Shown here one piece after another: positions 1 through 64,000 of a stretch of DNA of 64,000 nt (position 1 is the first letter of the stretch; each line of letters opens with the position of its first letter). The position numbers were made by a program, and so were the translations under genes. The DNA lies in assembly GCF_002902905.1 (NCBI RefSeq), contig NZ_CP026124.1, positions 6,448,001-6,512,000 on the forward strand, read 5' to 3'. The notes under the pieces were generated by a model. That model did not search any database. It was not told where the DNA came from and saw only the letters and a list, made by a program, of their open reading frames with translations. This stretch comes from Achromobacter sp. AONIH1 (GTDB lineage: Bacteria; Pseudomonadota; Gammaproteobacteria; Burkholderiales; Burkholderiaceae_B).

Positions 1-104
1 TAGGCGTAAATCGGCATTGTCCGATTCCCTATGTTTTTTGACTCAACATCGTGATTTTGCGTGCGACGCGCTGGCTACGCTAGGGACTTTTTGAGTTGCG
101 CATC

Positions 105-1280
105 ATGAAGGCCCCTCTTTCCCCCCGCCGCGACGGCCTGCCGCCGGCGGCCCTGCTCATCGCCCTGCTGGCCCTGCCGCAAGCGGCGGAAACCATCCTC
201 GCGCCCGCGCTGCCCGACCTGGCCCGCCACTGGCGGCTGGACGCGGCCCTGACGCAGTCCGTCATGGGCATCTACTTCCTGGGCTTCGCCGCCGGCGTGC
301 TGCTGTGGGGCTGGCTGTGCGACGCCTGGGGCCGGCGGCCGGCGCTGCTGGCAGGCCTGTGCACGGGACTGGCGGGCACCCTGTGCGCCGCCTGGGCGCC
401 AGGATTCGAGGCGCTGCTGGCCGAGCGCTTCGTCCAGGCGCTGGGGCTGGCCACCTGCTCCATCACCACGCAGACCATGCTGCGCGACCGCCTGCAGGGC
501 GAGGCGCTGACCCGCTGCTTCATCATGCTGGGCGCCGTGCTGTCCTGGTCGCCGGCGCTGGGGCCGCTGGCGGGCCAGCTGCTGGCGGACCAGGCGGGTT
601 TTCGCGGCGTGCTGGGCGGCATCGCGGCGCTGGCCGGCCTGCTGCTGGCGGCCGGATGGGCGCAGGTCGGCGAAACGCGGACGGCCCCGGCAGCGCGCCA
701 GCCCATGCTCCGGCTGGCGCGCCGCATGCTGCGCGACCCCGAGCTGCTGTGCACGGCCATGCTGGTGGCCGGCCTGAACCTGCTGGCCTTCTCGTTCTAT
801 GCTGCCGGCCCCTTCATGACAGGGCCGCTGCCGTGGCTGGGGTTCGGCTGGATCGGCATGGCCGTGGCGCTGGCCGGCACCCTCGGCGCGCTATGGAACC
901 GGCGCCTGCCGGCCTCGCAAGGCCCCGCGCGGCGGGTGGCGCTGGGCCTGTGCTGCGTGGCGGTCGGCGTGGCGGCGCAGGGATTGGCGATCTGGCTCGC
1001 GCCCATGCCCGGCCTCTGGTGGGCCGTGGCCGCGCTGCCCATCTTCGCCGGCTACGGCATGGCCATCCCCAACCTGCTGGGGCCGGCGCTGCGACGCTAC
1101 GGCGACTGCCTGGGCCGGGCCGGCGCGCTGTTCAGCCTGGGCTATTACAGCCTGCTGGGGCTGCTGCTGGCGGCGACGTCGTGGCTGCCTTTCGGCTCGC
1201 CCGTGCCGCTGGCGCTGGCCTGGGCGGGGGTGACGCTGGCCCTCGCGGGCCTGCATCGGCTGCGCGGCAGGCTGACCTGA
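105..1280 (+). CDS. MFS drug-efflux transporter (Bcr/CflA-like, DHA1)
   Basis: An inner-membrane proton-driven exporter of about 391 residues, the usual size for a 12-helix major facilitator. After a short basic N-terminus the first helix runs into a DHA1-type stretch (AAETILAPALPDLARHW), and the loop after helix 2 carries the MFS motif A (GWLCDAWGRRPAL). The rest is a series of Leu/Ala/Gly-rich helices. Substrate cannot be told; the family (Bcr, CflA, CmlA) exports drugs or small metabolites. An in-frame TTG at 96 has a better-spaced purine-rich element (AGGGA at 82-86) than the ATG at 105, so the start may be three codons upstream. It stands alone, ahead of a convergent ankyrin gene. Confidence 0.8.
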   Translation: MKAPLSPRRDGLPPAALLIALLALPQAAETILAPALPDLARHWRLDAALTQSVMGIYFLGFAAGVLLWGWLCDAWGRRPALLAGLCTGLAGTLCAAWAPGFEALLAERFVQALGLATCSITTQTMLRDRLQGEALTRCFIMLGAVLSWSPALGPLAGQLLADQAGFRGVLGGIAALAGLLLAAGWAQVGETRTAPAARQPMLRLARRMLRDPELLCTAMLVAGLNLLAFSFYAAGPFMTGPLPWLGFGWIGMAVALAGTLGALWNRRLPASQGPARRVALGLCCVAVGVAAQGLAIWLAPMPGLWWAVAALPIFAGYGMAIPNLLGPALRRYGDCLGRAGALFSLGYYSLLGLLLAATSWLPFGSPVPLALAWAGVTLALAGLHRLRGRLT

Positions 1281-1351
1281 GTTTCGCGCCACGCCGGCAT
1301 GCGCGCCGCTATGTTCTGCGGCGCGTTCCGCCGCCCCATTGATGAGCGCCG

Positions 1352-2026
1352 TCAGCGCGCGCCAACGGCGCGCAGCATGTCGACGATGGCGTCCTGGCCG
1401 CGCTCGCGGGCATGCCACAGGGGGCTGCGCCCGTCCTTGTCCGCCACGTCCGGGTTGGTCCCGAAGGACAGCAGTTCCAGCACGGTCGCCTGGTACTTCG
1501 GCCCGCCATCACCCAGGATGATGGCCTCCAGCAGCGCGGTCCAGCCCAGCTTGTTGACGTGATTGGGATTGACCCCGGCGCGCAGCAGCAGGCGCGCGGT
1601 TTCCGCCAGGCCGCGCTCGCAGGCCGGAATCAGCGCGGTGCCGCCGTAGCGATTGGTGCTTCGGATATCCGCGCCATGGCGCAGCGTCAGCGTCAGGATC
1701 TCGTTGTAGCCCCGCGCGCCGGCATACAGGTAGGCGCTGTCCTCGATGCGGTTCTTGGCGTTGACGTCGGCGCCCGCCTTCATCAGGACCGAGGCCGCCA
1801 CTTCGTGGTTGCCCAGCGTGGCGCGCAGCAGGGGCGTATTGCCATCCTCGTCGCGCGCTTCCAGCGGCGCGCCGTCGGCCAGCAAGGCCTTGATCCGCAA
1901 CACGTCGCCATCGCCGGCGGCCTTCAACAGTTCGGTGCCGGCGTCGCCCTGCGCGGCGGCGGCGCCTTCGGCGACCACGAGCAGCGCGGCGGCCAGGAAT
2001 GTGCGCCAGGAACGAATGATGGACAT
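1352..2026 (-). CDS. exported ankyrin-repeat protein
   Basis: A 224-residue protein with an N-terminal signal peptide (MSIIRSW, then a hydrophobic stretch ending near AAAAQG) followed by five or so ankyrin repeats. Repeat hallmarks seen are 'DEDGNTPLLRATL', 'NRYGGTALIPACERG', 'NKLGWTALLEAI' and 'DKDGRSPLWHARERG'. Ankyrin repeats mediate protein-protein contacts; a periplasmic location is predicted from the signal sequence, and the partner is unknown. The start at 2026 is chosen because a strong Shine-Dalgarno (AAAGGAGG) precedes it; the frame stays open further upstream but without such a site. It is divergent from a LysR-type regulator that may control it. Confidence 0.85.
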   Translation of the reverse strand: MSIIRSWRTFLAAALLVVAEGAAAAQGDAGTELLKAAGDGDVLRIKALLADGAPLEARDEDGNTPLLRATLGNHEVAASVLMKAGADVNAKNRIEDSAYLYAGARGYNEILTLTLRHGADIRSTNRYGGTALIPACERGLAETARLLLRAGVNPNHVNKLGWTALLEAIILGDGGPKYQATVLELLSFGTNPDVADKDGRSPLWHARERGQDAIVDMLRAVGAR

Positions 2027-2171
2027 GCGCGAAACCTCCTTTCTGGTGTTGCGTCGTCCCACGATTATGCCGTGCATGACGACGACGGCCGCGCCGGGCC
2101 GCCCGCGCCGCGTTTGGCGAATGGCGCGGATCGCTGCAGAATCGCGGGATTCGTTTTCCTCCGCACCCGAC

Positions 2172-3074
2172 ATGGACACCTTCAACTACATGCGCGCCTT
2201 CCGGCGCATCGTGGAACTGGGCAGCCTCGCCAAGGCGGCCGAGGTCCTGGACATGTCATCCGCTGGCCTGAGCAAGCAGCTGCGGGCCCTGGAGTCCCAT
2301 CTGGGCGCGGTGCTGATCCAGCGCACCACGCGCAAGATGAGCCTGACCGACACCGGCACGGCCTACTACGCCGAGTGCTGCCGGCTGCTGGACGAGCTGG
2401 ACGCGCTGGAAAAATCCGTGCGCCAGCAGTCCCAGCGCGTCTCGGGCAGGCTGCGCGTGAACGCGCCGCTGTCCTTCGCGCTGAGCGTGCTGTCGCCGCT
2501 GCTGGCGCGCTTCCTGCGGCAGTACCCGGAGCTGCGCCTGGACCTGTCCATGGAAGACCGCCTGGTGGACGCGGTGGGCCAGGGCTTCGACGTATCGATC
2601 CGGCTGCGCGCGCAGCTGGAAGATTCCACCCTAATCGCGCGCCGGCTGGTATCGCTGACGCAGGTGCTGTGCGCCGCGCCGTCCTATCTGCAAGCGCACG
2701 GCCATCCTCGCGACGCGGACGCGCTGCGCGGGCATGCGATCCTGAGCTACAGCCTGGCGGATGGCGCCGCCTCGGTCGAGGAATCCGGACAGGCCTCGGA
2801 CGCGGCGGCCGGCCAGGACCTCGTCCAGGTCAACAACAGCCTGATGCTGCGCGACCTGCTGGTCGCCGGCCTGGGCATCGGCGCGCTGCCCTCGTTCCTG
2901 GCCGACCCGGCCATCGCCGATGGCCGCCTGGCGCGCGTGCTGCCGGACCTGCCAGCCGCGCCCCGGCACGTCTACGCGGTCTATCCCACCAGCCGCCACC
3001 TGCAACCCAAGGTTAAGGCCTTCGTGGACTTCCTGGCCGAGCATCTGCCCGCCACCCTGTCCGGCGATTCTTGA
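2172..3074 (+). CDS. LysR-family transcriptional regulator
   Basis: A 300-residue LysR regulator of normal length. The N-terminal winged helix-turn-helix is visible at about residues 1-60 (FRRIVELGSLAKAAEVLDM, then SSAGLSKQLRALE), followed by the substrate-binding-like effector domain from about residue 90. The sequence resembles the group that begins with MDTFNYMRAF, which usually regulates a neighbouring oxidoreductase or efflux gene. The ATG at 2172 matches the family's start although the frame is open far upstream. It is divergent from the ankyrin gene (145 bp between) and 92 bp ahead of the DsbA-like gene, either of which could be its target. Effector unknown. Confidence 0.88.
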   Translation: MDTFNYMRAFRRIVELGSLAKAAEVLDMSSAGLSKQLRALESHLGAVLIQRTTRKMSLTDTGTAYYAECCRLLDELDALEKSVRQQSQRVSGRLRVNAPLSFALSVLSPLLARFLRQYPELRLDLSMEDRLVDAVGQGFDVSIRLRAQLEDSTLIARRLVSLTQVLCAAPSYLQAHGHPRDADALRGHAILSYSLADGAASVEESGQASDAAAGQDLVQVNNSLMLRDLLVAGLGIGALPSFLADPAIADGRLARVLPDLPAAPRHVYAVYPTSRHLQPKVKAFVDFLAEHLPATLSGDS

Positions 3075-3166
3075 CGCCCAGCGAATAGAGTCGCAACCGT
3101 CATGGGCTTACTGCCGCGCCTGGCGGTCCGTAAGCTGGCGTCCATTGAAACCGCAAGGACGCCAAC

Positions 3167-3820
3167 ATGAATCCCTCCCCCGCTTCCGCCCCGCTGACCG
3201 TGGACTTCTTCCACGACGTGGTCTGCAGCTGGTGCTATGTGATGTCTCCCCGGCTGCGCCAGGCGGCCGCCGAACTGGGCATCCAGGTGCGCCAGCGCAG
3301 CTTCGTGCTGCAGGACAACCGCGAACAGATGGTCCAGGTCTTCGGCTCGATGGTGCGCGCCAAGAGCGTGATCCTGGGCCATTGGGAAACCTGCCTCGGC
3401 CATGAGGACCAGCCCCGCATCGATGTCGAAGGCATGCGCGCCGAGAATTTCGAATACCCCAGCGGCCTGGCCGGCGCGCTGGCCTGCCAGGCCGCCCATC
3501 TGGTCGCGGGCGACGCCGGCCACTGGGACATGTTCGACGCGATCCAGGATGCGCACCTGAGCCAGCACCGCAACATCGGCGATCTCGACGTGCTGCTGGA
3601 CATCGCGGTGGCCCTGGGCCATGACCGCGCCGCCTTCGCCGAACGCATGCGGGGCCCGGAAGTGCGCCAGCGCGTGCAGGCCGACCGCGACGCCGCCATG
3701 CGCCTGGGCATCCGTTCCATTCCGACGCTGATCGTCGGCGCCGACCTGGCCCGGCTGCAGACCACGCCGCTGGCCGCGCTGCGCCAGCGCCTGCAAGCGC
3801 TGGCCTCGGCCCAGGCCTGA
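3167..3820 (+). CDS. DsbA-family (FrnE-like) thiol oxidoreductase
   Basis: A 217-residue cytoplasmic thioredoxin-fold protein of the DsbA/FrnE type. The active-site motif CSWC lies at residues 20-23, after 'DFFHDVV'. The helical insertion spans the middle, and the cis-proline region (IRSIPTLIVG) is near residue 185. There is no signal peptide, unlike periplasmic DsbA, so disulfide or glutathione-linked oxidoreduction in the cytosol, or a polyketide-isomerase-like role as in FrnE, is more likely. It follows a LysR gene and precedes a cyclase gene; no clear operon is formed. Confidence 0.82.
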   Translation: MNPSPASAPLTVDFFHDVVCSWCYVMSPRLRQAAAELGIQVRQRSFVLQDNREQMVQVFGSMVRAKSVILGHWETCLGHEDQPRIDVEGMRAENFEYPSGLAGALACQAAHLVAGDAGHWDMFDAIQDAHLSQHRNIGDLDVLLDIAVALGHDRAAFAERMRGPEVRQRVQADRDAAMRLGIRSIPTLIVGADLARLQTTPLAALRQRLQALASAQA

Positions 3821-3907
3821 GCCCGATCCTCCCGCCTCGGAACCACCGGGCAGCTTCCTTTTTAATCGTTGTCCGCGCACGCGGACCATCACCTGCACAG
3901 GTACATC

Positions 3908-4921
3908 ATGAACGCACGCTTTACCCGCAATCTGCTCGGCCTGGCGCTCGGCGCCGCCCTCAGCCTGAACGCCCATGCGCACGGCGCGCCGTCGCGCGCG
4001 CCCGCTCCCGGCCAGGAGGTCGGCATCAGCCCCTGGGGCCCGGATGACGAAATTGGCCGGCTGAACCTGATCACGCCCGAATCGCGCGCCGCCGTCATGT
4101 CGCGCGTGACCGGCGGCAAGGTCTATGACCTGGCCACCGAGTACTACATGGGCATGCCCAGCTGGCAGGACGCCGGCGATCCCCGCTATCAATTCTGGAT
4201 GACCCACACGCCGCGCGGCACCGAGGTCGACGATCCCATGGGCGTGGGCAAGGACATGAACGCGGTGCGCAGCTACACCGGCACGGCCTTTTCCATGTAC
4301 AGCCACACCGGCACGCACATCGACGCGCTCAACCACTTCGGCATCCACGGCAAGATCTGGAACGGCTTTCGCGCCGACGAACATCTGGGCGATCGCGGCT
4401 GGAAGCGCACCGGCATCGAGAAATTCCCGCCGCTGGTGGCGCGCGGCGTGCTGATCGACGTGGCCGCGCTCAAGGGCGTGGACATGCTGCCGGACCAGTA
4501 CCGCATCACCCGCCAGGACCTGAAGGCCGCGCTGGCGCGGCAGAAGACCGAGCTGCGGCAGGGCGACATCGTGCTGATCCGCACCGGCCGCATGAAGCTG
4601 TACAACGACCCGGCCGCCTACATGGCCAAGCCGCCCGGCATGGGCCTGGACGCCGCCCGCTACCTGGTCGAGGAAGGCGGCGCCATGATCCTGGGCGCCG
4701 ACAACCTCAGCTTCGAGACCTTCCCGTCAGAGGTGGCCGACGACTACGTGCCGCTGCACACCTATCTGCTGGCGCAGCAGGGCGTGCCCATCATTGAGCT
4801 GGCCGCGCTGGATGAGCTGTCGCGCGACCAGGTCTACGAGTTCGCCTTCATCGGCGGCCCGCTGAAGATCCGCGGCGGCGACGCGGCGCCGCTGCGGCCG
4901 GTGGCGATGCCGCTGCGCTGA
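3908..4921 (+). CDS. exported cyclase-family (kynurenine formamidase-like) hydrolase
   Basis: A 337-residue protein of the Cyclase family (PF04199), metal-dependent amidohydrolases that include kynurenine formamidase and isatin hydrolase. The metal-binding signature HxxxHxDxxxH is seen with His133, His137, Asp139 and His143 ('SHTGTHIDALNHFG'). A signal peptide is present (NARFTRNLLGLALG through ALSLNAHAHG), so the enzyme is predicted periplasmic; most family members are cytosolic and shorter (about 210-260 residues), and the longer form belongs to the bacterial exported subgroup. The ATG at 3908 is chosen because it starts the signal peptide; a TTG at 3869 is also in frame. Substrate unknown. 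Confidence 0.85.
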   Translation: MNARFTRNLLGLALGAALSLNAHAHGAPSRAPAPGQEVGISPWGPDDEIGRLNLITPESRAAVMSRVTGGKVYDLATEYYMGMPSWQDAGDPRYQFWMTHTPRGTEVDDPMGVGKDMNAVRSYTGTAFSMYSHTGTHIDALNHFGIHGKIWNGFRADEHLGDRGWKRTGIEKFPPLVARGVLIDVAALKGVDMLPDQYRITRQDLKAALARQKTELRQGDIVLIRTGRMKLYNDPAAYMAKPPGMGLDAARYLVEEGGAMILGADNLSFETFPSEVADDYVPLHTYLLAQQGVPIIELAALDELSRDQVYEFAFIGGPLKIRGGDAAPLRPVAMPLR

Positions 4922-4939
4922 GGACACGGCCACCGCGCG

Positions 4940-4961
4940 GGGGAAGCCGCCGCGCTTCCCC
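4940..4961. terminator. hairpin between convergent genes
   Basis: A perfect 8-bp stem (GGGGAAGC with GCTTCCCC) and 6-nt loop lies between the ends of the cyclase gene and the glutathione transferase gene. There is no T-run on either strand, so a terminator role is inferred only from its position and stability. Confidence 0.45.
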
Positions 4962-5008
4962 GAAATCGGACAGGGCCGGCGTCGAGGCTTGCGCCGCGCC
5001 GGTGGCGC

Positions 5009-5623
5009 TCAACCCTGGTCCAACCGCATCGCCGGCCGCGCCTGCACCTTGTCCAGCCAGGCCTGGACATGCCGATGCGAGGCAATCGGAGCGCCCAGAA
5101 AGGCGGTGTAGCCGAGCACCGAGCCAACCACCAGATCCGCCAGCGAATACGAGGCGCCCACGATCCAGGCCTGCTTGGCCAAATGGCCATCCAGCACGGC
5201 CAGCAGCCGGTCCAGCTGCGCCAGCGCGCGCTTGGCCTGCTGCTCGTCGCGTTGTTCCCCGTCGCGGGGATGAAGGGCCGTGCTCAGGCTCCACACCGCC
5301 GCGCCGTAGGTAACGTAGGACCAGGCGCACCACGACATGGCCTGCAGCCGTTCGGGTGTATCGGCCGCCGGCCACAGCCCGCGCTCCACGCCGTAGCGCT
5401 CGCCCAGCCACAAATGGATCGCCAGCGCCTCGAACATCGGCGCGCCGTCCACCGTCAGCGTCGGCACCGCGCCGTTGGGATTGAGAGCCAGGAACTCCGG
5501 GCGGCGCTGCTCGCCGGCCTTGAGGTCGATCAGGACGCGCTCGTGCGCCACTTCCAGCTCGGCCAGGGCGCTGGCGATGGGAGAGGCGCTGGACATGGGG
5601 TGCCAATACAAGACGATGGACAT
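5009..5623 (-). CDS. glutathione S-transferase
   Basis: A 204-residue glutathione transferase. The thioredoxin-like N-terminal half is seen from 'VLYWHPMSSAS' (active-site Ser region near residue 10) to the glutathione-binding 'GAVPTLTVDG' with the cis-proline, followed by 'ALAIHLWLGERYG'; the all-helical C-terminal domain follows. It should conjugate or transfer glutathione to electrophiles in the cytosol. Start at 5623 is the first ATG that begins the thioredoxin fold. It is divergent from a WYL-domain regulator, a common pairing, with a perfect inverted repeat in between, so regulation by that neighbour is likely. Confidence 0.87.
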   Translation of the reverse strand: MSIVLYWHPMSSASPIASALAELEVAHERVLIDLKAGEQRRPEFLALNPNGAVPTLTVDGAPMFEALAIHLWLGERYGVERGLWPAADTPERLQAMSWCAWSYVTYGAAVWSLSTALHPRDGEQRDEQQAKRALAQLDRLLAVLDGHLAKQAWIVGASYSLADLVVGSVLGYTAFLGAPIASHRHVQAWLDKVQARPAMRLDQG

Positions 5624-5696
5624 GGACAATGCTCCGTTGAACGGGACCGGGACAGGAGACGCCCGGGCCAACTCTGAGCACTGTAGAATCCATTGC

Positions 5697-5711
5697 GGAC
5701 AAATTCTGTCC
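5697..5711. promoter_or_regulatory. inverted-repeat operator candidate for the WYL regulator
   Basis: GGACA-AATTC-TGTCC is a perfect 5-bp inverted repeat with 5-bp spacing, located in the 150-bp divergent gap between the glutathione transferase and WYL-regulator genes, just downstream of a -10-like TAGAAT at 5684-5689. Its position fits autoregulation and control of the transferase gene. Confidence 0.55.
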
Positions 5712-5773
5712 TCAATATCATCCGGCATTCTGCATCTCGCAATCCGCTCCCCTCTTCATTCGCCACGCGCGCC

Positions 5774-6739
5774 ATGCTCACCGCCACCCACCGCCTGCTG
5801 CGCCTGCTGTCGCTGCTGCAAACCCGCAGCCACTGGAGCGGCCCGGAGCTGGCCACGACGCTGGAGGTGCATCCGCGCACGCTGCGGCGGGATATCGACA
5901 AGCTGCGCGAGCTGGGCTACCCCATCCACGCCAGCAGCGGCATCGCCGGCGGTTATGCCTTCCGTCCCGGCAAGGCGCTGCCGCCGCTATTGCTGGACGA
6001 TGAGGAAGCGCTGGCGGTGGCCATCACGCTGCGCACGGCGGCAGCCGGCTCGGTGGGCGGCATCGAGGAAACCGCGCTGCGCGCGCTGATCAAGCTGGAA
6101 CAGGTCATGCCGGCGCGCCTGCGCCGGCGCACCGACGCGCTGCGCGCCGCCGTCGTGCCGCTGGAGCCGCATGGCCCCACGGTGGACGCGGCGTTGCTGG
6201 CCACGCTGGCGGCGGCCTGCCGCGATCAATTGCGGGTGGCGTTTGATTATCGGGATGGGCGCGGCCAGGCCAGCTCGCGCACGGTGGAACCACAAGGCGT
6301 GGCGCATGCCAGCCAGCGCTGGTACCTGGTGGCCTGGGATCCGGCGCGCGACGACTGGCGCATCTTCCGCCTGGACCGCATTGCCGGGCCGGCAACCGTG
6401 GGCGCGCATTTCACGCCGCGCCCCTCGCCTGGCGGCGGAGACCTGCGCGAGTACGTCTCGCGCACGCTGCGACTCGGCGCCTATCCGGCGCAGGCGCGCA
6501 TCGTGCTGCATGCGCCACGGGCGGCCATGGCCGCCCGCATCCCGTCCGCCGCCGGCGAGATCGATGAGGTCGACGACGCCCGCTGCCTGCTGCGTTGCAG
6601 CGCGGCGTCTCTGGACAGCCTGACGTACTGGTTGATGGCGCTGGACGTGGAATTCCAGGTCCTGGAGCCCGCCGCGCTCATCGAGCGACTACGGGTCGCC
6701 GGCGAACGGCTGGCTCGCGGCCTGGCGCGCAGCGCCTGA
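5774..6739 (+). CDS. HTH-WYL domain transcriptional regulator (YafY-like)
   Basis: A 321-residue regulator. The N-terminal helix-turn-helix (residues about 4-60: 'HRLLRLLSLLQTRSHWSGPELA', 'HPRTLRRDIDKLRELGYPI') is of the DeoR/HTH_11 type, and the WYL sensor domain follows at about 140-230 with the family signature 'QRWYLVAWDPARDDWRIFRLDRI'. A C-terminal WCX extension completes it. WYL regulators respond to ligands or nucleic acid; those of the YafY group usually repress a divergent gene. The ATG at 5774 matches the family start; upstream codons in frame lie within the operator region. Confidence 0.88.
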   Translation: MLTATHRLLRLLSLLQTRSHWSGPELATTLEVHPRTLRRDIDKLRELGYPIHASSGIAGGYAFRPGKALPPLLLDDEEALAVAITLRTAAAGSVGGIEETALRALIKLEQVMPARLRRRTDALRAAVVPLEPHGPTVDAALLATLAAACRDQLRVAFDYRDGRGQASSRTVEPQGVAHASQRWYLVAWDPARDDWRIFRLDRIAGPATVGAHFTPRPSPGGGDLREYVSRTLRLGAYPAQARIVLHAPRAAMAARIPSAAGEIDEVDDARCLLRCSAASLDSLTYWLMALDVEFQVLEPAALIERLRVAGERLARGLARSA

Positions 6740-6744
6740 ACAGG

Positions 6745-7116
6745 CTAGACCGACTTGCGGCCTTCGGTTTCGGCGCGCGTCATCTGCTCCATGAGCAGCG
6801 CGACCTTCTTCAGCACTTCCTGCTTCTCGGCCGGAGACATGGCGTCGAACTTCTGCTTGGAAATGCCCAGCGAGGCCAGGGCCGAATAGAGCATCTTGTC
6901 TTGCAGGGACATGCCGGCGAATTCCATGAACTCCCGTTCGGCGTCCGAAGGCGCGGCCCGGACCGCGCCCGACACGCCGCCCGCGAATGCCGGCGCCGCG
7001 CGCAGCTGCGCATCCTGGAACGCCGAGCGGAACGCTCCGCCCGCAACGCCGCCACGCACGGCCGAGGACGCGATCCCCGCGTCGGCCGACATTCCCAATC
7101 CATCCATGCGAGTCAT
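6745..7116 (-). CDS. small protein of unknown function
   Basis: A 123-residue protein not recognised. The N-terminal half is Ala/Gly-rich and low-complexity. The C-terminal half is predicted helical and charged ('EREFMEFAGMSLQDKMLYSALASLGISK', then 'FDAMSPAEKQEVLKKV'), a pattern seen in several conserved hypothetical proteins whose role is unknown. The start at 7116 is weakly supported (GGGA four bases upstream of the ATG region). It is divergent from the GvpU-like gene and its stop codon lies 6 bp from the WYL gene's stop, so the two are convergent. Confidence 0.6.
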   Translation of the reverse strand: MTRMDGLGMSADAGIASSAVRGGVAGGAFRSAFQDAQLRAAPAFAGGVSGAVRAAPSDAEREFMEFAGMSLQDKMLYSALASLGISKQKFDAMSPAEKQEVLKKVALLMEQMTRAETEGRKSV

Positions 7117-7369
7117 GATGATCCCTGAGCAGAATTCGGAAAAGACGAGGCCCGATGCCGTTGCGGCGGGCCCCAGACCACGGGCGAAAGAACCCGCAGC
7201 TTGGCAAGATAATCCACCGGCCGGCAAGCGAAAGCGCGAAGCTGCGGCGCTTCTGTCGCCTTGATCCCTGATTTGGATATCTGTCATGGATTTTTGCGCC
7301 GGCCTTCGGGTATCTTGTGAGTCCCGCACGCGGCTGATCCGCGCGCCCACACCAGTCTCCAGAATCCCG

Positions 7370-7822
7370 ATGAGCTCAGACATCCTCCCCGACGACGCCC
7401 CCGTTTCCGCCCCAGTCCCCCAGGCCGACGCGTTCCTGCAGTTCCTCGTGAATCTGGTGAACAACGGCGGACAGCTCAAGAGCATCGGCGTCACGCTGCA
7501 AATGGGCGGCATGCTGGCGTCGGGCTCGATCGTGTCGGGCGCCGAGTATTTCGACACCTTTGCCTCGGGCTTCGCTGACGCGCTGGACGGCCAGGCGAAC
7601 GATACTCGCCAGGCGGTGCGCGCCTCGCTGGCGGAACTGGGCGACGTCTTCCGCCAGCCCCAGCCAGCCGAACCGCTGCCCAACTACATCCATCTGGCCG
7701 ACGCCCTGTTCTTCAGCGCCGACGGCACGCCCATCGCGGGCCAGCCCACCCTGTGGCGCGGCCGGATCGCCGCCGTGGACGGCTTCATCCTGGGACGCCT
7801 GCAATCCGACGTCAACGCCTGA
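7370..7822 (+). CDS. GvpU-like small protein
   Basis: A 150-residue protein resembling the gas-vesicle accessory protein GvpU family. The core pattern seen is 'LVNNGG', 'IGVTLQMGGMLASGSIVSGAEYFD', then 'IHLADALFF' and 'WRGRIAAVDGFILGRL', which matches the beta-rich layout of that family as I remember it. No gas-vesicle structural gene (gvpA) is visible in the window, so the family name should not be read as gas-vesicle function; GvpU-type proteins are found in many bacteria without vesicles. Start at 7370 is the ATG nearest the conserved region. Confidence 0.55.
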   Translation: MSSDILPDDAPVSAPVPQADAFLQFLVNLVNNGGQLKSIGVTLQMGGMLASGSIVSGAEYFDTFASGFADALDGQANDTRQAVRASLAELGDVFRQPQPAEPLPNYIHLADALFFSADGTPIAGQPTLWRGRIAAVDGFILGRLQSDVNA

Positions 7823-7825
7823 ACG

Positions 7826-7846
7826 CGCCGCAAGGCGGCGCGCCCG
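7826..7846. terminator. hairpin between convergent genes
   Basis: CGCGCCGC-AAG-GCGGCGCG forms a perfect 8-bp stem with a 3-nt loop between the GvpU-like gene and the degenerate EAL gene, which converge. No T-run follows, so terminator activity is inferred from position. Confidence 0.4.
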
Positions 7847-7877
7847 AACGGTGACAACCAAGGGATGGCGTGGCGTC

Positions 7878-8693
7878 TCAGGCCGCCAGGCTGCAGGGCT
7901 GGCTCCAGCGCGTGGTGGCGGCACTGAAGCTGCGCCATGCATTGCCATCGGCGCGCAGCCAGGCGTCCAGGCATTCCGGGCTAAGCGCCGAGGACAGGGC
8001 CGAGCCCTGGAACAGCAGGTCGCCATGCCGGCGCAGCCAGGCGAAGTCGCGCATCGCGTCCAGGCGATGCACGGCCAGCTGCAGATTGGCGCTCCAGGCG
8101 CGCTCCATCAGGCTGAAGAAGCGCCACTGCAAGGCCTGGTTCTCGGAAAAGCCGTCGGGAATGTCGACGCGCACGCCCAGCGCCCGCAACACACCATGCG
8201 TGGACGGCACGCCGCCGATGGCCGTGGGCAAAAGGCGCGCGCGCAATTTCGCATTGAATTCGGGATAGCAAAGAAACAGCTCGGCCTGCCGGCAGAGCCG
8301 GATATTCATGGGCAACAGGAACGTCACGCGGCGGGCGGGAACGGAAAGCGGCCCGTCTTGATCATGGTCGACCAGCCTGTTCACCCACAGCGCGTCGCCG
8401 GTCAGGGCGATGCCCAGATCGCCGCACAGGCGCATGGCCGGATCACCTTCCGCGTCCATGTCCATGGCGTGCTCGACGGACAGGTCTATGGGCAGCTCGT
8501 ATTTGTTGAAGAACGCCACGCCGGCCAACAGGCTGGCGCCCATGCCCGACGGCGCCAGGCCCTGCCAGGGCGAAGCGCGGCTGCGTCCCTGCACGGCGTA
8601 CTCATGGACCTGGCCCTGCGCGGTGAACACGGGCTGGAATCTCAACAGCACCGAGTCTTCATAGAGCGCCCAGGCGCGCGACTCGTCATGCAT
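7878..8693 (-). CDS. degenerate EAL-domain protein
   Basis: A 271-residue stand-alone protein that looks like an EAL (cyclic-di-GMP phosphodiesterase) domain stripped of catalysis. The fold-marking segments can be followed: 'VLLRFQPVFTAQGQVHEYAVQGR' where active enzymes have the EAL strand, and a C-terminal 'LQLAVHRLDAMRDFAWLRRHGDLLFQGSAL' where active enzymes have AEGVET and QGY(F). The EAL triad, the asparagine strand, DDFG and the KxD lysine are all missing. Such proteins act as ligand sensors or protein-binding modules rather than enzymes. It is transcribed away from the phosphorelay cluster, whose second gene has an intact EAL domain, suggesting a linked regulatory role (inference). Confidence 0.7.
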   Translation of the reverse strand: MHDESRAWALYEDSVLLRFQPVFTAQGQVHEYAVQGRSRASPWQGLAPSGMGASLLAGVAFFNKYELPIDLSVEHAMDMDAEGDPAMRLCGDLGIALTGDALWVNRLVDHDQDGPLSVPARRVTFLLPMNIRLCRQAELFLCYPEFNAKLRARLLPTAIGGVPSTHGVLRALGVRVDIPDGFSENQALQWRFFSLMERAWSANLQLAVHRLDAMRDFAWLRRHGDLLFQGSALSSALSPECLDAWLRADGNAWRSFSAATTRWSQPCSLAA

Positions 8694-9135
8694 GGCGACT
8701 CCAGACTGCGAGAAAGCGGCGCATGCCGGACAGCGGAACTCGCCACGTGCGAAATGGGGAAAGGATGCGCTCGATTGGGGCGGGCCGACAGCCCGGTGAG
8801 AAGATCATGCTGGCCTCGAATACCGATAATGGCGGGGCCTGCCGTGGCCCCAGCCCGCCTGAGCTGCCGCGCCAGGAAACCGCGGCGAACTGCCGCCAGC
8901 CTCTGCCGTGGCTGGATATCGTGCCGATGGTGCCCAACAGGCACTGCCCCTTGAACAAGAAAATTCTGAATCACTGTTGTTTTCTGAACTTTCCTAGAGA
9001 CCACGCCACCATGGTCATAAGACCTCGCCCACGGCGGAAGGCCCCCGCCCACCGACGGCCAAGGACGATCCCCCTCAAAAGCCTCGCCGGTTTTTAAGAT
9101 TCTTCTCATATCCGGACTGGGCCCGGCTTCCTACC
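8694..9135. other. 442-bp divergent regulatory gap
   Basis: No convincing gene lies here. The two longer open frames have poor composition and no family resemblance. The stretch from about 8945 to 9000 is clearly more AT-rich than its surroundings, and the region must hold the promoters of the degenerate EAL gene (leftward) and the phosphorelay operon (rightward). A motif resembling an RcsB box is at 9095-9108. Confidence 0.6.
9095..9108. promoter_or_regulatory. RcsB-box-like motif
   Basis: TAAGATTCTTCTCA matches the enterobacterial RcsAB box TAAGAATATTCCTA at 10 of 14 positions and sits 28 bp before the first kinase gene of a cluster that encodes an RcsB-like regulator. Autoregulation is possible, but a single 10/14 match is weak evidence. 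Confidence 0.3.
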
Positions 9136-11970
9136 ATGCAGGAAATGCCGGTAAAAGATCTGAGCCCCCCCGCCACCGCCCCCGAAGACGCACCCCGAGC
9201 GGCGTCCGTACTGCTGCAATTTTTCGCCGTGGCCGCGCTCTTTTGCGTCGTGGTGGGCGCCACCCTGTACCTGCACTGGACCTTCAGCAGCGCCGTCTCC
9301 GGATACCGCCGCCAGATGAATGCGGCGGCCTATGACGCGCAACTGTTCTTCGACCAGCGCGAATCGCTGCTGCGCTCGATCCTCGCCTCGGCGGTGCGCA
9401 ACACCGACAAGGCCCCCATCTCCGATACCCCCAGCTACTTCGGCAACACCCGCCAGATCGAAGTCCTGCCCCTGCCCGAGGAACCCGGCCAATACGACTG
9501 GGCGCTGGTGCTGACGCCGCGCGACCTGCTGAACGTCGGCCTGGCCAACGCCACCATGGTCCACACGTCCCTGCGGCGCAACGCCACCATGCGCATCGAC
9601 TCGCACGGCACGCGCGCGGCGCCCGGCATGTCTCCCCGCATCCAGGAATGGCTGACACAGACGCTGCTGCGCCACACTGACATCCCGCCGCGACAGGACG
9701 GGCATCCGCCCATCATCTGGCTGCATCCGCCGATGGATACCGCGCAGCGCCTCTTCCTGTACACGCCGCTTGATATCGGCGATCCGCAGTCGGGCTGGAT
9801 CGGCCTGGAAGTCGCCGGCGTGGACGCGGCGGTCAACCCCGCGAATCTCGGCGGCAGCACGTACTCGCTGTTCGACGAGCGCAACCGTCCCGTGATGCAC
9901 AGCCCCGGCGCCCCCATGTTCGAAGGCGAGGTCACGGACCAGCGCGAAGACTCCTTCCGTCTGCTGGGCGACGGCTGGCCGCCGACGCACCTGGCCCTGA
10001 GCAAGCAGGTCGGCGAAGACGGCTGGCGACTGGTCTACTACACATCGCTGCGGCAAGTGCTGCGCGACCACGCCGCCACCCTCAAGACGGCGGCGGTCGT
10101 CACGACGTTTATCCTGGCCCTGGTGCTGCTGCGGATCCGCTACATCCGCCGGCACATGGTCCAGCCAGCGCTGCGCCAGTACGAAGCGCTGACCGACAGC
10201 GTGTCGCTGAACCGCAAGCTGATCGAGGTCGCGCCCGTGGGCCTGTGCCTGCTGCGACGCAGCGACGGCACGCTGGTCATGTCCAATGAAATGGCGCGCC
10301 ACTGGTTCCAGGACACCCCGGGCTGGCGCGCGGAAATCCTCGCCCACCAAGGCGAAAAGGCCGGCCGCGAATACACGCTGGACGATGGCCGCAGCGCGTA
10401 CCTGACATTCGCTCCCACAACTTATCAGGGCGAGGACGTGGTGCTCTGCGGCATCAGCGACATTTCCGAGCTGAAGAAATTCGAAAGATCGCTGCTCCAG
10501 GCCAAGTACGATGCCGAGGCCGCCAATCACGCCAAGACCGTCTTCCTCACCACCATGAGCCACGAGATCCGCACGCCGCTGTACGGCATTCTCGGCACGC
10601 TTGAACTGTTTTCACTGACCAAGGTGAACGGACAGCAGGAGCAATACCTGGAGACCATCCAGCAGTCCTCGTCGACGCTGCTGCGCACGGTCAACGATAC
10701 GCTGGACCTTTCCCGCATCGAAGCCGGCCACGTCGCGCTCGAGGAAGCGCCGTTCTCGGCCGTGGAACTGCTCAACAACGTCGCGGCAAGCTATGCCGCG
10801 CGCGCCCATGGCAAGGGCTTGCGCACCTACGCCATCTCCGACCCGGCGACGCCCGCCGCGCTGCATGGCGACAGCACGCGCATCCGCCAGATCCTGGACA
10901 ACCTGATGAGCAACGCCATCAAGTTCACGGAAGCCGGCCAGATCGTGCTGAGGCTGCGCCTGATACGGCGCGAACGCGGCCTGTCGACCCTGGCCTTCCA
11001 GGTCGCCGACACCGGCTCCGGCATCGCGCCGCAGCACCAGGCCCGCCTGTTCGAACCCTACTACCAGGTCGACACGGACAAAAACGTGCGCCTGCCCGGC
11101 ACCGGCCTGGGGCTGTCCATCTGCAGCCGGCTTTCCGACATGATGGGCGGCTCGCTCACCGCGGTCAGCGAGCTCGGGCTGGGCACCAGCATCACCTTCG
11201 AAATCACGCTGCCGACCGCGGAAGACCCCGCCGAAGCGCCGGTATCCTTGTCCGGAAACGCCATGATCTACGTGCAAAGCTCGGTGCCCGAGATCGTCTC
11301 GAACCTGTGCGGCTGGCTCCGGCGCTGGGGCGCGGCGGCGGTGCCCTATCCTCCCGCAGGCAGCCCGCGCGTCGACGCCGCCGTTCTGCTGCGGGCATGG
11401 CCGTACGCGCCGGAACCCGCTCACTGGACAGGCCCCACCGTAATCACGCATCCGCCCGGCATGAAGCCGCGCGTGGAGGATGGCAGGCGGACCTGGTTCG
11501 CCAGCTGCTACAGCCTGTCCAACATCGCGCATGCCCTGCGGCTGGCCCTGGGCCGTTCCGCGCACGTCACGAGCTACGGTCAGCCGGCCAAGCACGAACT
11601 TGTCGACCTGCGCGTGCTGGTGGTCGAAGACAACCCCATCAGCCAGCTGATCCTGCGCGAGCAGCTGGAGCACCTGGGCTGCACCGTCGTCACGGCCAGC
11701 AACGGCCAGGAAGCGCTGGCGCTGCCGGACGCCCTGTCGTTCGATTCCGTGCTGACCGACCTGAACATGCCCCTGGTCGACGGCTACGAGCTTACGCGGA
11801 TCCTGCGCGAGCGCGGCTATCAGCAGCCTATCCTCGGCATCACGGCGAATGCCTTCCCCGACGAACAACGCCGGGGCATGAACGCGGGCATGACCAGCCT
11901 GCTGGTGAAACCCCTACCTCTGAATGTCTTGCGCCAGACACTGCAAGCGGTGAAAGTCCCTCGGAGTTGA
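9136..11970 (+). CDS. pvrS: RcsC/PvrS-like hybrid sensor histidine kinase without HPt
   Basis: A 944-residue inner-membrane hybrid kinase. Order: membrane helix at about 29-50, periplasmic sensor domain to about 315, second helix at about 317-335, a PAS-like segment beginning 'EVAPVGLCLLRRSDGTLVMSNE', HisKA with phosphoacceptor His476 (TTMSHEIRTPLYG), HATPase with 'NLMSNAIKFTEAG', 'DTGSGIAP' and 'GTGLGLSI', an ABL-like linker as in RcsC, and a receiver domain from about 825 with Asp875 (VLTDLNMP). No HPt domain follows the receiver, so phosphate must pass through an HPt elsewhere, most simply that of the second kinase. First gene of a four-gene operon; next start is 1 bp after its stop. Named by gene order and domain content. 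Confidence 0.82.
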   Translation: MQEMPVKDLSPPATAPEDAPRAASVLLQFFAVAALFCVVVGATLYLHWTFSSAVSGYRRQMNAAAYDAQLFFDQRESLLRSILASAVRNTDKAPISDTPSYFGNTRQIEVLPLPEEPGQYDWALVLTPRDLLNVGLANATMVHTSLRRNATMRIDSHGTRAAPGMSPRIQEWLTQTLLRHTDIPPRQDGHPPIIWLHPPMDTAQRLFLYTPLDIGDPQSGWIGLEVAGVDAAVNPANLGGSTYSLFDERNRPVMHSPGAPMFEGEVTDQREDSFRLLGDGWPPTHLALSKQVGEDGWRLVYYTSLRQVLRDHAATLKTAAVVTTFILALVLLRIRYIRRHMVQPALRQYEALTDSVSLNRKLIEVAPVGLCLLRRSDGTLVMSNEMARHWFQDTPGWRAEILAHQGEKAGREYTLDDGRSAYLTFAPTTYQGEDVVLCGISDISELKKFERSLLQAKYDAEAANHAKTVFLTTMSHEIRTPLYGILGTLELFSLTKVNGQQEQYLETIQQSSSTLLRTVNDTLDLSRIEAGHVALEEAPFSAVELLNNVAASYAARAHGKGLRTYAISDPATPAALHGDSTRIRQILDNLMSNAIKFTEAGQIVLRLRLIRRERGLSTLAFQVADTGSGIAPQHQARLFEPYYQVDTDKNVRLPGTGLGLSICSRLSDMMGGSLTAVSELGLGTSITFEITLPTAEDPAEAPVSLSGNAMIYVQSSVPEIVSNLCGWLRRWGAAAVPYPPAGSPRVDAAVLLRAWPYAPEPAHWTGPTVITHPPGMKPRVEDGRRTWFASCYSLSNIAHALRLALGRSAHVTSYGQPAKHELVDLRVLVVEDNPISQLILREQLEHLGCTVVTASNGQEALALPDALSFDSVLTDLNMPLVDGYELTRILRERGYQQPILGITANAFPDEQRRGMNAGMTSLLVKPLPLNVLRQTLQAVKVPRS

Positions 11971-11971
11971 A

Positions 11972-13186
11972 ATGCTATCCGAATACAAGGTCCTGGTACT
12001 GGACGACCATGAATTCCAATGCGCCCAGATGTCCGGCCTGCTGGAAGAAGCCGGTTTCACCCAGGTGGATACGGCCCATACCGCCGAACAGGCGTTGACG
12101 CTGGCCCGCCATCATGCGTACCACCTCATCCTCATGGATCTCAGCATGCCGGGCATGGACGGCGTGCAGCTCATCAGCGAACTGGCGCAACTGCGCCTGA
12201 ACCCCATGCTTGCCATCACGACCGCCTGCTCGCGCCGCATCATGAACAGCGTCAGCCTCATGGCCAAGGAAAAAGGCCTGGCGGTGATCGGCGCCTACAC
12301 CAAGCCGCTGACCCGGGAACATGCTCAAGGACTGGCGCAACATCTGCGGCTGGACCGGCATCCGGCGTCCGAGCCCGTCTCCGGCCATGAACAGGACGCG
12401 CTGTTCGATCGCAAGACCCTGGAGCGGGCATTGCGCACCGGCCAGATCCAGGCCTGGTTCCAGCCCAAGAAGGCCCTGACCACCGGCAACATCGTTGGCG
12501 CCGAAGCGCTCGCGCGCTGGCACCATGCGGAATTCGGCTTCATGCTGCCGGCGTCATTCCTGGGCGCGGTGCACAGGCACGGCCTGAACCAGGCCCTGCT
12601 GACCCGCATGCTCGAAGACGCGCTGTCCGCCTACCGACGCTGGCGCAAGCTGGGTTTCAAGGTGCCGGTGTCGGTCAATCTGCCCACCCGACTGCTCGAC
12701 AATCCCCTGCTGCCGGATGAGCTTTACAATACCGTCGCCGCTAGCGGCGTGCCGGCCGAGGACGTGACCTTCGAACTGCTCGAAGACGAAACCACTTCCG
12801 TGCCGGGGCAGTACTACATGGGAGCCAGCCGGCTGCGCCTGAAAGGCTTCGGATTGGCTCAGGACGATTTCGGCAAAGGCTATAGCTCCATGTACACCCT
12901 GATATCCACGCCGTTCACCGAACTCAAGATCGACCGGGCTTTCGTCAGCGGCGCGGCCCACGACAGCGTTCGCGCCGCCGCGCTGCTGTCTTCCGTGCAG
13001 CTGGGACGGCAACTGGGCCTGCAAGTCACCGCCGAGGGCGTCGAAACCTCAAGCGACCTGGAATACCTGCGCAAGATAGGCTGTGATTGCGCGCAGGGAT
13101 TTCTCATATCGGCCGCCGTAAACGTCATGGACTTCACGACGCTGCTGGCGGACGAACCCCGCCTCTACGCAGACATGGACCTATAG
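11972..13186 (+). CDS. pvrR: response regulator with active EAL domain (PvrR/RocR-like)
   Basis: A 404-residue receiver-EAL protein. The receiver (1-125) has phosphoacceptor Asp56 (LILMDLSMPG). The EAL domain (about 145-395) keeps the residues needed for cyclic-di-GMP hydrolysis: Glu178 in EAL (GAEALARW), the Asn of VNLP, the second Glu in 'FELLEDE', the Asp pair in QDDFGKGYSS, Lys in LKIDR, Glu in AEGVET and Gln in QGF. It should therefore lower cyclic-di-GMP when phosphorylated or dephosphorylated by the neighbouring kinases. In Pseudomonas, PvrR and RocR antagonise the partner DNA-binding regulator or biofilm formation. Translation is likely coupled to the upstream kinase. Confidence 0.88.
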   Translation: MLSEYKVLVLDDHEFQCAQMSGLLEEAGFTQVDTAHTAEQALTLARHHAYHLILMDLSMPGMDGVQLISELAQLRLNPMLAITTACSRRIMNSVSLMAKEKGLAVIGAYTKPLTREHAQGLAQHLRLDRHPASEPVSGHEQDALFDRKTLERALRTGQIQAWFQPKKALTTGNIVGAEALARWHHAEFGFMLPASFLGAVHRHGLNQALLTRMLEDALSAYRRWRKLGFKVPVSVNLPTRLLDNPLLPDELYNTVAASGVPAEDVTFELLEDETTSVPGQYYMGASRLRLKGFGLAQDDFGKGYSSMYTLISTPFTELKIDRAFVSGAAHDSVRAAALLSSVQLGRQLGLQVTAEGVETSSDLEYLRKIGCDCAQGFLISAAVNVMDFTTLLADEPRLYADMDL

Positions 13187-13202
13187 GAACGCCCAACCCG
13201 GT

Positions 13203-16532
<3,330 letters not shown>

Positions 16533-16593
16533 CGGTTGATGCAGAATGCGCGGTAATAACTCAGCCCCGCACTATCTGACCCCTTTTTTCCAC

Positions 16594-17244
16594 ATGGATA
16601 GACTTCGAATTGTCCTGGCGGACGACCACCCGCTCGTTCTGATGGGCATGCGCGACCTCCTGGAAAAGGACCTGAGTTTCGACGTCGTCGGCGCCCTGTC
16701 CAGCCCGACCGACCTGGTCCGGCACCTGACGCAAGACCCGCCGCACGTCGTCGTCACCGACTATTCGATGCCGGGCGACGATACCTACGGCGACGGCATG
16801 CGCCTGGTCAAGTACCTGGTGAGGCACTACCCCAAGGTCCAGGTCCTGGTGCTGACCATGGTGTCCAACCCCATGATCATCTCGGCGCTCTATGACGCCG
16901 GCGTCGCCGCCGTGGTGCTCAAGCGCGACAACCTCGCCGAGATCGTGACCGCGCTGCGCACACTGCAAAGCGGCCGCAGGTACTACCCGCCCGGTTTCCT
17001 GCGCGATGGCGCCGTGGACGCGCGCAGCAAATTCATCGGCGAACGCATCAACAGCCTGTCGCCCAAGGAATTCGAAGTGCTGCGCCACTTCATCCGGGGA
17101 GAATCGATGATGCAGGTGGCGGAGACCTTGAAGCGCAGCGTCAAGACCGTCAGCGGCCAGAAGATATCGGCCATGCGCAAGCTGGACGTGCAGACCGACC
17201 AGGAATTGGTCGCATTTTGCGTCGAGAGCGAACTGTTTCAGTAG
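16594..17244 (+). CDS. rcsB: RcsB-like response regulator (NarL/FixJ family)
   Basis: A 216-residue DNA-binding response regulator. Strong resemblance to RcsB is seen throughout: 'IVLADDHPLVLMGMRDLLE', phosphoacceptor Asp56 in 'VVTDYSMPGDDTYGDGM' (the same residue number as E. coli RcsB), 'YDAGVAAVVLKRDN', and the LuxR-type helix-turn-helix 'LSPKEFEVLRHFIRGESM' with 'RSVKTVSGQKISAMRKL'. It is predicted to be the transcriptional output of the phosphorelay. The start at 16594 matches the family; the frame is open 48 bp further up. Its last 7 bp overlap the end of the convergent ubiC gene. Confidence 0.9.
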   Translation: MDRLRIVLADDHPLVLMGMRDLLEKDLSFDVVGALSSPTDLVRHLTQDPPHVVVTDYSMPGDDTYGDGMRLVKYLVRHYPKVQVLVLTMVSNPMIISALYDAGVAAVVLKRDNLAEIVTALRTLQSGRRYYPPGFLRDGAVDARSKFIGERINSLSPKEFEVLRHFIRGESMMQVAETLKRSVKTVSGQKISAMRKLDVQTDQELVAFCVESELFQ

Positions 17245-17825
17245 CCCGGTCCGTCTCCCGCGCCGTCGCTGCGCGACGCGCGGGCGGACAGGACCCAGAA
17301 ACCCGGCAGGAAACATTCCGCCACCAGCAGCGGCTGATCCCGCCGCCAGAACAGGGAACGGCGCGCCCACAGCCCGGGCGACGTTGCGCCGGCATCCCGC
17401 GCCACCGCGTCGGCCATCAGAAACAGCGCCGAGCCGGCCGTCAACCGCGTCACCTCGAAGGGCGATCTCCACACGTCGGGATCGTCATACAGCATGCTGC
17501 CCAGCGGTCGCTCGCTCAGGCCGCGCATGCCGCGCCATGCATCCCACGAAGCCGCCAGCGGCGTCAGGCTGCGCGCCGCCACGCATTTCAAGCCATCGAC
17601 CGACATTTCCACTTCACGCAGCCAGCAGGGCGCGCCCGGCGCCAGGCCCATGGCGCGCGCCTCGTCATCGCTGGCGGCATCCGTGCGTTCCTCCCGCACG
17701 CACAATCGAAACTCGCCCAGCCGCCGCAACCGATCGGTCAGCGAACCGGGCAATCCCAAGCCCTGCCATTGCCCGGGGGACAAGACCGCCTGAATCGCTT
17801 CAGGTCCATAAGGGTTCCATTGCAT
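17238..17825 (-). CDS. ubiC: chorismate--pyruvate lyase
   Basis: A 195-residue UbiC, which removes pyruvate from chorismate to give 4-hydroxybenzoate, the first committed step of ubiquinone synthesis. Family marks seen are 'LTDRLRRLG' early, the substrate pocket Arg in 'CWLREVEM', 'ARSLTPLAA', 'LSERPLGSMLYDDPDV' and the C-terminal Glu in 'LLVAECFLP'. It is slightly longer than the E. coli enzyme (165 residues), partly at the N-terminus; an earlier ATG at 17879 is possible. It is a single gene, convergent with the RcsB-like gene with a 7-bp overlap. Confidence 0.85.
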   Translation of the reverse strand: MQWNPYGPEAIQAVLSPGQWQGLGLPGSLTDRLRRLGEFRLCVREERTDAASDDEARAMGLAPGAPCWLREVEMSVDGLKCVAARSLTPLAASWDAWRGMRGLSERPLGSMLYDDPDVWRSPFEVTRLTAGSALFLMADAVARDAGATSPGLWARRSLFWRRDQPLLVAECFLPGFWVLSARASRSDGAGDGPGY

Positions 17826-17925
17826 CCTGAACCACACCGCATCTGTTGAACACGGCTGCAAACTTAGTCGAGGCGGCAACAGCGCGGCAATCGCGATCAG
17901 GCGATTTCCATTATTCGCAACTTCC

Positions 17926-17931
17926 TATAAT
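17926..17931 (+). promoter_or_regulatory. -10-like box before the LysR-hydrolase operon
   Basis: A consensus TATAAT stands 57 bp before the GTG start of the LysR gene, in the divergent gap with ubiC. No good -35 box lies 17 bp upstream, so this is only a candidate. Confidence 0.4.
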
Positions 17932-17987
17932 CCCCGCGTCGACCCGGCATCCGGCGGGTCTGGCGACCTTACGACGGAACAGGAAAC

Positions 17988-18941
17988 GTGGGTAGGAACA
18001 TCAAGCTGGAGCAGCTGGACTTCCGGCTGCTGAAGGTCTTCATCGCCATGCTGCGCGAGCGGCACGTCGGCCGCGCGGCCGACGCGCTGGGCATGTCCCA
18101 ACCCGCCGTGTCCACGCAGCTGGCCAGGCTGCGCGGCATCGCCGGCGATCCGCTGTTCGTGCGCAACGCGCAAGGCATGCAGCCCACGCCGCTGGCGCGC
18201 GAATGGGCCACGCCCGTGGCCGGCGCGCTGGCCGCGCTGGAGCAGGCGTTGAATCCGCCCTCGGGCTTCGATCCCGCCGCGTCCCGACGCAGCTTCATCG
18301 TGTACATGACCGACGTGGGCCAGACGCTGATCCTGAACCGCCTGGTCTCCCGCATCGCCGCCGCAGCGCCTGGAGTGCGCCTGCGGATGGTGACGGCCTG
18401 GGAAGGCGCGCTGGCCGAGCGCCTGGACGATGGTGCGCTGGACTTGGCGGTGGGCTGGATCCCGCAGCTCAAGGCGCGCAAGACCAGCACACTGCTGTTC
18501 AAGGACCGCTATGTCGGCGTGCGCGAAGCGCCGCCGCGCGGCCGTCCGGCGGCCGGCCCGGCTCGCTATGCGGTGGCAGACGTGCCGCGCTCGGCCCACC
18601 AGATCGTCGCCGAGCGCTTCCGGCTGCGGGCGCTGGAGCCCGTCGTGACCTCGTCCAATTTCTTCATGCTGTCCGAGCTGCTGGCTGGCACCTCGCTGAC
18701 CGCCGTGGTGCCCGGCCATCTGGCGCGGCTGTGGGCCAGCCGGCGCGATGGACTGCGCATCGAGGAACTGCCCTTCCAGCTGCCCGGCATGTCCATCCGC
18801 ATGCATTGGTCGGCCGGCAACTGGCGCGACGAAGGCATAGACTGGCTGCGCGGACAGGTCGTGGCCAGCGTGCGCGACTGCGGCGCGTTGCTGGAGCCGC
18901 CACGCGAGACGCGCCGCCGCGCGGGGACCGCGAAAACATGA
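17988..18941 (+). CDS. LysR-family transcriptional regulator
   Basis: A 317-residue LysR regulator. The helix-turn-helix is at about residues 8-68 ('FRLLKVFIAMLRERHVGRAAD', 'MSQPAVSTQLARLRG', then 'DPLFVRNAQGMQPTP'), like NahR/LinR-type regulators of aromatic catabolism; the effector-binding domain follows. It starts with GTG at 17988, preceded by AGGAAAC. Its stop overlaps the start of the exported hydrolase by 4 bp (ATGA), so both are made from one transcript. That is unusual for LysR regulators, which tend to be divergent from their targets. It is itself divergent from ubiC. Confidence 0.88.
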   Translation: MGRNIKLEQLDFRLLKVFIAMLRERHVGRAADALGMSQPAVSTQLARLRGIAGDPLFVRNAQGMQPTPLAREWATPVAGALAALEQALNPPSGFDPAASRRSFIVYMTDVGQTLILNRLVSRIAAAAPGVRLRMVTAWEGALAERLDDGALDLAVGWIPQLKARKTSTLLFKDRYVGVREAPPRGRPAAGPARYAVADVPRSAHQIVAERFRLRALEPVVTSSNFFMLSELLAGTSLTAVVPGHLARLWASRRDGLRIEELPFQLPGMSIRMHWSAGNWRDEGIDWLRGQVVASVRDCGALLEPPRETRRRAGTAKT

Positions 18942-19876
18942 AGCGAATCCACCTCCTTTTCGGCCTGGCCGGCGTCCTCTTCCCCGCCTGCGCCCATGCC
19001 CAGCCGGCCGCCCGCGAGCTGGCCCGCGACGACGGCTCGCGCATCCGCTACTACCTGGAGCCGCGCGATCCCGCGCACAGGTCGGACCGGCTGCTGCTGG
19101 TCATCCAGGGCTCTGACTGCAACAGCGTGACCCGGGTCCGGATCATCCAGAGCGACCTGGTCCGCGCCTGGCCGCAAGCCGACCTGCTGACCGTGGAAAA
19201 GTACGGCATCGACGATACCCTGCCCTACGACGGGGATCCCGAGCGTCCCGATTGTCCCGCCGCCTATCTGGAGCGCGACAACTTGCAGCAGCGCGCCAGC
19301 GACCTGGACGCCGTGCTGACGGAGCTGCGGCGCACCCTGGGCTACCGTCAGGTCGTGGCGCTGGGCGGCAGCGAAGGCGCGGTGGTCGCGAACCTGCTGG
19401 CGTCGCGCTCGCGCAATGTGGACGCCACCATCGCCTTCAATGGCGGCGGACAATGGTTCCTGAACGACATGCTGCACAGCCTCGCCAGCGAGCCCGTGCC
19501 CGCGGCGCAGCGCCGCGCCGCCGAACAGGGACTGCGCAGCTTCGCGCGACATGTGCTTGCCTCGCCGCCGCAGGCGATGAACATGAGCGGCCATGGCCAC
19601 AGCTGGTGGCGCAGCGTGCTGGAACTGGACCAACTCGCGACGCTGCGACAGGTCGCCGGGCCCGTGCTCATCCTGCAGGGCGGCGCCGATGCCTCCGTGT
19701 CGCCGCAGGAAACGCTGTCCATGGTGGCGCGCCTGCGGCTGGCGGGCAGCCGAAACATCGACTACCGCGCGTATCCCGGCCTGGATCACGCCATGACCGG
19801 TCCCGACGGCATCAGCCGCATGCCCGAGGTGGTCGACGACATGGCCGCCTGGCTGCGCCGGACGCTCGCGCCCTGA
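18938..19876 (+). CDS. exported alpha/beta-hydrolase
   Basis: A 312-residue protein with a clear signal peptide (hydrophobic from residue 4, ending near CAHAQP). The nucleophile elbow is GGSEG with Ser145; 'LLLVIQGSDCNS' may shape the oxyanion hole, an Asp is present in 'LILQGGADASVSP', and the catalytic His in 'YPGLDHAM'. It should act in the periplasm on an ester, amide or peptide; substrate unknown. It is translationally coupled to the upstream LysR gene. Confidence 0.82.
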   Translation: MKRIHLLFGLAGVLFPACAHAQPAARELARDDGSRIRYYLEPRDPAHRSDRLLLVIQGSDCNSVTRVRIIQSDLVRAWPQADLLTVEKYGIDDTLPYDGDPERPDCPAAYLERDNLQQRASDLDAVLTELRRTLGYRQVVALGGSEGAVVANLLASRSRNVDATIAFNGGGQWFLNDMLHSLASEPVPAAQRRAAEQGLRSFARHVLASPPQAMNMSGHGHSWWRSVLELDQLATLRQVAGPVLILQGGADASVSPQETLSMVARLRLAGSRNIDYRAYPGLDHAMTGPDGISRMPEVVDDMAAWLRRTLAP

Positions 19877-19906
19877 GCCGCGCTCGCCCGCGCCTATACT
19901 TCAGCC

Positions 19907-20734
19907 ATGAAAATACAGCTGCTCTCCGACCTGCATCTCGAGTCCGATCCGGATTTCCAGGCCCGCCCCGCCCCCGGCGCGGACCTGCTGGTGCTCGCGG
20001 GCGACATCGGCTCGTACCAGGACCGCTCGCGCCTGATGGAAACGGACTTCGGCCTGGGGCGCTTCTCTCCCGCCCGGGGCTGGCCCGCGCCGGTGGTCTA
20101 CGTGCCCGGCAACCACGAGTACGACAACCTGGACTTCGACGAGACGCACGATCGCCTGCGCGAGCTGTGCCACGCACTGGACATCCACTGGCTGGAACGC
20201 GAAACGCGGGTGATGCAGGGCGTGCGGCTGGTCGGCACCACGCTGTGGACCGACTTCGACGCGCTGGCGCAACCAGACGAAGAACTGGGCTCGGTGCTGA
20301 AGAAGCGCGCCAAGGCGTTCCGCGCCGCCGACTTCTACCTGGCCAAGGCCGGCATGCGCCGGCATGGCGAACCCTTCATGGCGGAACAGATGCGCGAACA
20401 GGGCATCGCCTGCCAGCAATGGCTGGACGAAGCGCTGCGCCAGCCCTTCGACGGCGTCACCGTCGTCATCACGCACTTCGCCCCCACGCTGGCCAGCGCC
20501 GATCCGCGCTACGGCGTCACGCCCGGCACCGCCGGCTTCTGCAATACGCTGGACGCGCTGCTGCCGCGCGCCGACTACTGGCTGCACGGCCACCTGCATT
20601 GCGCGCTGGACTATATGAAGGACGGCTGCCGTGTTATCGCCAATCCGCTGGGATACGAAAAGAAGGGCGAGCGCGAGAACTTCGCGCCGGCGCGGACCTG
20701 GGATGTGAGGACGGGGGAAGTGGCGGACGGCTGA
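19907..20734 (+). CDS. calcineurin-like metallophosphoesterase
   Basis: A 275-residue cytoplasmic phosphoesterase with all dimetal motifs in order: SDLHLE (residues 7-12), AGDIG, PGNHEYDN, THFAP and HGHLH. Family members cleave phosphodiesters or phosphomonoesters with two metal ions; this subgroup's substrate is not known. It follows the hydrolase gene by 30 bp and may be cotranscribed with it. Confidence 0.87.
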   Translation: MKIQLLSDLHLESDPDFQARPAPGADLLVLAGDIGSYQDRSRLMETDFGLGRFSPARGWPAPVVYVPGNHEYDNLDFDETHDRLRELCHALDIHWLERETRVMQGVRLVGTTLWTDFDALAQPDEELGSVLKKRAKAFRAADFYLAKAGMRRHGEPFMAEQMREQGIACQQWLDEALRQPFDGVTVVITHFAPTLASADPRYGVTPGTAGFCNTLDALLPRADYWLHGHLHCALDYMKDGCRVIANPLGYEKKGERENFAPARTWDVRTGEVADG

Positions 20735-20750
20735 TGTTCCGGGCGGGCGC

Positions 20751-20945
20751 CTATCGCGCCAGCGGATCGACCTGCGCCGGGCGGAATTCGTCGATGTCGA
20801 ACGGTTCGAGCGTCGCGGGAACGTCCAGCGGTTTTTCAAGCTGGTGTGGCGCGTAGAACAGCCGATGGTTGCCGACCTCCTTGATCAGCACCTCGTCCTC
20901 GAATTGCCATACCTGGTTGGTCTGGGTGTCTTTGAAGGTTTGCAT
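20751..20945 (-). CDS. small phage-tail-associated protein
   Basis: A 64-residue acidic protein ('MQTFKDTQTNQVWQFEDEVL', then 'FYAPHQLEKPLDVPATLEPFD'). Its start overlaps the stop of the tail-fibre-like gene (TGATG), so it is translationally coupled to it. Position and size suggest a fibre assembly helper or a short fibre cap, as commonly follows phage tail-fibre genes, but no family is recognised with confidence. Confidence 0.65.
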   Translation of the reverse strand: MQTFKDTQTNQVWQFEDEVLIKEVGNHRLFYAPHQLEKPLDVPATLEPFDIDEFRPAQVDPLAR

Positions 20946-22132
20946 CAGCGATACTCCAACCAGTATTCGATCTTTGCATTGACCGCACTGGCGAAATAGG
21001 TTGTTCCCGGCGGAATGATGGCATTCACCGCGATGCCGTTCTCCGGAGCCTGGGCCTGAAATACGGCAACTGGAATGCTCGCCATCAAGATATTGATGTA
21101 GCCGCCGGCGGCTGTTGAGCCACCGTACAGATAGACCGATATCGGCTTGCGCGTCGAGTTCACGTAAGTAATTCCCGGCAGTCGCTGCCCGGCCAGATTG
21201 ACCAGTGTCTGATCGACCCCAAATGCCTTGGCCTTGGTCTGCGGATCCGCGCTGTACCAGCGTGTCCAGACGCCCTCGTACTTCATTCGATATTGGAACC
21301 CCGGCGTGATTTCTTCCGAGTTGTAATACGGGATCGCAATCTGCGTCAGCGTATCCCGATCGCTGAACCAGTGATGCCGGACGTAGTAGTACTGCCCGGC
21401 CGGAGGCCCGTTCTGCGAACTGCCGCCACTGCGTATCAAGCGCATGACGAGTCCGTCATTGCGGGCATGCTTGGGCAGTTCGTTCCAGTTGGCGTCGTCC
21501 CACACGGTAGCCGTCGTGACATGCGGAATCTGCGCGTCGGCCAGCGTCGCCAGGCGGCCTTCCAGCGTGGCCACGCCCGACTGTATGCCCGCGTAGGAAA
21601 GCGGAATCTTCGTTTGCGCCTTTTTATCGGCCTCATCGGCGGCGGCCTGGGCCACGGCGGCGGCTTGCGCGGCCGCGACAGCCTTGCCGTCCGCGACCAC
21701 GGCGGCCGCATTGGCGGCCAGCGCCTTCCTGTCGGCCTCGCTGGCCGCCGCCAGACCGGAAGCGGCGGACTGCGCCGCCGTTGCCGCCGCCGCATTGGCG
21801 GCGACCGCCTTCCTGTTGGCTTCGTCGGCTGCGGCCTGGGCCGCGACGGCCTTGCCGTCGGCCGCCGCCGCAGCGGCCAGGCCAGCGGCTGCCGACTGCG
21901 CCGCTGCCACCGCCTTTCCGTCCGCCGTCGCGGCGGCCGCGCCAGCGCCGACGGCCTTGTCGTGCGCCGCATCGGCCCGCTGTTGCGCGCCTGTGGCTGC
22001 CGCTTCGACCTTGTCGACCGCGGTCTCGACCTGGGTGAAGTTCTCGTTCACCTTGACCATGCCGTCGCGCAGCGGATCGCCTGTGCGGTCATTGGCCTGC
22101 TGGCCCACATTGATGGGTTGGAGTCTTTGCAT
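20945..22132 (-). CDS. phage tail-fibre-like protein with Ala-rich coiled shaft
   Basis: A 395-residue protein. The N-terminal 32 residues ('MQRLQPINVGQQANDRTGDP', then 'LRDGMVKVNENF') are a tail-attachment module shared, with three differences, by the upstream gene. Residues about 45-170 are an Ala-rich segment with repeated ADGKAVAAA / ADEANRKAVAA units, predicted as a coiled-coil shaft. The C-terminal 220 residues are not low-complexity and contain 'WNELPKHARNDGLVMRLI', 'GQYYYVRHHWFSDRDTLTQIA' and 'RYYNSEE'-like pyocin-knob features, the likely receptor-binding head. No other phage genes surround it. Confidence 0.75.
   Translation of the reverse strand: MQRLQPINVGQQANDRTGDPLRDGMVKVNENFTQVETAVDKVEAAATGAQQRADAAHDKAVGAGAAAATADGKAVAAAQSAAAGLAAAAAADGKAVAAQAAADEANRKAVAANAAAATAAQSAASGLAAASEADRKALAANAAAVVADGKAVAAAQAAAVAQAAADEADKKAQTKIPLSYAGIQSGVATLEGRLATLADAQIPHVTTATVWDDANWNELPKHARNDGLVMRLIRSGGSSQNGPPAGQYYYVRHHWFSDRDTLTQIAIPYYNSEEITPGFQYRMKYEGVWTRWYSADPQTKAKAFGVDQTLVNLAGQRLPGITYVNSTRKPISVYLYGGSTAAGGYINILMASIPVAVFQAQAPENGIAVNAIIPPGTTYFASAVNAKIEYWLEYR
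21617..22000 (-). repeat. Ala-rich tandem repeat region within tail-fibre gene
   Basis: Irregular tandem units based on A-D-G/E-x-K-A-V-A-A are visible over about 125 residues, such as ADGKAVAAAQSAAAGLAA and ADRKALAANAAAVVADGKAV. The DNA is correspondingly rich in GCC/GCG codons and prone to slipped-strand change. Confidence 0.65.
22037..22132 (-). repeat. direct repeat copy 1: shared 5' end of tail-fibre genes
   Basis: The first 32 codons here match those at 23681-23776 closely in DNA and at 29 of 32 residues, in the same orientation 1644 bp apart. This marks a duplication of the attachment module and a possible site of homologous exchange between the two genes. Confidence 0.75.
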
Positions 22133-22170
22133 GATGATTTGATTTGAAAAGGTTGCATGGGAGATGAGGT

Positions 22171-22197
22171 AGCAGGCTGCCGCAAGGGCAGCCTGCT
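22171..22197 (-). terminator. strong hairpin between the two tail-fibre genes
   Basis: AGCAGGCTGCC and GGCAGCCTGCT form a perfect 11-bp stem with a 5-nt loop, just past the stop of the 524-residue fibre gene. There is no T-run on the minus strand, so it may slow rather than stop transcription, or protect a 3' end. Confidence 0.5.
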
Positions 22198-22201
22198 CTC
22201 G

Positions 22202-23776
22202 CTACCCTCCGATCCTGCCCTTCAGCTTCCACACCTTCAGACGAAAGCGCGCGTTGACCTGGTTCTGCGACCAGGCGCCGACCCAGGAGCCACCCGCAAT
22301 GGCGGGATCCGTGGCGGTGCCGTTCTTGCCTGCCCGCACGATGATCTTGTCCGTCACAAGGCCATGGGCGGCCTTCAGGCCCCATCCGGAAAAGGGATCA
22401 TTGGGCGCCCCCGTGCGGTCCGTCGAGCAGAACCAGCCGGGTTCGAACCACTGACCGTTCAACTCATGCTCGACCACGACCTGGACCGGAGAGCCTGGGA
22501 ACGGGTTGTCTATCGTCTGTACCGTGTTCTGATAGATGACCCCGGGAGTGGTCGCCGAACCGCCGGGATAGAGCAGCTTGAAGTCAATATCGGTCTGGAA
22601 CGCCGCGTCAAGAGCGGCGAGCCTGGTGGCCAGTTGTGCGGCATCGACGCTACCGGGGCGCGACACGGCGCCGAACACCTTGATGATGAAGCAGCCTGTG
22701 ATGTTCTGCGGGCGCGTTTCGGCTGCAGTCCTCGCTACACTGGAGAGCTGAAATTCTAGATAGTCATATGAATTTGCGTTGCTCGACATCTGCGAGGCGC
22801 CAAAGAGTTGTCGCTCGCCACCGGGTTTGAGCACTCCCGATCCGCCCATGTACACAGTCCCGGTGCCCGCGCCATGAAAGTAGGCTCTACCCTCCACGTT
22901 TTGCATGGCATCAGGTTGAATGCTCCCTGATATACCCACCGAATTTCCCCCGTCGCCGGAGAGAAAAACTCGACCCAATGAGTTTGCAGACTTGCCGTTG
23001 TAGTCCGGCACGCGAATGCTGGTTGCCCCATCGCCAAGCGTGTAGGCGCCACGCTTGAGCGGATCCGCCAGCCACTCGGCCTCGGACACGACCGGGACAA
23101 CGCCATCCGCGACGGCCGCCGCCAGATCCGGAAACGTCGCCCGCGACACGAGCTGCCCATCGCCGGGAATCCAGCCCGCCCAGATCCCTCCCCGCTTCGG
23201 CGCCCAGGCCACGAAGCCCGTGGGAATCGATTCGATCGGAGGCAGCTGCGCCGCCGGCACCTTGCCCTGCGCGTCCAGCGGGGCCACGCCGTCGGGCGCG
23301 CCCCGCTGGATCACCGGCAGGTAGTCCAGCTTCGGCAGGTGGGCGACCGGCACCTTGCCGGCGGCGTCCAAGGGGGTCACGCCGTCCGCCGCGCCCTTCT
23401 GCGACATGGGTATGGAATCGGGCAAATGACCGGCCGGCACCTTGCCCGCCGCGTCCAGCGGCGCCACGCCACCGGCCGCGCCCTTTTGCGACATCGGCAC
23501 GGAATCGGGCAGGTTGCCGGCGGGCACCTTGCCGTCCGCGTCCAGCGGCGCCACGCCGCCGGGCCGGTTCTTCTGCACGGCGGGCAGCGCCGCGGCGGCG
23601 ATATCGCGCGCGGAGCCCGCGAGCGCGCTGGTCTGCGCCACGGCGGTCTCCACGGCGTCCATGGCCGTCGTCACCTTGGCGAAGTTCTCGTTGACCTTGG
23701 ACATGCCGTCGCGCAGCGGATCACCGCTGCGGTCATTGGCCTGCTGGCCCACGTTGATGGGTATGAGTCGTTGCAT
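22202..23776 (-). CDS. phage tail-fibre/tail-collar protein
   Basis: A 524-residue fibre. The N-terminal 32 residues are the same attachment module as in the downstream fibre. Residues about 73-180 hold four linker repeats of about 29-31 residues built on GVAPLDAxGKVPxxxLP. Residues about 183-290 resemble the phage tail-collar domain ('PTGFVAWAP', 'GWIPGDGQLVSRATFPDLAAA', 'IRVPDYNG'), ending in the usual 'RPQNITGCFIIKVFG'. The last 150 residues are a separate C-terminal domain with no family recognised, likely the receptor-binding tip. It is the first gene of a three-gene leftward island. Confidence 0.8.
   Translation of the reverse strand: MQRLIPINVGQQANDRSGDPLRDGMSKVNENFAKVTTAMDAVETAVAQTSALAGSARDIAAAALPAVQKNRPGGVAPLDADGKVPAGNLPDSVPMSQKGAAGGVAPLDAAGKVPAGHLPDSIPMSQKGAADGVTPLDAAGKVPVAHLPKLDYLPVIQRGAPDGVAPLDAQGKVPAAQLPPIESIPTGFVAWAPKRGGIWAGWIPGDGQLVSRATFPDLAAAVADGVVPVVSEAEWLADPLKRGAYTLGDGATSIRVPDYNGKSANSLGRVFLSGDGGNSVGISGSIQPDAMQNVEGRAYFHGAGTGTVYMGGSGVLKPGGERQLFGASQMSSNANSYDYLEFQLSSVARTAAETRPQNITGCFIIKVFGAVSRPGSVDAAQLATRLAALDAAFQTDIDFKLLYPGGSATTPGVIYQNTVQTIDNPFPGSPVQVVVEHELNGQWFEPGWFCSTDRTGAPNDPFSGWGLKAAHGLVTDKIIVRAGKNGTATDPAIAGGSWVGAWSQNQVNARFRLKVWKLKGRIGG
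23237..23560 (-). repeat. four tandem linker repeats in tail-fibre gene
   Basis: Four copies of a unit of about 29-31 codons encoding GVAPLDAxGKVPxxxLP plus a variable link (SxPMSQKGAA in two of them) follow one another. Such units are typical of phage fibre shafts and can change number by recombination. Confidence 0.75.
23681..23776 (-). repeat. direct repeat copy 2: shared 5' end of tail-fibre genes
   Basis: Second copy of the 32-codon attachment module found at 22037-22132; see that entry for the comparison. Confidence 0.75.
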
Positions 23777-23824
23777 AGGGATCCGTATTCAGGAAAGGAA
23801 TCGCTGGGATGGGGTTCGGAAACG

Positions 23825-23856
23825 AAAAAAGCCCGCTGCATGGGCAGGCGGGCTTT
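23825..23856 (-). terminator. rho-independent terminator on the minus strand
   Basis: Read leftward, AAAGCCCGC and GCGGGCTTT make a 9-bp stem followed by a run of T (six A residues at 23825-23830 on the plus strand). It is a textbook terminator, but it lies about 50 bp before the start of the leftward tail-fibre gene rather than after a leftward gene, since the next gene to the right runs rightward. Confidence 0.75.
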
Positions 23857-24037
23857 CGGTGAGGATGGATGCGCGGGACGCGACTTCCCCTCGACGGATC
23901 GACTATAGGCGCGCTCCCGCGCCCATACAAGGCTTGTGCGACACGCCAGAGCAAGTGCGCCGCCAGCCCGACCGCCATGCGGCGCCGAGTCCCCGCGTGC
24001 TATGTTTGAACGCCCGCCCCAACAGGAAGGAACTCCA

Positions 24038-24997
24038 TTGCGCACCCTGCTCCGCCATGCCCGCCTGTCCCGTTTCCTGCGCAGCGCCAGCCTGGCCGCC
24101 GCGCCATTGATGCTCGCCGCCACGGCCCAGGCCGCCGCCGTGTTCGACGCGGGCGGCCTGCGCATCGACGCCGCGCAGCAGAGCCAGCGCGACGTGAACA
24201 CCGGCCAGAGCCAGACATTCCGAATCACCGCCGCCTCGTTCCAGGGCGAAGCGCTGTGCGGCCCCGGCGGGACGCTCGGACGCTACCTGCATCCGGATAA
24301 CGCCAGGCTCGCCACGCGCCCCTATTACTGCCTGAGCCCCGTCCTGCCCGTCGGCCCGGACAGCGTGCTGATGTTCTTCCGCGATTCGAACGAGACCTTT
24401 CTCGCCGGCCTGACGGCGCGTGGAGGCCGCCTGCGCGTCGAGCGCCTGCGGCTGTCCGAGGACGAGGCGCGCGACACGGTCGAGACCCGCAAGCTGCTGG
24501 ATGCGCGCATGCCGGGCTGGAGCCGGGTGCAGACCGACTGGACCGAGACCGCGCTGGTCCGGCACGATTCCCTGCAGGTCGTGCGCCTGGGCGCGGGCAT
24601 GCTGCTCGACATCGACGGCGACACCGCCTTCCTGATGACGCCGCCCGGCGAGACCGTCGTGCGCCAGGAACCGAACCGGCTGGTGACGGGGCCGGGCGGC
24701 GCGAGCTATGTGGAACAGGGCAAGGTGATCACCCGCAAGACGCCGCTGACGTTCCGCGCCGTGCGCTGGCGCGACGGCGCGGAGCTGGCCAGGCTGGAGA
24801 TCAAGGATGCCTGCCTCCAGGCGCCGAAGCTGGACCTGGACGGCCGGCCGTCCAGCGGCAAGGACGCGCAGGTGGCCTATGCCGACGTGCCCGCGTGGCG
24901 CGCGCGCACGCTGTCCTATGTGCCCGGACGCAATGCGCGCCTGCTGCTGGTGCCGGGCGCGGAACTGCCGCGCGCGCCGGGCTGCGCAGCCCGCTGA
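24038..24997 (+). CDS. exported protein of unknown function
   Basis: A 319-residue protein with a signal peptide (basic 'RTLLRHARLSRFLRS', hydrophobic stretch, cleavage near ATAQAAA). The mature part is soluble, with several Cys (for example 'GEALCGPGG', 'RPYYCLSP', 'KDACLQAP') that could pair in the periplasm. No family is recognised. TTG at 24038 is taken as the start because AGGAAGGAA lies just upstream; other in-frame starts further left give an implausible leader. It is flanked by the tail-fibre island and a convergent Bug gene. Confidence 0.6.
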   Translation: MRTLLRHARLSRFLRSASLAAAPLMLAATAQAAAVFDAGGLRIDAAQQSQRDVNTGQSQTFRITAASFQGEALCGPGGTLGRYLHPDNARLATRPYYCLSPVLPVGPDSVLMFFRDSNETFLAGLTARGGRLRVERLRLSEDEARDTVETRKLLDARMPGWSRVQTDWTETALVRHDSLQVVRLGAGMLLDIDGDTAFLMTPPGETVVRQEPNRLVTGPGGASYVEQGKVITRKTPLTFRAVRWRDGAELARLEIKDACLQAPKLDLDGRPSSGKDAQVAYADVPAWRARTLSYVPGRNARLLLVPGAELPRAPGCAAR

Positions 24998-25029
24998 GAC
25001 CGCCGCCCCGCGACAGCGGCGCTGACCGG

Positions 25030-25998
25030 TCAATTCGGTTGCAGGCCGATCTGCCGCACCACCTTGCCCAGCGCGTCCAGGTCCGCCCGCGCCCGTTCGC
25101 GCGCCTCCTCGGGCGTGCCCACCACCGGCACCCAGCCCGCATCGGTCAGGCGCTTGCGCGCCGCGGGTTCGCCCAGCCCCGCCACCAGCGCGGCGTTCAG
25201 CCGCTGGATGACCGCGTCGGGCGTGCCGCGCGGCGCGGCCAGGCCGAACCAGCCCACGGCCGAGAATCCGGGCAGGCCGGCCTCCTCGGCCGTGGGCACG
25301 TCCGGATAGGCGGCCACGCGGTACTTGCTGGTGACGAACAGGCCACGGACCTTGCCCGCCTGGATGTAGCCGGCCTGCGCGGCGGCGTTGTCGATCATCG
25401 AGTCCAGGTGTCCGCCCATCAGATCGTTGACGGCGGGCGCGCCGCCCTTGTAGGCGATCACGTTCAGATCGATGCCGGCGGCGTTCAGGAACAGCATCTG
25501 CGTCAGGTGCGCCTGCGTGCCGATGCCCGCGTTGGCCGAGGTCACGCCGCCAGGCGTGGCGCGGGCCTTGCGGATGAAGCTTTGCAGGTCGCGCTCGGGC
25601 GCATCGGCGCGGGTGACGAAGACAAAGGGAATCTCGACCAGCGTGGTGATGGGCGCGAGGTCTTCCGTGGGCGTGAAGCGCAGCTTGTAAAGATGCGGGC
25701 TCACCGCCATCGCGCCGCTGGCGGTGAAGGCCAGCGTGTGGCCATCGGGCTGGGCGCGGGACACGTACTCGAGCGCGATGGTGCCGCCCGCGCCGGGCTT
25801 GTTCTCGACGATCACCGGCTGGCCCAGCGCCTTCTGCAATACCTCCCCGACCACGCGGCTGAGCGTGTCCGAGGCCGAACCGGGCGCGTAGGGATAGACG
25901 ATGGTGATGGGTTTGGACGGATACCGCGCCTCGGCCTGCGCGCCGGCGGGCGACAGCCCGGCCAGCAAAAGCGCGGCCAGCGCTCGCTTGATGTTCAT
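25030..25998 (-). CDS. Bug/TctC-family tripartite tricarboxylate solute-binding protein
   Basis: A 322-residue periplasmic binding protein of the Bug (TctC) family. Signal peptide at 1-23 (ending AQAEA), then the family signature 'YPSKPITIVYPYAPGSASDTLSRVVGEVL', 'GQPVIVENKPGAGG', 'APITTLVEIPFVFV' and 'YPDVPTAEEAGLPGF'. Bug proteins bind small carboxylates or amino acids; substrate unknown. No TctA/TctB membrane genes are nearby, which is typical of the many orphan Bug genes in Bordetella and relatives. AGGGGAAAC precedes the start. The upstream GAF gene's stop overlaps this start by 4 bp, making it the third gene of an M24 peptidase-GAF-Bug operon. Confidence 0.9.
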   Translation of the reverse strand: MNIKRALAALLLAGLSPAGAQAEARYPSKPITIVYPYAPGSASDTLSRVVGEVLQKALGQPVIVENKPGAGGTIALEYVSRAQPDGHTLAFTASGAMAVSPHLYKLRFTPTEDLAPITTLVEIPFVFVTRADAPERDLQSFIRKARATPGGVTSANAGIGTQAHLTQMLFLNAAGIDLNVIAYKGGAPAVNDLMGGHLDSMIDNAAAQAGYIQAGKVRGLFVTSKYRVAAYPDVPTAEEAGLPGFSAVGWFGLAAPRGTPDAVIQRLNAALVAGLGEPAARKRLTDAGWVPVVGTPEEARERARADLDALGKVVRQIGLQPN

Positions 25999-26531
25999 GG
26001 TGTTTCCCCTGTGGTCGTGTGGTCGTGTGATCGGTCCAGATGGATCTGCTGCAGCAGCGGCACCGCCATCGCGCCGTAGACGCGCAGGACGGGCAGCATG
26101 TCCTCGCCATACCAGCCCGCCTCGTGCAGCAGGTTCAGCGAGCCCAGCGTGCGCCCGTTCCAACGCACCGGCACATTGACGGCCGATTCGCAGCCCAGCG
26201 ACAGGATCAGCTCGTGGTCGGGAAAGGCAGCGCGGATGGCGTCGGCGTCGGCGCAGAAACGCGGCTCGCCCGCCTCGATGACGCGGGCATGGAACTCGCC
26301 ACCGGGCACGATGGGCTTGGCGCCCCCGGGCGGATAGGCCAGCGGCGCGCTGCTGTAGTGGCGCACGCTCAGGCCGCGCCCCCAGTCCAGCGCCAGCACG
26401 GTGAACAGGCGATGGCCCAGGTCCCGCGCCAGCGCCGCGTCCAGCTGCCGCAGGCCGGCCTGCGGCTGTGATTCGCCGGCCAGCGCCCGCGCCAGGGCCG
26501 GCGCGCACGTCAGTTCAAAGGACCGTGGCAT
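25995..26531 (-). CDS. stand-alone GAF-domain protein
   Basis: A 178-residue cytoplasmic protein made of one GAF domain. Landmarks: 'HRLFTVLALDWGRGLSVRHYSS', 'IVPGGEFHARVIEAGEP', 'ILSLGCESAVNVPVRWNGRTLGSLNLLHE' and 'GEDMLPVLRVYGAMAVPLL'. GAF domains bind small ligands; this type, without an output domain, is found next to catabolic enzymes and Bug proteins in Burkholderiales, where its role is not established. Its start overlaps the M24 peptidase stop by 17 bp and its stop overlaps the Bug start, so the three are translated together. Confidence 0.8.
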   Translation of the reverse strand: MPRSFELTCAPALARALAGESQPQAGLRQLDAALARDLGHRLFTVLALDWGRGLSVRHYSSAPLAYPPGGAKPIVPGGEFHARVIEAGEPRFCADADAIRAAFPDHELILSLGCESAVNVPVRWNGRTLGSLNLLHEAGWYGEDMLPVLRVYGAMAVPLLQQIHLDRSHDHTTTGETP

Positions 26532-27705
26532 AGTCGAGCGTCTTGGGCGTGGCGGTCAGGGTGCGCGGCTCGCGGCCCACGACCACGGTATCGTCGATGC
26601 GAAAACCGCCGATGCCGTAGACGTACAGGCCGGGCTCCACGGAATACACCTCGTTGTCTTCCAGCGGCCGATGGCAGAACGCCATGTTCTCCGGGTATTC
26701 GTGATGGATGATGCCGATGGCATGGCCGGTGCGGTGCCGGATGTGGGCGGCGTAGCCCGCGCGCTCGATCACCGCCTGCGCGGCGGCGTCGATGCCGCTG
26801 ACGGGCTGGCCGCTGACCGCGGCCTCGATGCCGGCCAGATTCGCGTCGCGCGCCGCCGTCCACAAGGCCGCCTGCTCGACGTTGGGCCGGCCGCAGAACC
26901 AGGTGCGCTCGTTCTCGATGGCCAGCCCGTTCAGGCGTGGAATCAGGATGTTCACCAGCACGTCGCCTTCGCGGATGCGCGCGCCGCAGGAGGCGCCGTC
27001 GCCATGCGGCGACGCGGACGCCGGGCCGCTCAGCGTCCAGGCCCGGATCACCTCGAACTGCTCGCCCGGAAAGCGCTCGGCGGCTTCCTGCACCCATAGC
27101 GCGGCCATCGCGCAATCCAGCTCCTGCACCAGCCGGCCCGGACGAATGTTCTCGCGGTAGCGTTCCTGCAACCAGTCGGCCAGCGAGCCGATCGCCGCCA
27201 TCACCGCGAGTTCTTCCTCGTGCTTGCGCCAGCGCAGCGCGCGGCATTCGCGGGTGCAGGGCAGCAGGCGCAGGTCGGGCAGCTGCGCGGCCGCGGCGGT
27301 CAGCGCCGGACTGCCGCCCTCCACGCCGACGCGCGCCCGCGCCAGGCCCGCCCGCGCCAGGCGCTGCGCCAGCAGCTCGGGCAGCTCCGACGGCAGCGGC
27401 AGGCGCTCGACCACGCGCGGATGCTCGGCGTAGAAGCTGACGTCGGTGATCCAGACCTTGCCCTGTTCGCGCGAGAAGCGCATGTGGTTGGTCGAGAGCT
27501 CGTTCATCACCAGGAAACCATCGCCGTCGCGCGGCACCACGGCGTATATGGGCCGCTCCCAGGGCAGCACGTCGGTATGGAAATTTGTGGCGAACTGGAA
27601 GAAGTCGGCCGAGGTGAACACCAGCGCGTCCAGGCGCAGCGCGTCCATCAGGTCATTCATCTGCTGGCGGCGGTGCCGCCAGACGGCAGTAGTCAGTCTG
27701 GGCAT
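26515..27705 (-). CDS. M24-family metallopeptidase (Xaa-Pro dipeptidase-like)
   Basis: A 396-residue pita-bread enzyme. The N-terminal creatinase-type domain (1-165) is followed by the M24 catalytic domain, with metal-ligand regions in 'REGDVLVNILIPRLNGL', the His of 'HRTGHAIGIIHHEYPEN', Glu in 'VYSVEPGLYVYGIGGFRIDDTVVVG'. The usual DxG segment for the first Asp pair is changed (Asn in VLVNIL and no second acidic residue where DxxG is expected), so metal binding may differ; it could be a creatinase/ectoine-hydrolase-like enzyme rather than a prolidase. First gene of the operon with GAF and Bug genes, divergent from a LysR regulator. Confidence 0.82.
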   Translation of the reverse strand: MPRLTTAVWRHRRQQMNDLMDALRLDALVFTSADFFQFATNFHTDVLPWERPIYAVVPRDGDGFLVMNELSTNHMRFSREQGKVWITDVSFYAEHPRVVERLPLPSELPELLAQRLARAGLARARVGVEGGSPALTAAAAQLPDLRLLPCTRECRALRWRKHEEELAVMAAIGSLADWLQERYRENIRPGRLVQELDCAMAALWVQEAAERFPGEQFEVIRAWTLSGPASASPHGDGASCGARIREGDVLVNILIPRLNGLAIENERTWFCGRPNVEQAALWTAARDANLAGIEAAVSGQPVSGIDAAAQAVIERAGYAAHIRHRTGHAIGIIHHEYPENMAFCHRPLEDNEVYSVEPGLYVYGIGGFRIDDTVVVGREPRTLTATPKTLDYATVL

Positions 27706-27821
27706 GTCGGATACCGGAAGTGGTGGGGGCTACGGGTATTCTGGTATCGCCAACCATGGCCGACAAATGAATAATCCTGAGCTTTCCATTAGCGTTTACT
27801 CATACTTGGCGGAGCCACAGC

Positions 27822-28766
27822 ATGGACTGGAACCTGGACCACATCGCCTGGGCGCGCCGCCTGAAGCTGCGGCACCTGGAGATTTTCCTGACGCTGGCGT
27901 CGGCCGGCAGCGTCACCGCCGCGGCCCGCCTGATGCACATGACGCAGCCGGCGGTATCGCACTGGCTGAGCGACATCGAAGACCTGGTGGGCACGCCGCT
28001 GTTCCTGCGCAACCGGGGACTGCGTTTGACCGAGGCCGGCGAAGTCCTGGCGCGGCATGCGCGCCGCATGCTGGGCGATCTGCGGCGCACCAGCGAGGAA
28101 ATCGAGTCCGTGAAATCCGGCATCGCCGGCAGGCTGCATGTGGGCACCGTGCTGTCGGCCTCGCCGGTGCTGCTGCCGCGCGCCATCGCGGCCTTGCAGC
28201 GCGAGTTCCCCGGCATCTACGTGGAAGTGGTTGAGGGATTGGTCACGCCCCTGATCGAGCGCTTGCAGCGCCATGAGCTCGACCTGATCGTCGGGCCGCT
28301 GGATGTGCGCGGCCATCAGGCCGGACTGCGCATGGAACCGTTGATGCGCGACACCTTCAGCATCGTGACGCGCCCCGGCCATCCGCTGGCCCGGCTGCGG
28401 CGGCCCGGCTGGAAGGAGGCCGCCGCGCATCCGTGGATCATGCCGCCGGCGGGCACGGTATCGCGCGGCAGGCTGGAAGAGGCCTTCGCCAAGGCCGGCG
28501 TGGCCACGCCCTCGCCGCGCATCGAGACCGCTTCGCTGGTGGCGCTGCAGGCGCTGCTGCACGAAACCGGCTATGTGTCGACGCTGGCCAGTTCGGTGGC
28601 GCAGCTGTACAAGCGCCTGAAACTGGTGGACATCGTCAGGCTGCCCGAGCCGCTGGCCTTTGGCGCGGTGGGTATGATGTGGAGCGCCGACGCGCCCAGC
28701 CGCGTGCTGGCGCAGCTGCAGGACAGCCTGCGCGCCACCGCCGGCATGCAGCAGGCGGCCGGCTGA
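27822..28766 (+). CDS. LysR-family transcriptional regulator
   Basis: A 314-residue LysR regulator. Helix-turn-helix at about 15-75 ('LRHLEIFLTLASAGSVTAAARL', 'MTQPAVSHWLSDIEDLVGTP', 'LFLRNRGLRLTEAGEVL'), CbnR/GbpR-like, with a complete effector domain. It is divergent from the M24-GAF-Bug operon across 116 bp, the classic arrangement for regulation of that operon in response to its substrate (inference). Confidence 0.9.
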   Translation: MDWNLDHIAWARRLKLRHLEIFLTLASAGSVTAAARLMHMTQPAVSHWLSDIEDLVGTPLFLRNRGLRLTEAGEVLARHARRMLGDLRRTSEEIESVKSGIAGRLHVGTVLSASPVLLPRAIAALQREFPGIYVEVVEGLVTPLIERLQRHELDLIVGPLDVRGHQAGLRMEPLMRDTFSIVTRPGHPLARLRRPGWKEAAAHPWIMPPAGTVSRGRLEEAFAKAGVATPSPRIETASLVALQALLHETGYVSTLASSVAQLYKRLKLVDIVRLPEPLAFGAVGMMWSADAPSRVLAQLQDSLRATAGMQQAAG

Positions 28767-28797
28767 ACCGGCGCGCCCATTCACGAAGAGAGAGCCC

Positions 28798-29250
28798 GTG
28801 CAGATCGTTTCCGTACGCGACGAACCCGCCATCCGCCTGGATGCCATCCGCTACTTCCAGCAGCAATGGGCCAGCGCGGACACCATGATGATGTACGACG
28901 ATGCCATCACCCGCTGCATCGGCGCCGAGAACCCCTTGCCGCAATGGTATGTGCTGCGCGACGGCGCGCGCCTCGTCGGCTGCGCCGGCCTCATCACAAA
29001 CGACTTCATCAGCCGCGGCGAGCTGTATCCGTGGCTGTGCGCGCTGCATGTGGAGCAAGATCTGCGCGGCCGCAACCTGGGCGGGCGCCTGATCCGGCAC
29101 GCGGCGGACCATGCCCGCGCGCTGGGATTCAGGTCGCTGCACCTGTGCAGCGACCTGCGCGGCTATTACGAGAAGTTCGGCTTCCAGCCCGACGGCGTCG
29201 GCTATCACCCGTGGGGCGAGACGGCCCAGGTGTACAGCCTGAGGCTGTAA
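28798..29250 (+). CDS. GNAT-family N-acetyltransferase
   Basis: A 150-residue GNAT enzyme. The acetyl-CoA-binding motif A is 'LHVEQDLRGRNLGGRLIRHAAD' and motif B is 'LHLCSDLRGYYEKFGFQPDG'. It transfers acetyl from acetyl-CoA to an amine of an unknown acceptor. It begins with GTG at 28798, preceded by the purine-rich GAAGAGAGAG. It follows the LysR gene by 31 bp and may share its transcript; it converges on tas. Confidence 0.85.
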   Translation: MQIVSVRDEPAIRLDAIRYFQQQWASADTMMMYDDAITRCIGAENPLPQWYVLRDGARLVGCAGLITNDFISRGELYPWLCALHVEQDLRGRNLGGRLIRHAADHARALGFRSLHLCSDLRGYYEKFGFQPDGVGYHPWGETAQVYSLRL

Positions 29251-29266
29251 CGCTGGGCATCCGGCC

Positions 29267-30316
29267 TCAGGGCGCCGGGTTCGGATGACGCGCGTGGATC
29301 TGCGCGATGCCGTCCAGCGCTTCCTGCGGCAGCGTGACCTCCACGCTGTCGATGTTCTCCTTGAGCTGCGCCAGCGTGGTCGCGCCGATCAGGTTGCTGG
29401 TCACGAAGGGCTGCTGGTTGATGAAGGCCAGCGCCAGATGCGTCGGCGACAGGCCCAGCCGGCGCGCCAGGGCCACGTACTCGGCGGTGGCGGCCTCGGC
29501 CTGCGGATTGCTGTAGCGCGTGAAGCGCTCGTAGCGCGTCAGGCGCGCGCCCTCGGGCCGGGCGCCGTCCAGGTACTTGCCACAGAGCATGCCCATGGCC
29601 AGCGGCGAATAGGCCAGCAGGCCCACGTCTTCGTGGCGCGAGAATTCCGACAGGCCGCTCTCGAACACGCGGTTGAGCAGGCTGTAGGCATTCTGGATGG
29701 ACACGATGCGCGGAAGCCCCTGGTTCTCGGCGTGCTTGAGGAACTGCGCCACGCCCCAGGGCGTTTCGTTGGACACGCCCACATGGCGTACCTTGCCCTC
29801 GCGCACGAAGTCCTGCAGCACGGACAGCGTTTCCTCGATGGCCACGGTCTGCTCGCCCTCGGTCCAGGGATAGGCCAGCTTGCCGAAGGTCGCCGTGGTC
29901 CGGTCGGGCCAGTGCAGCTGATACAGGTCCAGGTAGTCCGTCCGCAGGCGCTTCAGGCTGGCATCCAGCGCGGCGGTGAGGTTCTTGCGGTCCAGGAAGG
30001 TCTTGCCGTCGCGGATGTGGCCGGGACGCTTGGGGTCGCGCACCGGGCCGGCGACCTTGCTGGCCAGCACCACGTCCTGGCGGCGCTTGCGGCTGGCCAG
30101 CCAGGTGCCGATATAGGTCTCGGTCAGGCCCTGGGTCTGCGCCAGCGGCGGCACCGGATACATCTCGGCCGTGTCGATCAGGTTGATGCCGCGCGCCAGC
30201 GCGTAGTCGAGCTGCTCGTGCGCCTCTGCCTCGGTGTTCTGCTCGCCCCAGGTCATGGTGCCCAGGCCGATCAGGCTGACGTCCAGGCCGCTGCGGCCGA
30301 GTTTGCGGTATTTCAA
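29267..30316 (-). CDS. tas: NADP(H)-dependent aldo-keto reductase Tas
   Basis: A 349-residue aldo/keto reductase closely resembling E. coli Tas across its length ('LGTMTWGEQNTEAEAHEQLD', 'INLIDTAEMYPVPP', 'TQGLTETYIGTWL', 'TDYLDLYQLHWPD'). The catalytic tetrad is readable as Asp in NLIDTAEMY, Tyr of that motif, Lys in VLASKVAG and His in YQLHWPD. It reduces aldehydes or ketones with NADPH in the cytosol; the physiological substrate is unknown (E. coli tas suppresses a tyrosine auxotrophy). Single gene, convergent with the GNAT gene. Confidence 0.92.
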   Translation of the reverse strand: MKYRKLGRSGLDVSLIGLGTMTWGEQNTEAEAHEQLDYALARGINLIDTAEMYPVPPLAQTQGLTETYIGTWLASRKRRQDVVLASKVAGPVRDPKRPGHIRDGKTFLDRKNLTAALDASLKRLRTDYLDLYQLHWPDRTTATFGKLAYPWTEGEQTVAIEETLSVLQDFVREGKVRHVGVSNETPWGVAQFLKHAENQGLPRIVSIQNAYSLLNRVFESGLSEFSRHEDVGLLAYSPLAMGMLCGKYLDGARPEGARLTRYERFTRYSNPQAEAATAEYVALARRLGLSPTHLALAFINQQPFVTSNLIGATTLAQLKENIDSVEVTLPQEALDGIAQIHARHPNPAP

Positions 30317-30526
30317 GTTCTGCTCCCTGCGGATGGATGGGGCCGGGCCTGGGACAGGCGCGCGGGTCCCGGAAAGGCGACACCATACCGCAGGTCGCTT
30401 GGCAATCCGCTGACGGGCTGCCCCCCTGTCCGGCCCGCGATCCCTGGCCGGCCAGGCGCCAGGCCGATCCGCGCCCGGGCAAGGCGATACACTGCGTCAT
30501 CGTCCCGCGCTTCACGCCATAAGCTC

Positions 30527-30886
30527 ATGAAAAACAAATCCATAGGCGGCCTGGTCTATTCCACCGACGGCGGCCGCATGTGCCCCGCCTGTCGCCGCCC
30601 CGTCGCCGACTGCGCCTGCCAGGCCGCCGCGCCGGCCCCCGCCGGCGACGGCGTGGCCCGCATCTGGCGCGAGAGCAAGGGCCGCGGCGGCAAGAGCGTG
30701 ACGCTGGTGCGCGGCCTGCCGATGGCCGGCCCGGCGCTGGAGCAGCTGGGCAAGCAGCTGCGCACGGCCTGCGGCAGCGGCGGCACCGTCAAGGACGGCG
30801 TGATCGAGATCCAGGGAGACCACCGCGAACGCGTCGCGCAGGCGCTGGCAAAGCTGGGCCATCGCGCCAAGCTGGCCGGCGGCTGA
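30527..30886 (+). CDS. yciH: SUI1/eIF1-like translation factor YciH
   Basis: A 119-residue YciH protein, the bacterial relative of eukaryotic eIF1. The N-terminus carries four Cys in CPACRRPVADCAC, a zinc-ribbon-like cluster; the SUI1 core follows with 'RIWRESKGRGGKSVTLVRGLP' and 'CGSGGTVKDGVIEIQGDH'. In E. coli YciH influences initiation fidelity. The ATG at 30527 matches the family start; the frame is open upstream through the region divergent from tas. Confidence 0.92.
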   Translation: MKNKSIGGLVYSTDGGRMCPACRRPVADCACQAAAPAPAGDGVARIWRESKGRGGKSVTLVRGLPMAGPALEQLGKQLRTACGSGGTVKDGVIEIQGDHRERVAQALAKLGHRAKLAGG

Positions 30887-30939
30887 GACGCGCCCCCTAC
30901 ACCGCCAGCCGCGAGCGGCTGGCCCAGCCAGGCAAGAAC

Positions 30940-31305
30940 ATGAGCACGACTGATATCGACTTCGAGCCCGCCGCCGTGAGCGGCTGGCACGCCCACGTGT
31001 ATTTCGACGCGGCCAGCCGGGACGCGGCCCACGCGTTGCGCGAACGCGTCATCGCGCGCTTCGGCGACAGGATGGAGATGGGCCGTTTCCACGAGAAGCT
31101 GGTGGGGCCGCACCCGTGCTGGAGCTACCAGATCGCTTTCCCGCCGGCGGAGTTCGCCGAGATCATGACCTGGCTGGCGCTGAACCACGGCGCGCTGGAC
31201 GTGTTCGCGCATCCCAACACCGGCGACTCGCTGCGCGACCACCGCGACTGCGCGGTCTGGCTGGGCCGCAGCCATGCGCTCAACCTGCGGGCGCTGGGCG
31301 GCTGA
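30940..31305 (+). CDS. DOPA 4,5-dioxygenase-family protein
   Basis: A 121-residue protein of the DOPA 4,5-dioxygenase family (PF08883). The conserved His residues are in 'WHAHVYFD', 'GRFHEKLVGPHP' and 'VFAHPNTGDSLRDHRDCAVWLG'. Fungal members cleave DOPA; bacterial members are mostly uncharacterised, so the reaction here is unknown. The gene follows yciH by 53 bp and is probably in the same transcript. Confidence 0.88.
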   Translation: MSTTDIDFEPAAVSGWHAHVYFDAASRDAAHALRERVIARFGDRMEMGRFHEKLVGPHPCWSYQIAFPPAEFAEIMTWLALNHGALDVFAHPNTGDSLRDHRDCAVWLGRSHALNLRALGG

Positions 31306-31329
31306 CCTCCAACCAGCACGGCGCCGCCG

Positions 31330-31830
31330 TCAGGCGTGCATGTAGGCCGCGTAGATCTGCGCCAGCCGCGCCGCATCGATGCCCTGACGCTGTTCCAGCG
31401 CCAGCGGATGATCGGTGTGTTCCAGCTCGATGTAGGGCCGCACGCCGTCGTCGCGCAGATGAACGTGGGTCTTCAGGCTGCCTTCCGTTTCCGGATAGAC
31501 CTTGAAGCTGGCGGACAGCCAGCCGAAGAACGGCCCCAGGTGCGCGCGCCGGGGTTCGTCGTAGCTGTCCAGGTACTGGCTGAAGCTGGCTTCGCTCAGC
31601 GATACCCAGACGCCCCAGACGAAGGGCTCGTCCGCGCCATGCACGGGGATTTCGATGCAGCCGCGCACGAAGAAATACTTGCCATCGACGACGCAGACGT
31701 CGGACGACAGCTCGCAGCGCGCGGCGCGTTCAGGCTCGGGAATCAGGTAGTAGAACAGCGGCGCTTCGGCGTCGAAGGCCGGCATGCCTTCATGCCATTG
31801 ACCACAGGCCTTGCATTCGAAACGGAACAT
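31330..31830 (-). CDS. DUF2199-family protein
   Basis: A 166-residue protein of the DUF2199 family. It opens with a rubredoxin-like half knuckle ('FECKACGQWHEGMPAF') and keeps 'VDGKYFFVRGCIEIPV', 'FVWGVWVSLSEASF' and 'VRPYIELEHTDHPLALEQRQGI', all typical. Function is unknown. It is convergent with the dioxygenase-like gene and 94 bp after the chemoreceptor gene in direction of reading. Confidence 0.88.
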   Translation of the reverse strand: MFRFECKACGQWHEGMPAFDAEAPLFYYLIPEPERAARCELSSDVCVVDGKYFFVRGCIEIPVHGADEPFVWGVWVSLSEASFSQYLDSYDEPRRAHLGPFFGWLSASFKVYPETEGSLKTHVHLRDDGVRPYIELEHTDHPLALEQRQGIDAARLAQIYAAYMHA

Positions 31831-31924
31831 GGCGGTTTGGGCCGGCGGGCGCCGGCGCGGCGTGGAAACGCCCTATTGTGCCGCAAGCCGGCGCGGCGGG
31901 AAGTTCGCCGCGCCGCCCGATCCC

Positions 31925-33769
31925 TCAGGCGTGGCTCAGGGCCAGCGCCGGCCCCGCCTGCCGCAGATCGCCGCGCAGCTTGAAGCGCGCCACCGTGCCG
32001 GCCAGAGCGCGCGCCTGGTCGTTCAGCAACGCGGCCGCGGCGGCCGACTGCTCGACCAGCGCGGCGTTCTGCTGCGTGGCCTGATCCATGTCGGACACGC
32101 TGCGGTCGATCTGGCTGATGCCCACGCTCTGCTCGGTCATGGCGCCGTGGATCTCGGTGACCAGCCGCTGCACGCGGTCGATGCCCTGCACGATCTCGGT
32201 CATGGTGACGCCGGCCGCCTGCACCCGCTCGGTGCCGCTCTTGACGTTCTGCACCGATGCCTCGATCAGGGCCTTGATCTCCTGCGCCGAGGCGGCGCTG
32301 CGCTGGGCCAGCGTGCGCACCTCGCCGGCCACCACCGCGAAGCCACGGCCCTGCTCGCCAGCGCGCGCGGCTTCCACGGCCGCGTTCAGCGCCAGGATGT
32401 TGGTCTGGAAAGCGATGCCGTCGATCACGCTGATGATCTCGGTAATGCGCTCGGACGACTGCGAGATCGCGCCCATGGTGTGGACCGCGTCGGACACCAC
32501 CTGGCCGCCGCGCTCGGCGGCGGCGCTGGCCTCGGTGGCCAGGCGCGTGGCCTGCTCGGCGGTCTCGGCGGTCTGCTTCACGCTGGAGGTCAGCTGGGTC
32601 AGGGCCGCCGAGGTTTCCTCCAGCGAGCCGGCCGAGGTCTCGGTGCGCTGCGACAGGTCGCGGTTGCCCATGTCGATCTCGCTGGTCGCGGTGCTCATGG
32701 AGCCCACGCCGGCGCGCACGTCCAGCATCACGGTGCTGATCTTGTCGACGAAGGCGTTGAAGGACTTGGAGATCTGCGCCACTTCATCGTGGCCCACCAC
32801 GTCCAGCCGGTGCGTCATGTCGCCATCGCCCGAGCCAATCGTGTCCATCGCGTCGCGCACGGCGGACAGGCGCTTGAAGGCGCGCGAGGTGATCAGGCTG
32901 GCGATGGCCAGCGCGGCCAGCGTCAGCACCACCAGCGCGATCAGCGTGGCGTTGAACACCTGCGTCAGTCCCACCGTGGCCTCGGCCTTGTCCAGCGCCA
33001 CCACCAGATACCAGTCGGTGCCGGGAATGCGCTTGGCCTTGACCAGCTTCTCGGCGCCGGCCAGCGTGATCACCGCCGGCTCGCCGCCGTCGCGCGCCAG
33101 GCCCTTGAGCGCCTCGGGCTTGAGTTCGGGCGCCACCTCGGTGGCGGGCTTGAGCGCGAACTTGTCGTCCACGTGGGAGATCACCTGACCGTCGCTGCCC
33201 AGCACGAAGGCCAGGCTGGACGGCGTGGGATGGATGGCCTGGATGATGGCCTTGACGCCGTCCAGCGCGACCGCGCCGCTCAGCGCGCCGATGGTCTTGC
33301 CCTCGCGCACGATGGGCGTGGTGAAGGCCACGTAGGGCTTGCCCGTGCCGGAATCGCCGTAGGGCTTGGTCACGGTCAGCTTGCCCGATTCCACCGCGCT
33401 CTTGTACCAGGGGCGCGAGGTCGGATCGTAGTCGGCGGGCGTGTTGGCCGTGGAAAAGAAGGTCTTGTCCGACCAGCCGACGCTGGTGATGGGGAAATCG
33501 TTGGTCTGACCCATCAGGCGCGTCAATCCGCGCGGGTCGCCCTTTTCCACCACGGCGGCGGTGGCCGAGACCGCCTGGGCCTTGTCCGCCGACCAGCGCT
33601 CGATGGCGCTGGCGTTGCCGTTGGCCACCGCGTCCAGCGTGCCGGCGATGGCCGACATCATGTTGTCGCGCACGATCTTGTAGGTCGTAACGCCGGAAAG
33701 GGCCAGCGCCCCCACCACGGTCAGCCCCGTGATCAACAGGATCCGGTTGCGCAGCGAAGTAATTTTCAT
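31925..33769 (-). CDS. methyl-accepting chemotaxis protein with dCache sensor
   Basis: A 614-residue inner-membrane chemoreceptor. Helix 1 at about 10-30, a periplasmic double-Cache sensor to about 275 ('[28 protein letters not shown]' region), helix 2 at about 278-298, HAMP to about 350, and a signalling domain whose hairpin tip is '[20 protein letters not shown]', '[17 protein letters not shown]'. dCache sensors bind amino acids or organic acids; the ligand cannot be told. There is no NWETF-like CheR/CheB tether at the C-terminus. A sigma-28-type promoter lies about 85 bp upstream. Confidence 0.93.
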
Positions 33770-33851
33770 GCTCTCATCTCAATGCATCGGCCCGGGCCGG
33801 GCCCGGCCGGCGATGCCGGTTCCATCCGGAACGCCACATCGCCTCACCGAA

Positions 33852-33878
33852 CTTACGGCAGCGGGGGCCGCGACTTTA
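33852..33878 (-). promoter_or_regulatory. sigma-28 (FliA) type promoter for the dCache chemoreceptor
   Basis: Read on the minus strand: TAAAGTCG, an 11-bp spacer, then GCCGTAAG, closely matching the flagellar sigma-28 consensus TAAAGTTT-N11-GCCGATAA. The TAA of the -35 element is the stop codon of the upstream chemoreceptor gene. Confidence 0.8.
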
Positions 33879-35855
33879 GCCGCGCAACGGGATTAGATTG
33901 TCGACACGCCGGGCGGCAGGCTCGTCCCGCAGCGTGAACACCGCCATCATGCGGTTCATCGCCGCCGCCTGCGACAGCAGGTTTTCCGACGCCGCGGCCG
34001 CCTCTTCCACCAACGCGGCATTCTGCTGCGTGATGTCGTCCATCTGCGCGATGGCCTGGTTCACCTGCTCGATGCCCGCCGTCTGCTGGGCCACCGCCGC
34101 GCCAATGCCGCCGACGAGGCCCGAGACCTCGCGGATCTCGGTCACCAGGCCCTGGATCACGGCGCCCGCGCGCGAAACCTTGGCCGCGCCGCCCTCGATC
34201 TGCTCGACGGACAGCTGAATCAGGTCCTTGATCTCGCGCGCCGCCGTGGCGGACTTCTGCGCCAGGCTGCGGACCTCGCTGGCGACCACGGCGAAACCCT
34301 TGCCCTGCTCACCCGCGCGCGCGGCCTCGACCGCCGCGTTCAGCGCCAGGATGTTGGTCTGGAAGGCGATGCCCTCGATCACGCCGATGATTTCCGAGAT
34401 GCGGGCCGCGCTGCCCTGGACCGCGCCGATCGCGGCATTGGCCTCGCGCGCCGCCGCCCCGCCCTGGTCCGCCAGATCGGCCGCGCCCCGGGCGCGCTCG
34501 CCGGCGGCCAGCGCCTCGGCCTCGTTCTGGCGCGCCGTGGCCGTGAACTGTTCCATCGAGGCCGCGGTTTCCTCCAGGCTGGCTGCCTGTTCCTCGGTGC
34601 GACGCGACAGATCATGGTTGCCGGCGGCGATCTCGCCCGCCGCGCCTTCGATCGCGGCGGCCCCGGCCTGCACCTGACGCACCGTGCCGCTCAGTCCTTC
34701 GCTCATCCGGTTCAGCGACGCCAGCAGCCGGGCCGTCTCGTCGCGCCCCTGCGGCGCGGCGCGCGCGCTCAGGTCCGACTCGGCCACGCGCCGCGCCAGC
34801 GCCGCCGCCTCGACCAGCGGCCCGGCGATCGAGCGCGCGATCAGCACGCCCAGCGCGAGCGCGGCCAGCGCCAGGACAACCAGCACGCTCCACAGCGCGA
34901 TCTGCTCGCGCCCGATCCGAGCCACCTCGCGCTCCAGCAGCCCGGTCGCCAGCGCCGTGGCGCCGTCGATCTCGCGGTACAGCGCCTCCAGCTGCGCGGT
35001 GGCCTTGCCGAAATAGCCGCGCCGCTCCTCGTCCGCCAGGCTCGCGGCGCGCGCCAGCGAAGCGCGCGTCAGTTCATCCATGCCGTCCAGCGCCTGCCGC
35101 ACCCGCCCGGCGGCGGCATCGATCTGCGCCGCCAGCGCCGGCGCGCCGGTTCGCGCGCGTTCCAGGTTGCGCGCGATGTTCGCGCCCATGTCGCGCGCGC
35201 GCGCCAGCCCGGTGTCCACCGCCAGGCGCTGCGCCGCGCCCGGCTCGCCGGCCGCCAGCGCCGCCGCCGCGCGGGCGCGCACCTGGCCCAGCGTCTCGGC
35301 CGCCACGGGCAGGTCCTGATAGGCCGCCGCGATCAGCGCGGACGCGCCCAGGTCCGCATCGAGGCTGAGCTTGAAGTCATCCAGCAGCGTGTTCTTGAAC
35401 AGCAGCAGTCGCGCGACCAGCGCGGTATGGCGCTCGAAGCTCGCGGGCGCGGCGATATCCGCGTCATCCACCTGCTTGCGCAGCGCGCGCCATTCCTGGG
35501 CCAGCGCATCGAGCGTGGCCAGCGCCGGGGCGGGCGCGGCCGCCTCGCGCAGCCGCGTGTCCAGCTCGCGCCATTGCGCATCGACGCCGGGCGCCAGCCG
35601 GCGTCGTTCCTCGCCCGCCTCGCGGCCCCCGTTCAGATACAGGTTGGACAGCCCGCGATGCGCCTGCACCAGGCGCACGGCCTGCAGCAACGTGGCGACC
35701 GGGCGCGCGCCCGCGGCCTCCAGGCGCTTCTGCGCCGCGGTCTCCCACGACGCCTTGACGTACAGCAGCAACGGGACGGCGAACAGGATCAGGCTCAACC
35801 CACCCAGCAGCAGGAATTTCCGCTGTAGCGACAACATGCCGAGCAGACGTTTCAT
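33876..35855 (-). CDS. methyl-accepting chemotaxis protein with helical (NIT-like) sensor
   Basis: A 659-residue chemoreceptor. Helix 1 at about 12-30; a long, mostly helical periplasmic sensor to about 320 opening with '[21 protein letters not shown]', reminiscent of the nitrate/nitrite-sensing NIT domain; helix 2 at about 322-345; HAMP; and a signalling domain with the hairpin tip '[20 protein letters not shown]', '[17 protein letters not shown]'. The NIT assignment is inferred from the QxxRG-like segment and helical content only. Its stop codon is part of the next gene's promoter, and it has its own sigma-28-type promoter. Confidence 0.92.
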
Positions 35856-35932
35856 ATTCGTACTTCCCTATAGTCTGGCCGGGCTTTCCACCATGTCTGG
35901 CGTGTCGTGACCGGCAAAACTCCTTCAACCCG

Positions 35933-35959
35933 CTTACGGCAGAGGGGTTGCAAACTATA
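35933..35959 (-). promoter_or_regulatory. sigma-28 (FliA) type promoter for the second chemoreceptor
   Basis: Read on the minus strand: TATAGTTT, an 11-bp spacer, then GCCGTAAG, 78 bp before the start codon. It shares the identical GCCGTAAG -10 element and spacing with the promoter of the neighbouring receptor gene. Confidence 0.82.
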
Positions 35960-36043
35960 GAGCTGCTTCATGGTCGGTTTGCCTTAAGTCAAACCGGCGC
36001 CGAATTTTCCGCGCCGCGCGGCCGGCGCGCGGGCGCGCCTGAG

Positions 36044-37105
36044 CTAAGCCTGCGCGCCGCCGAACACCATGCAGACCGGGCTGCCCGTGCGCGTTTCTCC
36101 CGGCATGCGCACCAGCGCGCCGCTCGCGGCGTCGACACGGAAGGCGACGATGCTGTCGCTGTCCTCGTTCAAGGCATACAGCCGATCGCCGCCCGGCATC
36201 AGCGCCATGCTGCGCGGCGTGCGTCCGCCGGACGCCACGGCGCCGATCCAGGACAGGCGGCCGCTGGCCGCGTCGACCCGGAACGCGGCGATGCTGTCGT
36301 GCCCGCGATTCGACACATACACGCGTTCGCCCCTGGCATCGACCAGAATGGCGGCGGCGCGGTTGTTGCCCGTGTGCGTATCCGGCACGCTGGACAGGAT
36401 CTGCATGGGTTCGAGCGCGCCGCTGGCCGCGTCATACCGATAGACCGTCACGCTCGAATCCAGCTCATTGACGCAATAGGCGTGGGACGCCGCCGGGTGG
36501 AAGGCCAGATGCCTGGGCCCCGCGCCTTCGCGCGCCACGGCGACCGGCGACGCGGCGGCGGTCAACAAGCCATCCGTCCAGCGGAACGAGAAGATCCGGT
36601 CCAACCCCTTGTCCGGCACGATCACGTGGCGGCCATCGGGCGCGAAAGGATTGGCGTGCGGCTTGGCCTGCTTCTGCTCGATCCGATGCGGCCCCGGCGT
36701 CCCTTCCAGCGGCAGCAGCTGGCTGGCCGGCCCCAGCTCGCCATCGGCGCCGATCGGCAGCACGGCGACGCTGGCGCCGATATGGTTGGACACGATCACG
36801 TGCCGTCCCGTCGGATCGATGGCCAGATGCACGGGATTCAGGCCGCCCGTGTCCTGTCGATTCAGCGGGCGAATCCGCCCGTCGCCCTGATCGACCACGT
36901 AGGCGCTGATGCCGGTGGTGTCGCCGTGCACGGCATACAGCCGGTCGCCGCGCGCGTTCAGCGCCAGGTAGGAGGGGTTCACCAGCCCGTCCAGCACCTG
37001 CGCGAGTTCCAGCCGGGCGCTGGCCGGATCCACCTTGAACACCGAGATGCCCGCGCCGCGCGCATTGCGCTCGCGGGTGGTGCGACAGCCTAGGTATGCG
37101 TACAT
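36044..37105 (-). CDS. lactonase-family beta-propeller protein (YbhE/Pgl-like)
   Basis: A 353-residue seven-bladed propeller of the lactonase family (PF10282), which includes E. coli 6-phosphogluconolactonase YbhE and muconate-lactonizing relatives. Blade repeats such as 'NPVHLAIDPTGRHVIVSNH', 'GPRHLAFHPAASHAYCVNE' and 'TPRSMALMPGGDRLYALNED' recur about every 50 residues. No signal peptide. Substrate is uncertain; next to a Bug gene and an aconitase operon it more likely opens a lactone from carboxylate catabolism than serves the pentose phosphate path (inference). It is downstream of the Bug gene by 57 bp. Confidence 0.87.
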   Translation of the reverse strand: MYAYLGCRTTRERNARGAGISVFKVDPASARLELAQVLDGLVNPSYLALNARGDRLYAVHGDTTGISAYVVDQGDGRIRPLNRQDTGGLNPVHLAIDPTGRHVIVSNHIGASVAVLPIGADGELGPASQLLPLEGTPGPHRIEQKQAKPHANPFAPDGRHVIVPDKGLDRIFSFRWTDGLLTAAASPVAVAREGAGPRHLAFHPAASHAYCVNELDSSVTVYRYDAASGALEPMQILSSVPDTHTGNNRAAAILVDARGERVYVSNRGHDSIAAFRVDAASGRLSWIGAVASGGRTPRSMALMPGGDRLYALNEDSDSIVAFRVDAASGALVRMPGETRTGSPVCMVFGGAQA

Positions 37106-37162
37106 GTGCTCTCCCAGTCCTGGGCGACGCGGCCCGCCGGATCCGTGTTCATGGCCGCTTCC

Positions 37163-38155
37163 TCACTTGTCCGCCGTGATGTCGGCGCGCTCGACGATGG
37201 CGGCGTACTGCTTGCTTTCGCTGGCGATGAAGGCGGCGAACTCGGCGGGCGGCAGCGGCGCCGGCTCGCCGCCCTGCTCGCGCAGGCGCTGCGCCAACGC
37301 CGGATCGGCCAGCGCGTCGCGCACCGCCTCGTACACCCGCTGCACCACCGCCGGCGGCGTGCGCGCGGGCGCGTACAGGCCGAACCAGTTTTCCAGCGCG
37401 TAGGCCGACAGGCCCGGGGTCTCGGCGATGGCGGGGATGTCCCTGGCGAAGCTGGCTCGCGTGGCCGACGTCACCGCCAGCGCCTTCACGCGTCCGCCCT
37501 GGATGAAGGGCGCGGCGCCCGCGTAGCTGACGAAGGTCATGTCGACATTGCCGCTGGCCACGTCGGCCAGCTGGCCGGACGCGCCCTTGTACGGCACATG
37601 GACCATGGTGATGCCGGCCAGCGATTGCAGCAGCTCGCCGTTCAGGTGCTGCGGATTGCCCACGCCGCTGGTGGCGTAGGTCAGCGCGCCGGGCTTGGCG
37701 CGCGCGCGCTCGACCAGCTCGGCCACGCTGGACGCCTGCAGGGACGGCCCCGCCACCAGCACGTTGGGCACGCGCGTCACCAGCGTCACCGGCGCCAGGT
37801 CCTTCTCGGGCGAGTACAGCATGCGGCCCTTGTAGACGTAGGGATTGATCGCCGTCTCGCCGGCCGAGCCCAGCAGCAGCGTGTAGCCGTCGGGCGCGGC
37901 CTTGGCCACGTATTGCGCGCCCAGCATGCCGCTGGCGCCGGGCTTGTTCTCCACCACGATGTTCTGCTTGAGCGTGTCGCGCAGCTTTTCCGCCAGCAGG
38001 CGCGCGATGGCGTCGACGCCGCCGCCGGCCGAAAAGGGCACGATCAGCGTGACCGGACGGCTGGGATAGTCCTGCGCGGCGGCGGACGCGGCAGGGATGA
38101 AGGCCCCCGCCGCGAGCGGGGTCAGGGCGGCAAGCAGCCGTCGGGTAAATCGCAT
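37163..38155 (-). CDS. Bug/TctC-family solute-binding protein
   Basis: A 330-residue periplasmic Bug protein. Signal peptide 1-27 (ending SAAAQ), then 'YPSRPVTLIVPFSAGGGVDAIARLLAEKL', 'VVENKPGASG' and 'YALENWFGLYAPARTP'. AGGAG lies 6 bp before the ATG at 38155; an upstream in-frame start adds seven residues but lacks a site. It is divergent from the aconitase operon across a 119-bp gap that contains a strong palindrome, so both directions may be controlled together. The neighbours suggest a tricarboxylate or related acid as ligand (inference). Confidence 0.9.
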   Translation of the reverse strand: MRFTRRLLAALTPLAAGAFIPAASAAAQDYPSRPVTLIVPFSAGGGVDAIARLLAEKLRDTLKQNIVVENKPGASGMLGAQYVAKAAPDGYTLLLGSAGETAINPYVYKGRMLYSPEKDLAPVTLVTRVPNVLVAGPSLQASSVAELVERARAKPGALTYATSGVGNPQHLNGELLQSLAGITMVHVPYKGASGQLADVASGNVDMTFVSYAGAAPFIQGGRVKALAVTSATRASFARDIPAIAETPGLSAYALENWFGLYAPARTPPAVVQRVYEAVRDALADPALAQRLREQGGEPAPLPPAEFAAFIASESKQYAAIVERADITADK

Positions 38156-38237
38156 GGCAGTCTCCTGTGCCGGCATTGGGTTCGGGCTGGGACAGGTCCG
38201 CCCGCGCTGCGCGGTCCGGCCAGTCCTCTCTTTCTAT

Positions 38238-38265
38238 ATTGCATTTTTAAATCTTAAAATGCAAT
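38238..38265. promoter_or_regulatory. AT-rich palindromic operator between Bug and aconitase genes
   Basis: ATTGCATTTTTAA and TTAAAATGCAAT form an inverted repeat (12 of 12 matching after one extra T) that ends 9 bp before the aconitase ATG. It stands out sharply from the GC-rich surroundings. The GntR/FCD regulator encoded two genes down is the obvious candidate to bind it. Confidence 0.7.
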
Positions 38266-38274
38266 AATGCCCGC

Positions 38275-40911
38275 ATGGATACTTTCCCCGATTTCACGCC
38301 CGCCACGCTGCGCGTGGGCGCGCGGGACTACCGCATCGTCGACCTGCCCGCGCTCGGCGCGGACTATCCGCGCCTGCCCGTGGTGCTGCGGCTGCTGCTG
38401 GAAAACGTCGTGCGCCACCAGCGCGGCGCGGAGCGCGCAGCCACGGTGGCGGCGCTGTTCGACTGGTTGCGCGACGGCGCCAGCGAAGCGGAAATCGCCT
38501 TCCAGCCCGGCCGCGTGCTGATGCACGACACCACCAGCACGCCGGCGCTGGTGGATATCGCCGCCATGCGCGACGCGCTGGCCGAGGCCGGCGCCGACCC
38601 GGCCCTGCTCAACCCCACGCTGCCGGTGGACGTGTCGGTCGACCACTCGCTGGCGGTGGAGGTCCATGCCCGCCCGGACGCGGCCCGCGTCAACATCGGC
38701 CACGAGATCCGCCGCAACGGCGAGCGCTACCGCTTCCTGCGCTGGGCCGCCGGCGCGCTGCGCGGCGTGCGCATCCATCCGCCCGGCACCGGCATCATGC
38801 ATACGTTGAACCTGGAACAACTGGCCGTGCTGGTGCGCGAGCTGGACCTGGGCGGCGAACGCTGGGCCGCGCCCGACATGATGATCGGCACCGACAGCCA
38901 CACGCCCATGATCAACGGCATCGGCGTGCTGGGCTGGGGCGTGGGCGGACTGGAAGCGCAGACGGTCATGTTCGGCATGCCCACCATGCTGCGCATTCCC
39001 GACGTGATCGGGGTGGAACTGACCGGCGCCCTGCCTCCCGGCGCACTGGCCACCGACCTGGCGCTGACGGTCACGCAGCGGCTGCGCCAGATCGGCGTGT
39101 CCGGCGAGTTCGTGGAATTCTTCGGCCCCGGCGTCGCCACGCTGTCCGCCGGCAGCCGGGCCGTGGTCGCCAACATGGCGCCGGAATACGGCGCCACCAC
39201 CGGCTACTTTCCACCCGACGAGCGCACGCTGGACTATCTGCGCCAGACCGGCAGACGCGCGGGGGCGCTGGACCTGGCGCGCGCCTACCTGCAGCGCAAC
39301 GGCCTGTGGTTCGATCCGCAGGCCCGCCCGCGCTACACGCGCACCATCACCATCGCGCTGGACGGCATCGCCAGCCACGCGGCGGGCCCGCGCCGACCGC
39401 AAGACCTGCTGCCGCTGGCGGGCGTGCCCGCCGCGCTGGCCGCGAGCGGCCCGCGCGCCCCCGGCCCGGCGGACGGCCTGCCCGCCTATCCCGTGGCCAT
39501 TGCCGCGATCACCAGCTGCACCAATACCTCGGACCCGGCGCTGCTGATCGCGGCCGGCCTGCTGGCGCGCAAGGCGCGCGCACGCGGACTGGCCGCCGCG
39601 CCCTGGGTCAAGACCTCGCTGGGGCCGGGCTCGCCCGCCGCCGCCAGCTACCTGCGCCGCGCCGGGCTGATGGACGATCTGTCCGCCATCGGCTTCGACA
39701 TCGTGGGCTACGGCTGCACCACCTGCATCGGCAATTCCGGTCCGCTGCCCGAACGCGTGGCCCGGGCCGCGCAGGCTGGCCAGGTCCGACCCGTGGCCAT
39801 CCTGTCGGGCAACCGGAACTTCCCCGGCCGCGTGCATCCGGATCTGGAGCTGGGGTTCCTGGTGTCGCCGCCACTGGTGATCGCCTATGCGCTGGCCGGC
39901 GACGCCGAGCGCGACCTGGACGCCGAGCCGCTGGGCGTCGACGCCGACGGCGCGCCGGTCCTGCTGCGCGACATCTGGCCCAGGGACGCGGAAATCCAGG
40001 CCTGTCTGGACGCCGGCCTGGACGCCGCCGATTTCGCGCGCGACTTCCAGGCGGCGCAGGCCAACCCCGACTGGCATGCGCTGGCGGCGCCCTCGGGCAC
40101 GCGCTTTCCCTGGCGGCCGGACTCCACCATCCTGCGCCGTCCGCCCTTCGCGGCGCTGGACGCCGGCAGCCTGCTCGGCCATTACACGGCCCATCCGCTG
40201 CTGGTGCTGGGCGACGACGTCACCACCGACCACATCTCGCCAGCCAGCGCCATTCCGCCCGACAGCCTGGTGGCCGATTTCCTGGCGGCGCGCGGCGAGG
40301 ACCGGCGCGACCTGAATGTGTTCGCGTCGCGTCGCGGCAACTGGGAAGTGATGCTGCGCGCCGCCTTCCACAGCCGCAGCCTGGTCAATCTGTACGCGCC
40401 CGTGGCGCCGGTGGCGCACACGCTGCACGCGCCCTCGGGCCAGACGCTGCCGCTATGGGAGGCCGCCGCGCGCTACCGCGACGCCGGGCTGCCGGTGGTG
40501 CTCGTCGCGGGCGAGCGCTACGGCACCGGATCGTCGCGCGACTGGGCCGCCAAGGGCCAGCGCCTGCTGGGCATCCGCGCCGTGCTGGCGCTGAGCTTCG
40601 AGCGCATCCACCGCAGCAACCTGATCGGCATGGGCATTCTGCCACTGCGCCTGCCGCCGCAGTGGGGCCCAAGCCGTCTCCAGCTCGCGCCCGGCGACCG
40701 CATCGACATCGACGCGCCGGCCAGCGCGCTGCGGCCGCGCGCCAAGGTGCCGGTGCGCGTGCTGCGCGCCGATGGCGGACAGCTCGCCTTCGAGGCGATC
40801 GCGGCCGTGGAAACGCAGCTGGAGACCACGCTGCTGGCCGCAGGCGGCGTGATGCCGCGCATCCTGCGGCAGGCGCTGGACACGGCCCCGGAGCGTCCGG
40901 ACGCCGCATGA
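38275..40911 (+). CDS. acnA: aconitate hydratase (AcnA-type)
   Basis: An 878-residue aconitase of the AcnA/IRP type, isomerising citrate and isocitrate through cis-aconitate. The [4Fe-4S] ligands are Cys415 (ITSCTNTS), Cys481 and Cys484 (YGCTTCIGNSG); substrate residues appear in 'GTDSHTPMINGIGVLGWGVGG' and 'GERYGTGSSRDWAAKGQRLLG'. The swivelling C-terminal domain is complete. Its place in an operon with a GntR regulator, opposite a Bug uptake gene, suggests a catabolic paralogue acting on an imported tricarboxylate or analogue rather than the housekeeping Krebs enzyme (inference). No leader worth the name separates the operator from the start codon. Confidence 0.9.
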   Translation: MDTFPDFTPATLRVGARDYRIVDLPALGADYPRLPVVLRLLLENVVRHQRGAERAATVAALFDWLRDGASEAEIAFQPGRVLMHDTTSTPALVDIAAMRDALAEAGADPALLNPTLPVDVSVDHSLAVEVHARPDAARVNIGHEIRRNGERYRFLRWAAGALRGVRIHPPGTGIMHTLNLEQLAVLVRELDLGGERWAAPDMMIGTDSHTPMINGIGVLGWGVGGLEAQTVMFGMPTMLRIPDVIGVELTGALPPGALATDLALTVTQRLRQIGVSGEFVEFFGPGVATLSAGSRAVVANMAPEYGATTGYFPPDERTLDYLRQTGRRAGALDLARAYLQRNGLWFDPQARPRYTRTITIALDGIASHAAGPRRPQDLLPLAGVPAALAASGPRAPGPADGLPAYPVAIAAITSCTNTSDPALLIAAGLLARKARARGLAAAPWVKTSLGPGSPAAASYLRRAGLMDDLSAIGFDIVGYGCTTCIGNSGPLPERVARAAQAGQVRPVAILSGNRNFPGRVHPDLELGFLVSPPLVIAYALAGDAERDLDAEPLGVDADGAPVLLRDIWPRDAEIQACLDAGLDAADFARDFQAAQANPDWHALAAPSGTRFPWRPDSTILRRPPFAALDAGSLLGHYTAHPLLVLGDDVTTDHISPASAIPPDSLVADFLAARGEDRRDLNVFASRRGNWEVMLRAAFHSRSLVNLYAPVAPVAHTLHAPSGQTLPLWEAAARYRDAGLPVVLVAGERYGTGSSRDWAAKGQRLLGIRAVLALSFERIHRSNLIGMGILPLRLPPQWGPSRLQLAPGDRIDIDAPASALRPRAKVPVRVLRADGGQLAFEAIAAVETQLETTLLAAGGVMPRILRQALDTAPERPDAA

Positions 40912-40932
40912 AACCGGGTTACAGTGGAGCGC

Positions 40933-41847
40933 ATGAAATCGCAGAGCTCCATCGCCGCGCAGATCGTGGGCCTGATCCAGGCCGAGGCCATGCCGCCCGG
41001 TTCGCACCTGCCCGCGCAGATGCTGGCCGACCGGCTGCGCGTGTCGCGCTCGCCGGTCAACGAGGCGCTGCGCCAGCTGGCCGACAAGGGCCTGGTGGCG
41101 CGCATGCCGAACCGCGGCTATTTCGTGGCGCGGGATGCGCCGGACGCGCGGTCGCTGTCATTGGACAACACGCCGGATCCGGCGCGCGAGGCCTACTTCC
41201 GAATCGCCGACGACCTGCTGGGCGGCGCGCTGCCGGAGGCCGTCACCGAATCGCTGCTGCGCCAGCGCTACGGCCTGACGGCCAGCCAGCTGAACGCCGT
41301 GCTGGACCGCATCGGCGCCGAAGGCTGGATCGAGCGGCGGCCCGGCTACGGCTGGGAATTCTCGGCCATGATGCGTACGCCCGATGCGCTGCTGCAATCC
41401 TACCGGCTGCGGCTGGCGCTGGAGCCGGCGGCGCTGCTGGAACCCGGCTACCGGCTCGACCCCGCCGTGCTGGCGCGCTGCCGCCAGGCCGAAATGCACC
41501 TGCTGGACGGCGGCATCGAGACCGACAGCGCGGACCAGCTGCACGATCGCGGCGTGCGCTTTCACGAATCGCTGGTCGAAGCGTCGGGCAACGCCTTCTT
41601 CATCGACGCCATCCGCCGCGTGAACCGCGTGCGCCGGCTGCTTTCGTACCGCTCGATGCGCGACCGCAAGCGCTACCGCGAACACTGCGAGCAGCACCTG
41701 CGCATCCTCGACCTGCTGGAACGCGAACGCAACCAGGAAGCCTCGGACGCCATGCGCGAGCACCTGTCGAGCACGCTGCGCAACATCGCCCTGATCACCC
41801 CCCTCCTGCGTTCGCCCGACGCCGGGCATCCGAACGCGCGCCCCTGA
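40933..41847 (+). CDS. GntR-family (FCD) transcriptional regulator
   Basis: A 304-residue GntR regulator. The winged helix-turn-helix is at about 5-70 ('QIVGLIQAEAMPPGSHLPAQM', 'RVSRSPVNEALRQLADKGLV'), and the C-terminal all-helical FCD-like ligand domain contains the metal/ligand pattern 'LHDRGVRFHESLVEASGNAFF' and 'YREHCEQHLRILDLLERE'. Between them is an extra helix-turn-helix-like segment ('LRQRYGLTASQLNAVLDRI'), making it longer than the usual 230-250 residues. It is preceded by TGGAG and follows the aconitase gene by 21 bp; it likely senses the pathway substrate and controls the palindrome at 38238. Confidence 0.88.
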   Translation: MKSQSSIAAQIVGLIQAEAMPPGSHLPAQMLADRLRVSRSPVNEALRQLADKGLVARMPNRGYFVARDAPDARSLSLDNTPDPAREAYFRIADDLLGGALPEAVTESLLRQRYGLTASQLNAVLDRIGAEGWIERRPGYGWEFSAMMRTPDALLQSYRLRLALEPAALLEPGYRLDPAVLARCRQAEMHLLDGGIETDSADQLHDRGVRFHESLVEASGNAFFIDAIRRVNRVRRLLSYRSMRDRKRYREHCEQHLRILDLLERERNQEASDAMREHLSSTLRNIALITPLLRSPDAGHPNARP

Positions 41848-41875
41848 TCCGCGGGCATCGACCCGCGCGCCCGCC

Positions 41876-42628
41876 ATGAACCCATCCATCGCCCTGGCCT
41901 TCTGCCCCACCGGAAAACTGCGTGCCGCGATCAATCTCGGCAACCCCATCCTCGCCCGCCTGGACGCGGCCAGCGGCCAGCCCGCCGGCGTCTCGGTCGA
42001 TCTGGCGCGGGCCTATGCCGGCGAACTCGGCGTCGAGCTGGAGCTGGTGGTGGTGGATGCCGCCGGCAAGTCGGTGGACATCGTGACGCAGGCGCAGGCG
42101 GACATCGGCTTTTTCGCCGTCGATCCCGTGCGCGGCGCGGGCATCGCCTTCACCGAGCCCTATGTGCTGATCGAGGGCGCCTATCTGGTGCGGCAGGACT
42201 CGCCGCTGCGCGCCAACGAAGAAGTGGACCGCGCCGGCCTGCGCGTGGCCGTGGGCAAGGGCAGCGCCTATGACCTGTACCTGACGCGCGAGCTGAAGGC
42301 GGCCGAAATCGTGCGCGCGCCGACCTCGCCCGCCGTGGTCGACACCTTCCTGGAACAAAAGCTGGACGTGGCCGCCGGCGTGCGCCAGCAGCTCGAGGCC
42401 GACGCGGCCCGCCATGCCGGGCTGCGCCTGCTGCCGGGCCGCTTCATGGTGATCCGCCAGGCCATGGGCTGCCCCAAGGGCTATCCGGCCGAGGCCCAGC
42501 GCCACCTGGCTGATTTCGTCGAGCGCATGAAGGCCGGCGGCTTCGTCGCCGACGCGCTCGCGCGCCACGGCATCCAGGGCGCCTCGGTGGCGCCGGCGGC
42601 GGTCAGATCGGAATCGGCGGGCGCCTGA
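41876..42628 (+). CDS. transporter substrate-binding-like protein lacking a signal peptide
   Basis: A 250-residue protein of the periplasmic amino-acid-binding type (SBP_bac_3). The fold is visible in 'GQPAGVSVDLARAYAGELGVEL', 'AGKSVDIVTQAQADIGFFAVDPVR', 'IAFTEPYVLIEGAYLVRQ' and 'LRVAVGKGSAYDLYL'. No signal sequence or lipobox is present at the start, so it is predicted cytosolic, perhaps as a sensor or enzyme such as cyclohexadienyl-dehydratase-like proteins. It follows the GntR gene by 28 bp, and its end overlaps the convergent creatininase-family gene by 26 bp. Confidence 0.8.
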   Translation: MNPSIALAFCPTGKLRAAINLGNPILARLDAASGQPAGVSVDLARAYAGELGVELELVVVDAAGKSVDIVTQAQADIGFFAVDPVRGAGIAFTEPYVLIEGAYLVRQDSPLRANEEVDRAGLRVAVGKGSAYDLYLTRELKAAEIVRAPTSPAVVDTFLEQKLDVAAGVRQQLEADAARHAGLRLLPGRFMVIRQAMGCPKGYPAEAQRHLADFVERMKAGGFVADALARHGIQGASVAPAAVRSESAGA

Positions 42629-43427
42629 CCTCGGGCTTCAGGCGCCTGGCCTCCTCGATGTGCCGGGCGGTGTTGCGCACGATGGCCTCCAGCACGCGCC
42701 GGCCCTTGTCCGCGTCGGCCACGGTGGCGTCGCCGCTGATGCCCGATTCATGCCCCCGCAGCATTTCCTCGGCGGTGATGCGCACCGAGATCACGTTCTG
42801 GTCGAACGGCGGCTGATAGGGCATGGGATTGGTCGGGAAAGATCCGCCCGTCTGATGCGGCTTGCCCGGAGCGGCCTGCGACATGTCCACCAGGTCCGGC
42901 CGCCAGTGCAGCATGAACGAGGTCTCGCTGTCGCCGCCATGGCCGTTTTCCCCGGCCTGGCAGATCTTGCCGACTTCCCGGCGCGCGATCAGGCCGGCGT
43001 CGACCACGGACACATAGGCGCCAGTGGAAAAGCGCAGCTTGGCGGCGGCGATCTCCATCGGCGGCAGGTTGGCGATGCGGTTGCCGTTGACGAACACGAT
43101 CTTCCTGAAGCCGTGGTGGATCAGCGATTCGCCGATGTCCACCATCACGCTGATCAGCGTCTCGGGCCGGAATGTCAGCGCGCCGCAATAGGCCAGGTGA
43201 TGCGGCGACCAGCCCACGTGCTGCGGCGGCGCGACCAGCGTGCCGGTGGCCAGGGCCGCGCCCTCGGCCACGGCGATCGCCCAGCCGGTGTCGACCATGA
43301 GCGGCGTGTGGCGGCCGTGCTGCTCGGTGGCGCCGATCGGGACCAGGATCAGGTCGTCGTGCTTGAGATATTCCTGGACCGAAGTCCAGCTACGTTCGTG
43401 CAGCCAGGGGCTGGAGGTCAAGAGCAT
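42603..43427 (-). CDS. creatininase-family amidohydrolase
   Basis: A 274-residue creatininase-family protein (PF02633). Metal-ligand motifs are 'PIGATEQHGRHTPLMVDTGWA' (Glu, His and Asp), 'VFVNGNRIANLPPME' (where Asn-Gly-Asn-His/Gly is usual) and 'AGENGHGGDSETSFML' (His, Asp, Glu). Family members hydrolyse cyclic amides or, like MftE and ArfB, remove formyl or peptide groups; the substrate is unknown. It lies downstream of no clear partner but faces the same direction as the Bug gene behind it (75 bp), probably a shared operon read Bug first. Confidence 0.85.
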   Translation of the reverse strand: MLLTSSPWLHERSWTSVQEYLKHDDLILVPIGATEQHGRHTPLMVDTGWAIAVAEGAALATGTLVAPPQHVGWSPHHLAYCGALTFRPETLISVMVDIGESLIHHGFRKIVFVNGNRIANLPPMEIAAAKLRFSTGAYVSVVDAGLIARREVGKICQAGENGHGGDSETSFMLHWRPDLVDMSQAAPGKPHQTGGSFPTNPMPYQPPFDQNVISVRITAEEMLRGHESGISGDATVADADKGRRVLEAIVRNTARHIEEARRLKPEVRRPPIPI

Positions 43428-43501
43428 GATGATTCTCGCGGGATAAGGGATGGACTGAGGATAGGCAAGGCGGCGCGGCGTCCCGTCGGACGCCGCCGGC
43501 C

Positions 43502-44500
43502 TCACTGGAGCTTGATGCCGGCATCCTTGATGACCTGCTTCCATTTCACGTTCTCGTTGCGCATCAGCTGCGTGAAGTGCGCGACCGAACCGCCCTGCGG
43601 CAGGATGGACAGCTCGGCCAGCCTGGACCGCACCTGCGGATCCGCCAGCGCTTCATTGATGGCCTGGTTGAGCGTGTTGACGACGGCGCCGGGCGTGCCC
43701 GCCGGCGCCACGAAGCCCAGCCATTGATCGATCTCGAAGCCCTTGAGGTCGGGGTATTCGGTGACCGCGGGCACGTCGGGAAGGAAGGGAGACCGCGCGG
43801 CGCTGGTCACGGCCAGGGCCCTGAGCTTGCCCCCCTTGATGTAGGGCAGCGCCTCGGGCGCCAGCGCCACCATCACCGGCACATGACCGGCCATCACGTC
43901 CTGCAGGGCCGGCGCGCCACCCTTGTACTGCACGCTTTCCGCGTCGACCTTGGCGTACTTCTTGTACATCTCCATGGCCAGGTGGCTGGGCGTGCCGGTG
44001 CCTGCGGTCGCGTAGCTCACGCGGTTGTTCCTGAGATAGTCGGTCAGCTGCGGCACGCTCTTGACCGGCGTCTGGGGATTGACCACGATGAAGCTCGGCA
44101 TCTTGACCGCAGTCACGATGGGCGCGAAATCATGCAGCACGTCATAGGGCAGCTGGTACAGCCAGGGATTGACGGCCAGGCCGGCCATGGTCGCCAGCAT
44201 GATGGTGTAGCCGTCGGCGGTGGACTTGGCCACGTAGGCAGACGCGATCTGCTCGCTGGCGCCGGGCCGGTTCTCGACCAGCACCGGCTGCCCGAACTGC
44301 GCGGCCAGCTTCTCGCCCAGCATGCGGGCCACCACGTCGGTCGAGCCGCCCGGGGCATAGGGCACGACGATCTTGAGCGGGCGCTCGGGAAAATCGGCGG
44401 CCGCCGCGCCAGGCGCGGCCACGGCCAGGACGGTCCCTCCCAGGATCGCGGCGCGCAACGTCGCGATCCAGCCGCCACAGGGGAATATGCGGTTCCTCAT
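43502..44500 (-). CDS. Bug/TctC-family solute-binding protein
   Basis: A 332-residue periplasmic Bug protein. Long signal peptide 1-35 ending 'PGAAAAD', then 'FPERPLKIVVPYAPGGSTDVVARMLGEKL', 'QPVLVENRPGASEQIA' and 'YPDLKGFEIDQWLGFVAPAGTP'. It is placed between the sugar-acid operon upstream and the creatininase-family gene downstream, all on the same strand, so it might feed either. AAGGAGTT at the expected distance supports the start. Substrate unknown. Confidence 0.9.
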   Translation of the reverse strand: MRNRIFPCGGWIATLRAAILGGTVLAVAAPGAAAADFPERPLKIVVPYAPGGSTDVVARMLGEKLAAQFGQPVLVENRPGASEQIASAYVAKSTADGYTIMLATMAGLAVNPWLYQLPYDVLHDFAPIVTAVKMPSFIVVNPQTPVKSVPQLTDYLRNNRVSYATAGTGTPSHLAMEMYKKYAKVDAESVQYKGGAPALQDVMAGHVPVMVALAPEALPYIKGGKLRALAVTSAARSPFLPDVPAVTEYPDLKGFEIDQWLGFVAPAGTPGAVVNTLNQAINEALADPQVRSRLAELSILPQGGSVAHFTQLMRNENVKWKQVIKDAGIKLQ

Positions 44501-44563
44501 TGCGAACTCCTTGCGGATGGTCGCCGGCCCATCGTTCTCGGGCTTGCCGCCCGGCTACGACTT

Positions 44564-44589
44564 GTTGATATGGGTACTACCTGTGCAAC
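44564..44589. promoter_or_regulatory. imperfect dyad upstream of the third Bug gene
   Basis: GTTG-atatg-GGTA-c-TACC-tgtg-CAAC is an imperfect 26-bp dyad centred about 75 bp before the Bug start, in the 156-bp gap after the sugar-acid operon. GntR- or LacI-type sites look similar. It suggests the Bug gene has its own regulated promoter. Confidence 0.4.
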
Positions 44590-44656
44590 GGAACAGCTTA
44601 TGAATGCGCTTGCGCCCGCCCGGGAGGCAACGCCCCTCGCGTGGACAGGGCGCGGC

Positions 44657-45331
44657 TCAGGACGCCGCCGCCAGAATGGTCTTCAGCTGCGCGAGCAGCC
44701 CGGGCCTGGGAGCCGGGAAACGCTCGTCCAGCGCCGCCGTGCCCACCGTGAAACCCGCCGCGCCCGCGTCGCGCACGATCTGGATGCGGGCCGTGGTGTC
44801 GATGGAGCCGGCCATGATCACGGGCACGTCGGCCTGCCGACAGACCTCGGCCATCAGCATCGGCACGTCGACGCTGGCGCGATAGGCCAGCAGGTCCAGC
44901 CCGTGCACGCCCGGCAGCGCGCCGATGCGGCGGGCGCTGGCGACGATCTCCTCCAGCGTGCCGCCCAGGATGCTGGGATGGCCGTAGACCTCGCCCGGAA
45001 ACGGGTAGTAGCGGATGCGCGAGCCGGCCAGCAGCGGCAGCACCTCGTCCACGTGCGTGCCGCCCAGCAGGTAATCCACGCCCAGATCCAGCGCCACCCG
45101 CACCGACGTCAATTCGCTGTCCAGGTCCTGAGACACCACTTCCAGATAGCTGGACGCGCCCGCCGCCTTGATGCGCTGGTTCAGCCGCGCCAGCTCTTCC
45201 ACCGGCTGGCCGATGTCCTTGAAGCCAATGTGGCGCACGCCGGCCTCCAGCGCGGTTTCCAGATACTCGGCGGCTCCCGCGACGGTGCGGTCGTTGCGCG
45301 TCAGCATGAAGATGAAATCGGGATGGCTCAT
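44657..45331 (-). CDS. TIM-barrel protein of a four-carbon acid operon, function unknown
   Basis: A 224-residue single-domain barrel. Strand ends are seen as 'FIFMLTRNDRTV', 'HIGFKDIG', 'SYLEVVSQD', 'VDYLLGGTH', 'VHGLDLLAYR', 'PVIMAGSID' and 'GFTVGTAAL'; the last two form the phosphate-binding pair of HisA/TrpC/RPE-type barrels. It is therefore likely to act on a phosphorylated small molecule, fitting an operon whose kinase makes a 4-phospho sugar acid. No named family is recognised. Its start overlaps the PdxA2 stop by 4 bp (ATGA), so it is the third gene of the operon. Confidence 0.75.
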   Translation of the reverse strand: MSHPDFIFMLTRNDRTVAGAAEYLETALEAGVRHIGFKDIGQPVEELARLNQRIKAAGASSYLEVVSQDLDSELTSVRVALDLGVDYLLGGTHVDEVLPLLAGSRIRYYPFPGEVYGHPSILGGTLEEIVASARRIGALPGVHGLDLLAYRASVDVPMLMAEVCRQADVPVIMAGSIDTTARIQIVRDAGAAGFTVGTAALDERFPAPRPGLLAQLKTILAAAS

Positions 45332-46344
45332 GGCGTCTGGTCCTTGGAATGGGCGGCGAGGCGGAAGGCGTAGTCGATGGCGGTCTGCAGGCTGGCCGGG
45401 TCGGCCTTGCCCTGCCCGGCGATGTCGAACGCCGTGCCGTGGTCGGGACTGGTGCGCACGAAGGGCAGGCCCAGCGTGATGTTGACGCCCTGGTCCAGGC
45501 CCAGGTACTTGACCGGAATCAGGCCCTGGTCGTGGTACTGCGCCACCACCACGTCGAAGCGGCCCTGGCGCGCCTGCATGAAGACCGTATCGCCGGGCCA
45601 GGGGCCGCTGGCGTCGATGCCCTCGCGCCGCGCGGCCTCGATGGCCGGCAGGATGATGCGGGCTTCCTCGTCGCCGAACAGCCCGCCTTCGCCGGCGTGC
45701 GGATTCAGGCCCGCCACCGCCACGCGCGGCGCGGCCACGCCCAGCGCGCGGCCGCCCTGGTGCGCCAGCCGGATGGCCGACATCTGCGCGTCGAAATCGG
45801 CGCGCTCGATGGCCTGGCGCAGCGAACAGTGGATGGTCACGAGCACGGTGGCGATGACGTCATTGGCCAGCATCATGGCCACGCGGCCGGCGCCGCCGCG
45901 ATCCGCCAGGATCTCGGTGTGCCCGGGATAGGGCACGCCGGCGGCGGACAGCGCCTCCTTGTGGATGGGCGCGGTCACCATGCCGGCCACGCGCCCGTCG
46001 CGGGCCAGGTCGATGGCGTGGCAGATGGCCTGATAGGCGGCCTTGCCGCTGGCCGGATCGACCCGCCCCAGCGGCGGCGGCACCGCCATCTCGGACGACG
46101 GCAGCAGGCGGATGGCGTCCGGCTCGAAGGCCGCGGCGGACACGGCCTCGCCCACGTCGCTCACCACGCGCAGGCGATCGGCGGCGCCCAGCGAATCGAG
46201 CGCGCGCGCCATCACGGCGGCATCGCCCACCACCACGCAGCGCCGCGCGTAGTCGGGCTGCAACAGGGTCTTGGCGACGATCTCCGGGCCAATGCCGGAA
46301 GGGTCGCCCATGGTCACGGCCATGGGCAGTGCGGAAGCGGACAT
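45328..46344 (-). CDS. pdxA2: PdxA2-type 4-phospho-sugar-acid dehydrogenase
   Basis: A 338-residue PdxA homologue. The NAD and metal sites appear in 'TMGDPSGIGPEIVAKTLL', 'APIHKEAL', 'YPGHTEILADRGG', 'AGLNPHAGEGGLFGDEE' and 'VVAQYHDQGLIPVKYLG'. True PdxA makes pyridoxine from 4-phosphohydroxythreonine, but PdxA2 paralogues beside DUF1537 kinases oxidatively decarboxylate 4-phospho-D-threonate or -erythronate to dihydroxyacetone phosphate. The kinase neighbour makes the second role far more likely. GGAG precedes the ATG at 46344. It lies 26 bp after the kinase gene. Confidence 0.87.
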   Translation of the reverse strand: MSASALPMAVTMGDPSGIGPEIVAKTLLQPDYARRCVVVGDAAVMARALDSLGAADRLRVVSDVGEAVSAAAFEPDAIRLLPSSEMAVPPPLGRVDPASGKAAYQAICHAIDLARDGRVAGMVTAPIHKEALSAAGVPYPGHTEILADRGGAGRVAMMLANDVIATVLVTIHCSLRQAIERADFDAQMSAIRLAHQGGRALGVAAPRVAVAGLNPHAGEGGLFGDEEARIILPAIEAARREGIDASGPWPGDTVFMQARQGRFDVVVAQYHDQGLIPVKYLGLDQGVNITLGLPFVRTSPDHGTAFDIAGQGKADPASLQTAIDYAFRLAAHSKDQTP

Positions 46345-46370
46345 TGAGGGCTCCAGGAGAAAAGGGACGG

Positions 46371-47519
46371 TTATTGACCGAGCAGGCGCCAGGCGGCGGC
46401 GCGCAGTGTGTCGGGGCCGCCGAAGCCGCCCGCCTTCATCGCGAGCAGCAGCGAGCGGTCGCGGCCGGCCAGGCCGGTGACGCCCAGCGGAAAGCCGGGT
46501 TCCAGTTCGGACAGCAGCGTGAAGGCATGTATGCCCTGCGCGTCGAGCAGGGCGGCCATGGTATCGCCGCCGGTGGCGATCAGGGCGTCGAAGCTGTGCG
46601 CCATGAGCGCGCGGCGGGCCTGCCTGACCAGCCCGGCCAGCACCCTGGCCGAATCGCCGTCGGGTTGCGCGGGCGCCTGCAGGAACACGACGCAAGCGTC
46701 GGCGCGGATCTCGTCGGCGTCCTGGATGCGCTGCGCGCCGGCGGCCTGCAGCGCGGCGCATTGTTCATGACTGACGCGATTGGCGCTGCCCACCACGACC
46801 AGCACGCGCGACGCGCGGCGCGACGCCTGCGGCGCGGCGGCGCGCGCGCCGAGCTGGAAGGCGAGCGCCTGCGCCATGCCGGGCGACCCGGCCCACAGAC
46901 AGGCGTGCAGGGACAGTTGCGCCACGCGGTCGTTCAACGCCTGCTGGCTGCTGGCGTCCAGCACCAGCACGCGCGCTTTGTTGGCGGCGGCGCGCAGTTC
47001 GGCCACGCTCGCATCCTCGGGCACCACGATGGCCGGTCCCAGGGCCGGATCGACCAGATCCAGGATGCGCGAGGTACGCGCCGGATGCACGGGGTCCTGG
47101 CCATAGGAACTGGCGGCCACCAGCTTGCCGTGCACGTACTGGTTGCCGCCCAGCGTCAGCCTGCCCGCGTCGGGAAAGGCCGGCGCCACCACCAGCAGCT
47201 GGCGGCGGCTGGCGCGGAACGCGGCCGACAATTCTTCGCGCACATGGCCGCGCAGCGTCGAGTCCATGGTCTTGTACAAGGTGCCGCAATCGGCCAGCGC
47301 CCGCGCGGCGCGCCCCACGACCTGGCCGGCCTCGGCCTCGCCGAGCGCGCGGCTGCCGGTGTCGACCGACAGCACCGGCGCGTCGGAACGCGTCAGGCCG
47401 CCCCGGCTGATATGCGCCACGCCGGCCCATTCCATGAAAGGGCCGGCGCCGTCGGCGGCGCTGGTCAGGTCGTCGGCGATGATGCCGACCTGTTTCGCGG
47501 GGTCTTTCTGCGTATTCAT
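46371..47519 (-). CDS. four-carbon acid sugar kinase (DUF1537, OtnK/DtnK family)
   Basis: A 382-residue kinase with the two-domain DUF1537 layout. N-terminal substrate domain: 'GIIADDLTSAADGAGPF', 'LSVDTGSRAL' and 'YKTMDSTLRGHVREEL'; C-terminal nucleotide domain: 'LIATGGDTMAALLDAQG' and 'GVTGLAGRDRSLLLAMKAGGFG'. The family phosphorylates threonate, erythronate or 3-oxo-tetronates at C4. With PdxA2 next, D-threonate or D-erythronate is the best guess; stereochemistry cannot be read from sequence. The ATG at 47519 has no clear Shine-Dalgarno, and a GTG at 47543 inside the operator dyad is the alternative. First gene of the operon. Confidence 0.87.
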   Translation of the reverse strand: MNTQKDPAKQVGIIADDLTSAADGAGPFMEWAGVAHISRGGLTRSDAPVLSVDTGSRALGEAEAGQVVGRAARALADCGTLYKTMDSTLRGHVREELSAAFRASRRQLLVVAPAFPDAGRLTLGGNQYVHGKLVAASSYGQDPVHPARTSRILDLVDPALGPAIVVPEDASVAELRAAANKARVLVLDASSQQALNDRVAQLSLHACLWAGSPGMAQALAFQLGARAAAPQASRRASRVLVVVGSANRVSHEQCAALQAAGAQRIQDADEIRADACVVFLQAPAQPDGDSARVLAGLVRQARRALMAHSFDALIATGGDTMAALLDAQGIHAFTLLSELEPGFPLGVTGLAGRDRSLLLAMKAGGFGGPDTLRAAAWRLLGQ

Positions 47520-47521
47520 AT

Positions 47522-47545
47522 TGGTGATTAAAATGCAGATCACCA
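47522..47545. promoter_or_regulatory. inverted-repeat operator for the GcvA-like regulator
   Basis: TGGTGAT-N10-ATCACCA is a perfect 7-bp inverted repeat in the divergent gap between the kinase and LysR genes. A related half-site pair (TGGTGA at 47577-47582 and TCACC at 47590-47594) overlaps the start of the LysR gene. The layout fits a LysR recognition and activation site. Confidence 0.65.
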
Positions 47546-47595
47546 GGCAGAAAAATCCATACTTTCTGACTTTTTATGGTGATAGAACCTCACCG

Positions 47596-48477
47596 ATGAA
47601 AACGACCCGACGCCCTTCCCTGAACGATATGCGCGCCTTCGAGGCCGTCGCCCGGCTGGGGTCCATGCGCGCGGCGGCCGATGCGCTGGCGCTCACCCAC
47701 GGCGCGGTCAGCCGGCGCGTGGCCAAGCTGAGCGACGACCTGGGCCTGGAGCTGTTCGAACCCGCCGGCCGGGGCCTGCGCCTGACGGCCGAAGGTCAGG
47801 CCCTGGCCTCGGCCATGGGCCGGGCGCTGGCCCTCATCAACGACACCATTGATTCACTGCGCGACCGCGACGCCAAGCGTCCGGTGGTGCTGTCCTGTGA
47901 ACGCTCGGTGGCCATGCGCTGGCTGATCCCTCGGCTATCCGCCTTCCAGGACCGCCACCCGGAGATCGAGCTGCATCTGTCGGTCGGCGGCGGGCCGCTG
48001 GATTTCTCGCGCGACCAAGTGTCGCTGGCGCTGCGCCGGCTGGACTTCCCCGTGAACCCCGACTGGCGCGTCACGCCGCTGATGCGCGAAAGCATGGGAC
48101 CGGTCATGACGCCTGCCCTGCTGCCCGGCTTCGAGGCCGGCGACTATGTGGCGCTGGCCTCGCGCACGCGCCCGGCGGCCTGGGACGACTGGCTGGGCCG
48201 GCAGCCCGGCCGCGCCGCGCCGCGCGCCACGCGCTACCTGGACCACCATTTCCTGATCGTCGAAGCCGCCGCCGCCGGCCTGGGCGTGGCGCTCTGTCCG
48301 CGCATCCTGGCGCTGGACGACCTGCGCAGCGGCCGGTTGGCCGCGCCGCTGGGCTTCACGCCCGACGGCTCGGAGTATGGCCTGATCGAGCCCAAGACCG
48401 TGCCGCCCGGCGCGGCGCCGGCCCTGACGGCGCTGAAGGACTGGCTGACCGGCGCTGCGCGCGAAGCCGACGCCTGA
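47596..48477 (+). CDS. LysR-family regulator (GcvA-like)
   Basis: A 293-residue LysR protein of the GcvA type. Helix-turn-helix at about 8-66 ('MRAFEAVARLGSMRAAADAL', 'LTHGAVSRRVAKLSDDLGLE', 'LFEPAGRGLRLTAEGQ') and GcvA-like effector domain ('CERSVAMRWLIPRLSAFQDRHPEIEL', 'VEAAAAGLGVALCPRIL'). It is divergent from the sugar-acid kinase operon with inverted repeats between, so it most likely activates that operon with the acid or its phosphate as coinducer (inference). Confidence 0.9.
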   Translation: MKTTRRPSLNDMRAFEAVARLGSMRAAADALALTHGAVSRRVAKLSDDLGLELFEPAGRGLRLTAEGQALASAMGRALALINDTIDSLRDRDAKRPVVLSCERSVAMRWLIPRLSAFQDRHPEIELHLSVGGGPLDFSRDQVSLALRRLDFPVNPDWRVTPLMRESMGPVMTPALLPGFEAGDYVALASRTRPAAWDDWLGRQPGRAAPRATRYLDHHFLIVEAAAAGLGVALCPRILALDDLRSGRLAAPLGFTPDGSEYGLIEPKTVPPGAAPALTALKDWLTGAAREADA

Positions 48478-48562
48478 AGACAGCGTGGCCAGGCTGGCGG
48501 CTCGCGGTTGACGCGCGCCGCCAGCCTGCATAGGCTGCGCATTCCCTCCACCCGCACAAGGC

Positions 48563-48880
48563 ATGGCGCATTCCATGGTCACCTGCTATCTCCGCTACGT
48601 CATCGACCCGTCCAAGCTGGCCGAATTCGAACATTACGGGAAACTCTGGATCCCGCTGGTCGAGAAATTCGGCGGCCGCCACCACGGCTACTTCCTGCCC
48701 TCCGAAGGCGCCAACAACATCGCGCTGGCGCTGTTCACCTTCCCCAGCCTGGCCGCCTATGAAACGTACCGGAATCAGTCCAAGGACGATCCGGCATGCG
48801 CGGCGGCGTTCAAGTATGCCGAAGACACACGCTGCATCCTGAGCTACGAGCGCAGCTTCTTCCGGCCGGTGTTCGGCTGA
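48563..48880 (+). CDS. NIPSNAP-family protein
   Basis: A 105-residue dimeric alpha-beta-barrel-type protein of the NIPSNAP family ('MVTCYLRYVIDPSKLAEFEHYG', 'WIPLVEKFGGRHHGYFLPSEG', 'LFTFPSLAAYETYRN', 'ILSYERSFFRPV'). Its biochemical role is unknown; related small proteins are found with catabolic genes. The start may be the second Met at 48575. It follows the LysR gene by 85 bp and converges on an MFS gene. Confidence 0.85.
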   Translation: MAHSMVTCYLRYVIDPSKLAEFEHYGKLWIPLVEKFGGRHHGYFLPSEGANNIALALFTFPSLAAYETYRNQSKDDPACAAAFKYAEDTRCILSYERSFFRPVFG

Positions 48881-48883
48881 TCA

Positions 48884-48916
48884 CGGACGGGGCCGGCGCG
48901 CGCCGGCCCCACGTCC
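48884..48916. terminator. bidirectional hairpin between convergent genes
   Basis: GGGGCCGGCGC and GCGCCGGCCCC form a perfect 11-bp palindrome at 48889-48910, extended outward by GGAC/GTCC. It sits exactly between the NIPSNAP and MFS stop codons. No T-run is present; function as a two-way terminator is inferred from position. Confidence 0.5.
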
Positions 48917-48925
48917 GCGTCGCGC

Positions 48926-50155
48926 TCAGGACAGCTCGCGTCCCTTGGTCTCGGGCAGCAGCAGCGCGGTCAGGATCACCATCACATAGGCCCCGGTGGC
49001 GAAGGCGCCGATGGCCCAGGCCAACCCATGCGTCTGGCTCAGGAAGCCCACCAGACTCGGGAACAGCGCACCGATGCCGCGCCCGAAGTTGTAGGCGAAG
49101 CCCTGCCCCGTGGCGCGCACCGAGGACGGGAACAGCTCGGTCAGGTAGGCGCCGATGCCGCTGAAGATGCCCGAGGCGGCGAAGCCCAGCGGAAAGCCCA
49201 GCACCAGCATCTGTTCATTGCTCAGCGGCACCTGCGTGTACAGGTAGACGCTGGCGGCCGACAGCACCGAGAAGATCAGCAGGTTGGCGCGCCGGCCCAG
49301 GCGGTCGGCCAGATAGGCGCCGACGATATAGCCGCAGAACGAGCCCAGGATGATGACCAGCAGGTAGCCGCCCGTGTTCAGCACGGACAGGTTGCGCTCG
49401 GTCTTCAGGAAGGTCGGCAGCCAGGTCGTGATCGCGTAGTAGCCGCCCTGCACCGCCGTGCACAGCAAGGAGGTCACCACCGTGGTCTTGAGCAGCGCCG
49501 GCGAGAAGATCGCCCAGAAGGACGTGCGCTGCGCCGCGTCCTTCTGCCTGGCGAGGTTGCGCTGGAACACCTCGGGCTCGGGCACGTGCTTGCGGATGTA
49601 CAGCACCAGGAAGGCCGGCAGCACGCCGATCCAGAACAGGCTGCGCCAGGCCCACTCAGGCGGCAGCAGCGAGAAGGCCAGCGTGTACAGGATCGCCGCC
49701 GCGCCCCAGCCCACCGCCCAGCCGCTCTGCACCGTGCCCACGGCCTTGCCGCGATGCTGGGCGCGGACGATCTCGCCCATCAGCACCGAGCCGACGGCCC
49801 ACTCGCCGCCGAAGCCCAGGCCTTGCAGCGCGCGCAGCACGAACAGCTGTTCGAAGTTCTGCGCGAAGCCGATGGCCACCGTGCAGACCGAGAACCACAG
49901 GATGGTGTATTGCAGCACGCGCACGCGGCCGTAGCGGTCGGCCAGGATGCCCGCGAGCCAGCCGCCCAGCGCCGAGAACAGCAGCGTGACGGTGCCCAGC
50001 ATGCCGGCCTGCCCCTTGTCGATGCCCCACAAATTGATGAGCGTGGAGATCACGAAAGTGAAGACCATGAAGTCGAGCGCGTCGACGGCCCAGCCGCCGA
50101 AGGCGCCGACGAACGTGCGACGCTCGGTGACGCTGAGCTCTTTGTACCATTGCAT
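48926..50155 (-). CDS. MFS transporter (AAHS/SHS-type organic acid symporter)
   Basis: A 409-residue 12-helix transporter. Family features: 'GWAVDALDFMVFTFVISTL' in helix 1, motif A 'GWLAGILADRYGRVRVL', 'LQGLGFGGEWAVGSVLMGE' in helix 4 and 'LADRLGRRANLLIFS' in the second half. These match proton symporters for aromatic or small organic acids. The start at 50155 fits the family. Upstream on the same strand, 107 bp away, is an amidohydrolase gene, so import followed by hydrolysis of a lactone-type acid is plausible. Confidence 0.9.
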   Translation of the reverse strand: MQWYKELSVTERRTFVGAFGGWAVDALDFMVFTFVISTLINLWGIDKGQAGMLGTVTLLFSALGGWLAGILADRYGRVRVLQYTILWFSVCTVAIGFAQNFEQLFVLRALQGLGFGGEWAVGSVLMGEIVRAQHRGKAVGTVQSGWAVGWGAAAILYTLAFSLLPPEWAWRSLFWIGVLPAFLVLYIRKHVPEPEVFQRNLARQKDAAQRTSFWAIFSPALLKTTVVTSLLCTAVQGGYYAITTWLPTFLKTERNLSVLNTGGYLLVIILGSFCGYIVGAYLADRLGRRANLLIFSVLSAASVYLYTQVPLSNEQMLVLGFPLGFAASGIFSGIGAYLTELFPSSVRATGQGFAYNFGRGIGALFPSLVGFLSQTHGLAWAIGAFATGAYVMVILTALLLPETKGRELS

Positions 50156-50262
50156 GCGTATGCCTCTTTGATGTTGCAAGGGGAAAATGCGCGCGCGGAT
50201 GCCGCCGCGGCGCGGATGAATAAGCGATGCGGGCTTGTCTGGCGCCCGCGCGGCCAGGGCGC

Positions 50263-51162
50263 TCAGACTGCCGGGAAGCCGTACAGCCGCTGCGGGTTGT
50301 CCACCAGGATGCGCTTGCGCACCTCCGGATCCGGCGCCCAGTCCGCCAGCTGGTTGCGCAGCCGGCCGGTGTCGACCATGCGCGTGATGTGTACATGTGG
50401 CCAGTCGCTGCCCCACACCAGCCGCTCGGGCGCGGCCTCGATCAGCGCCCGCGCCCAGGGCGTGACGTCGTCATGGCTGTCGTGGCGCTCGCTGATGCGA
50501 TAGGCGCCGGACAGCTTGGCCCACCAGCCGTGTTCGCGCAGCAGATGGCGCATGGCCTGAAAGCCCGCGCTGTCCGTGCGCTGCGCCACCGGCATGTGGC
50601 CCATGTGATCGATCACCCCCGGCACCGGCAGCTTGCGCATGCGCGGCATCAGCTCGGGCAGCTGGCGCGCATCCATCAGGAACTGCATGTGCCAGCCCAG
50701 GCCGGCGATGCGCCGCGCCAAAGTCTCCATCGCGTCGAAACCGATGCCGCCGCCGAACAGCACGTTGATGCGCAGACCGCGCACGCCGGCGGCGTGCATG
50801 GCCTCCAGTTCGGCGTCTGTCACCGCGGGCGCCACCACGCCGATACCGCGCAGCCGGTCCGGATGACGGCGCAGCACTTCCAGCATGTAGCGGTTGTCGG
50901 TGCCGTAGACGCTGATCTGCACCAGCACGCCGCGCGCCATGCCCTGCGCGTCCAGCATGGACAGATAGGACTGCTCGGTCGCGGGATGCGGCGTGTAGCT
51001 GCGCCCGGCCACCATCGGATAGGCCGGCGCGTCGGCCGCCACGACGTGCGCGTGCGTATCGCAGGCGCCCGGCGGAATCTCGAAGCTGGCTGCTTCGACC
51101 CGTTCCTGGGGCGGCAGGCAAAAGGGAACGTCCTGACCGGGACGCGTCGGACTGCTGCGCAT
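50263..51162 (-). CDS. TIM-barrel amidohydrolase (LigI/PDC-hydrolase-like)
   Basis: A 299-residue amidohydrolase-2 family enzyme. The metal/active-site motifs are 'GACDTHAHVVAADAPAYPMV' after strand 1, 'LRINVLFGGG', 'HMQFLMDARQLPEL', 'GVIDHMGHMPV' and 'LVWGSDWPHVHI' with the catalytic Asp. This set resembles 2-pyrone-4,6-dicarboxylate hydrolase and related lactonases. AGGAAGGAA before the ATG at 51162 decides the start over one at 51186. It is the first gene of a pair with the MFS transporter. Confidence 0.87.
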   Translation of the reverse strand: MRSSPTRPGQDVPFCLPPQERVEAASFEIPPGACDTHAHVVAADAPAYPMVAGRSYTPHPATEQSYLSMLDAQGMARGVLVQISVYGTDNRYMLEVLRRHPDRLRGIGVVAPAVTDAELEAMHAAGVRGLRINVLFGGGIGFDAMETLARRIAGLGWHMQFLMDARQLPELMPRMRKLPVPGVIDHMGHMPVAQRTDSAGFQAMRHLLREHGWWAKLSGAYRISERHDSHDDVTPWARALIEAAPERLVWGSDWPHVHITRMVDTGRLRNQLADWAPDPEVRKRILVDNPQRLYGFPAV

Positions 51163-51428
51163 GCTTTTCCTTCCTGAAGCTGACATACGGACGCCGGCGG
51201 ATCGCGGCTGCGGGCCGGCGCAACGGGCGCAATACTAGGTCCAATCGCGCACGAATGACTCGGTGAAAACCCTCGTCAAAAAGTGAACGAAATCAGACAT
51301 CTAGAAGAGTTACGCCCTCCCCTCGCGCGCAATATTTCCGCTCATGAAGCTGCAACCTGCGGCCTGAACAATCCCCGCGTGACAAGGCGAGGCCGCGTCG
51401 CCCGACGCGCGGCATGGAGGACGATCCG

Positions 51429-52463
51429 ATGGACTATCTGGTGGCGTTCTGGAACCTGGAAAACCTGTTCGCGCCCGAGGGCTACCCCGAGCGCGAACCC
51501 TGGCTGGCCGACAGGCTGCGCAACGACCTGCGAGGCTGGACCCCGGAGCTGTTCGAGCGCAAGGTGGCGCAGCTGGCGTCCATCATCGCGCGAATGGGCG
51601 ACGGCCAGGGCCCCGACCTGCTCGGCGTCTGCGAGGTCGAGAACCGTCATGCCCTGCAGGCCCTGGCCGAGCGGCTCAACGCGCTGCTGCCGGAGCGCGC
51701 CTACGACATCATTCACGTGGACGCCGAACGCGAGCAACGCGGCATCGACACCGCCTTCATCACGGACGGCAAGCGGCTCAAGCCCAGGCGCAAGGAACTG
51801 TTCTCGCACTGGGTCATGCGCCGCACCGGCACGCGCGACATCACGCAATGCACCTTCGTCACCGCCGCCGGCAACGAACTGATCGCGCTGGCCAACCACT
51901 GGCCGTCGCGCTCGGCGCCGGCCGGACGCGGGCCGCAGTACTCGGCGGGCTTTCGCGCCACGGCGGGCGAAACGCTGGGCTACTGGCACGAGCGCATCCG
52001 CGAGGTGAAAGGGCCCGACGCGGCCGTCCTGGCCATGGGCGATTTCAACGACGATCCGTTCGACGCCTCGCTCACGATCCATGCCGGCGCCACGCGCGAG
52101 CAGGGCGACGTGGCGCGCGCGCAGAGCGCCCGGTTCTACAACCTGAGCTGGCGCTACCTGACGCAGGCCGCGGTCGACCATCGTGGCAAGGCGCGCGATC
52201 TGGACGGCACGCTGTATTTCAGCGGCGACGGCAATGTGTTCGACCAGATCCTGGTCGCGCGAGGTCTGCTGGCCGGATCCGGCGCGCTGCGCGCGCGGGT
52301 GGAAAGCGCGCGCATCGAAGCCTATCCGGAGATGGTGGACCATCGAGTCGGCGAAGGGCCGATCCGCTTCGGCCTGCCCAAGGGCGACGCCGCGCGCAAC
52401 GTGAATGTGGATGGCTACAGCGACCACTTCCCGGTATCCGTGCGCATCGACGAAGCGGACTGA
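51429..52463 (+). CDS. endonuclease/exonuclease/phosphatase-family protein
   Basis: A 344-residue EEP-fold protein. Motifs in order: '[18 protein letters not shown]', '[16 protein letters not shown]' with the metal-binding Glu, 'RRGIDTAFI'-like strand, '[15 protein letters not shown]', '[12 protein letters not shown]' and the terminal 'YSDHFPVSV' with the Asp-His pair. It may cleave nucleic acid or phosphodiesters; no signal peptide. GGAGG 8 bp before the ATG at 51429 decides this start over one five codons upstream. Single gene. Confidence 0.87.
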
Positions 52464-52726
52464 GCCGACGGCGGAGCGAGCCCGGGGCGCCGCCGGGATC
52501 ACGGCCATGGCCTGTGCGCTCCCCGGCTCCGGGCGCGAAAACAACAATCGTTGCATTCGCGGCAAAGAGTTCAATTTTCCGACTTCGAATTACGATATAT
52601 TTCAACGCATAACGACGCACCATCCGGCGACCGCCCCCAGCTTCATGGCCTGGACCGGACCACAACAAGAGCTGTTGCCCGACGCTGCGCGACAAGCAGG
52701 GCGGGCGCCACCGGGAGAGGGACATC

Positions 52727-54190
52727 ATGCGTTCGCGTTTCGTCGTGGCCGCGGCATTGTGCTTTGCCGCCCTTTTCACCTCCGCGCAAGCCGCGCCAGC
52801 AGCGCAGGGCAAGAACCCGCTGAGCCTGGCCTACAACATCAAGCCCTGGACCGGCGACCTGGACGGCATGAAGAAGCGGCAGCAGGTCCGCGTGCTGGTG
52901 CCGTACAACAAGACGCTCTACTTCCTGGACAAGGGCGGCACGCAGCGCGGCCTCATCGTCGACATGATGACGGAGTTCGAGAAGCGCCTGAACGCCGGCG
53001 TCAAGGCGCACTACGCGCGGATCCATGTGGTCTTCCTGCCCACGCCCCGCGACCGGCTGATCCCGGACCTGCTGGCCGGCAAGGGCGACCTCGTCGCCGC
53101 CAACCTGACCATCACGGACGAACGCCGCGCGCAGGTGGACTTTTCCCATCCGCTGGCATCCGGCGTGCGCGAGCTCATCGTCACCTCGGCGGGCGCCCCG
53201 CCGCTCGCGTCGCTGGACGACCTGGCCGGCAGGGAAGTGCTCGTCAACCCGACCAGCAGCTATTACAGCAGCCTCAAGACGCTCAGCGCCGCGCTGCAGG
53301 CGCGCGGCAAGCGTCCCATCGTGATCCGCGACGCGCCCGGCGTCTTCGAAACCGATGACATCCTGGAGATGGTCAATGCGGATCTGGTGAAGATCACCGT
53401 CGCCGACCGCTATCTGGCCAATTTCTGGAAGCAGATCTTTCCCGGCATCGTCGTGCGCGAGGACCTTACCGTGGACGCCGGCAATGACATCGCGTTCGCC
53501 TTCCGCAAGGACTCGCCGCAGCTCGCCGCCGCGCTCAATCCCTTCATGGACGCGCATCGCGGCGACACCACCTTCGGCAAGCAGCAGTTCAAGAAGTACC
53601 TGATGTCGACCAAATGGGTGAAGCACGCGGCCGATCCGGAGGACCTGGAACGCTTCCATCGCCTGACCACGCATTTCCAGCGCTATGGCCAGGAGTACAA
53701 CATCGACTGGCTGCTCATGGTGGCCCAGGGATACCAGGAATCCCGGCTGAACCAGAACGCCAAGAGCGCGGTCGGCGCGATCGGCGTGATGCAGATCATG
53801 CCCGCCACCGGCAAGGAGCTTCAGGTCGGCAGCATCCACGTCGAGCAGAACAATATCCGCGGCGGCATCAAGTATGTACGGCAGACGATCGACCGCTACT
53901 ACGCCAACGAACCCATGACCGAGCTGAACAAGGGCCTGTTCGCCTTCGCCGCCTATAACGCCGGTCCCGGCCGCGTGAACAAGCTGCGCAAGGAAGCCGC
54001 CAAGCTGGGGCTGGATCCCAACGTCTGGTTCAACAACGTCGAGCGCGTGGCGTCGCAACGCATCGGCCGTGAGACGGTCCAGTACGTCAGCAATATCTAC
54101 AAGTACTACATCGCCTATTCGCTGATCCGCGCGCAAGGCGAAGCCAATGACGCCGAAGGCGCGGCCAGCGGCGGGGTGGCGACCCGCTGA
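52727..54190 (+). CDS. mltF: membrane-bound lytic transglycosylase F-like protein
   Basis: A 487-residue exported protein with the MltF layout: signal peptide at 1-23, a periplasmic-binding-protein-like domain (about 45-290; 'RVLVPYNKTLYFLDKGG', 'LLAGKGDLVAANLTITDERR') and a C-terminal SLT lysozyme-like domain with catalytic Glu338 (GYQESRLNQNAKS), 'GAIGVMQIMPATG' and 'AAYNAGPGRVNKLR'. It cleaves peptidoglycan glycan strands to anhydromuropeptides; the binding domain in E. coli MltF senses muropeptides. No lipobox is seen, so anchoring is not assured. An AT-rich region of about 100 bp upstream probably holds the promoter. Confidence 0.9.
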   Translation: MRSRFVVAAALCFAALFTSAQAAPAAQGKNPLSLAYNIKPWTGDLDGMKKRQQVRVLVPYNKTLYFLDKGGTQRGLIVDMMTEFEKRLNAGVKAHYARIHVVFLPTPRDRLIPDLLAGKGDLVAANLTITDERRAQVDFSHPLASGVRELIVTSAGAPPLASLDDLAGREVLVNPTSSYYSSLKTLSAALQARGKRPIVIRDAPGVFETDDILEMVNADLVKITVADRYLANFWKQIFPGIVVREDLTVDAGNDIAFAFRKDSPQLAAALNPFMDAHRGDTTFGKQQFKKYLMSTKWVKHAADPEDLERFHRLTTHFQRYGQEYNIDWLLMVAQGYQESRLNQNAKSAVGAIGVMQIMPATGKELQVGSIHVEQNNIRGGIKYVRQTIDRYYANEPMTELNKGLFAFAAYNAGPGRVNKLRKEAAKLGLDPNVWFNNVERVASQRIGRETVQYVSNIYKYYIAYSLIRAQGEANDAEGAASGGVATR

Positions 54191-54300
54191 CGCCGGCCGC
54201 ACCGCGCGCGCTCCGCGTCCCCCCCGGACGCGCGGCGCGCGCCGCCTTCTTCCCGTCTCTGCTATGGTCTGTCCTTCGCCGCCACGCCGTCCAGGACGCC

Positions 54301-54813
54301 ATGCCCGCAACGCCCCCGCCAGACCTGCGCTTTCGCATCGCCGCCAAATCCGATTGCGACGTGATCCTGCGCGCGCTCCAGGAACTGGCGGCGTCGCTGG
54401 GCGTGCCCGAACGCCTGCGCAGCACGCGCGCGGGCCTGGAGCGCCACGGTTTCGGTGAGCGGCCGGAATTCGAAGTGATGCTGGCCGAGGACGACGGCGG
54501 CTTCGCCGGCATGTGCCTGTACTTCCCCTTCTTCTCGACCTGGGTGGGCGAGCCCGGCATCTACGTGCAGGATCTTTATGTAGCCGCTGCCCGGCGCGGC
54601 GCGGGCATCGGCGAACGGCTGCTGCGCGAGGTCGCCCGGCGCGGGCAAGCCAATGGCTACACTCATCTCCGGCTGACCGTGGACGACGGCAATGCGGGCG
54701 GCGCCAAGTTCTACCAACGGCTGGGTTTCGAGAGATCCCCGGACGAGTATGTGCACAAGCTCGCCGGCGACGGCTTCCTGCGCTTCTGCCATCCCGACGC
54801 CGCCCCCGGCTGA
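54301..54813 (+). CDS. GNAT-family N-acetyltransferase
   Basis: A 170-residue GNAT enzyme resembling diamine/spermidine acetyltransferases. 'FGERPEFEVMLAEDDGGFAGM' is the central sheet, 'YVQDLYVAAARRGAGIGERLLREVA' is the acetyl-CoA-binding motif A and 'DDGNAGGAKFYQRLGFERS' motif B. Substrate unknown. It stands 110 bp after mltF and 62 bp before the serine hydrolase gene. Confidence 0.85.
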   Translation: MPATPPPDLRFRIAAKSDCDVILRALQELAASLGVPERLRSTRAGLERHGFGERPEFEVMLAEDDGGFAGMCLYFPFFSTWVGEPGIYVQDLYVAAARRGAGIGERLLREVARRGQANGYTHLRLTVDDGNAGGAKFYQRLGFERSPDEYVHKLAGDGFLRFCHPDAAPG

Positions 54814-54875
54814 GTCCCGCTTGATGGCGGCCGCAAGGCGCGCAGTCCGCATCGAATTCCACGGGCCTTGCGCAC

Positions 54876-55967
54876 ATGACGAACAACACACAGACCCAAG
54901 GAGCACGCTTGAACCCCGACGCCCTGAACGCCGCGATCCTCGCGCTGGACGCGCCCACGGCCCTGTGCATCGCCGGCGCCGGCGCGCCGCGTCCCTGGGG
55001 CATTGCCGCCGGCCTGGCCGACGTCGCCGCCGGCCGCGCGCTGACCGTGGACACGCCGTTCCGCACCGCCAGCAACACCAAGACCATGACCGCCGCCATC
55101 GCGCTGCGCCTGAAGGAGCGCGGCCGGCTGAACCTGGACGCGCCCATCGCCGGTCTGCTCTCGCCCGCGCACGTGGATCTGCTGCGATCGGCCGGCCACG
55201 CCTGCGACGCGATCACACCGCGTCAGCTCATGCAGCACAGCGCCGGGCTGTCCGACCATGCCGACGATGCCTATGTCCGCGACGTGCTGGCCGACCCGGC
55301 GCACGCGTGGACGCGCGGCGAGCAGCTGCGCCGCTACACGTCCCAACCCCGCCCCATCGGTCCGCCAGGCGCGAAGTTCCAGTATTCCGACACCGGCTAC
55401 GTGCTGCTGGGCGAGATCATCGAACGAGCCGCCGGCGACTCGCTGGCCGCCGTCGCGCGCCGCGAACTGGGCTTCGACCGGCTGGGCCTGGCCACGACCT
55501 GGTGGGAAATCGCAGAGCCCGCGCCGGCGGGCGCCGCGCCGCGCGCGCGCCAGTTCCTGGGCAAGCGGGACGTGACCGACGTCAGCGCCACGATGGATCT
55601 CTATGGCGGCGGCGGACTGGTCATGTCGGCGCGCGATCTGGCGCGCTGGACCGCCGATCTGTTCGAAGGCCGCGTCTACGAACGCCCCGCCACGCTGGCC
55701 GAGATGCTGGCGCCCGGCGCCCACGAGGGCGCCGATGGCTACCGCCTGGGCCTGTTCGCCAAGCGCATCGGCGGCGCCGAGGTGTATTTCCACCTGGGCT
55801 ACTGGGGCACGGCGGCCTACTACTGCCCGGCGCTGCGGCTGGCGATGGCGGGCTTCACCGCGAGACGCGAGACACGGACGGGAATGCTGGCCGTGATGGA
55901 AAGCGCGCTGGAAACCGCGCTGCTCGATCCCGATCCCTTCCTCAATACGCCGGCACCGCTCGCCTGA
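54876..55967 (+). CDS. beta-lactamase-family serine hydrolase
   Basis: A 363-residue class-C-type serine hydrolase. The catalytic SxxK is Ser66-Asn-Thr-Lys69 (TASNTKTMTAAIAL) and the second motif is Tyr170-Ser-Asp (QYSDTGYVLLGEIIERAAG), typical of esterases and D-aminopeptidases rather than strict beta-lactamases. No signal peptide is visible, so a cytosolic hydrolase is likely. A TTG at 54909 is preceded at good distance by AAGGAG, so the true start may be 11 codons downstream. Its 3' end overlaps that of the convergent MocR gene by 26 bp. Confidence 0.83.
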   Translation: MTNNTQTQGARLNPDALNAAILALDAPTALCIAGAGAPRPWGIAAGLADVAAGRALTVDTPFRTASNTKTMTAAIALRLKERGRLNLDAPIAGLLSPAHVDLLRSAGHACDAITPRQLMQHSAGLSDHADDAYVRDVLADPAHAWTRGEQLRRYTSQPRPIGPPGAKFQYSDTGYVLLGEIIERAAGDSLAAVARRELGFDRLGLATTWWEIAEPAPAGAAPRARQFLGKRDVTDVSATMDLYGGGGLVMSARDLARWTADLFEGRVYERPATLAEMLAPGAHEGADGYRLGLFAKRIGGAEVYFHLGYWGTAAYYCPALRLAMAGFTARRETRTGMLAVMESALETALLDPDPFLNTPAPLA

Positions 55968-57270
55968 TCTTCTCCAGCGAGTCCTCCAGCACCGCCATGT
56001 CCACCGAGCCCAGCGCCAGCCGGATCGCGTGCGGCACCTGGGACGTGGTGGCGAACGGCTCGGCGGTGGTGACCGCCACCTGCTGGCGCTGCAGCGACAT
56101 GGCGATCTGGTCGGCGCGCGCCTCTTCCGCCAGCGGGATCCACAGGAAGTACGACGAGGGATGCGCGACCACCGGCAGGTCCGCCAGCACACGGCGCGCC
56201 AGCGCCTGGCGCACCCGCGCGTCCTCGCGCTTGGCCTGCTCCAGCGCCGCCACCGTGCCGTCCTCCATCCACATGCAGGCGATGGCGGACATGACGGCGG
56301 GCGTGTTCCAGGTGGAACTGCGGATCACCCGCTCCATGGCCGGCAGCCAGGCATCGGGCGCCGCGATGAAACCGACCCGCAGGCCGGCCGCCACGCTCTT
56401 GGACAGGCCGGACACATAGACCGTGCGCTCCGGCGCCAGGGCCGCCAGCGGCGCCGGCTGCGGATGCACCAGATAGCCGTAGACCTGATCCTCGATCACG
56501 ATCAGGTCGTGGCGACGCGCGATGTCCACCAGCCGCCGCCGGCCCGCCAGATCCAGCACCCAGCCCAGCGGATTGTGCAGCGTCGGCATGCAATAGATGG
56601 CGCGCACGCGGCGCGCGCGGCACAGGCGTTCCAGCGCGTCCAGGTCCGGTCCCCCGGCGCTGACCGGGACCGGCGCCAGCTCCAGGCGCTGCGCCTCGGC
56701 CACGCCCTTGAAGCCGTAGTAGGTCAGCGCATCCACCGCCACCACGTCGCCCGGCCGCAGCAGGGCGGTCGCGGCGACGGCCAGCCCATGCTGGGCGCCA
56801 CAGACGATCAGCACGCGCTCGGCTGGCGCCCGCAGTCCGTGCGTGGCCAGATGGCGCGCCGCGACGGCGCGTTCATGGGGCCGGCCGCCATGCGGCTGAT
56901 AGCGCAGCAGCGCGTCCAGGTCGCCGGACTGCGCCAGCTGGCGCAAGGCGGCGCGCAGTTGCTCGGCCTGGCCCGGCAGCGACGGGTAGTTGAAGCTCAA
57001 GTCGGCCATGCTGGCGGCGGCAGTCTGCGTGTCCGTGCCCAGGAAGGCCGGCCATTCCGGTTCGCGCACGAAGGTGCCGCGGCCGGTCTCGCCGCTGACC
57101 AGGCCCATGGATTCCAGTTCCGCGTACACACGCGAGGCCGTGACCAGGGCCAGCCCCTGGCTGGCGGCGAGCTGCCGGTGGGTGGGCAGGCGCGTGCCCG
57201 GGGCCAGGCGCCCTTCGCGGATATCGGCGGCGTAGGCGTCAACCAGCTGCTTGTAGCGAGCCTGTGGCAT
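55942..57270 (-). CDS. MocR/PdxR-type regulator (GntR HTH + aminotransferase fold)
   Basis: A 442-residue fusion. The N-terminal GntR winged helix (about 3-70; 'YKQLVDAYAADIREGRLAPG', 'LPTHRQLAASQGLALVTASR') is joined to a fold-type I aminotransferase domain with 'PHGGRPHERAVAARHL', 'IVCGAQHGLAVAA', 'CMPTLHNPLGWVLD', and the pyridoxal-phosphate lysine in 'SGLSKSVAAGLRVG'. Such regulators sense PLP or PLP-amino-acid adducts and usually control a divergent gene. Here that is a DMT-family exporter 164 bp away. The ATG at 57270 fits the family. Confidence 0.9.
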   Translation of the reverse strand: MPQARYKQLVDAYAADIREGRLAPGTRLPTHRQLAASQGLALVTASRVYAELESMGLVSGETGRGTFVREPEWPAFLGTDTQTAAASMADLSFNYPSLPGQAEQLRAALRQLAQSGDLDALLRYQPHGGRPHERAVAARHLATHGLRAPAERVLIVCGAQHGLAVAATALLRPGDVVAVDALTYYGFKGVAEAQRLELAPVPVSAGGPDLDALERLCRARRVRAIYCMPTLHNPLGWVLDLAGRRRLVDIARRHDLIVIEDQVYGYLVHPQPAPLAALAPERTVYVSGLSKSVAAGLRVGFIAAPDAWLPAMERVIRSSTWNTPAVMSAIACMWMEDGTVAALEQAKREDARVRQALARRVLADLPVVAHPSSYFLWIPLAEEARADQIAMSLQRQQVAVTTAEPFATTSQVPHAIRLALGSVDMAVLEDSLEKIRRAVPAY

Positions 57271-57434
57271 GGGCAGATGTATCCATGACAATTGTTTGAT
57301 TGTACTGATCCAGAAGCATAGCATTGCCTCGGCAGGGTCCGCGTTCCCCCGAACGGCTCCCCTGCCGGCAGCGGCAGCCGTCCTGACGGCTTGCCGCCGC
57401 CTTTTTCCAGCAACGCCATTTTGCGCAGGCAATC

Positions 57435-58331
57435 ATGCAACAGACAGCTATCTTGCGGAACAAGCCGGACGACCGGACCGCGAGCGGATGGATCAACGGT
57501 TTTCTCGGCGTGCTGATCTTCAGCGGCTCGCTGCCCTCCACGCGGGTCGCGGTCCTGGAGTTCGACGCCCTCTTCCTGACGGTGGCGCGCGCCACCATCG
57601 CCGGCCTGCTGGCCGTCGCCGTGCTGTTCCTGTTCCGGCAGAAGCGGCCGGCGAGGCAGGACATCATCCCGCTCATCATCGTCTCGCTCGGCGTGGTGGT
57701 CGGCTTTCCGTTGCTGACGGCGCTGGCCCTGCGCCACGTGACCTCGGCGCACTCAATCGTCTTCGTCGGCCTGTTGCCGCTGGCCACCGCCATCTTCGGC
57801 GTGATCCGAGGCGGCGAGCGGCCGCGCCCGGCGTTCTGGCTGTTCTCGATCCTGGGCAGCCTCTTCGTGGTCGGCTTCGCGCTGACCCAGGGCGTCAGCG
57901 CCTCGGTCGAGGGTGACCTGCTGATGCTGGCGTCCATCGTCGTCTGCGGGCTGGGCTATGCCGAAGGCGGCCGGCTGTCCCGCACGCTGGGCGGCTGGCA
58001 GGTGATCTCCTGGGCGCTGGTGCTGTCCTTGCCGGTGATGGCGGCGATGAGCTGGGCGCTGGCGCCGGCGTCCTTCGCCAACATCAGCGCGCCGGCCTGG
58101 ATCAGCCTGGGCTATGTGGCGCTCTTCAGCATGTTCATCGGCTTCGTGTTCTGGTACCGGGGCCTGGCCCAGGGCGGCATCGCCGCCGTCGGCCAGCTGC
58201 AGCTGCTGCAGCCCTTCTTCGGGCTGGCGCTGGCGGCGGGCCTGCTGCACGAGCACGTCAGCGTGGCCATGCTGGGCGTCACGGTGGGCGTGATCCTGTG
58301 CGTGGCCGGCGCCAAGAAGTTCGCCAGGTAA
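57435..58331 (+). CDS. DMT-superfamily (EamA) transporter
   Basis: A 298-residue membrane protein with ten predicted helices in two EamA repeats ('NGFLGVLIFSGSLPSTRVAV' opening the first, 'CGLGYAEGGRLSRTLGGWQV' the second). The family exports amino acids or other metabolites. It is divergent from a MocR regulator, a frequent pairing in which the exporter is induced by an amino acid or PLP-related signal (inference). Confidence 0.88.
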   Translation: MQQTAILRNKPDDRTASGWINGFLGVLIFSGSLPSTRVAVLEFDALFLTVARATIAGLLAVAVLFLFRQKRPARQDIIPLIIVSLGVVVGFPLLTALALRHVTSAHSIVFVGLLPLATAIFGVIRGGERPRPAFWLFSILGSLFVVGFALTQGVSASVEGDLLMLASIVVCGLGYAEGGRLSRTLGGWQVISWALVLSLPVMAAMSWALAPASFANISAPAWISLGYVALFSMFIGFVFWYRGLAQGGIAAVGQLQLLQPFFGLALAAGLLHEHVSVAMLGVTVGVILCVAGAKKFAR

Positions 58332-58335
58332 GACC

Positions 58336-58379
58336 GCGGGCGGACGCGCCGGCCCGGCAGCCGGATGCGCTCCGCCCGC
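58336..58379. terminator. long hairpin between convergent genes
   Basis: GCGGGCGGA and TCCGCCCGC form a 9-bp outer stem, enclosing an inner GC-rich stem (GCGCCGGC region). It lies between the DMT transporter and MarC stops. No T-run; two-way terminator inferred from position. Confidence 0.45.
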
Positions 58380-58385
58380 CCCGGT

Positions 58386-59069
58386 TCAGGGCAGCCCGTG
58401 CGCGATCTCCAGCACGCCGTTGATCACGAACTGCACGCCCATGCAGACCAGCAGGAAACCCATCACGCGCGAGATCGCTTCCACGCCCTCGTGGCCGATC
58501 AGCGCCACGATCTTGTCGGCCGAGGTCAGGCAGATCCAGAAGATCAGGCCCAGCAGCGCGAACACCACGATCGGCACCACCGCCAGCACCCAGGCCGGCA
58601 CATGCGCCAGTTCATCGGAGTTCATCGACGAGGCCGCGCTGATGATCATGGCGATGGTGCCCGGCCCCGCCGTGCCCGGCATGGCCAGCGGCACGAAGGC
58701 GATGTTGGGGGCGGCGCCGCGCCGGGCCGCCGCGTCCGTCTGCTCGACCTCGGGCGCGTCCTCGGGCTGCGCCTTGGGGAACAGCATGCTGAAGCCCAGC
58801 ACCATGACGATCAAGCCGCCCGCGATGCGCAGCCCGGGTATCGAGATGCCGAAGGTGCTCATGATCCAGGCCCCGGCGTAGTAGGTCACCAGCATGATGC
58901 CCACCACATAGCACGCCGCCTGGCGGATCTGCCGCGCGCGCTCCTTGTACGGAATATGCTGCCCCAGCGACAGCAGCATGGTCATGGAAGTCAGGGGATT
59001 GGCCAGGGGCAGCAGGATCACCAGGCCCAGGCCGGTGAGCTTGCCGAGCAGGAACAGGTCGTTGAGCAT
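58386..59069 (-). CDS. MarC-family inner-membrane protein
   Basis: A 227-residue membrane protein of the MarC/UPF0056 family: six predicted helices, with 'LVILLPLANPLTSMTMLLSLG' early, 'ISIPGLRIAGGLIVMVLGFSML' in the middle and 'IAFVPLAMPGTAGPGTIAMII' as the second repeat's signature. A charged cytoplasmic loop (PKAQPEDAPEVEQTDAAARR) separates the halves. Function is unproven; MarC is not a drug exporter despite its name. The ATG at 59069 is the start that begins the first helix region. Confidence 0.9.
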   Translation of the reverse strand: MLNDLFLLGKLTGLGLVILLPLANPLTSMTMLLSLGQHIPYKERARQIRQAACYVVGIMLVTYYAGAWIMSTFGISIPGLRIAGGLIVMVLGFSMLFPKAQPEDAPEVEQTDAAARRGAAPNIAFVPLAMPGTAGPGTIAMIISAASSMNSDELAHVPAWVLAVVPIVVFALLGLIFWICLTSADKIVALIGHEGVEAISRVMGFLLVCMGVQFVINGVLEIAHGLP

Positions 59070-59161
59070 GGACGGAACCGGAAGACGGGAATCGGAAAAG
59101 CCGCGCGGCCATGCGCGGCGCCAGTCCCTATTGTGGCCCAAACCCGACATTGCTTTTCCGC

Positions 59162-59192
59162 TTGACCCTCACGTAACGTAACGCTCCAGAGT
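59162..59192 (+). promoter_or_regulatory. MerR-type promoter with 19-bp spacer
   Basis: TTGACC, a 19-bp spacer holding repeated GTAACG units, then CAGAGT. The over-long spacer is the hallmark of promoters activated by MerR regulators by DNA untwisting. It lies 30 bp before the TipAS-type MerR gene, so it is probably autoregulated. Confidence 0.55.
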
Positions 59193-59221
59193 TCGGTCTG
59201 CGCCACTCACGGAGGGAAACG

Positions 59222-60256
59222 ATGCAGCTGAAAGTAGGTGAACTGGCCAAGCGCAGCGGACTGACGGTCCGCGCGCTGCACCACTATCACGCGATCGGTC
59301 TGCTCAGTCCCTCGGCGCGCGCCGAGAACGGCTACCGGCTGTACGGCCGCGACGACATCGCCCGGCTCCACCAGATCCAGGCGCTGCGCCGCTTCGGACT
59401 GTCGCTGGCCGAGATCGGCGCCTTCCTGGACCAGCCCGGCGTCCCGCTGGCCGGCATCGTGGCGCGGCAGATCGCCGCCCTTGACCGGCAGATCGAGCAG
59501 GCCGCGCAACTGCGCGCGAGACTGGCGCAATTGCACGGCCAGCTGCTCGGCGGCGCGGAACCGGAGCTGGCCGATTGGCTCAACACTCTGGAACTGATGA
59601 CCATGTACGACAAGTACTTCTCGCAAGACGAACTCGACCGCCTGCCCATGTACCGCAGCAGCCAGAGCGGCTCGCCGGACGCCGACTGGCTGGCGCTGAT
59701 CGCCGAGGTGCGCGCGCAGATGGACGCCGGCGTCGCGCCCGAGGCGCGGCGACCGCGCGAGCTGGCGACGCGCTGGATGACGCTGCTGGTCCGCGACACC
59801 GGCGGCGATCCGCGCCTGCTGGTCAAGCTGAACGCCATGTACGAACGCGAACCGTCGATGCAGGAACATGTCGGCATCTCGCCGGCCATGCGCGACTACG
59901 TGCTGCGCGCCTTCTCGGAAAGCAAGCTGCTGATCTATGAGAAGTACCTGACGCCCGAAGAGATCCGCCATCTGCGCGCGCACTACGACGACCGCGCCGC
60001 CGAGTGGCCGCAACTCATGGCCGACGCGCGCGACGCCATCGACGCTGGCCACGCGCCGGGCTCTCCCGCCGGCCTGGCCCTGGCCCGCCGCTGGATGACG
60101 CTGTTCAGCAGCTACGCCGGCAAGGACCCCGCCACCCACGCCAAGTTCCGGCAGGCCACGATGAGCGAGCCCGAACTCACCGCCGGCACCTGGGCCAGCG
60201 ATGAGCTGCTCGGTTTCATGCGCCAGTCGATGACCACGCTCGCGCAGGCGCGCTGA
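59222..60256 (+). CDS. MerR-family regulator with TipAS-like C-terminus
   Basis: A 344-residue MerR regulator. The N-terminal MerR domain ('KVGELAKRSGLTVRALHHYHAIGLL', 'ENGYRLYGRDDIARLHQIQALRRFGLSLAEI') and dimerising helix are followed by two related helical segments ('ATRWMTLLVRDTGGDPRLLVKLNAMY' and 'ARRWMTLFSSYAGKDPATHAKF'), resembling a duplicated TipAS antibiotic-binding domain. It probably responds to a bulky drug-like ligand and activates an efflux or detoxification gene (inference). GGAGG precedes the ATG at good distance. Confidence 0.88.
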   Translation: MQLKVGELAKRSGLTVRALHHYHAIGLLSPSARAENGYRLYGRDDIARLHQIQALRRFGLSLAEIGAFLDQPGVPLAGIVARQIAALDRQIEQAAQLRARLAQLHGQLLGGAEPELADWLNTLELMTMYDKYFSQDELDRLPMYRSSQSGSPDADWLALIAEVRAQMDAGVAPEARRPRELATRWMTLLVRDTGGDPRLLVKLNAMYEREPSMQEHVGISPAMRDYVLRAFSESKLLIYEKYLTPEEIRHLRAHYDDRAAEWPQLMADARDAIDAGHAPGSPAGLALARRWMTLFSSYAGKDPATHAKFRQATMSEPELTAGTWASDELLGFMRQSMTTLAQAR

Positions 60257-60261
60257 ATGCC

Positions 60262-60285
60262 GTCCCGCCGCCCGGGCGGCGGGAC
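60262..60285. terminator. perfect 24-bp palindrome after the first MerR gene
   Basis: GTCCCGCCGCCC is followed directly by its reverse complement, six bases after the stop codon of the TipAS-type MerR gene and just before the next MerR gene's promoter. A transcription-ending hairpin is likely, although there is no T-run. Confidence 0.5.
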
Positions 60286-60296
60286 GCTCAGTCCGC

Positions 60297-60327
60297 TTGA
60301 CCTCGCCCCAGGGGCAAGCCCCACACT
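60297..60327 (+). promoter_or_regulatory. MerR-type promoter of the second MerR gene
   Basis: TTGACC, a 19-bp spacer with the dyad GCCCC-A-GGGGC inside CTTG...CAAG, then CACACT ending 7 bp before the ATG at 60335. The distance implies a leaderless or almost leaderless message, in keeping with the absence of any Shine-Dalgarno. Confidence 0.55.
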
Positions 60328-60334
60328 CTCGCCC

Positions 60335-61141
60335 ATGACCAACACCCATCTGCTCGCGGGCCGTTTCGGCGCCCTGACCCAGCTGTCGCCGAAGGCATTG
60401 CGGCTCTACGCGGATCAGGGTCTGCTGGTGCCCGATCGCATCGACCCGGCCACGGGCTATCGCTATTACGCGATCAGCCAGGCCGCCACGGCCCGGCTGA
60501 TCGCCCGGCTACGCCGGTTGGGCCTGCCGATGGCCCGCATCGCGCGCCTGCTGGCGCTGGACGAGATGACGCGCGCGGCCGAGCTGCGCGCCTGGCTGGA
60601 GGCGCAGGCGGACCGGCTGGCCGAACAGAGTGAGCTGGTGGACGCCATCGTCCGCCGGTCCGCCGACAGCGATGCCGGACTGGCTGGCGCCGTGCGCGTG
60701 CGCGACGTGCCCGCTGCCAAGCTGGCGTACCTGCAAACCCATGTCGATATCGACGGCCTGGAACCCTTCGCCGAACACGCCGACGCGACGCTGCGCGACG
60801 CCCTGGCCCAAGCCGGCCTGGCCGCCGAAGGCCCGCTGATGCTGCATTTCCACGAAGCCGTGGGCCATGATGGCGCCGGCCGGATCGAAGCCGCCATCGC
60901 CTATGCCGGCCACCTGGAACCCTCGGGCGAATTGAGCCTGCGGCTGCGACCCGTCGGACGCGAAGCCTATCTGCCCGCGCCGGCCGCGCTGCAAACCTAT
61001 CCACAGGTGCTGCGCCTATACGACGCGATCGAGCGCTGGCTGGAAGGCCAGGCCGGCTCGTGCTGCGCCGGCAGTCCCTACGAAATCCACCCGGGCACCG
61101 GCGGCGCCCGCTTCGATGTCGCCTACCCCATCGCACCCTGA
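60335..61141 (+). CDS. MerR-family regulator with GyrI-like effector domain
   Basis: A 268-residue MerR regulator. The DNA-binding part is 'LAGRFGALTQLSPKALRLYAD', 'GLLVPDRIDPATGYRYYAISQ'; a coiled-coil linker leads to a GyrI/AraC-E-like domain ('RDVPAAKLAYLQTHVDIDGLEP', 'EPSGELSLRLRPVGREAYL') of the BmrR kind, which binds hydrophobic or cationic drugs. It may be translated without a leader. The BtrH-like gene begins 6 bp after its stop, so the two form an operon. Confidence 0.87.
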   Translation: MTNTHLLAGRFGALTQLSPKALRLYADQGLLVPDRIDPATGYRYYAISQAATARLIARLRRLGLPMARIARLLALDEMTRAAELRAWLEAQADRLAEQSELVDAIVRRSADSDAGLAGAVRVRDVPAAKLAYLQTHVDIDGLEPFAEHADATLRDALAQAGLAAEGPLMLHFHEAVGHDGAGRIEAAIAYAGHLEPSGELSLRLRPVGREAYLPAPAALQTYPQVLRLYDAIERWLEGQAGSCCAGSPYEIHPGTGGARFDVAYPIAP

Positions 61142-61147
61142 GGCTCC

Positions 61148-62077
61148 ATGCGGCACCTGCCCTACATCGGCTCCGGCCCTTACTGCTATGCCAACAGCTT
61201 CGCCATGATGTTCGGCGAACACGCCCCGTCCACCGCCGTCATCGAATTCGCCACGGGCAGTCCGTTCGGCATGCAGATGCTCGGGGGCGCGCTGCCGCTG
61301 TTCGATCCCCATGGCTGGAATCCGGACGCTGGTTTCGACGGCGCGCTGGCGGCGCTGGGTTGGCGTTCGGACCGCAGTTGCGGCGGCAGCGCGGGCGAGG
61401 CGCAGGAACGACTGCACGACGCGCTGGCGCATGGTCCTGCCTGGATCGGTCCGGTCGAGATGGGATACTTCAGGCATCAGCCTGGCATGACGGGGCCGAT
61501 CCAGGCCGATCACTATGTCGTCGCGCTGGCGATCGAGGACGGCTGCGTGCTGATGCACGACCCGCAAGGCTTCCCCTATGCCACGTTGCCGCTGGCCGAC
61601 TTCATGGCCGCCTGGGCGGCGGATACCGTGGACTACGGCGCGCCCTACACCTTGCGCACGGGCTTCACGCGCGTCTCGGCGGTCTCGGAGACCGAGGCCA
61701 TCCGCGCCGCGCTGCCGGCCGCCGCGCGCTGGCTCGCCATGGATCCGCAACGTCCCGTTCCCGCCGGCACGCTGGGCAACGCCGACGCCGCCGAAGCGCT
61801 GGCGGACAGGCTGCTCGACGGCTGCGACGACGCGCTCCGGATGCATCTGATCCATTTCGCGGTCCGCGTCGGCGCGCGTCGCGCCAGCGACGCGGCGGCC
61901 TGCCTGGCCCGCGCCGGCTGCCCGCAGGCCGCCGCCGTGGCCGCCGAGCAGGCGCGATACATCGGCGCCCTGCAACATCCGCTGGTGACGCGGCGCGATG
62001 CCAGCGCGGCCCGGTGCCTGCGCCGGCTGGCGCCGACCTACTCGCGACTGCTCGCGGCCCTGCGCGCGGAGTCCTGA
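61148..62077 (+). CDS. papain-fold/BtrH-N-like protein
   Basis: A 309-residue protein whose first 190 residues look like a cysteine-peptidase-fold domain of the BtrH/C39-like kind: a candidate nucleophile Cys13 in 'SGPYCYANSFAMMFG', the His in 'QADHYVVALAIEDGCVLMHDPQGFP' and a following Asp. The C-terminal 110 residues are helical and Ala/Arg-rich. BtrH transfers an acyl chain in butirosin synthesis; homologues in other bacteria are uncharacterised. The gene directly follows a drug-sensing type MerR regulator by 6 bp, hinting at a role in ligand detoxification or modification (inference). Confidence 0.65.
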   Translation: MRHLPYIGSGPYCYANSFAMMFGEHAPSTAVIEFATGSPFGMQMLGGALPLFDPHGWNPDAGFDGALAALGWRSDRSCGGSAGEAQERLHDALAHGPAWIGPVEMGYFRHQPGMTGPIQADHYVVALAIEDGCVLMHDPQGFPYATLPLADFMAAWAADTVDYGAPYTLRTGFTRVSAVSETEAIRAALPAAARWLAMDPQRPVPAGTLGNADAAEALADRLLDGCDDALRMHLIHFAVRVGARRASDAAACLARAGCPQAAAVAAEQARYIGALQHPLVTRRDASAARCLRRLAPTYSRLLAALRAES

Positions 62078-62165
62078 GGCAATCCGCCGGGGACGGGCGC
62101 GGGACTGACACGATACGGCCCGGCGCTGTAGCATGGGCGCCTGCTTCAACTCCCAAGGATCAGGC

Positions 62166-62987
62166 ATGGATTCCCTTCAATGGATCACATCCGGGCACGC
62201 CCGGCTGGCGGCCAGCGTCTCGGGCCAGGGCACCCCCATCGTGTTCCTGCACGCCGGCGTGTGCGACCGCCGCATGTGGCATGCCGTCGCGCCCCGTTAC
62301 GCCGCGCGCGGCCGGACCATCGCCTACGACCGGCGCGGCTATGGACTGACCCGCGCCGATCCCGAAGACCATGCCCAGGTCGCGGACCTGCTGGCGGTGC
62401 TGGACGCGCTGACGGACGGCGAACCGGCGATCCTGGTGGGCGCATCGGCGGGCGGCCGCGTCGCGCTGGACATGGCGCTGCTGCATCCGGCGCGCGTGCG
62501 CGCCCTGGTGCTGGTCGCGCCGAACATCGCGGGCGCGCCCGCGCCCGTCTATGACCCGCCGGTGCAAGCGCAGATGGACGAGCTGCGCCAGGCAGAGGCC
62601 GCCGGCGATATGGAACGCGTCAACCGCTGCAAGGCGCGCCAGCTGCTGGACGGCGTGCTCGCCGCCGAGGGCCGCGTGACGGGCGAAACACGGACCTTGT
62701 TCCTGGACATGAACGGCATCGCGCTGCGCGCGTCCCCTGGCGGACAGGCGCTGGAGCCCGCGCCCGCCTATCCGCGCCTGGCGGACGTCGCCGCGCCGAC
62801 GCTGGTGGCCTGGGGCGACCTGGATTTTCCGCATGTGCAGGAACGCTCGCGCCATGCGGCGCGGACGATCCCCGGCGCCGAAGCGCGCGAATTCGTCGGC
62901 GCCGGCCATCTGCCCAGCCTGGAAGACCCGGCCGGCTTTGCCGCGCTGCTCGACGACTTCATCCTGCGCCGCGCCGCCGAGGGCTGA
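62166..62987 (+). CDS. alpha/beta-fold hydrolase
   Basis: A 273-residue cytoplasmic alpha/beta hydrolase. Oxyanion region 'PIVFLHAGVCDRRMW', nucleophile elbow GASAGG with Ser94, Asp in 'TLVAWGDLDFPHV' and catalytic His in 'FVGAGHLPSLEDP'. Typical of small esterases, lactonases or C-C hydrolases. Start at 62166 follows AAGGATCAGG. It lies 88 bp after the BtrH-like gene and may share its transcript. Confidence 0.87.
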   Translation: MDSLQWITSGHARLAASVSGQGTPIVFLHAGVCDRRMWHAVAPRYAARGRTIAYDRRGYGLTRADPEDHAQVADLLAVLDALTDGEPAILVGASAGGRVALDMALLHPARVRALVLVAPNIAGAPAPVYDPPVQAQMDELRQAEAAGDMERVNRCKARQLLDGVLAAEGRVTGETRTLFLDMNGIALRASPGGQALEPAPAYPRLADVAAPTLVAWGDLDFPHVQERSRHAARTIPGAEAREFVGAGHLPSLEDPAGFAALLDDFILRRAAEG

Positions 62988-63002
62988 CGTCGGGCAAACG
63001 CG

Positions 63003-63554
63003 CTACGCCTGCCCGTCCCCGCCGGCCAGCCCTTCTGCGCCAGCTGGCGCAGCGTCGTCGGCCAGCAGGGCCCAACGCTCGTGGTCGCGCCACTGCCCGT
63101 CAATCCGCAGATAGCGCGGCGAAAACCCTTCCTTGCGGAATCCGGCGCGCCGCAGCAGCGCGAGGGATGCCGTATTGGCGGGCTGCACGTTCGCTTCCAG
63201 GCGATGCAGCCCGAGTTCGCCGAACGCCAGCTCGACCGTGGCGCGCAGGGCCTCGCCCATCATGCCGCTGCCACGGAATTCGGACATGCCGTAATAGCCG
63301 AGATAGGCGCTGAGAAAAGCGCCGGCGACGATCTCGTTGATGTTGACCACGCCGACCAGGCGGCCCGACGCGCGTTCGCGCGCGAGCAGGCCCACGTTCG
63401 GTCCGGTGAGCGTGCGCGCGAACCAGGCGTCGAAACCCGCCTGGTCCGTCAATGACGCGACCCAGGGCCGATGGTAGTGCTGGTTGGCCTGATTCGCGGC
63501 GATCAGGTCGGCGGCGTCGCCGCTACGGACGCGACGCAGTTCTATCCTGCTCAT
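63003..63554 (-). CDS. RimJ/RimL-type GNAT acetyltransferase
   Basis: A 183-residue ribosomal-protein-type GNAT. Features: 'IELRRVRSGDAADLIAANQAN', 'LVGVVNINEIVAGAFLSAYLGY', motif A 'EFRGSGMMGEALRATVELAF', and 'GLHRLEANVQPANTASLALL' with 'RRAGFRKEGFSPRYLRIDG', all typical of RimJ-like enzymes, which acetylate protein N-termini or small molecules. CGGAG before the ATG at 63554 decides the start. Convergent with the alpha/beta hydrolase gene. Confidence 0.9.
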   Translation of the reverse strand: MSRIELRRVRSGDAADLIAANQANQHYHRPWVASLTDQAGFDAWFARTLTGPNVGLLARERASGRLVGVVNINEIVAGAFLSAYLGYYGMSEFRGSGMMGEALRATVELAFGELGLHRLEANVQPANTASLALLRRAGFRKEGFSPRYLRIDGQWRDHERWALLADDAAPAGAEGLAGGDGQA

Positions 63555-63690
63555 GGCATGCTCCGGGCGAGCCCGGTGCCCGCGCCAATGGGCTGGCATT
63601 ATGCCTCAAGGCCAGGCTCCGTCTGAACGCTGCAAACAAGGCGAATTCGCGGGCGCCGGGCGTCAAGGCTTTACCGTGCGTAACCGCGGC

Positions 63691-63719
63691 TGGACCTGTC
63701 ACGGCAAGACCGCTATAAC
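63691..63719 (+). promoter_or_regulatory. sigma-70-type promoter of the last gene
   Basis: TGGACC, a 17-bp spacer, then TATAAC, a close match to the vegetative consensus with optimal spacing, about 75 bp before the ATG at 63796. Confidence 0.5.
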
Positions 63720-63795
63720 TGACGCAGCCCCGCCCGCGCCGCGACGCGCGGACGCGGATTCCGTCTCCTTTACCCCATCCAGAACCCTCCACGAC

Positions 63796-64000
63796 ATGGC
63801 CTCTTCCGCCACCCCCACTCCCCGCGTCAGCCCGGGCAATCCGGGCGACATCTCCACCTTCGCGATCAACTTCGAAAAAGGCGAGGAAAGCTGGGACGAG
63901 CAGATCGACCTGACCGAGCTGCTGCTCGCCGCCCTGCAGGAACGCGACATCCCCGCCACGCGCGACGAGGCCTGGCTGCGCACCGGCGACGGCTTCTGGC
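63796..64000 (+). CDS. unknown protein, truncated by the window edge
   Basis: The first 68 codons of a gene that runs off the right end. The visible part begins 'MASSATPTPRVSPGNPGD' and continues with an acidic, helix-prone stretch ('FEKGEESWDEQIDLTELLLA'), without a signal peptide. No family is recognised. A vegetative-type promoter upstream and the open frame to the edge support it as a real gene. Confidence 0.6.
   Translation, partial: MASSATPTPRVSPGNPGDISTFAINFEKGEESWDEQIDLTELLLAALQERDIPATRDEAWLRTGDGFW

Follow-up and report, generated by a model that had tools for sequence, protein, structure and literature searches.

A stretch of 64,000 nucleotides of the Achromobacter sp. AONIH1 chromosome (contig NZ_CP026124.1, positions 6,448,001 to 6,512,000; hereafter the window) encodes a signalling set that is, with reasonable probability, best modelled as a Pvr/Rcs-type phosphorelay that controls unlinked adhesin genes, controls its own expression, and is equipped with a dedicated pseudo-EAL modulator, here called EALd. 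Sequence comparisons support both the relay and a regulon defined by a conserved RcsB-type box.

The four-gene relay

The genes concerned are the following (window positions).

7878..8693, minus strand: EALd, a predicted EAL-fold protein of 271 aa without catalytic residues, divergent from pvrS
9136..11970, plus strand: pvrS-like hybrid histidine kinase, 944 aa, HisKA-HATPase-REC without HPt (Pfam)
11972..13186, plus strand: pvrR-like REC-EAL response regulator, 404 aa (Pfam), EAL catalytic motifs present
13203..16532, plus strand: rcsC-like unorthodox kinase, 1109 aa, HisKA-HATPase-REC-HPt (Pfam)
16546..17244, plus strand: rcsB-like REC-GerE(LuxR) regulator, 232 aa as called (Pfam)

An earlier note on this DNA had described four adjacent genes in the order pvrS-pvrR-rcsC-rcsB, which the four same-strand open reading frames, their Pfam domains and their order confirm. 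The domains of all four proteins exceed the Pfam gathering cut-offs, the rcsC-like HPt with 32.4 bits. All phospho-acceptor residues are conserved across the four proteins: H476 and D875 in the pvrS-like kinase, which also has two hydrophobic (transmembrane-like) segments; D56 in the pvrR-like regulator, where E178, N236, E268, D298/D299, K319, E355 and Q375 are present as well; H513, D909 and the HPt H1057 in the rcsC-like kinase, with T517 at H+4; and D72 in the rcsB-like regulator. Because homology begins at residue 16-17 in most relatives, the true start of the last protein is probably the Met at 16594, giving 216 aa, and numbered from there D72 is the Asp56 that had already been pointed out. 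The four genes likely form one operon because the gaps between them are only 1, 16 and 13 bp (the last widening to 61 bp if rcsB starts at 16594). A promoter scan of 8600-17400 found no promoter.

In P. aeruginosa PA14, PvrS acts as a kinase, RcsC as relay and phosphatase, and the gene cluster, pvrR among it, is induced by the RcsB that it encodes (PMC3842833). If these experimentally derived roles carry over, PvrS would autophosphorylate and the phosphate would pass to the HPt of RcsC and on to the RcsB-like regulator, with RcsC also removing phosphate, a chain that we consider very probable by analogy.

Natural deletion series in relatives

Related loci, whose genes were called with a custom codon-usage script, include reduced forms that amount to a natural deletion series, although loci of related species are non-independent events. 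The HPt-bearing piece survives as a remnant of RcsC in five of six reduced loci: free HPt ORFs occur in G030 and G014, a short and perhaps decayed one in G028, and HATPase-to-HPt ORFs of about 400 aa in G022 and G016. At the sixth, G026, PvrS and RcsB are kept and no HPt was found at the site. In two further genomes, G025 and G007, an HPt-like ORF stands apart, 3-5 kb from PvrS-RcsB. This survival is as expected if phosphate runs PvrS-HPt-RcsB, and a series in which the HPt outlasts the RcsC kinase core supports the relay model obtained from P. aeruginosa genetics. A PvrS-HPt fusion in the reduced loci was considered and rejected, as each HPt piece is an ORF of its own, which in G030, G014 and G028 lies in a different frame from PvrS.

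Relation to known systems

With the PvrSR/RcsCB set of the PA14 island PAPI-1 (CupD), compared here by description, the window shares the four genes, their order, domains and phosphosites, the EAL motifs of PvrR and the Thr at H+4 of RcsC (PMC3842833, PMC2696094). It differs in having no adjacent fimbriae, in having EALd beside the relay, and in its predicted targets, which are CS1-type fimbriae and autotransporters. The window PvrR scores 479 bits against the NCBIfam PvrR model NF052596 (cut-off 580), so it is not an equivalog, whereas PvrR proteins from loci with neighbouring chaperone-usher genes (L037, L040 and L047, of A. insolitus and two Pseudomonas species) pass with 616-627 bits. This score does not separate usher-linked from other PvrR perfectly: in the same genome's second, usher-linked locus (L116), PvrR also falls short, with 548 bits. 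The earlier note had raised the prospect of a grouping with unrelated two-component families; in a tree of PvrR alone, with the PA14/PAPI-1 sequences left out, the window protein instead lies within a 21-row group of Achromobacter, Comamonadaceae, Corticimicrobacter and Pseudomonas (94/100, unstarred and flagged for long branches) that excludes L037, L040 and L047. By its sequence, then, the relay belongs to a separate branch, in a mostly Achromobacter clade, and is not the named PvrR equivalog; the earlier assignment to the PvrSR-RcsCB type stands for type and phosphorelay, as domains and phosphosites agree, and has to be narrowed for the branch.

The resemblance could also mean that the window holds the known PvrSR-RcsCB/CupD system minus its neighbouring fimbrial operon, with EALd as an unrelated neighbour. 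The same four architectures and order speak for this, as do A. insolitus L047 and many Pseudomonas loci, where chaperone-usher genes neighbour the four genes. We nevertheless find such a loss improbable, given the low PvrR score and the tree position outside the group with L037, L040 and L047, the many own-clade relatives that adjoin autotransporters or CS1-type fimbriae, and the linkage of EALd to a Pvr/Rcs component, seen across several layouts in 39 of 40 loci. A single fixed adhesin type accompanying the locus was rejected as a general reading: the neighbours are chaperone-usher genes, CS1-type genes, an AC_1 autotransporter or none of these.

Other systems bear partial likeness. CblRST of Burkholderia cepacia, which controls cable pili, has by description two sensors and one regulator, with the HPt of one sensor shared; the window relay includes an EAL protein, whereas the Discussion passage of PMC3842833 that treats CblRST mentions none. 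The rcsB-like protein matches E. coli RcsB chains with E about 1e-45 and a similar recognition helix; against the NCBIfam RcsB equivalog NF008098, the best family among the matches listed, it reaches 174.6 bits, below the cut-off of 235, and the upstream sensors and relay are laid out differently from those of E. coli. Likewise, the pvrS-like protein scores 429.6 bits against the NCBIfam RcsC model, under its cut-off of 920. A plasmid search for PvrR relatives gave distant matches only (9 records, all below 60% identity), and among open-access titles nothing on Achromobacter with RcsB/fimbria, autotransporter/c-di-GMP/biofilm, PvrR or type VI/RcsB concerned this system.

EALd, a degenerate EAL protein

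The means by which non-catalytic EAL proteins control genes is a standing question in the field, and EALd is such a protein whose gene is linked to a named relay. Neither its gene nor the intergenic boxes described below appeared in the earlier note. Its predicted structure is an EAL fold (pTM 0.81). By profile alignment, none of the 26 members has the EAL Glu, the KID Asp or the initial Glu of AEGVE, and 7 of them retain the QG Gln; on these residues, EALd lacks the marks of an active EAL phosphodiesterase. Of the 43 genomes examined from the genus, 39 carry it, and a profile search of 200 genomes of the family (best 13 candidates scored in most genomes, Bordetella not known to be among them) gave matches in 10, all of one genus; within that scope no sequence link to BvgR of Bordetella emerged.

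In 8 of its 39 linked loci EALd is accompanied by RcsB alone, so that natural loci reduced to the EALd gene and rcsB exist. It persists without a PvrR found at E<=1e-70 in G014, G016, G026 and G030, and without an RcsB of at least 70% in six genomes (one 57%, one 78% complete). The two are not an inseparable pair, a reading that was rejected: in G001 and G006 the RcsB ortholog has no EALd companion, and in five genomes with CS1-type loci the EALd gene is far from that of RcsB.

EALd might be a decaying, functionless EAL copy that hitchhikes with the locus. Its catalytic residues are gone, it evolves fast (most pairs have a pN/pS near 0.5, where RcsB has 0.17), its reading frame is split in G039, and it was not found in 4 of the 43 genomes. 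Yet pN is below pS in 5 of 5 pairs, 20 columns are invariant over the 26 members, the gene is kept in the loci where RcsB alone remains, a conserved box lies on the EALd side of the spacer to pvrS, and the fold is still predicted, which together make decay very unlikely.

A functional role invites comparison with Bordetella. There the BvgR gene adjoins bvgAS, and BvgS carries an HPt. BvgR, like EALd, is a non-catalytic EAL-like protein without a DNA-binding domain, its expression is driven by a two-component regulator, and its mechanism was called poorly understood in a 2025 review of Bordetella c-di-GMP signalling (PMC12805831). YdiV/RflP of enteric bacteria is likewise a degenerate EAL protein, which works by binding a transcription factor (PMC7515728). 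Its targets are FlhDC and Fur, whereas a partner of EALd is only proposed. YdiV is not among the structural matches listed for EALd, which excludes nothing.

That EALd acts on RcsB or the relay has, in our estimate, slightly less than an even chance; in the model, the protein, encoded next to the box, would most likely contact one of them as YdiV does FlhDC. More specifically, and tentatively, EALd may be a genus-specific, box-controlled, non-catalytic pseudoenzyme devoted to the relay, whose binding to the RcsB-like regulator (or its HPt) determines the extent of adhesin switching, so that an active EAL protein (PvrR) and a dead one (EALd), both encoded at one locus, would bear on the same output. 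It could alternatively be a receptor for c-di-GMP, informing the relay of the product of PvrR, and not a nucleotide-independent partner. The EAL domains of FimX and LapD, in whose solved structures c-di-GMP is bound, are among the structural matches listed for EALd, and the BvgR review proposes such a role for a comparable Bordetella protein (PMC12805831). We regard a receptor as somewhat unlikely, considering the absent EAL, KID and AEGVE residues and the rarity of the QG Gln, although these come from profile alignment, not ligand modelling, and the persistence of EALd without PvrR. Should the partner model be true, RcsB would have an EAL protein as its partner, and EALd would offer a tractable way to study how BvgR-like proteins work.

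The RcsAB-like box

A pattern, YRAGAANNWTCTNAA, that resembles the RcsAB consensus TaAGaatatTCcta (PMC4325325) occurs twice between EALd and pvrS.

8955..8971, plus strand: predicted RcsB-type box, EALd-proximal, ACAAGAAAATTCTGAAT; conserved block, exact pattern match, 21.4 bits by position weight matrix (site outside the training set), about 260 bp ahead of the EALd start
9093..9109, minus strand: predicted RcsB-type box, pvrS-proximal, ATGAGAAGAATCTTAAA; conserved block, exact pattern match, 30.4 bits (site in the training set), 26 bp before the annotated pvrS ATG

Training of the matrix used 28 sites, found in 18 of 21 intergenic regions; L156, L163 and L167 were missed by the training expression (a related block is present in their alignment, the rcsB-side block being degenerate or missing), and L150 is outside the 21. 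The two boxes are the only matches of at least 9 bits in the window. At a threshold of at least 16 bits, held-out loci gave 46 sites, where permutation yielded 2.1 on average and 10 at most, and no box was found in 13 of 57 scanned loci (some loci being included twice), among them the lone-rcsB sites of 7 genomes. In most layouts the box lies at the relay operon's own promoter region. RcsB~P would bind YRAGAANNWTCTNAA between EALd and the pvrS operon and exert feedback, a role carried over from P. aeruginosa; the pvrS-proximal box, so close to the ATG, could equally repress.

Exact matches across the genus number 177 against 38 for the reversed pattern, including the intergenic boxes that gave the pattern (up to two a genome). 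In 35 genomes with an RcsB of at least 70% the counts are 161 and 27, and in 8 genomes counted as without one, two of them incomplete, 16 and 11; because the genomes are related, these counts are not an independent test. They bear on whether a paralogous RcsB (at 0.60, 5.27 or 6.53 Mb) reads the box and the window regulator uses another site. The genome does have eight other RcsB-like matches (the closest at 45, 42 and 35%), and 7 of the 8 genomes without the window-type RcsB still have other RcsB-like genes; but it is in those 8 that counts drop near the control, and the boxes lie mostly at the relay's own promoter. We judge a paralogous reader unlikely, and it is likely that the window RcsB itself binds the box.

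Predicted unlinked targets

The earlier note had remarked that no fimbrial genes are adjacent, and indeed the window (6.448-6.512 Mb) contains no usher gene, usher matches lying at 0.60, 1.40, 2.55, 3.41 and 5.28 Mb of the genome. Its proposed surface output is retained as a probable adhesin link, in which predicted unlinked targets bearing the conserved box now replace the missing neighbours. Four exact YRAGAANNWTCTNAA matches occur in the genome, against one for the reversed pattern: the two between EALd and pvrS, one before an autotransporter and one before a CS1-type fimbrial operon (pilin). Allowing one mismatch brings the count to 68, and that of the reversed pattern to 29, which means that many of these sites are chance. 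Of 40 fetched boxes, 9 are inside genes. The predicted targets elsewhere on the chromosome are the CS1-type operon, autotransporters and an OmpR-type regulator, which gives an orphan signalling operon a concrete target list.

3.406 Mb: candidate target CS1-type fimbrial operon
6.031 Mb and 0.408 Mb: candidate target autotransporters
2.324 Mb: candidate target OmpR-type regulator

RcsB~P would bind the boxes before these genes, in a direction of control that we infer, while PvrR, induced with the operon, would hydrolyse c-di-GMP and oppose attachment. A sister-species autotransporter has four homologs in the genome, and a strong box close to the start is seen in only one of them; the other three reach 11.9, 13.4 and 18.0 bits, the 18.0-bit site being about 400 bp away. 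In relatives, the box is also found at a type VI gene among the matches listed.

The relay genes and their family

The four-gene core of this locus is ordinary; the unusual part is a fifth gene, EALd, and the informative part is the predicted operator between EALd and pvrS. The locus is real, and it represents a variant of a known relay type. The window (positions 6,448,001-6,512,000 of a 6.65-Mb single-contig genome) contains the following features:

7878-8693 (-), EALd, a 271-aa EAL-fold protein without catalytic residues
8955-8971 and 9093-9109, predicted RcsB-type boxes
9136-11970 (+), PvrS-like kinase
11972-13186 (+), PvrR-like EAL protein
13203-16532 (+), RcsC-like kinase with HPt
16546-17244 (+), RcsB-like regulator

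Pfam domains and open reading frames (ORFs) bear out the four adjacent relay genes described in the earlier note, with gaps of 1, 16 and 13 bp. The relay residues are complete (PvrS H476/D875; RcsC H513/D909 and HPt H1057; PvrR D56; RcsB D72), and both kinases carry Thr at H+4. D72 of the RcsB-like protein becomes the reported Asp56 when residues are counted from position 16594, which is likely the true start. PvrS and RcsC have two hydrophobic segments each, which suggest transmembrane helices. PvrR keeps its EAL motif residues and, following the P. aeruginosa reference PA14, would mediate dispersal. A chorismate lyase gene (PF04345; 17238-17879, -) is convergent with rcsB, their ends overlapping by 7 bp. 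At 20945-23776 (-), two related neighbouring genes both start MQRL.PINVGQQANDR and have, as an impression only, a tail-fibre-like look.

The closest PvrR relatives are those of Achromobacter kerstersii and A. piechaudii (77-78%). PvrR is the best NCBIfam family for the EAL protein (479 bits, below the curated cut-off of 580) and RcsB for the regulator (174.6 bits, below 235), while RcsC is the best match of both kinases at scores far below its cut-off. The PvrR proteins of two Pseudomonas loci (L037, L040) and of A. insolitus (L047), all adjoining chaperone-usher genes, pass at 616-627 bits. The second, usher-linked PvrR of this genome, at 0.60 Mb, fails with 548 bits; it belongs to a PvrR-RcsC-RcsB set (603,393-608,558) in which no PvrS was seen, and a chaperone-usher operon follows about 6 kb on. 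A PvrR tree with 37 rows joins the window to L006/L007 (97/98) and keeps its 21-row group (94/100, not starred) separate from L037, L040 and L047, the deeper branching order being unsure because the tree tool warns of long branches meeting. The sub-cut-off scores and the separate group make this system a sister variant outside the named equivalog, but one that would work in the manner of PvrSR-RcsCB, the type proposed earlier. Elsewhere in the genome, a REC-EAL gene (2.55-2.57 Mb; 248 bits to PvrR) lies opposite a LuxR-type regulator, with a chaperone-usher operon about 7 kb away, and the neighbourhood of an RcsB-like regulator (42%; 5.274-5.285 Mb) includes a two-partner secretion pair as well as a chaperone-usher operon.

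Reduced loci and the proposed phosphate path

Within the 43-genome genus set, the RcsC kinase core is gone in all six reduced loci. G030 and G014 retain a free HPt ORF, G028 a short HPt ORF that is perhaps decayed, and G022 and G016 (L144, L151) an ORF of about 400 aa running from HATPase to HPt, whose outline is like that of enteric RcsD; no HPt remnant was found at the reduced locus of G026. In G025 and G007, a PvrS-RcsB pair occupies the site without RcsC, and a separate HPt-like ORF lies 3-5 kb upstream (L186:3458-3862, +; L187:18362-18799, -). PA14 genetics, as described in PMC3842833 and PMC2696094, make PvrS the kinase, with relay via the RcsC HPt. At the level of gene content, the deletion series agrees with this assignment, and phosphate would pass, following PA14, from PvrS to the RcsC HPt and on to RcsB.

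Distribution and proposed role of EALd

EALd is present in 39 of the 43 genomes. Across the wider family it occurs in at least 10 of 200 sampled genomes, and all matches listed belong to the window's genus. The layout was surveyed at 40 loci (the window and L139-L177), 22 of which sit at the site marked by the gene at window 7370-7822.

Layouts of EALd loci
At the marked site, full operon, or operon start on a short contig: 8
At the marked site, PvrS-PvrR-broken RcsC-RcsB: 1
At the marked site, PvrS-RcsB with or without RcsC remnant: 5
At the marked site, RcsB only: 8
Divergent from PvrS-PvrR-RcsC with another regulator (33-38% identity to RcsB): 8
Following RcsC, with RcsB ahead of PvrS: 4
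Between RcsC and CS1-type fimbriae: 5
No Pvr/Rcs component within the fetched stretch (L177): 1

All eight RcsB-only genomes have PvrS-PvrR-RcsC elsewhere, five with an adjoining autotransporter, and no RcsB was found in the fetched stretches around these genes.

We infer a regulatory action of EALd in the relay from where the gene lies, the predicted box at the EALd end of the intergenic region, the loss of catalytic residues and two precedents: YdiV, which acts on FlhDC (PMC7515728), and BvgR, through its proposed action (PMC12805831). A less likely alternative is that EALd reads c-di-GMP.

The predicted operator

Intergenic alignments reveal two conserved blocks, one nearer EALd and one nearer pvrS; most RcsB-only loci have this pair in the EALd-rcsB interval. 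The predicted box resembles the RcsAB consensus TaAGaatatTCcta given in PMC4325325; cupD1 of PA14 is reported to require a GAA at -78 (PMC3842833). A matrix trained on the EALd-pvrS/rcsB intergenic regions scores at least 9 bits in the window only at the two intergenic boxes. Applied to 37 held-out loci totalling 732,297 bases, it finds 46 sites of at least 16 bits, against a mean of 2.1 and a maximum of 10 for 40 column-permuted matrices. Among the matches listed for 57 scanned loci, all but eight have PvrS, EALd or an autotransporter downstream; seven of the eight fall between EALd and a CS1-type usher and one in L037. No box was found in 13 of the 57, including seven lone-rcsB sites. In three Pseudomonas Pvr loci (L024, L026, L027), the box lies between PvrS and a divergent autotransporter. 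By analogy with PA14, RcsB would act through the box to drive adhesins, with positive feedback on the relay.

Predicted regulon

The exact pattern matches the window's genome four times (reversed pattern, once), two of these being the EALd-pvrS boxes. Allowing one mismatch gives 68 sites versus 29 reversed, so many are chance matches.

Further boxes in the genome
408,544, exact: about 170 bp upstream of the gene for a 766-aa autotransporter-domain protein
3,406,017, exact: about 130 bp upstream of the gene for a CS1-like pilin
6,031,315, one mismatch: about 155 bp before an AC_1 autotransporter
2,324,066, one mismatch: about 110 bp upstream of the gene for an OmpR-type regulator

The pilin scores 20.4 bits, just below the Pfam cut-off of 21. 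A TcfC-type usher comes after it and shares 67% identity with the usher beside the L017 Pvr locus. The autotransporter adjoining sister-species Pvr loci has this AC_1 autotransporter as its best homolog (57%). Six relatives (G034, G035, G018, G013, G036, G022) have an exact box 111-115 bp upstream of the OmpR-type counterpart, which has the same length and N-terminus; the G034 copy, with which the comparison was made, is 71% identical.

Over the 43 genomes there are 177 exact boxes versus 38 reversed, counts that include the pattern-source intergenic boxes, up to two per genome. The figures are 161 versus 27 in the 35 genomes with RcsB at 70% or above, 54 versus 2 in the seven with complete operons, and 16 versus 11 in the eight without such an RcsB (one 57% and one 78% complete). 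Of 40 sites hand-picked from the matches listed for nine relatives, 27 precede a called gene by no more than 320 bp, nine are inside genes and four are in neither position. One representative of each recurrent gene type was checked with Pfam.

Recurrent box-linked genes
OmpR-type regulator: 6
Type-1-like fimbrial subunit: 4
TonB receptor: 5
TssA-like type VI gene: 4 relatives (L248, L259, L281, L285), exact box 124-125 bp before, large divergent gene opposite
GNAT acetyltransferase: 5 relatives (L250, L257, L265, L267, L274), exact box 72 bp before

The GNAT-linked boxes may be used by another regulator.
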